The notes under the pieces were generated by a model. That model searched no databases, was not told where the DNA came from, and saw only the letters and a list, made by a program, of their open reading frames with translations. A stretch of DNA of 20,985 bases from positions 429,083-450,067 of the forward strand of contig NSJX01000021.1 of the NCBI GenBank assembly GCA_002286715.1, read 5' to 3'. This DNA comes from Dentipellis sp. KUC8613 (lineage: Eukaryota; Basidiomycota; Agaricomycetes; Russulales; Hericiaceae). A program made the position numbers and the translations under genes. Shown here in pieces: positions 1-20,985 of this stretch. The first letter of the stretch is position 1, and each line of letters starts with the position of its first letter.

Positions 1-650
1 CCTCCCTCGCGCCCGCCGCCCCTCGCCTCGCTTGCCCTCGCCGTCGCCGCCCTCGCCCTCGCTCGCGCTGTCGCCCTCGCCATCACCCGTCGCCCTCGCC
101 CTCGTCCCCGCCCGCGCCCTCGCCGTCCTCGCGCCGCCCCTCGCCTCGCTCGCGCTCGCCATCGCCGCCCCTCGCCGTCGCCGTCGCCGCCCCTCGCCCG
201 TTGCCCTCGCCCGTCACCCTCGCCCTCGCCCTCGTCCCGCCGTCGCTGTCGGCCTCGCTCGCCGTCGCTGAGAGGCGGCGTGAGAGGCGGCTCGTGCGCG
301 GAGCGACGCGAGAGGCGGCGCGGTGCGCGGAGCGGCATGGGCGTGAAGGGGCGCAAGGCGGCGTGGGCACGAGGCGGGGCGATGCGGTGCAGGCGGCGTT
401 CTGCGCGTTTCGGGTGCAGAAGGGCGGCGCGGGCGCGAGAGGGCGAGGGAGGGCGAGGGACGGCGTGGGCGAGGGGCGGCACGGGCGGGCGAGGGCGAGG
501 GCGAGTGAGGGCGCGGGCGAGGGCGAGGGCGAGTGAGGGCGCACGCGTGGGGCAAGGGCGAGAGCGAGGGCACGGGCGAGGGCGCGGGCGGGGACGAGGG
601 CGCCCGCACGCCCCTTTACGCCCGGACACCCTAGCGCGCCGTGCCCCCCT
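1..650. repeat. GC-rich hexamer-like repeat block with mirrored halves
   Basis: Positions 1-260 are dominated by degenerate CCCTCG/CCGTCG hexamers on the plus strand. Positions 420-600 are dominated by the complementary CGAGGG hexamers, with a mixed GC-rich centre (260-420). The two halves could pair as a very long imperfect hairpin. Several frames are open only because the sequence has almost no A or T and so no stop codons; the translations are Pro/Ala/Arg/Ser repeats with no domain. I treat the block as simple-sequence DNA, not genes. The left edge is cut by the window. Confidence 0.75.
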
Positions 651-999
651 GTATGATACTTGACTGCTGTAGCCCCATAATGTAGTTTCTATCATGTACA
701 TAGTATTTATTTCGTCCTCAGTGCAATAAAATAAATTTTATTTTATCATCACATGTCTGAGAGTAATAAAACAATAAATAATGACCAGCATAAGGCTTTA
801 TAATGAGGCATCTACTGGGGCTACGGTAGCTATAAGCTACTACGGGCTCACTTTTCGGGATCTACGGGCATCTACGGTAGCCTAAAAAAAAAGGTACCTT
901 ACGCAGCAGCCCTACGGCATCTTTTTGCGCTATTTGAGCTATAATAGATCAAAATTTGCTACAATATCTAAATATAGTACAATCCGCGTTTCCTGATGT
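651..999. other. AT-rich intergenic spacer
   Basis: There is no supported gene here. The stretch contains a near-palindromic AT tract around 724-748 and a cluster of short GCTAC/CTACGG/GTAGC words around 805-875 that can form small hairpins. Nothing marks it as transcribed. Confidence 0.5.
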
Positions 1000-1139
1000 A
1001 GCTGGGGGGGGATATTTCATGTTCATTATTACTTGGGTATATAATAAAATCAAGAACTCATTAGTATTGGCTGAGACAAAATAACCCCCTTGGCTGAATC
1101 AGATCCTGCCGCACATGTGACGGCCCACTCCCAACTAGT
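1000..1139 (-). mobile_element. Truncated MITE-like copy (inverted relative to 18749-18889)
   Basis: Aligned by eye, this 140-bp segment matches the reverse complement of 18749-18889 with roughly a dozen differences (about 90% identity). It includes the terminal CTAGTTGGGAGTGGG-type sequence, which here reads CCCACTCCCAACTAG at its right end. The right-hand copy has a second terminal arm (18890-18924) that is absent here, so this copy is truncated at its left end. It has no coding capacity. It is probably a non-autonomous element; the superfamily is not assigned. Confidence 0.75.
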
Positions 1140-1289
1140 GCTATGGTGTCTACATGAACAACATAGTCATGACTACAAATTTTTGATTTACTGATTTTCA
1201 TGGTTGTTGAGGTACAGCACAAGTAAAAAGAAGGCCCATAATAGTATTATAGTATTAAATGTACATGATTTTGCAGGGATGACACAAGT

Positions 1290-2470
1290 GCAAGGGTGCA
1301 AGGCTGCAACCGGCATGAGGGCACAACACCGCGACCGTCGCGACGGCGCGACGGCACGACGTGCGGGATAAGAGCACGACACACAGGATGGGGCGAGGCC
1401 GCGACGGGGGCGCGACAAGGGCACGAGGGTGCAACGGGTGCGCGGGGGCCGAGAGGGGCGCGAAGGCCACGACGGCACAACGGGCGCGACGGCGCGACGC
1501 GTGGGACGGGGGCGCGACGTGCAGGATGGGGGCACGACGCGCAGGACGGGGGCGACGGGGCGACGGGCGCGCGATGCGCAGGACGAGGGCGCGAAGGGCG
1601 CGACGGGGGTGCGACGGTGCGACGGGCGCGCGACGGCGAGACACGTGGAACGGGCGCGCGAAGGGCGCGCGACGAGCGGGAAGGGGGCGGGACGGGCGCG
1701 CGAAGGGCGGGACGGAGGCGCGAAGGGCGGGACGGGGGTGCGACGCCGCGACGTGCGGGATTGGGGCGCGACGCGCAGGACGGGGGCGACGGGGCGACGG
1801 GCGCGCGACGCGCAGGACGAGGGCGCGAAGGGCGCGACGAGGGCGCGACGGGCACGACGAGGGCGCGACGGGGGCGCGACGAGGGCGCGACGGGGGCGCG
1901 ACGGGCGGGAAACGGGCGCGACGGGCGGGAAACGGGCGCGACGGGCGGGAAACGGGCGCGACGGGCGCGACGGGGGTGCAACGCCGCGACGTGCGGGATT
2001 GGGACGCGACGCGCAGGACGGGGGCGACGCCGCGACGGGCGCGCGACGCGCAGGACGAGGGCGCGACGGGCGCGCGACAAGGGTGCGAGGGAGCGACGGG
2101 CGGCGAGGGCCGAGGGGGCGCGAAAGCGCGACGGCACAACGGGCGCGAGCGCACGACAAGCGCGACGCCGCGACGGCTGCGCGAGGGGCGCGACGCGACG
2201 GCTGCGCGAGAGGCGAGAGGGGCGCGAGGGCGGCGACAGTGCGAAGAGGGCGCGAGAGGCGAGAAGGCATACGGGCACGGCGGCACGAGAGAGGACGCGC
2301 GGGCCCACGGGCGCGACGCGACGCGACGAAGGTGTGACGAGGAGGGCACGGTGAGGGTGCGAGACCTGCACGAGATCGGCCGGGCCAGATGGCACGAAGA
2401 GAACGCGAGGGACGCGCGGGCATGCGGGCGCGGACACGGCGCGACGAAGGGCGTGGCATCGGGGTCACGG
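1290..2470. repeat. GC-rich minisatellite block with higher-order repeats
   Basis: This is a strand-asymmetric block, G-rich on the plus strand, built from GCGCGACGGG-like units. Larger near-copies recur every 235 bp or so: the word GCAGGACGGGGGCGAC appears at about 1541, 1775 and 2013 in similar surroundings. Inside it a 20-bp unit, acgggcgggaaacgggcgcg, is repeated three times without change at 1901, 1921 and 1941. Long open frames on both strands encode only Arg/Gly/Ala or Pro/Ala/Arg/Ser repeats and reflect the lack of A/T-containing stop codons. No start context, introns or domains support coding. Confidence 0.8.
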
Positions 2471-3780
2471 ATGGGCGTCGTCGTCAGTTATCGCGCATGC
2501 TGCGAGATCCTAAGGGCTACGTACCTGCTATTCCCTCGCCGTCTCCATGGCGATCTCGTCGTCGTCGACATCTGCGTGCGTGCGTGCGCGCTGGCGGCCG
2601 ATGGGGTACTTGGGTGCGTGCGCCTTCAGCGAAGGAGGAAGGGAGAGAGGGATAGAGAGAGAGAGAAGTGCGAGGAATGTTGAAGCCACTGCGTCGGGAG
2701 TTGCCGGCCGCCGACGACTCCAATTCGAAAGACGCAGATTGCGAGCGAAATAAACCCATTAAAATATAGAATAAAATAAGGGTAGCAGATAACTGCTTTA
2801 GAACTTCTCATGTTGAAAGAGGAGGAAATCTGACTCGAGCATCCCTCATATATTATCGATAGGTGCCTGGATTCCTGTCAGTTTCCAATCCGCCACATTT
2901 GGACGGCGCGACTTGTGCTGCAAGTCTAGTGCCTGCCGCATCTCATGCACAAAGACATGAGTATTCACCCTAGCTACATGAAATTTGGCGTACATATATA
3001 AGAAACGGTTTCCTACATGCTCCAATATTTTCGTACATTTTGAATTAATCTTCCGGCCTGTGTATTCGAATACATATGGACTTGACGCGCGCTTTGGTCC
3101 GTGCGTGGGAAAGCTGGGTCAGCGCGTTGACATCCAACGCGCGTCGTTCTTCTTCCTTCTTTCCCTCATCCCACACCCCTCTCCGCCTTCCACTTTCCTC
3201 TCTCCTCCCCTCTCCTCTCCTCTCGTCTTCTCTCTAGCCGTGCCGTATCTCAGTAAGTCTTTCACCTCGCATATTTACTACTGACAACGAGTCTATTAGC
3301 AGTGCTACGTGGCATCTTGGGTGTCGCCGCGCCCCTGCGGCTGCCCACCCTTCTTGCGCTGTCGCGCTGTCCTCGCGCCGCCACGCCTGTTCCGCGCGCT
3401 CTCCCCCGCACCTCCTCGCATCCTCCCATCTGCGCCTCTTCGAGCCGTCGTCGACCCCGTATAACGCCTGCACGCGCTCTGCGTGCTCGTCTTGCGTCGC
3501 CGTGTCCTCGTCACGGCGCTCTCATGCTCGCGCTCCCTCATCATGCCCTTCTCGCGCTGCCGCCCCAGTCTTTCGTAGTCGCACCATCGTCCCGCGTGTG
3601 CGCGCTCGTAATATTCTTCCGCTCATCCGCACCTGCATCTTCATATTAGTGCCTGGGCTCCTCCGTTGTGTTCTTGTTCTAGGTATGCACTTCACTTCAT
3701 GGGTTCTAACATTCTTTTCTGTTATGTTCATACCTTTCATCTTGGTGAGTCTCTTTATCCCTCTCCACTTCTTTCTCTAA
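2471..3780. other. Intergenic stretch without a convincing gene
   Basis: It holds a TGCG microsatellite (2573-2590), a purine-rich tract (2630-2670) and a long CT-rich tract (about 3150-3238). The CT tract is followed by a plausible intron: donor CAGTAAGT near 3253 and acceptor TTAG near 3299. CT-rich tracts often precede transcription starts in fungi, so a transcript starting near 3240 is possible. The downstream open frame (3302-3649) has no recognisable domain and is compositionally biased (Arg/Ala/Pro/Ser). No coding feature is called. Confidence 0.4.
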
Positions 3781-4043
3781 CTGTACTGTCTATTAGATGT
3801 CTTGTTGTTTCTATCTGAATGGTATGCAGTCTTTCTCATCTTAGGAGGTTTCATTGATATTCACATGAACTCCACAGACTACTTTTGCTATGTTGAGATA
3901 CAGTTATTGGTCTATCATGCTTGGGCTGTAGTCTAGCTGTTGTGTGTATCTAGTACAGCATTTAATAAAATGGGTTTTAATCTTCCTATTGTTTGGATCT
4001 GAGGTCATAGAAGGATCACATATGCCAGCTAGATGTGATGCAT
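3781..4043. other. AT-rich non-coding spacer
   Basis: I see no gene, RNA or clear repeat here. It leads directly into the 29-bp repeats. Confidence 0.4.
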
Positions 4044-4101
4044 AGTTGTTGGGGTCATTGTGTTGTATACACAGTTGTTGGGGTTATTGTATGGTATACA
4101 T
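4044..4101 (+). repeat. 29-bp tandem repeat, two copies
   Basis: Two adjacent 29-bp units both start AGTTGTTGGGG (at 4044 and 4073) and end in GTATACA-like sequence, with about four differences. The region is non-coding. Confidence 0.75.
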
Positions 4102-4160
4102 AGGACATATAGTGTATGAAGCTTGTTGAACACCTAAAGCAATCATAGTCTAACACATTG

Positions 4161-4276
4161 TTCCATAGCTACCATAGCAATGTCCTCTATTTCATAGCCA
4201 CCATAGCAATGTACCCTATTCCATAGCAGCCATAGCAAGGTACTCCATCCCATAGCACTTCATAGCACTATCATAG
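4161..4276 (+). repeat. 29-bp tandem repeat rich in CCATAGC, about four copies
   Basis: Units at 4161, 4190, 4219 and a partial one at 4248 share the plan TTCCATAGC-N3-CATAGCAA. An inverted piece of the unit lies at 4312-4325 and can pair with 4200-4213. The flanking TACATTGCT (4312-4320) and AGCAATGTA (4361-4369) are perfect inverted 9-mers. The whole has a foldback character. No gene overlaps it. Confidence 0.7.
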
Positions 4277-4376
4277 CAGTAGGTGGTACTTCTATAGCAT
4301 ATCAACAATTCTACATTGCTATGGCTCTTTATAAGCTATGGATGCTATGCGGTTCTATGGAGCAATGTATTTTTTT

Positions 4377-4754
4377 TCAGATGTTCCGCTTCACCATCTC
4401 CTTGCTCGGAGGACTATCCCAGTCGGATATGACGCGCTTGGGTGATGGAGCAGACGGCGGAGACAAATGTGCTTTGTCCGCCGGCGTCTCTTCCTCGCGA
4501 GTGCGGTTGTTGCTCGTCTTGGGCTCGGGCTTCGAGCCCTTCTGATCACCTTTCGTCTCGGCGGGCGTCGACGGGCCAGCGATAGGCTCAGCAGACGGCG
4601 CAGCCTTGGAAGTACGCCGCTTCGACGCTGTTGGCGCTTTCCCTTCCGGTGCGGCCTTCGCCTTTGGCGACTTGGGGGTCTGCGGCGACGCGGCGGTGAC
4701 AGAAGGCGTGCTCGCCTGATGAGTGAGAGTCGAGACGGATTGATGCCGGTGAGG
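4377..4754 (-). pseudogene. Orphan 3' exon of a Lys/Pro/Ala-rich protein
   Basis: On the minus strand one frame, read from a possible splice acceptor (CCGGTAG, exon start 4754) to a TGA at 4377-4379, gives 125 residues. They are rich in Ala, Pro, Ser, Thr and Lys (for example TPKSPKAKAAPEGK) and end with RVISDWDSPPSKEMVKRNI. The composition looks like a disordered protein tail, and the last 20 residues look more constrained. An ATG at 4765 is in a different frame. No convincing upstream exon was found between 4770 and 5000. It is therefore either the last exon of a gene I cannot complete or a gene remnant. Function is unknown. Confidence 0.35.
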
Positions 4755-5017
4755 CTACCGGACATGATACGGGAGAGGACGTTGTCGTGATGAAGGAAGA
4801 ACTAAATCTAATGCCGATGGATGAATATCCTAGGGACTTCTCGTCATCTTGTCACTGGAGGCAACTCGCTCCCTTCGGAATTCAGGTTCATCACAATCTC
4901 CCTAATGAAGAACAACACCATTCAATAGATGTGTCAGTCAACTCTATGCTCTAGATCAATTTCGTTCGTATTTTATTTTCAGACATCACTGTGTAATTCA
5001 CGAATAAACAGTACATA

Positions 5018-6039
5018 TTACAGATTTTCAGGCTCCTGCCGGATAAGCTCGATTGCAGTAAGTACTTCCTCTAACATTTCTTCATGTAGTACCTTCAAAG
5101 CTTCGAGATTATGAAGCTCCTCCTCGTTCCGCATGTTTATCTCCATCTCATCGATGAGGGTCTTCGATTGCGCCAGTAGAGCGGACGCAGTATGCGCAGT
5201 TGAGGAGGACGACGACGCCACCATTGATGCTGAAGTCGGTGCCGCGCTCCTTCCTGAAATTGAGCCATGGGTCAATGCCACAGTTTATGAATGATGCAGT
5301 TGCTTACCGACAGATTTATCTTTCAATTGAGCTTTGCCTGTGTTGGAATTCGAAGGGTGGGCCGTGGAATTGGGTGAGCTTGGTTTGGTGAGGGCTTCGG
5401 CGTCGGAGTCGACGTCTGAAAAGACGTCGAAAGGAGCTTCACTCCGTCCGGATGCGGGCGCATCGTTGCTGCCGTCGCTATTCTCCCGAGCGTCGTTACT
5501 GGACTGGACATCCGAAAAGACGTTGAAGTCGCCTGCGTTCTGGTCAGTCTCATTTTGAATAGCCATGGCTCCGTCTTCGGCGTTCGAATCAACGTCGGAG
5601 AAAACGCTGTAAGCGTGTTCTTGCAGGTGTGGAACTAAGATGAGAGAGACATTATCAGCCTTGTCAGGGTAGATCAGCCGTTGAAGACGAGCGGACATTA
5701 CCTTCTCCGCCAGAAGGGGCGGCGGACTCAATGCTGACATCTGAAAAGATGTCAAAATCATTGTCCTAGAGGTCGACAGTGGGCTCACGATGTGAAGAGG
5801 AAAGGAGTTTCTTACGACTCACCGTAGCTCCCGGCACGCGAACGTCTGCAGTCACTCAGGCACTTGGGCCGGCGTCCGGTTCGCGGTACATGAAGTCGAG
5901 GGGGTTGACTTCTGGTGACAACGCCATATCTTCCTCAGAGGACGACAAATGCCCTTCTTGCCTCATGTTAGCATTGACTCGAAGACACTGGTAAAGTCTC
6001 ACCCATATCACCTCCATACTCAGCGAAGCTGTCCTTCAT
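5018..6039 (-). pseudogene. FSDV-repeat acidic protein gene, interrupted by an in-frame TGA
   Basis: Five exons (6003-6039, 5823-5956, 5702-5765, 5308-5634, 5018-5253) join with clean GT/AG introns of 46, 57, 67 and 54 bp. The sum is 798 nt, 266 codons including the stop. The frame holds across all junctions, but one TGA (5856-5858) lies inside exon 2. Four copies of a short motif recur: DFDIFSDVS, AYSVFSDVDS, DFNVFSDVQS and PFDVFSDVDS, in a Ser/Asp/Asn-rich acidic background. The C-terminus (about 60 residues, from TLIDEMEIN onward) looks like an amphipathic helix or coiled coil. The start at 6039 is tentative. Peptides upstream (6040-6313, for example YLFHYNPDFKQW) look protein-like but could not be joined. 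I do not recognise the family. It may be a pseudogene, or two genes. Confidence 0.5.
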
Positions 6040-6241
6040 AGCTGTTCCATGGATCAGCCCATCTCGTCGAGCAATCAAGATGATCACCCAAGCTCACTGT
6101 GGTCTATTTCCTCTACTGGGGCACTCTGGCTGTCCTCGCCCCTTGTTGTTGCTTTTTTCCTCTGTTGGTATTTCCTCTTGCCCATTGTTTGAAGTCCGGG
6201 TTGTAGTGGAATAGGTAGGAGGACTCTGGATCATTGTGCGT

Positions 6242-6278
6242 CCGCGCGTCACACCATGATTGCGTAATTGACGCGCGG
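6242..6278. promoter_or_regulatory. CG-rich palindrome upstream of the zinc-cluster gene
   Basis: CCGCGCGTCA (6242-6251) and TGACGCGCGG (6269-6278) are perfect 10-bp inverted arms around a 17-bp spacer, 130-166 bp upstream of the ATG at 6408. A CACGTG box lies close by near 6289. Zinc-cluster regulators commonly bind inverted CCG/CGG triplets, so autoregulation is possible but only inferred. If the minus-strand neighbour extends to 6313, this site would lie in its 5' part. Confidence 0.35.
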
Positions 6279-6407
6279 TCACATGCCCACGTGCGTCTGC
6301 GCGACTTAGCCACACGCGGCGAACTTTGCTCTTGTGCACAACCACCAGCATCAACTCTGCCCTTGATCCTTTCTACTCCTTCGCTACCCCCGTCTTCTCA
6401 CATCTTC

Positions 6408-9400
6408 ATGGCCTCTCTGGCGACTCTCTCTTCGATGTCCGTGGCTGACACGGCTTCAAAAGTCCACGTCGCAAATGCTCGACTTGCGGCCGCGCTGACG
6501 GCCTTCACGAAGCTCAAGAATCCGAACATTGCATGGTGGAGAGAAGCGATCTCCAATGAAGTGGTATGTTTTGCTCTGTATTCAACCTTTTTGATGACCT
6601 CACGTCTTCCCAGAAGGACGTTCGTGAAGCATTCGCCGTGCTGCGTCACGCCGGGGCGCAAATGCCTCTCCTGCTGACCCGAACAGGCGTGGCATATCGC
6701 TCGGGAGTCGATAGCGTCGACCTTGCTGCCCTTGTCGTACGCGGGAAGGTGAAACTGGATGCTGAGGATGGAGCAGGCGGGTTTGGACAAGATCTGGTGG
6801 GCTCAGATCGTCAGTGGTGGGAAACTCAAGGTGCGCTGCTTCACTCTACAGTACAGCTTTTAGCTCACAAGTTTAATAGGAGATACCGTGGGTCAGGGAG
6901 CTCTGGGGCCCGTACCTCCGGTTTCTGTAGCCGCTCCCTCGACTTCCGCAGTTCTGGCGGGGCCCACTCCCCTCTCTGCCGCTCCTTCGCAACCCCTTCC
7001 TCAATCCTCGGCTCCCCAGAAGACGGATCCAGCGTCTGCCGCTCAACCCGCGACTCCGCGCCCCGCTCCTCAGCCTTCTGCACCTCCGCGCTCTGCTCCA
7101 CCACGCCCTTCCGCTCCGCACCTTGTCCCCCCACCACCTGCGGCATCAAGCCCTGCTAGCGGCATATCGGGAGCTCGCCACACTAGAAGCCAGTCCGCTG
7201 GCAACAAGCCGCCCGTTGGGTCTCCAAAGACGAAGAAGAAGTCGGCGCGGCAAGCTTCGGAAGATCTGGAATGGGAGCTCGCTGTAAGTGTTCTCCGCAT
7301 GCAGCTGGCCCGTTGCTAACGAACATCTAGGAATACAAGTGCATGCCTTGCTTGCATGTGCAGGCGTTCTCGAGCGCTCCCGTCGAGTGCATGGTCCGCG
7401 TCGCCCCAAGCAAGAACCAACGTGCCAAGTCCTGCAAAAGGTGTGCTCACCGAAAAGAGCGATGCGAACCCGTCACCGGAAGGGCTCGCGTTGATGCGTG
7501 ACAAGATACGACGCAGGTGAAAGAGGGAGATAAGGAGGCCACTGAAGGCGACGAGGGTGCGCAGGAGGACGGAAGGGATGCAGACGAAGGGGAGTCCGAG
7601 CTGGAGGAGGTCGACGAACTGGAAGAGGATGAGGAGAGTGGGGCGGAAAAGGGCAAAGGGAATGTCAAGGGCGCCGGGAGGAAGAAGGGAACGGAGTCGG
7701 GGAAAAGGAAGACGCGCAGAAAGGTGGCCGTGCAGGCGGAGGACAAGACAAAAGAGAAGGGACGGGGTCGAGGTAAAGGGAAGGGCCGTGCGGCTCCACC
7801 TGCCCCCGCTATGCGCAGATACTCTACGAGGGGTGTAAAGCGTAAGTCATTAAGTCATTTATTCCACTCTTGTTCTAACCAAACCGTTAGGCGCTGCACC
7901 AGAAGAGGCCGATAGCGGCGAAGAAGACGAGAGCGCGAGGACCAAAGACGCAAAGGTTGGCCCGCCGAAGAAGAAGTCGAAGGGTCCTGGTAAGTGACAT
8001 CTCTAGCTTTTTATTACTTCCTATTTACTTTTGTGTCTTGCTACTAGCATCCACACCCTCTAGCTCTCCAAACATTGTCTCAAGACAGCCGGAAGCACAA
8101 CAGCCCCCGCCTCCAGCGTCTCAACAACCAATTCCGACGCCGCCGCCAATGTCAACACCCGTGCCCATGCCGCCGCCTGCTCCGAAGCCGACTCCGCTGC
8201 CTGTGCCCGTGCCGACGCCGCCTGTGCCCACGCCGACTCCGCTGCCTGCGCCCATGTCGATGCCGCTGCCTGCGCCGATGCCGACGCCGACGCCTGCGCC
8301 CATGTCGACTCCGCCGCCTGTGCCCATGTCGACTCCGCCGCCTGTGCCCACGTCGACTCCGCCGCCAGCGCCCACGTCGACTCCGCCGCCAGCGCCCATG
8401 TCGACTCCGCCGCCAGTGCCCACGTCGACTCCGCCGCCAGCGCTAGCGGTGGTGACCTTGCCTATGCCGACCACAGCGTCTATGCGTGCGTCAGTAGGGG
8501 CGCCGCAGCCGCCAGTGACGCTGCTACCACTGGCGACGCCCGTTATCGTGCCCATGTCGCTTCCGACTCCGCAGGATCCCAGCTCTCCGCCGCAAAGGAC
8601 CCAATCGCCAGAAGAATTGACGGAGATCATCATTGAGGACAGGCGGCATGCAGGAAGAACTCCGAAGACACTGGAGGCCTCCAGAACAATGCTGCCATAC
8701 CAGTCTCGAATCCGCTCTGCCCGATCTCGCTCTCCCAGCATCGCCAGCACCAGCCACTGGTCACAAACGGCGGCACGCGACAACCTCTCGTTCGCCGAGA
8801 GGCTCCAGCTCCTCGAAGAGGCGGCCCACCGGGATCGGACAACCGTCCAATCTCTCGTCCACCAGGTGCAATGCTACAGGGACGAAATCATGGAGATGGA
8901 GGACACTCAAAATGCCCTCATTGCCGACTACGAAGCACACAAGGCAGACTTCCAGACGAACGACATGAACATCTGGGCCCGCATGTCCGAGATACACCGA
9001 GCGACAACCCGCACCGGCCGCGAACTTCAACAGTTCGAGGATCGTCTCAGACATGTCGAGAGCACACAGGAAGAAGCCGGAGTCTTTGTGGGAGGAAGCC
9101 AAGCGAACCAGTGGAGCCACAGGGACCGCGACGCAGGCAGCATCTCCGAAGGCCTCTACCAGGTGTGCATGGAGTCTCCGGCGAGCGAAGCCCAGCGACT
9201 CGCGCAAGCCGACGTGGCCATGGAGTCGCTGGTTGGCACCGGCCCCACTCGCAAAGGTCAAGTCTTCAGCCCCCTTATCGACCTCACTACCCCTCCCCAG
9301 ATTCCAACAGATGCCCAAAGCATCATACCACCGGATGAAGTGTATAAGCGGGTCGTCCTCGGAGAGGATGTTGCGATGTTGGCAGAGGGAGACGCGGGGA

Positions 9401-9456
9401 GCTCGAGCATGGTGCTCGAGCACCAACATGGTATGGATATTATGGGAGAGCAGTAA
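6408..9456 (+). CDS. Zinc-cluster, proline-rich, coiled-coil protein (916 aa)
   Basis: Seven exons (6408-6563, 6614-6830, 6880-7283, 7331-7471, 7517-7841, 7891-7989, 8048-9456) with introns of 45-58 bp total 2751 nt, giving 916 aa and a TAA stop. Order of parts: an N-terminal helical region (1-125); an Ala/Pro-rich linker; a six-cysteine cluster at C263, C266, C279, C294, C297, C304 whose end (SCKRCAHRKERCE) resembles fungal Zn(II)2Cys6-type DNA-binding modules; an acidic stretch (about 310-345); a Lys/Arg/Gly-rich stretch (about 346-410); a repeat of about 110 residues built on STPPPxP (467-579); and a predicted coiled coil (about 696-788). This plan suggests a nuclear DNA- or chromatin-binding protein that dimerises. 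The donor of intron 4 (GTCACC) is weak. Similar proteins are common in repeat-rich regions of Agaricomycete genomes; target and role are unknown. Confidence 0.75.
8141..8450 (+). repeat. In-gene proline repeat (STPPPxP units)
   Basis: Inside exon 7 of the zinc-cluster gene, 21-bp units such as CCCATGTCGACTCCGCCGCCT repeat with small changes, most regularly between about 8297 and 8440. They encode seven-residue P-M/T-S-T-P-P-P units. The frame is preserved throughout, which fits an expressed but length-variable linker. Confidence 0.75.
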
Positions 9457-9895
9457 AGATGAATTATTCCCCAACAGCATCTATTACATCTAGTTTCTTG
9501 CTTTTCCCTATGCTTTTTTGCTGGACTTCTTGACATTTTTCTTGCTACAATCTTGTCTTTACCTTACAGCTTGCTTAGAATAATAGAATCTCAAAATGTG
9601 TGCATTCATCAGTCTGATTCAACTGGATAGAATTTATAATGCAACTTTTTCTCCCAAGGAATAGTTCCAATGCAAACCAAACTCTATCAAATGGCAGGCA
9701 TTCCACTTAAAGCCACCAAGATCAGGGGACTTGGAGACTTGACACAGTGAGATACATAGCATGCTCTTCTTTCCATCGAACACGACGCGCGCGCGGAATG
9801 CCGAAGGAGGCAGGATAATCCAGTGACGATTGCAGACAGGTGATCACGTAGCTGGGCGTGCGCTAAAGTCACTCCGGAGAACACATATGAGCTAC
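9457..9895. other. Intergenic: 3' flank of the zinc-cluster gene
   Basis: The first 140 bp are T-rich and likely hold the 3' UTR; AATAATAGAA near 9579 is a possible polyadenylation signal region. No gene follows. GGAATGCCGAAGG near 9795 is an inverted version of the core found in the adjacent 31-bp array. Confidence 0.45.
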
Positions 9896-10388
9896 GGCAT
9901 TACTTAATTACGCTATACCACGTCCGGAGTAATTGAACATATGGTAGCGCACCTCTGGCATTACTGCGCAGTCGAAACAACGCGTTTGGCATTACTGCGC
10001 GCGTTCCCAAACGCCATCGGCATCACTGTGCGCGCAATGTAACACCTTCGGCATTACTATGCGAGTACCATAAACCCTTCGGCATTGTTGCATGAGTAGT
10101 AAAGCCTCTTTGGCATTACGCTACAGGTCTTCAAGTGTCCCCGGCATTCCATGCATGGCATTGAGAGCCTCCGGCATTACTTTGTGCGAGATAACCTGTC
10201 TTCAGTTTCCTCGGAGTGGTGTACATTGCTATCGGCATTACTTACAACGGAGGCTACTGCCTCCGGCATTAACGTTCAGTAAGTACAATACCATTGGCAT
10301 TCTGGATTACACCGTAGATCATTTTCGGCATTATTTTGCGCTAAGTAGATAGCTGCCGGCGTTCATTATTTCAATGCATGCAAGGTCC
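9896..10388 (+). repeat. 31-bp periodic array with GGCATTAC core (about 16 units)
   Basis: The core GGCATTAC, or a close variant, starts at 9896, 9957, 9988, 10019, 10050, 10081, 10112, 10143, 10173, 10234, 10265, 10296, 10327 and 10358. Two degenerate units fill the 61-bp gaps (near 9926 and 10204). Spacing is 31 bp almost everywhere and 30 bp in a few places. Only the first 8-10 bases are well kept; a looser GCG-G block follows, and the unit often ends CCTTC or CCTCC. The remaining roughly 15 bases differ widely between units. The region is non-coding. It begins 440 bp after the zinc-cluster gene and ends 136 bp beyond the stop of the minus-strand 971-aa gene. Regular spacing with a kept core and free spacers suggests a protein-binding array. 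Confidence 0.85.
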
Positions 10389-10523
10389 TTCACCTCCGGA
10401 GTCAAGTTAAAGTGTGAATTTAAGCCTGAGCACCGAATAACGTTATACCGAAGGCGGTTCATCACACGCAGAGTTATATATGGGGCCATTAATCTATTAT
10501 CACATTCGATGCCGATGCGCTTA

Positions 10524-13500
10524 TTATTTCCGCCCCCGCCTGCCTCCCTTTCCACCGCGATTTGAAGCTGGACCTACTGCTTTAGATGAAGACGGCTTTG
10601 CCGCAGTGGACTCTGCTGCTTTAGCTGTATTGAGCTGGCGGGTGGCTAACATCTTAGCACTTTTCTGGCGTTTGGCTTCATTCTCCTCCGAGAGACTGCA
10701 GAACATCAGCCGTGCGAACCATGTTGAGTAATTTATAGCGACTTACTTAAGTCCTCGCGCCGTCGGAATCTTTACTCTCACAGCTCGTCCTTCACCCGCA
10801 TTATCAGAAATGGAGGTGATTCCTCTCTTCTTCGAACTTACTGGAGTACCTGCAGATATTACCTCTCCGGAGACTTTCTTACCAACAGCAGTATCGGCAG
10901 GAGTGATGGAAAACGTGTCGGAGTCAGGGCCGGGAATATTCTCCCTACTTTGAGTCACCGCTGTCCCAGCAGATGCAAGGGTGCCAGGGCCGGTACTGGG
11001 GCCAGGAAGTGCATTGGGTGTAGATTGGTGACGACTCCCTGGATTACTCTCGGCATCGTTTGCCAGACTCCGAGCGGCAGCAGCCGCCGTACCACGATAT
11101 GCCGGCCTGGCCTTCGGCAATGCTGACTTCACAAGAGGGAGGACATGAGCAGGTGTCACGCCAGTAGTCCGGGACATTGCCGGAGTCGTCATTGTCGGCA
11201 ATGGCACAGGGCGGGGACGTGGATCGATTGGTATAGCTGCTGTCAGCCTCCCACGTGCTTCCCAGAGTTGGAACCAGGAGCGCATGCAATTACAAAGTGG
11301 TAAGAGGTACTGATTGACCTCGGAGAAGGGAATCTTAGAGGACTGTATGAATTCCGGTACAGCTGTTCCCGCCTCCTCATCCGGATCATTGGCACTGAAC
11401 TGACCCAGAGCCAAGTCGCGAAGCATGAGACCAATAGCGAGGCAAGCAAGGGCTGCATCGATGTAGGAAACTGGGTTGCGGGTCCTATGGCTGAATACCG
11501 ATTCGATCTTCAACCATTCCTTGAGCCGCAAGTAGGCTGCAGGATCCTCGTGGACCTTCTGGGGAAGCGACGGCATTTTCGAGCCCATGTGGAGCCATTT
11601 GGGATATCTCGGGCCGCTTTCAGTACGATCAGAGTCATCGGAATCGTCGCTGAGCATATGGTCGGGCTGTAATGCGATCAGAGTTATGCGTAGATATTCT
11701 GACGGCGAGGACATACATCTAGCCTCTCGAGAAAGTCAAGAAGAGCCTGGTAATCTGCTTCCACTGAAAGGGTGTGGAAGTATTTCATCATGGCTTTTGG
11801 CTGCATTCCATAAGGGTCTGTGCCATCCTCAGAGCTTGAGTCACCGGATCTCTTCTTCATGCAAATGAACTGGACGCCACGAGCGACGGATATTGATAAA
11901 AGCGTACCTTGCGAATAGAAGACACTTCTTCCTCCTCCTCACTCTCACTGCCAACGCCCGAGAGCTCGAAGTATTCCTCCGATTCCGTCTCCGTCTCTGA
12001 ATCAAGCATGCTCTTGTTCGCTTTTGCTTTTGCTTTCGCCTTTCCCTTTCCGTTTCCCCCTCCCTTTCCCTTTCCGTTTCCCTTTCCCTTCGCGTTTCCC
12101 TTCGCGATTGACTTCTGCTTCGACGCTTCCTTCGCATTTGCCTTAGCCTCTGCTCTAGCCATGGCCTTCGCGTCGGCCTTCGCCTTCTTATCCGCTTTGG
12201 CCTTCTGCATCCGCTTCACCTTCTCCTCCTTTCTGTTATTACCCTTGCTCTTCCCTTTACAACCGGCACCTGTCCCCACTGGACTCTCGGTATCCTCCGG
12301 ACGAGACACCTCCGGCATCTCGGTGTCTTCGGCTTCGGCCCCGGCATCTCCTGTACCCGTAACCGGCGGAATAACCGGCTCGCCCAATCCGGTGATCTCG
12401 ATAGCAAGTTCCTCAGGTCCAGACGGAGGCGCCTTTGTGCGACGATGGCCAGACCGAATGGCTTCCGGAATGTCGGCAGCTGCAACGGCTTCGCCCTCGT
12501 AGTAGATAGCTTTAAACTGCAGCGGAATGTTCCCGTCGTCTTGTCGGGATGCCCAGAGCTCTAATAGGGTATTGCAATCGTATTCGCGAAGCCTGGACGG
12601 TTCTGCAAACGTCCCGTGCACTGGCAGGTACTCGGGATCTAAGTAATCTTCCACATTCTGGGATATCGCAGACCATGGTATAGATTTCGCTGCGGGATAC
12701 AATTTATCTGTGTAAGCATGGCTGTCAGCATCTGTGCAGCGATAAGGCAGAGGCTCGGACTCACTATAGCATCGGAGAAAGACGATCCGAATTACCGCCT
12801 TCTTCCAGTTCAACGTTGGTGCCTCGCTAATTTCAGGAAGAATTGGGTGACCGTCGGAGCCGCATTTAATGTCATGCACTGTAGGAAGGTCTTCCTTTAC
12901 GGCGGTGAAGTTCCGAGCCCCTGTCCGGACAGCTAATTTATAACACAGTGAGACACAATGGGATCTGAAAAATCCGCTCGACATACCGCTGAGTTCCTCC
13001 GAAAACTTCTTGATACCGATGGAAATGGGCTCCTGATCCCAGGTAGGAACAAGCTGCGCTAGGGTATGGTGACCCAACATCTCGCCAAAGTCATGACTGC
13101 GTGTGGATAAGTCTATGTCATTCCCTAATAGCAGATGTTGCTTACATGCCGTACTCGGCTCCTCCGCCATTGTACGCAGACTTCACCCTTGCAACTAAGA
13201 ATACAACGCTCATTCCGAGCTGACGCTGAAGCGTAGTTGCCATATCAAGTAGGATTGACGCTCCCTTCCGAGCGTAGTATCTGCAGGAACGGAGTCACAA
13301 ATAGAGCGCAAGGAAAAGAAGGACAGTGTATCACTCACGCATCCTGGACCTCCTCGGGAGGAGACCAGCTTGACCATGATTCTGCCAGCTTCTCGTATGT
13401 CTCCAACATCTCCGGGGATAGCTTGCTCTCCATCGCTGTGAGTCCGGCTTGGTAGTGTTTGATGTACGCTGGTGTCCCTGGCTTTGATCCCGGTGCCAAG

Positions 13501-13865
13501 CGTAGAATCTCCTCGTGAATTTCAGCCTTATGGTAATGCGCTGTAACTCCTTTCCGGCTCCATCGGCGGACACATTTCGTTCCAGCATTGACCTGCCGCT
13601 TCCTGCCATGGACATAAAGCCATAGAATGAGATCCTGCGTATACAATGAGTCCGCCTATTAGTTTCCAAAGCTGAGGCATGCACGAACCTTCCTTTCCCT
13701 TGCATTCTCCATGGGCACTGTTTTGCTGAAAGGCCACTGTGCGTCAAAGTCGTGGACGATCGCTGAAGTGACTTGTTTCAGTTCCGCCGACGAAGCATCC
13801 TTGAATTCAGGCAGTCGAGCTCTAAGCCAGTCCAGCTGGGGGGCGGTGTATTGTATCTGTGCCAT
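10524..13865 (-). CDS. 971-aa protein of the cassette, function unknown
   Basis: Nine exons on the minus strand: 13865-13689, 13634-13339, 13280-13146, 13096-12987, 12932-12765, 12707-11908, 11854-11717, 11666-10747 and 10695-10524. Introns are 49-58 bp, and the total is 2916 nt. The ATG at 13865 is preferred over 13934 because the intervening 23 residues look like leader sequence. The first 250 or so residues (starting MAQIQYTAPQLDWLRARLPEF) look folded and resemble, from memory, N-terminal regions of uncharacterised proteins near basidiomycete DNA transposons. A Lys/Ala/Gly tract (446-527, with KGKG and AKAK repeats) and an acidic Ser/Glu tract (531-557) follow. Then come a second folded-looking region (about 609-750), a Ser/Thr/Pro linker and a basic tail ending RGGKGGRRGRK. 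The basic tracts suggest nucleic-acid binding. The exon 7 acceptor has a NAGNAG ambiguity (one residue). The gene is transcribed divergently from the TET/JBP gene. Confidence 0.75.
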
Positions 13866-14438
13866 GGGAGCGGAGGACGGAGGGAGCGATGGCAGTAGAG
13901 GTGAAGAGAACACAGATGTCCAATGCACTTTCAAGACGCGTTGCTCATCTCATGCGCTCGAGCACTTTATGCCGCCATAGACCGGTCCATGGCATCTGCT
14001 CGCGAAGTCCCTTGGCCCGCAACATCTGTTCTACACATCTCCACACCCGCCCTTTACATTCCACTGATTCCCCATGAGACCCTCTACATAACCGTCAAAG
14101 GTTCTTCTGCTCAGTGTTATTCCTTGCTTCTCTAGCAGCATTTCTGTGAACTCGAACTTGTAACCTTAACCCGGCCTCAAGCAGCTTTCAAGGACTCCAC
14201 GGACCATCCCTACGTCATTCCGGTCTGCTCGGAGGGATACCGGACAAAGCCGACCCTTCTCTACCACTTACTAATGATGGACAGAATTAGATTGCCGGCT
14301 GGGGCGTAGGGTATCATTACCACCAGCAATGTGTTCCCGTCTTCACCTTGACCTCGTCTCCCTTCTTACTTTTTTACATCGTGCACTTTTCTTACTCCGA
14401 CACGCACCACCTTTCACGCCCACTCTTCGGAGCTGGAG
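13866..14438. promoter_or_regulatory. Divergent promoter region between the 971-aa gene and the TET/JBP gene
   Basis: These 573 bp separate two head-to-head start codons and must hold both promoters. I see no TATA box I would rely on. Several CCGG/CGGA words occur near 14150-14300, and CT-rich sequence (14340-14420) directly precedes the TET/JBP start. Short open frames here have no domain. Confidence 0.5.
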
Positions 14439-15723
14439 ATGGCGGATATCTCTCGTGTCCTGCAGAAAACCGACGCTATGGCGGATTACCTTCGTTACCG
14501 ATATTTGCATAGCAAGTCCCTAGCTCCAGGAACCCCAATTCCCGAGCCGCCGAAGGCTATGCTGGAGCATCTGAATGTAAATGTCATATGTGACTTGGAT
14601 CACATATGCTTGCTGCTAGTCGCGGCTACTCATAATCAGGGTGAGTATGATTGCTGCCGCCGTTCCAGTCCTAGAGAATTATCGACATTGTCAGTCACAA
14701 TCTCCGTGGATGCGAAACGGTATTGCGAGCATGTTCCATCTGCTGCAGGACCGGCTAAGGAGGCGGAGCTCCGGAAGAAATTTCCACCACAGCAAATGTG
14801 GAGTGATGGGAACACTCGATCGTTTACTTCTCCAACCGCAATTGTTGATACGGGAGGTCGGCCGATCTGTTTCTTCTTGCCCGGTGCTCTCCGCGAATCT
14901 CGGCAGGTGATATACACGTCTCTGAGCCCCCGTCTTTGTTGACCGGAGTGCAGGAAACCATGATCGCTGCAACGCAAGGCCTAAACACACTGCTGGAGAA
15001 GAGTAGGAAGAGTCAACACTCGTCTAGGCACGCGCCGGACTTGTACCGGGATGCTCAGGACTGCGATCAGGTCTACCCCGGGTGTGCAGACTTATGCCCG
15101 GCTTGGTTCGCTTTGGGACACTCGGTCAGAGACTTTACGATGCCTGATATCCAATTTCTCACATTATATTGCAGGGCCGGGCATCGGATCTTCGCTCGTC
15201 TTCCAGTTTCAAAGATCCGCATGCCCAGAAATGGCTAGACGATATATCAGAGTCCAACGGACTGGTAACCGCCGCGCTCAAAGTCATTCACCCGGACTTG
15301 TATTTGGCAGGCATGGCTGCGATGAGGAAACTGAGCGAGCGATCGGACCTCTCAAATGTGGTCCTTCGCTGGTCTACAGTCTTCAGCGGAGTGTCGATCA
15401 TATCGAACCGGCAAACGCTGTGCCATCGGGACTTCAATTCACGACATGAGTATTTCGATATCCTCGCAACTATTGGGCCTTATGGATACACGACTCTCAA
15501 TCTCCCCGGATTGAATACCAAGCTGTCCTACACATGCAGAACGATTGTAGCCATCTCCGGGAAGGCATTTGAACACGAAGTACCACCTTGCGAGGCCGAC
15601 CGCATCTGCTACGCATATTGGATGCGAGATAGCGTTCATCGTGCGTTAGGAATTCCCACAGCGGACTGGACAAACATGAGGAAGGTGGAGAGAGGTTATG
15701 ATGGGTGTTACTACGGCGCATAG
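14439..15723 (+). CDS. TET/JBP-family 2-oxoglutarate/Fe(II) dioxygenase (377 aa)
   Basis: Four exons (14439-14640, 14695-14906, 14954-15124, 15175-15723) with introns of 54, 47 and 50 bp total 1134 nt, ending in TAG. The C-terminal half carries the dioxygenase double-stranded beta-helix signature: HRD with iron ligands H279 and D281 (in LCHRDFNSR), the distal ligand H329 (in KAFEHEVP), and R338 (in ADRICYAYWMRD), the likely 2-oxoglutarate-binding arginine. Upstream segments SPTAIVDTGGRPICFFLPG and CPAWFALGH match the usual layout of basidiomycete TET/JBP proteins. Such enzymes oxidise 5-methylcytosine (or thymine, in JBP) in DNA. No CXXC or other DNA-binding domain is visible, so it is a near-minimal catalytic protein. 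Fungal TET/JBP genes are known to occur with KDZ transposons, and the KDZ transposase starts only 137 bp downstream on the same strand. It looks intact; substrate and product are inferred. Confidence 0.9.
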
Positions 15724-15860
15724 GGCAGTAGTCAGTAAGCCGGATTTGTCCCTGGAGCACTCGTAATCGGGAACGCGTGGCTACCGCAGTCGGACTCTCT
15801 TTCGTTTGTTGATTCTGTTCTACTACCTTTTCAATCACTATCTCTTCATCATTAACTTCT

Positions 15861-18608
15861 ATGGCCAAGCGATTCAACCCCGGAGTAGATGCGGTTCAGG
15901 TCGCATTCTCATATACTAAGAATGGTCGCGGTCGCCGTACCACCAAAAAAATTGTCAAGGCGTCAGAAGCGTCCACGTTCTCCCCTTCAGTTCCCCCGAA
16001 AAATCTACCCAGCGCATCGACCTCTCAGCCCGCCGGATGGAATGACCTTGGAGAGGCAGAAGGACCGCCGTCGGCGTTGTTGCCGTCACAGACTCCTCTC
16101 AAAAAGCTGGTGAGTACGTTTCCGTTGCACCCGAGCTCCAGCGCTCATTCAACGCGTTTAGGCATCCCACCACTGGCTAGCGGAGTACCTACTCGTCAGG
16201 GACTCATATTTGCATACAATTCTGGAGCGCCAGGCGCCATTACTAGTTTGCAGCACCCCTGGATGTCCAGATAGAGCCTTGTGGAGATGCAAGGATTGCA
16301 TTCCGCAGCCCGTCTACTGTGCTACGTGCTGTCGGCGTGCTCACATGCCCATGCCTTTTCATCGTGTTGAGAAGTGGACCGGAACACATTATCAGGACGA
16401 CTGGCTGCTTAGCGTTGGCGTCTTCATCCCGCTAGGGCATCGCGGGAGGCCCTGCCCATCGACAGCTCATCGATTCCCTGGATATGACACTCCCACCAAT
16501 CCTTCTCCTTCACCGGGGCAGCCCTCTCCGGAGACGGTAAAACCATCCACAGCAATACCGGAACAAGGCTCGACTCCTTCCTCGTCACAGCACAGCGATG
16601 TACATGGACGAAAGCAGCAAAAGCTTTTGCACCCATTCCAGCATGGAGACGATACTCCCGGCTGTTACAACGCTTCGGAAACACCCTCTAATCGTGTCCG
16701 GCAGTCTTCCATTGGTGGGGAGACAGCTGTTGCAAGTATCGCTGAGGAAGGCCCAATACCTCCGGACGTGGACAATGTACATGATGTCATTGCCGACGCC
16801 CAAATACCGGTGTTGGACGATGCCGATCCAATGGAAGAAGATGAGCTTGCGGAAGACTGTGACTGGGAAGATACCGAGGACCTCGAGCGCACGAACGTGA
16901 AGCCTACAGAGCTTGATATGTGGGGTAACCCCATGATTCATGTTGTAGACAGCTCCGGAGTTCATCTCATCGGCATTAACTGGTGCGAATGCAAGGAAGA
17001 AGATCATCACATGCAGCTTTTTCGACACGGCTTATTTCCGGCAACGTTCAAATCTCCGAAGACAGCTTTTACATTCCAGGTTCTTGATGAGCAGAGATTA
17101 GATAATCTTGAATGCAAGACCACCGCGTTCCATTTCTTTGGAAAGCTTCGCCGTCTCACCAATCCGGCATTTCCTCACTCCGTACCGGTCAGCTTTTTAT
17201 TGTAGTCTTCATATCCAGGGCTGACGACTTCGAATGCAGAATCGCTACCGGGAACTTCTCAGAGTATCGAGGCAGTGGAGAGATCTCAAGTATAGAAGAT
17301 GGCATGGGTGGGGGCACCAGAATACGATGCCGGGAGAAGGGGATATGGCGCTATTCTGCTTCATATGCCCACGCAATACGTTCAACATGGAAGACAACTG
17401 GAGAGATGATCCGGATCAGTGCGTACGCTTTCTTTAACCCTCATCTCGAATCTAAACTTCTCGTAGGTTGTCGAACATGGTCGTCCTTGCAATGGACGGC
17501 AACTACGAAAACTCTTGCCTCAAGATGCGACGACCTGAAAACGATGTGGTATTGAGTGAGGGATCCGGATTTATGACGGCGCGTCCGCGTTATCGAAAAC
17601 ACTTGGACGTCGCTGTGGAATTCCGAGAGGTAGCTCATTTCCTTTCGGAGTTGCAGAGATGTCAATATGACCGACGGCTTTTTCAGAAATCCACCTGCCA
17701 CGATCACAAGGCAGTCAAGCAAGTGAACGCCAAGCGCGATCACCTTTCAAGCACCGGCTTGGGAGCTATTGTCTGCATGCATGGTTGCTTCGTTCCGAAC
17801 ACCGTTGTGGACTTCCAAGGAGCAGAGATGTACGTTTCATTTCACCTCGTTTGCCTTCGGCATCTTTTCTGACAGTTTCCGAAGGCAAATGAACATGGAT
17901 TATAGCCTATCCATGGCGGCTCGATTTTTTTCGTTTCTATATCTGATGCTCTTGCTATACGACATAATGTGTCAGTATTCGAAGCGCCTGGTGAAGCGCT
18001 TTGACGAGAGCCCTTATCTGGAAATGCCGGCGGGGATGACCGTGAAGAAAGGAATCGGCCTTTTCCATGTACATGGTCACAAGGACGAATGCCTTGCTCA
18101 GTATTCTCCCAATTACATCATAGGTGCTAGACAAGTCGATGGAGAGACCTGCGAACCGTTATGGTGGCCACTGAATGAGGTCGCTCGGAGTACAAAATCC
18201 ATGGCGTACTCGCACCGGAGAGAGATTCTGGATGATCACATGAGTGATTCAAATTGGAAGAAAACCGTTGCAGTCCGTGCGTAAACATTTCTCTGCGTGA
18301 AAATCATTCGGAATTGATAACCCCGGGCGTATAGCCAAAGTACTCTGTAAAAAGTACAAGAAGGCGGTCGTGGCTGTGAAGGAAACATCGGAATACCTGG
18401 TCAAGCTCACGGATAGCGCGGATCCCAATTCCGTCAGGGAATGGATTAGAGCAGACAAGCATGCTCAAGAGAACCGTGACAAGGATCCTTCGCTCATGGA
18501 CATTTATGACATCAAGCTCAACAAACGTGAGTGCAGTCCCATGGATCATTGACCAACTGTAACAAATCTCCACAAGTGAGAAGTGGGCCGGCAAGCAGCA
18601 GTTTCTGA
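15861..18608 (+). CDS. KDZ transposase with CxC2 cysteine cluster, C-terminally truncated
   Basis: Exons 15861-16109, 16162-17187, 17240-17418, 17467-17829, 17885-18276 and about 18335-18526 code 800 residues. A last intron (18527-18576) would lead to a tiny exon ending at TGA 18606-18608, about 810 aa. A CxC2-type cluster (C113, C118, C126, C129, C136, C139, H144, H150) is followed by an acidic linker, then WCEC (C358/C360) and the conserved region before the catalytic core. RNase H-like core candidates are D495 (LAMDGN), D632 (YDIMCQY) and E696 (GETCEPLWWPLN). FHVHGHKDEC and QMNMDYSL are also typical of KDZ enzymes. The core is complete, but full-length relatives continue further; here the C-terminus is replaced by MITE sequence, so activity is doubtful. 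The enzyme would cut and join the ends of its own element. The exact triad is assigned by analogy. Confidence 0.88.
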
Positions 18609-18706
18609 TTCATCTATGAGAGCCATCTTCATTCAAAATAACACATGCTATCATATATTGTAGATGAATCAGAACATGCTGCTTGCCAGCCCACTTCTCA
18701 CTTGTG
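18571..18706. mobile_element. Foldback MITE, 136 bp, with 46-bp inverted repeats
   Basis: The left arm 18571-18616 (CACAAGTGAGAAGTGGGCC...) and right arm 18661-18706 are inverted copies with three mismatches in 46. The 44-bp loop is AT-rich. No target-site duplication is clear. The arm resembles that of the neighbouring element (shared GAAGTGGGC/GAGTGGGCC and TCTGATTCA words). Its left tip coincides with the acceptor of the last KDZ intron. Confidence 0.85.
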
Positions 18707-18748
18707 ATGTGCAGAGCGCAGTGCAGCTGGTATTCCAGGTACAGTATG

Positions 18749-18924
18749 ACTAGTTGGGAGTGGGCCATCACATGTGCGGCAGGATCTGATTCAGCCAGGG
18801 GGGTTATTTCATCTCTGCGAATACTAAGGAGTTCTTGATTTTATTATATATCCAAGTAATAATGAACATGACATATTCCCCCCCTGGCTAAACCAGAATC
18901 TGCTGCATGCCACTCCCAACTAGT
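18749..18924. mobile_element. Foldback MITE, 176 bp, CTAGTTGGGAGTGG termini
   Basis: Imperfect inverted repeats of about 45-50 bp run from ACTAGTTGGGAGTGG at 18749 to CCACTCCCAACTAGT ending at 18924, each bordered inside by a run of G or C next to AGCCAG/CTGGCT. The middle (about 80 bp) is AT-rich. 18749-18889 is repeated inverted at 1000-1139. The palindromic ACTAGT ends hide any target-site duplication. Confidence 0.85.
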
Positions 18925-19370
18925 TTGACTTGAACTGACTTGATTTGATTTGTTTGCATGGTACCCAATTGAATTTGATCTTATCTTCTCTGATATGTTC
19001 TTGTCTGACTCTGTTTAATTTTACTGGATTTTACTGGATTTTGCTGGATTTTATTTGAGCTACACATAATATCCAGCTTAAATCTAAATAGTGAGAGCAT
19101 TGAAAATCATTTTATTGATACCTACATAAGGATGCAAAAGAACTAGTATACTGCAACTATGAAGACCCCAAGTATAAGAAAAATAATAAACAGATTGCTC
19201 AATGGTGAAAAGTAATCCAAAAGGTTCATATTGAACATCAATGAAAGCCTCAAAAGATCGAAAATACAACATACCATTGCAATGAAAACACTTAATAATC
19301 TGGGGGCAGTTCAAGTGAAGGCAGGACTAGGAAGATAAGAAAGAAACTTACTACAAGGTTCCAGAGGGCA
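18925..19370. other. AT-rich spacer with short tandem repeats
   Basis: No gene is supported. A TTGACTTGA/TTGATTTG simple stretch lies at 18925-18955. Three copies of a 10-bp unit (TTTTACTGGA, the third with G for A) lie at about 19019-19048. The rest is unstructured AT-rich sequence. Confidence 0.55.
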
Positions 19371-20985
19371 GAGGGCACGAGGACGGCACACACAGCACGT
19401 GAGGGTGGTGGAGAGGGCGGCAGGCAGTGCGAGGAGGGCGGCGGAGATGGCAACGGCGGCGCATAGAGGGCGGCGACGGCACATATGGCGCGTACGAACG
19501 GTACGCGAGGGCGGCGGAGACGGCGGTAGGCGGCAGCAGGTGGCGGCGGGCGGCGCGAGGAGGGCAGCGGAGACAGCAGCGGAGATGGTGGCGGACTGCG
19601 CGGAGAGGGCGAAGACGGCACGAGGAGGCGGCAGAGAGGGCGGCGGTGTGCGAACGAGGGCATGTCGGGCACGTGGACAGCGTGAGGGGGCGGCGGAGAG
19701 GGCGGAGAGGGTGGCGGTGGGTGTACGAGGGCGGCGGTGGGCGTACGAGAGCGGCGGAGAGGGCGGATGGCGCGTGGAAGGCACAAAGAGGGGGCGGAGA
19801 GGGTGGGTAGAGGGGCGTAGAGAAGCGGAGAGGGCAGCAGAGGGCAGCGGGGCACGTCGACGGCGCGTCGACGGCGCGTATGGGGCGGAGAGGGGCGGAG
19901 AGGGGGTGGAGAGGGGCAGAGAGGGTGGGGAGGGCATGAGGAGGCGGCCAAGGGCGTGTAGAGGCAGTGGAAGGCGCGTGGAGGCGGCGGACGGCGTGTA
20001 GATAGCGCGGGAAGGGCGAAGAGGGCGGCGGAGACGCGTGGAGGGCGCGTGCGGCCTGAAGAGGGTGTGTACGGCGCGTATGGCGCGTACGGTGCGTACG
20101 TACGCGCGTGAGGGCGGCGGAGAGGGCGGCAGGCGGCACGGAGAGGGCGGGGACGGCGCGAGGAGGCGCGGGGACAGCGCGTACGGCCCGAAGAGGGCGC
20201 GTACGGCGTGCGGAGGCCGCGCAGAGGCGGGCGGCAGGCGCATACGGCGCCCGGGGGGCGGCGGCGGGCGCGTGGAGGGCGTTGGAGGGCGGCGGAGGGC
20301 GTTGGAGGGCGGCGGAGGGCGGCAGGGAGGGCGCATAGGGCGCGTAGGGCACGGGGAGGGCGGGTCGAGGGCGCGGACGGCGCGGAGAGGGCGCGTACAG
20401 GGCGTGGAGGCGGCGGAGGCGGTGGTGACGGCGTATCGAGGGCGTGTAGGATACGTGGAGGCGGCGGTGATGGCGGAGACAGCGCGTAGAGGGCGGAGAC
20501 GGTGCGTAGGGCGCATCGCGGGCCCGAGGAGGTGTCAAAGAGGGTGGCGGACGGTGCGTAGGGCGCAAGCAGGTGGCGGATAGGGCGGAGAGGGCGCGGA
20601 CGGCGCGCGGACGGCGCGAAGAGGCGGCAAATAGGGCGGAGAGGGTGGCGGAGAGGGCGGAGAGGGCGCGTAGGGCGTGCGGACGGCGAAAAGGGCGGCG
20701 GTGGGCAAACAAGGGCGGCAGAGAGGGCGTGTGAGGCGCGTCGAGGGCGTGAGGAGGCGGCAGATAGGGCGTTGAGGGAGGCAATGGGTGAACGAGGGCG
20801 GCGGAGAGGGCGGACGGCGCATGGAGGGTGCAAAGACGCGGCGGAGAGGGCGGAGAGGGCGACGGTGGGCGATCCAGGACGGTGGTGGGCGATCCAGGAC
20901 GGCGGAGAGGGCACGCAGAGACGGCGAGGGGGTGCGAGGAGGCGGCAGTGGGGCGTGAGAGGGCGGTGGGACGGCATATCGCACA
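19371..20985. repeat. GC-rich GAGGGCGGCGGA-type repeat block
   Basis: The plus strand is made almost entirely of GAGGGCGGCGGA-like units with short local duplications: GGCGTTGGAGGGCGGCGGA twice at about 20278-20320, and TGGGCGATCCAGGACGG twice at about 20868-20905. The block runs off the window. Minus-strand frames up to 561 codons are open because stop codons cannot arise easily; they encode Pro/Ser/Arg/Ala repeats without a domain. I treat it as non-coding repeat DNA of the same general kind as the left blocks. Confidence 0.75.

Follow-up and report, generated by a model that had tools for sequence, protein, structure and literature searches.

A truncated KDZ element with a TET/JBP dioxygenase gene and a conserved divergent gene in Dentipellis sp. 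KUC8613

Does a KDZ transposase gene, together with the TET/JBP dioxygenase gene beside it and a third, divergent gene, make up a single mobile unit, and if so, what would the third protein contribute? This question is raised by a locus at the end of contig C84 of Dentipellis sp. KUC8613 (Russulales, Hericiaceae), where an initial annotation had proposed such a unit. We followed it up across the window, by which we mean the whole 20,985-nucleotide stretch of DNA that was analysed, and across the 34.1-Mb assembly of 171 contigs from which our contig labels (C1, C84 and so on) are taken; all genome-wide statements concern this one assembly. The reading that we favor, at a probability of roughly three in four, is that the window holds a truncated TET-positive KDZ transposon whose TET would weaken host silencing, and that the third protein belongs to the element as one of its conserved parts, probably a DNA-binding accessory.

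The three genes and their products

The TET/JBP gene (14439-15723, plus strand) encodes 377 amino acids in four exons (14439-14640, 14695-14906, 14954-15124 and 15175-15723). Pfam Tet_JBP is matched within 15148-15723 in a DNA-level scan (E 1.2e-16), and the protein itself matches PF12851 (E 3.9e-16). Among solved structures, CcTet of Coprinopsis cinerea alone is matched (7vpn and 8jkk, E about 7e-27). The HxD motif of the window protein (H279, D281) is accompanied by Ser at +5 and Asp at +11. It thus shares with CcTet (PDB 7vpn, 7w5p, 8jkk) the domain, the HxD motif and the equivalent of Asp337, and differs in having Ser where CcTet has Gly331, the key CcTet positions being those given in PMC12730594. 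All seven TETs over the Pfam cut-off in the genome retain the HxD motif and an Asp at the Asp337 position; the second key position is occupied by Ser (four), Thr (two) or Gly (one). We take the window protein to be an AG-type TET/JBP dioxygenase close to CcTet that would likewise oxidise 5-methylcytosine (5mC).

The TET stop codon at 15723 is separated by 137 bp from the ATG of the KDZ gene at 15861 on the same strand, as initially annotated. The KDZ exons in the window are 15861-16109, 16162-17187, 17276-17418, 17467-17829, 17885-18276 and 18335-18526. Pfam places the CxC2 cluster (PF18803) in 16162-17205 (E 9.2e-25), N-terminal to KDZ (PF18758), which is matched in 17456-17872 (4e-13) and again in 17727-18284 (1e-27). 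Tet_JBP, CxC2 and KDZ were thereby all recovered where the initial annotation had placed them.

The third gene (10524-13865, minus strand) has nine exons, which in the direction of transcription are 13689-13865, 13339-13634, 13146-13280, 12987-13096, 12765-12932, 11908-12707, 11717-11854, 10747-11666 and 10524-10695. This model yields exactly the 971 residues that had been claimed, without internal stops, and the frame is kept to the stop codon both in the window and in a second copy of the element on C1. The long basic and acidic tracts ascribed to its product are likewise there, a Lys/Ala/Gly-rich basic tract being followed by an acidic one. In their existence and their domains, then, the three genes are confirmed to be real. 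Between the third-gene ATG and the TET ATG at 14439 lie 573 bp (13866-14438) that are 99.1% identical in the window and C1 copies, and we regard this region as a putative shared divergent promoter. P0001 (DENSPDRAFT_876810, 722 aa), the publicly deposited model for this gene on C1, is identical to the C1 product of the 971-aa model over residues 1-695 and departs from it afterwards.

The third protein has no recognisable domain in Pfam and PDB profile searches. For the opening 422 residues of the initial gene model Pfam gave no match with E up to 1, and for P0001 none below E 0.03; protein-database searches, which each time scored the roughly 8000 candidates sharing most words, found P0001 alone. 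A PDB search with third-family profiles gave seven rows under E 0.02, all designed TPR proteins with no stretch passing alone, and eleven others at E 0.25-7.1 that included retroviral integrases and a monooxygenase; the latter was also the best match of a second profile search (E 0.039), and all of these were judged to be chance. The predicted fold of P0001 alone is too poor for use (pLDDT 40, pTM 0.21). A divergent HMG protein in such KDZ elements is reportedly mentioned in the abstract of Iyer et al. 2014. The Pfam HMG profile has no match in the third protein, and hhalign of the third family against hand-typed HMG rows gave a probability of 0.13 and a score of 5.25 over 18 columns, compared with at most 4.62 in 20 column shuffles and a probability of 97 in an HMG-to-HMG control that used the same kind of rows. 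We saw no significant resemblance to HMG in this, though a divergent HMG domain might escape such comparisons.

Co-occurrence and shared history in the genome

From 27 KDZ matches we counted 15 KDZ loci, and all seven loci with a TET over the Pfam cut-off are among them. Two Tet_JBP matches below the cut-off (C1:2538078 and C102:289002) were excluded from the seven, and their surroundings contain no TET, KDZ, third-gene or fourth-gene row at E 1e-3. The seven TET loci form four families, namely A (C84, the window copy, and C1), B (C171 and C46), C (C116 and C151) and D (C24), and every one of them has the order third gene (minus), TET (plus), KDZ (plus). Between families, the third proteins share 17-36% identity, and the link from family C to family A has an E of about 0.1, yet in hand-trimmed rows they can be aligned along their length with invariant residues. 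At the other eight KDZ loci, the third family was found at none in searches with three third-protein queries in which the best candidates were scored. By pairwise identities, seven of these eight are distant KDZ types and one, on C26, is a partial relative of the C24 element; the association of the third gene with TET may reflect one KDZ clade.

Trees of the third, TET and KDZ proteins share a single topology, with B and D on one side and A and C on the other, in line with a common history. Four families allow only three possible trees, which makes the chance of three genes agreeing one in nine, and long branches are flagged in each of the three. The trees, like the B and C selection estimates given below, rest, for the remaining elements, on initial models of the third gene and of KDZ with introns unrefined, and the C24 third-gene model is partial (595 aa). 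The constant gene order and the single topology together support the view that the three genes are one inherited unit.

Truncation, element ends and related elements

Window positions 4384-18577 are 96.8% identical to C1:2139103-2153227. This homology stops at 18571-18577, at the 3' edge of an intron, where a 178-bp dispersed repeat starts (18572-18749). The repeat has seven other full-length copies at 96-98% identity among 74 matches to 18560-19300, and carries 46-nt inverted arms at 18571-18616 and 18661-18706 (inverted repeat I3). At about 18571 it takes over from the element, whose right end and final 378 transposase residues (of 1166) are lost, such that the KDZ gene of the window (15861-18571) keeps 788 residues, while the C1 copy encodes the full-length 1166-aa protein. 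The window copy is thus 3'-truncated and, having lost its transposase C-terminus and right end, could not move by itself. Of the proposed mobile unit, the set of three genes inherited together is supported and an intact element in the window is not; 18608, initially given as its right limit, is not an element end, and the KDZ gene is not complete. The left edge of the homology is another dispersed repeat, and we judge 4384-9820, which is 95.5% identical to C1, to be flank outside the element.

Several features of the surroundings deserve mention in their own right. Inverted copies of one dispersed repeat (1004-1139 and 18749-18884; 136 nt, 93%) frame the region, and long GC-rich low-complexity repeats occupy 1300-2400 and 19350-20985 near the contig end; open frames of similar composition adjoin the C24 and C116 elements. 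Within the flank common to C1, 7891-9456 is an open frame in which a 24-bp repeat encodes Pro-rich units and whose C-terminal part is, by eye, coiled-coil-like. On C1, a fourth gene of 412 aa, absent from the window copy, lies downstream of KDZ (18341-19748 of the reversed stretch); its protein has no Pfam family and in a genome search at E up to 1 matches its own locus only. Predicted genes also follow KDZ on C171 and C24 (L047 and L049, families B and D), with a similar SWWA...YWW stretch by eye, and family C has a different, minus-strand gene there. Just past the right end region of the C1 copy, a tandem array of ~97-bp units with GGCATTAC (21502-22100 of the reversed stretch) runs into N, and the C1 sequence is N beyond 22104.

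The left end region of the element (9821-10520) contains a plus-strand subterminal array of a CGGCATTAC-like motif at 9895-10334, with a step of 31 bp, about three turns of DNA. Allowing one mismatch, CGGCATTAC has 11 matches in 9880-10400, all of them forward (500 shuffles: mean 0.15, maximum 2), and no forward match left of 9895 within the window. The GGCATT cores lie 31, 61 or 62 bp apart, save for an additional copy in the window that falls at half a step and is absent from C1. A period of 15.4 bp, half of 30.8, fits them best, and none of 1000 random sets fits any period equally well. Tandem Repeats Finder reports no tandem repeat in 9700-10600, so it is the spacing of the motif that is kept and not the spacer sequence. 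In C1, the opposite end of the element (20400-21400 of the reversed stretch) has five matches, all inverted (shuffles: maximum 2); such inverted matches also occur singly, with 14 in the readable 22.1 kb of C1 and four of these in its first 3.2 kb. Family C has a motif of its own, TAGCCGCGG, found by a shared 8-mer scan without a shuffle test, of which its two copies have 7 and 10 inverted occurrences at the right end, many of them 30 bp apart, and few forward ones at the left. Inverted subterminal arrays on both sides place the third gene inside the unit.

The left limit initially drawn, 9896, corresponds to the first motif of this phased array and is not a proven terminus. The outermost base is uncertain, the candidate being a 5'-CA at 9821 that belongs, in C1, to a candidate terminus pair CA..TG with a 6-bp repeat. 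As a target-site duplication (TSD) this repeat is not significant, since it was reached by 18 of 300 shuffles in a narrow search and 128 of 300 in a wide one, and in the C1 copy, which retains the right end, no significant TSD and none of 7 bp was found. The 400-bp end regions of C1, whose outer limits are approximate, share at best a 14-bp inverted match (E 0.05). The left flank occurs at no third locus, and the assembly contains no empty site.

The element is most likely a TET-positive KDZ transposon of the Kyakuja type, an assignment over Dileera or Zisupton that follows the host orders given in PMC12730594. TET-positive Kyakuja as such have been described, Russulales hosts included, and are the sole TET-positive type that Kojima reports from this order (Kojima 2025, PMC12730594); the link between TET/JBP genes and KDZ transposons, which the initial annotation treated as established, is accordingly already in print. 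Like the Kyakuja of Agaricomycetes described there, our element combines a KDZ transposase and an AG-type TET in one unit and has a host in Russulales; no long terminal inverted repeat is seen between its provisional ends. Those elements have 7-bp TSDs and CA..TG ends, whereas here only the non-significant 6-bp/CA..TG candidate is seen. The portions of PMC12730594 consulted name neither the third gene nor a phased subterminal array for Kyakuja, and among titles and abstract openings on Kyakuja, KDZ and Zisupton there is no description of either; terminal motifs of KDZ elements in Marasmius oreades are reported in a supplementary figure of PMC8290104. CxC2-KDZ elements of Pleurotus ostreatus (PMC7641404) are similar in that the CxC2 cluster precedes intact KDZ transposases, and differ in that the consulted part of that paper names no TET gene. 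KDZ1 of Cryptococcus neoformans (PMC12810828) is also an element of about 11 kb with a KDZ superfamily transposase and a CxC domain, but this is CxC1 rather than CxC2, the element has 241-bp TIRs, 8-bp TSDs and demonstrated movement, and no TET is named in the part consulted.

Constraint, CpG mutation and possible roles of the genes

Coding constraint is evident in most of the genes. By a binomial test, neutrality is rejected in eight of nine gene-pair cases, with dN/dS for third gene, TET and KDZ of.29 (p 3e-4),.61 (p 0.27) and.36 (p 1.5e-3) between the A copies,.20,.13 and.36 between the B copies, and.18,.14 and.15 between the C copies. The exception is the TET of pair A, which shows no significant constraint, a result drawn from only 15 changes.

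Differences between copies also carry a CpG bias, measured against the GpC pairs of the compared sequences themselves. CpG transitions make up 62 of the 108 differences in the gene interior of A, where a transition is seen at 62 of 534 CpG pairs and at 13 of 554 GpC pairs (odds ratio 5.5, p 6e-10). The corresponding counts are 136/651 against 64/658 in B (odds ratio 2.45) and 226/778 against 120/782 in C (odds ratio 2.26). The shared flank of A is biased as well (87/459 against 43/464, odds ratio 2.3), and there is no excess in the A promoter (2/31 against 2/35, p 1.0) or in the TET region of C (p 0.23). The host genome has five DNA_methylase matches. The plain reading of this excess is deamination of methylated CpG in and around the elements, and this deamination also shows that TET failed to protect the copies from such loss. 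At about 10,520 in the window, identity to C1 rises from 94.6-95.5% in the flank and left end to 98.4-100% in genes, introns and promoter, and non-CpG transitions fall seven- to eightfold across this step; the A interior looks as though it was homogenised by recent gene conversion.

These observations can be joined into a tentative mechanism. Acting on family-specific subterminal motifs, the KDZ transposase would move the element by cut and paste, and the element-borne TET would oxidise 5mC at CpG sites of the element, which could weaken host silencing of the shared promoter. Silencing relief by transposon-borne TETs in general has been proposed by Kojima (PMC12730594). The third protein would most likely be a DNA-binding accessory that reads the element ends or brings TET or the transposase to them. 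Several findings weigh against this explanation as a whole, namely the truncation, the flank shared by the A copies and the lack of a significant TSD or an empty site, and, on the side of silencing, the lack of significant constraint on the TET of A and a CpG excess that extends into the flank and is missing from the A promoter and the TET region of C. For the third protein, the absence of a recognisable domain counts against it as well.

The copies might instead have spread mainly through segmental, repeat-mediated duplication of chromosome blocks, with an old and passive transposon part carried along. Beyond the element, 5.4 kb of flank is common to both A copies, which makes this pair look like a segmental duplication rather than two insertions; pair C is homologous, piecewise, over about 17 kb, and both homology edges in the window are dispersed repeats. 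As a general account we nonetheless find it unlikely, given that the genes of pairs B and C have open frames and show constraint, that inverted subterminal arrays lie at both ends, and that four diverged families sit on different contigs. That the A pair represents two alleles of a dikaryon is disfavored by the RPB2 family, whose seven exon matches at three loci are haploid-like.

Other alternatives concern what the proteins do. Accessory end-binding proteins exist in other DNA transposons, and the third gene, which adjoins the array within the element and diverges in step with both KDZ and TET, could encode one of these, an aid to transposition unrelated to TET. This is possible, if somewhat doubtful, as the third family was not found at the eight TET-less loci, though seven of those are distant types and the eighth only a partial relative of C24. 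In a further reading the 971-aa family is a dedicated targeting partner, which would bind the helically phased, family-specific motifs and bring TET to its own element, with erasure there and not genome-wide; we consider it a long shot. Plant transposons do encode anti-silencing proteins that act on short repeated motifs of their own element, Vandal VANC and Spm TnpA, and these may serve here as a working analogy only; Vandal is mentioned in PMC12730594. The TET, for its part, could serve a different reaction, either removing 6mA or leaving oxidised bases as a mark of its own, rather than relieving 5mC silencing. CcTet also acts on 6mA (PMC12730594), its key Asp is kept in all seven TETs with the other position variable, and in Coprinopsis and Laccaria transposons carry oxidised 5mC (PMC12730594; PMC8889193). 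The CpG mutation excess, however, points to 5mC on these elements, and we hold such a reaction to be rather improbable.

We therefore retain the reading of a truncated, TET-positive KDZ transposon with the third protein as a conserved component. Transposon-borne TETs are known, but not the means by which they could act on the element that carries them. With a third gene that accompanies TET in four diverged families of one genome, phased arrays at the element ends and a CpG excess between copies, two proteins and a single short array of DNA would be enough to test self-targeted erasure.
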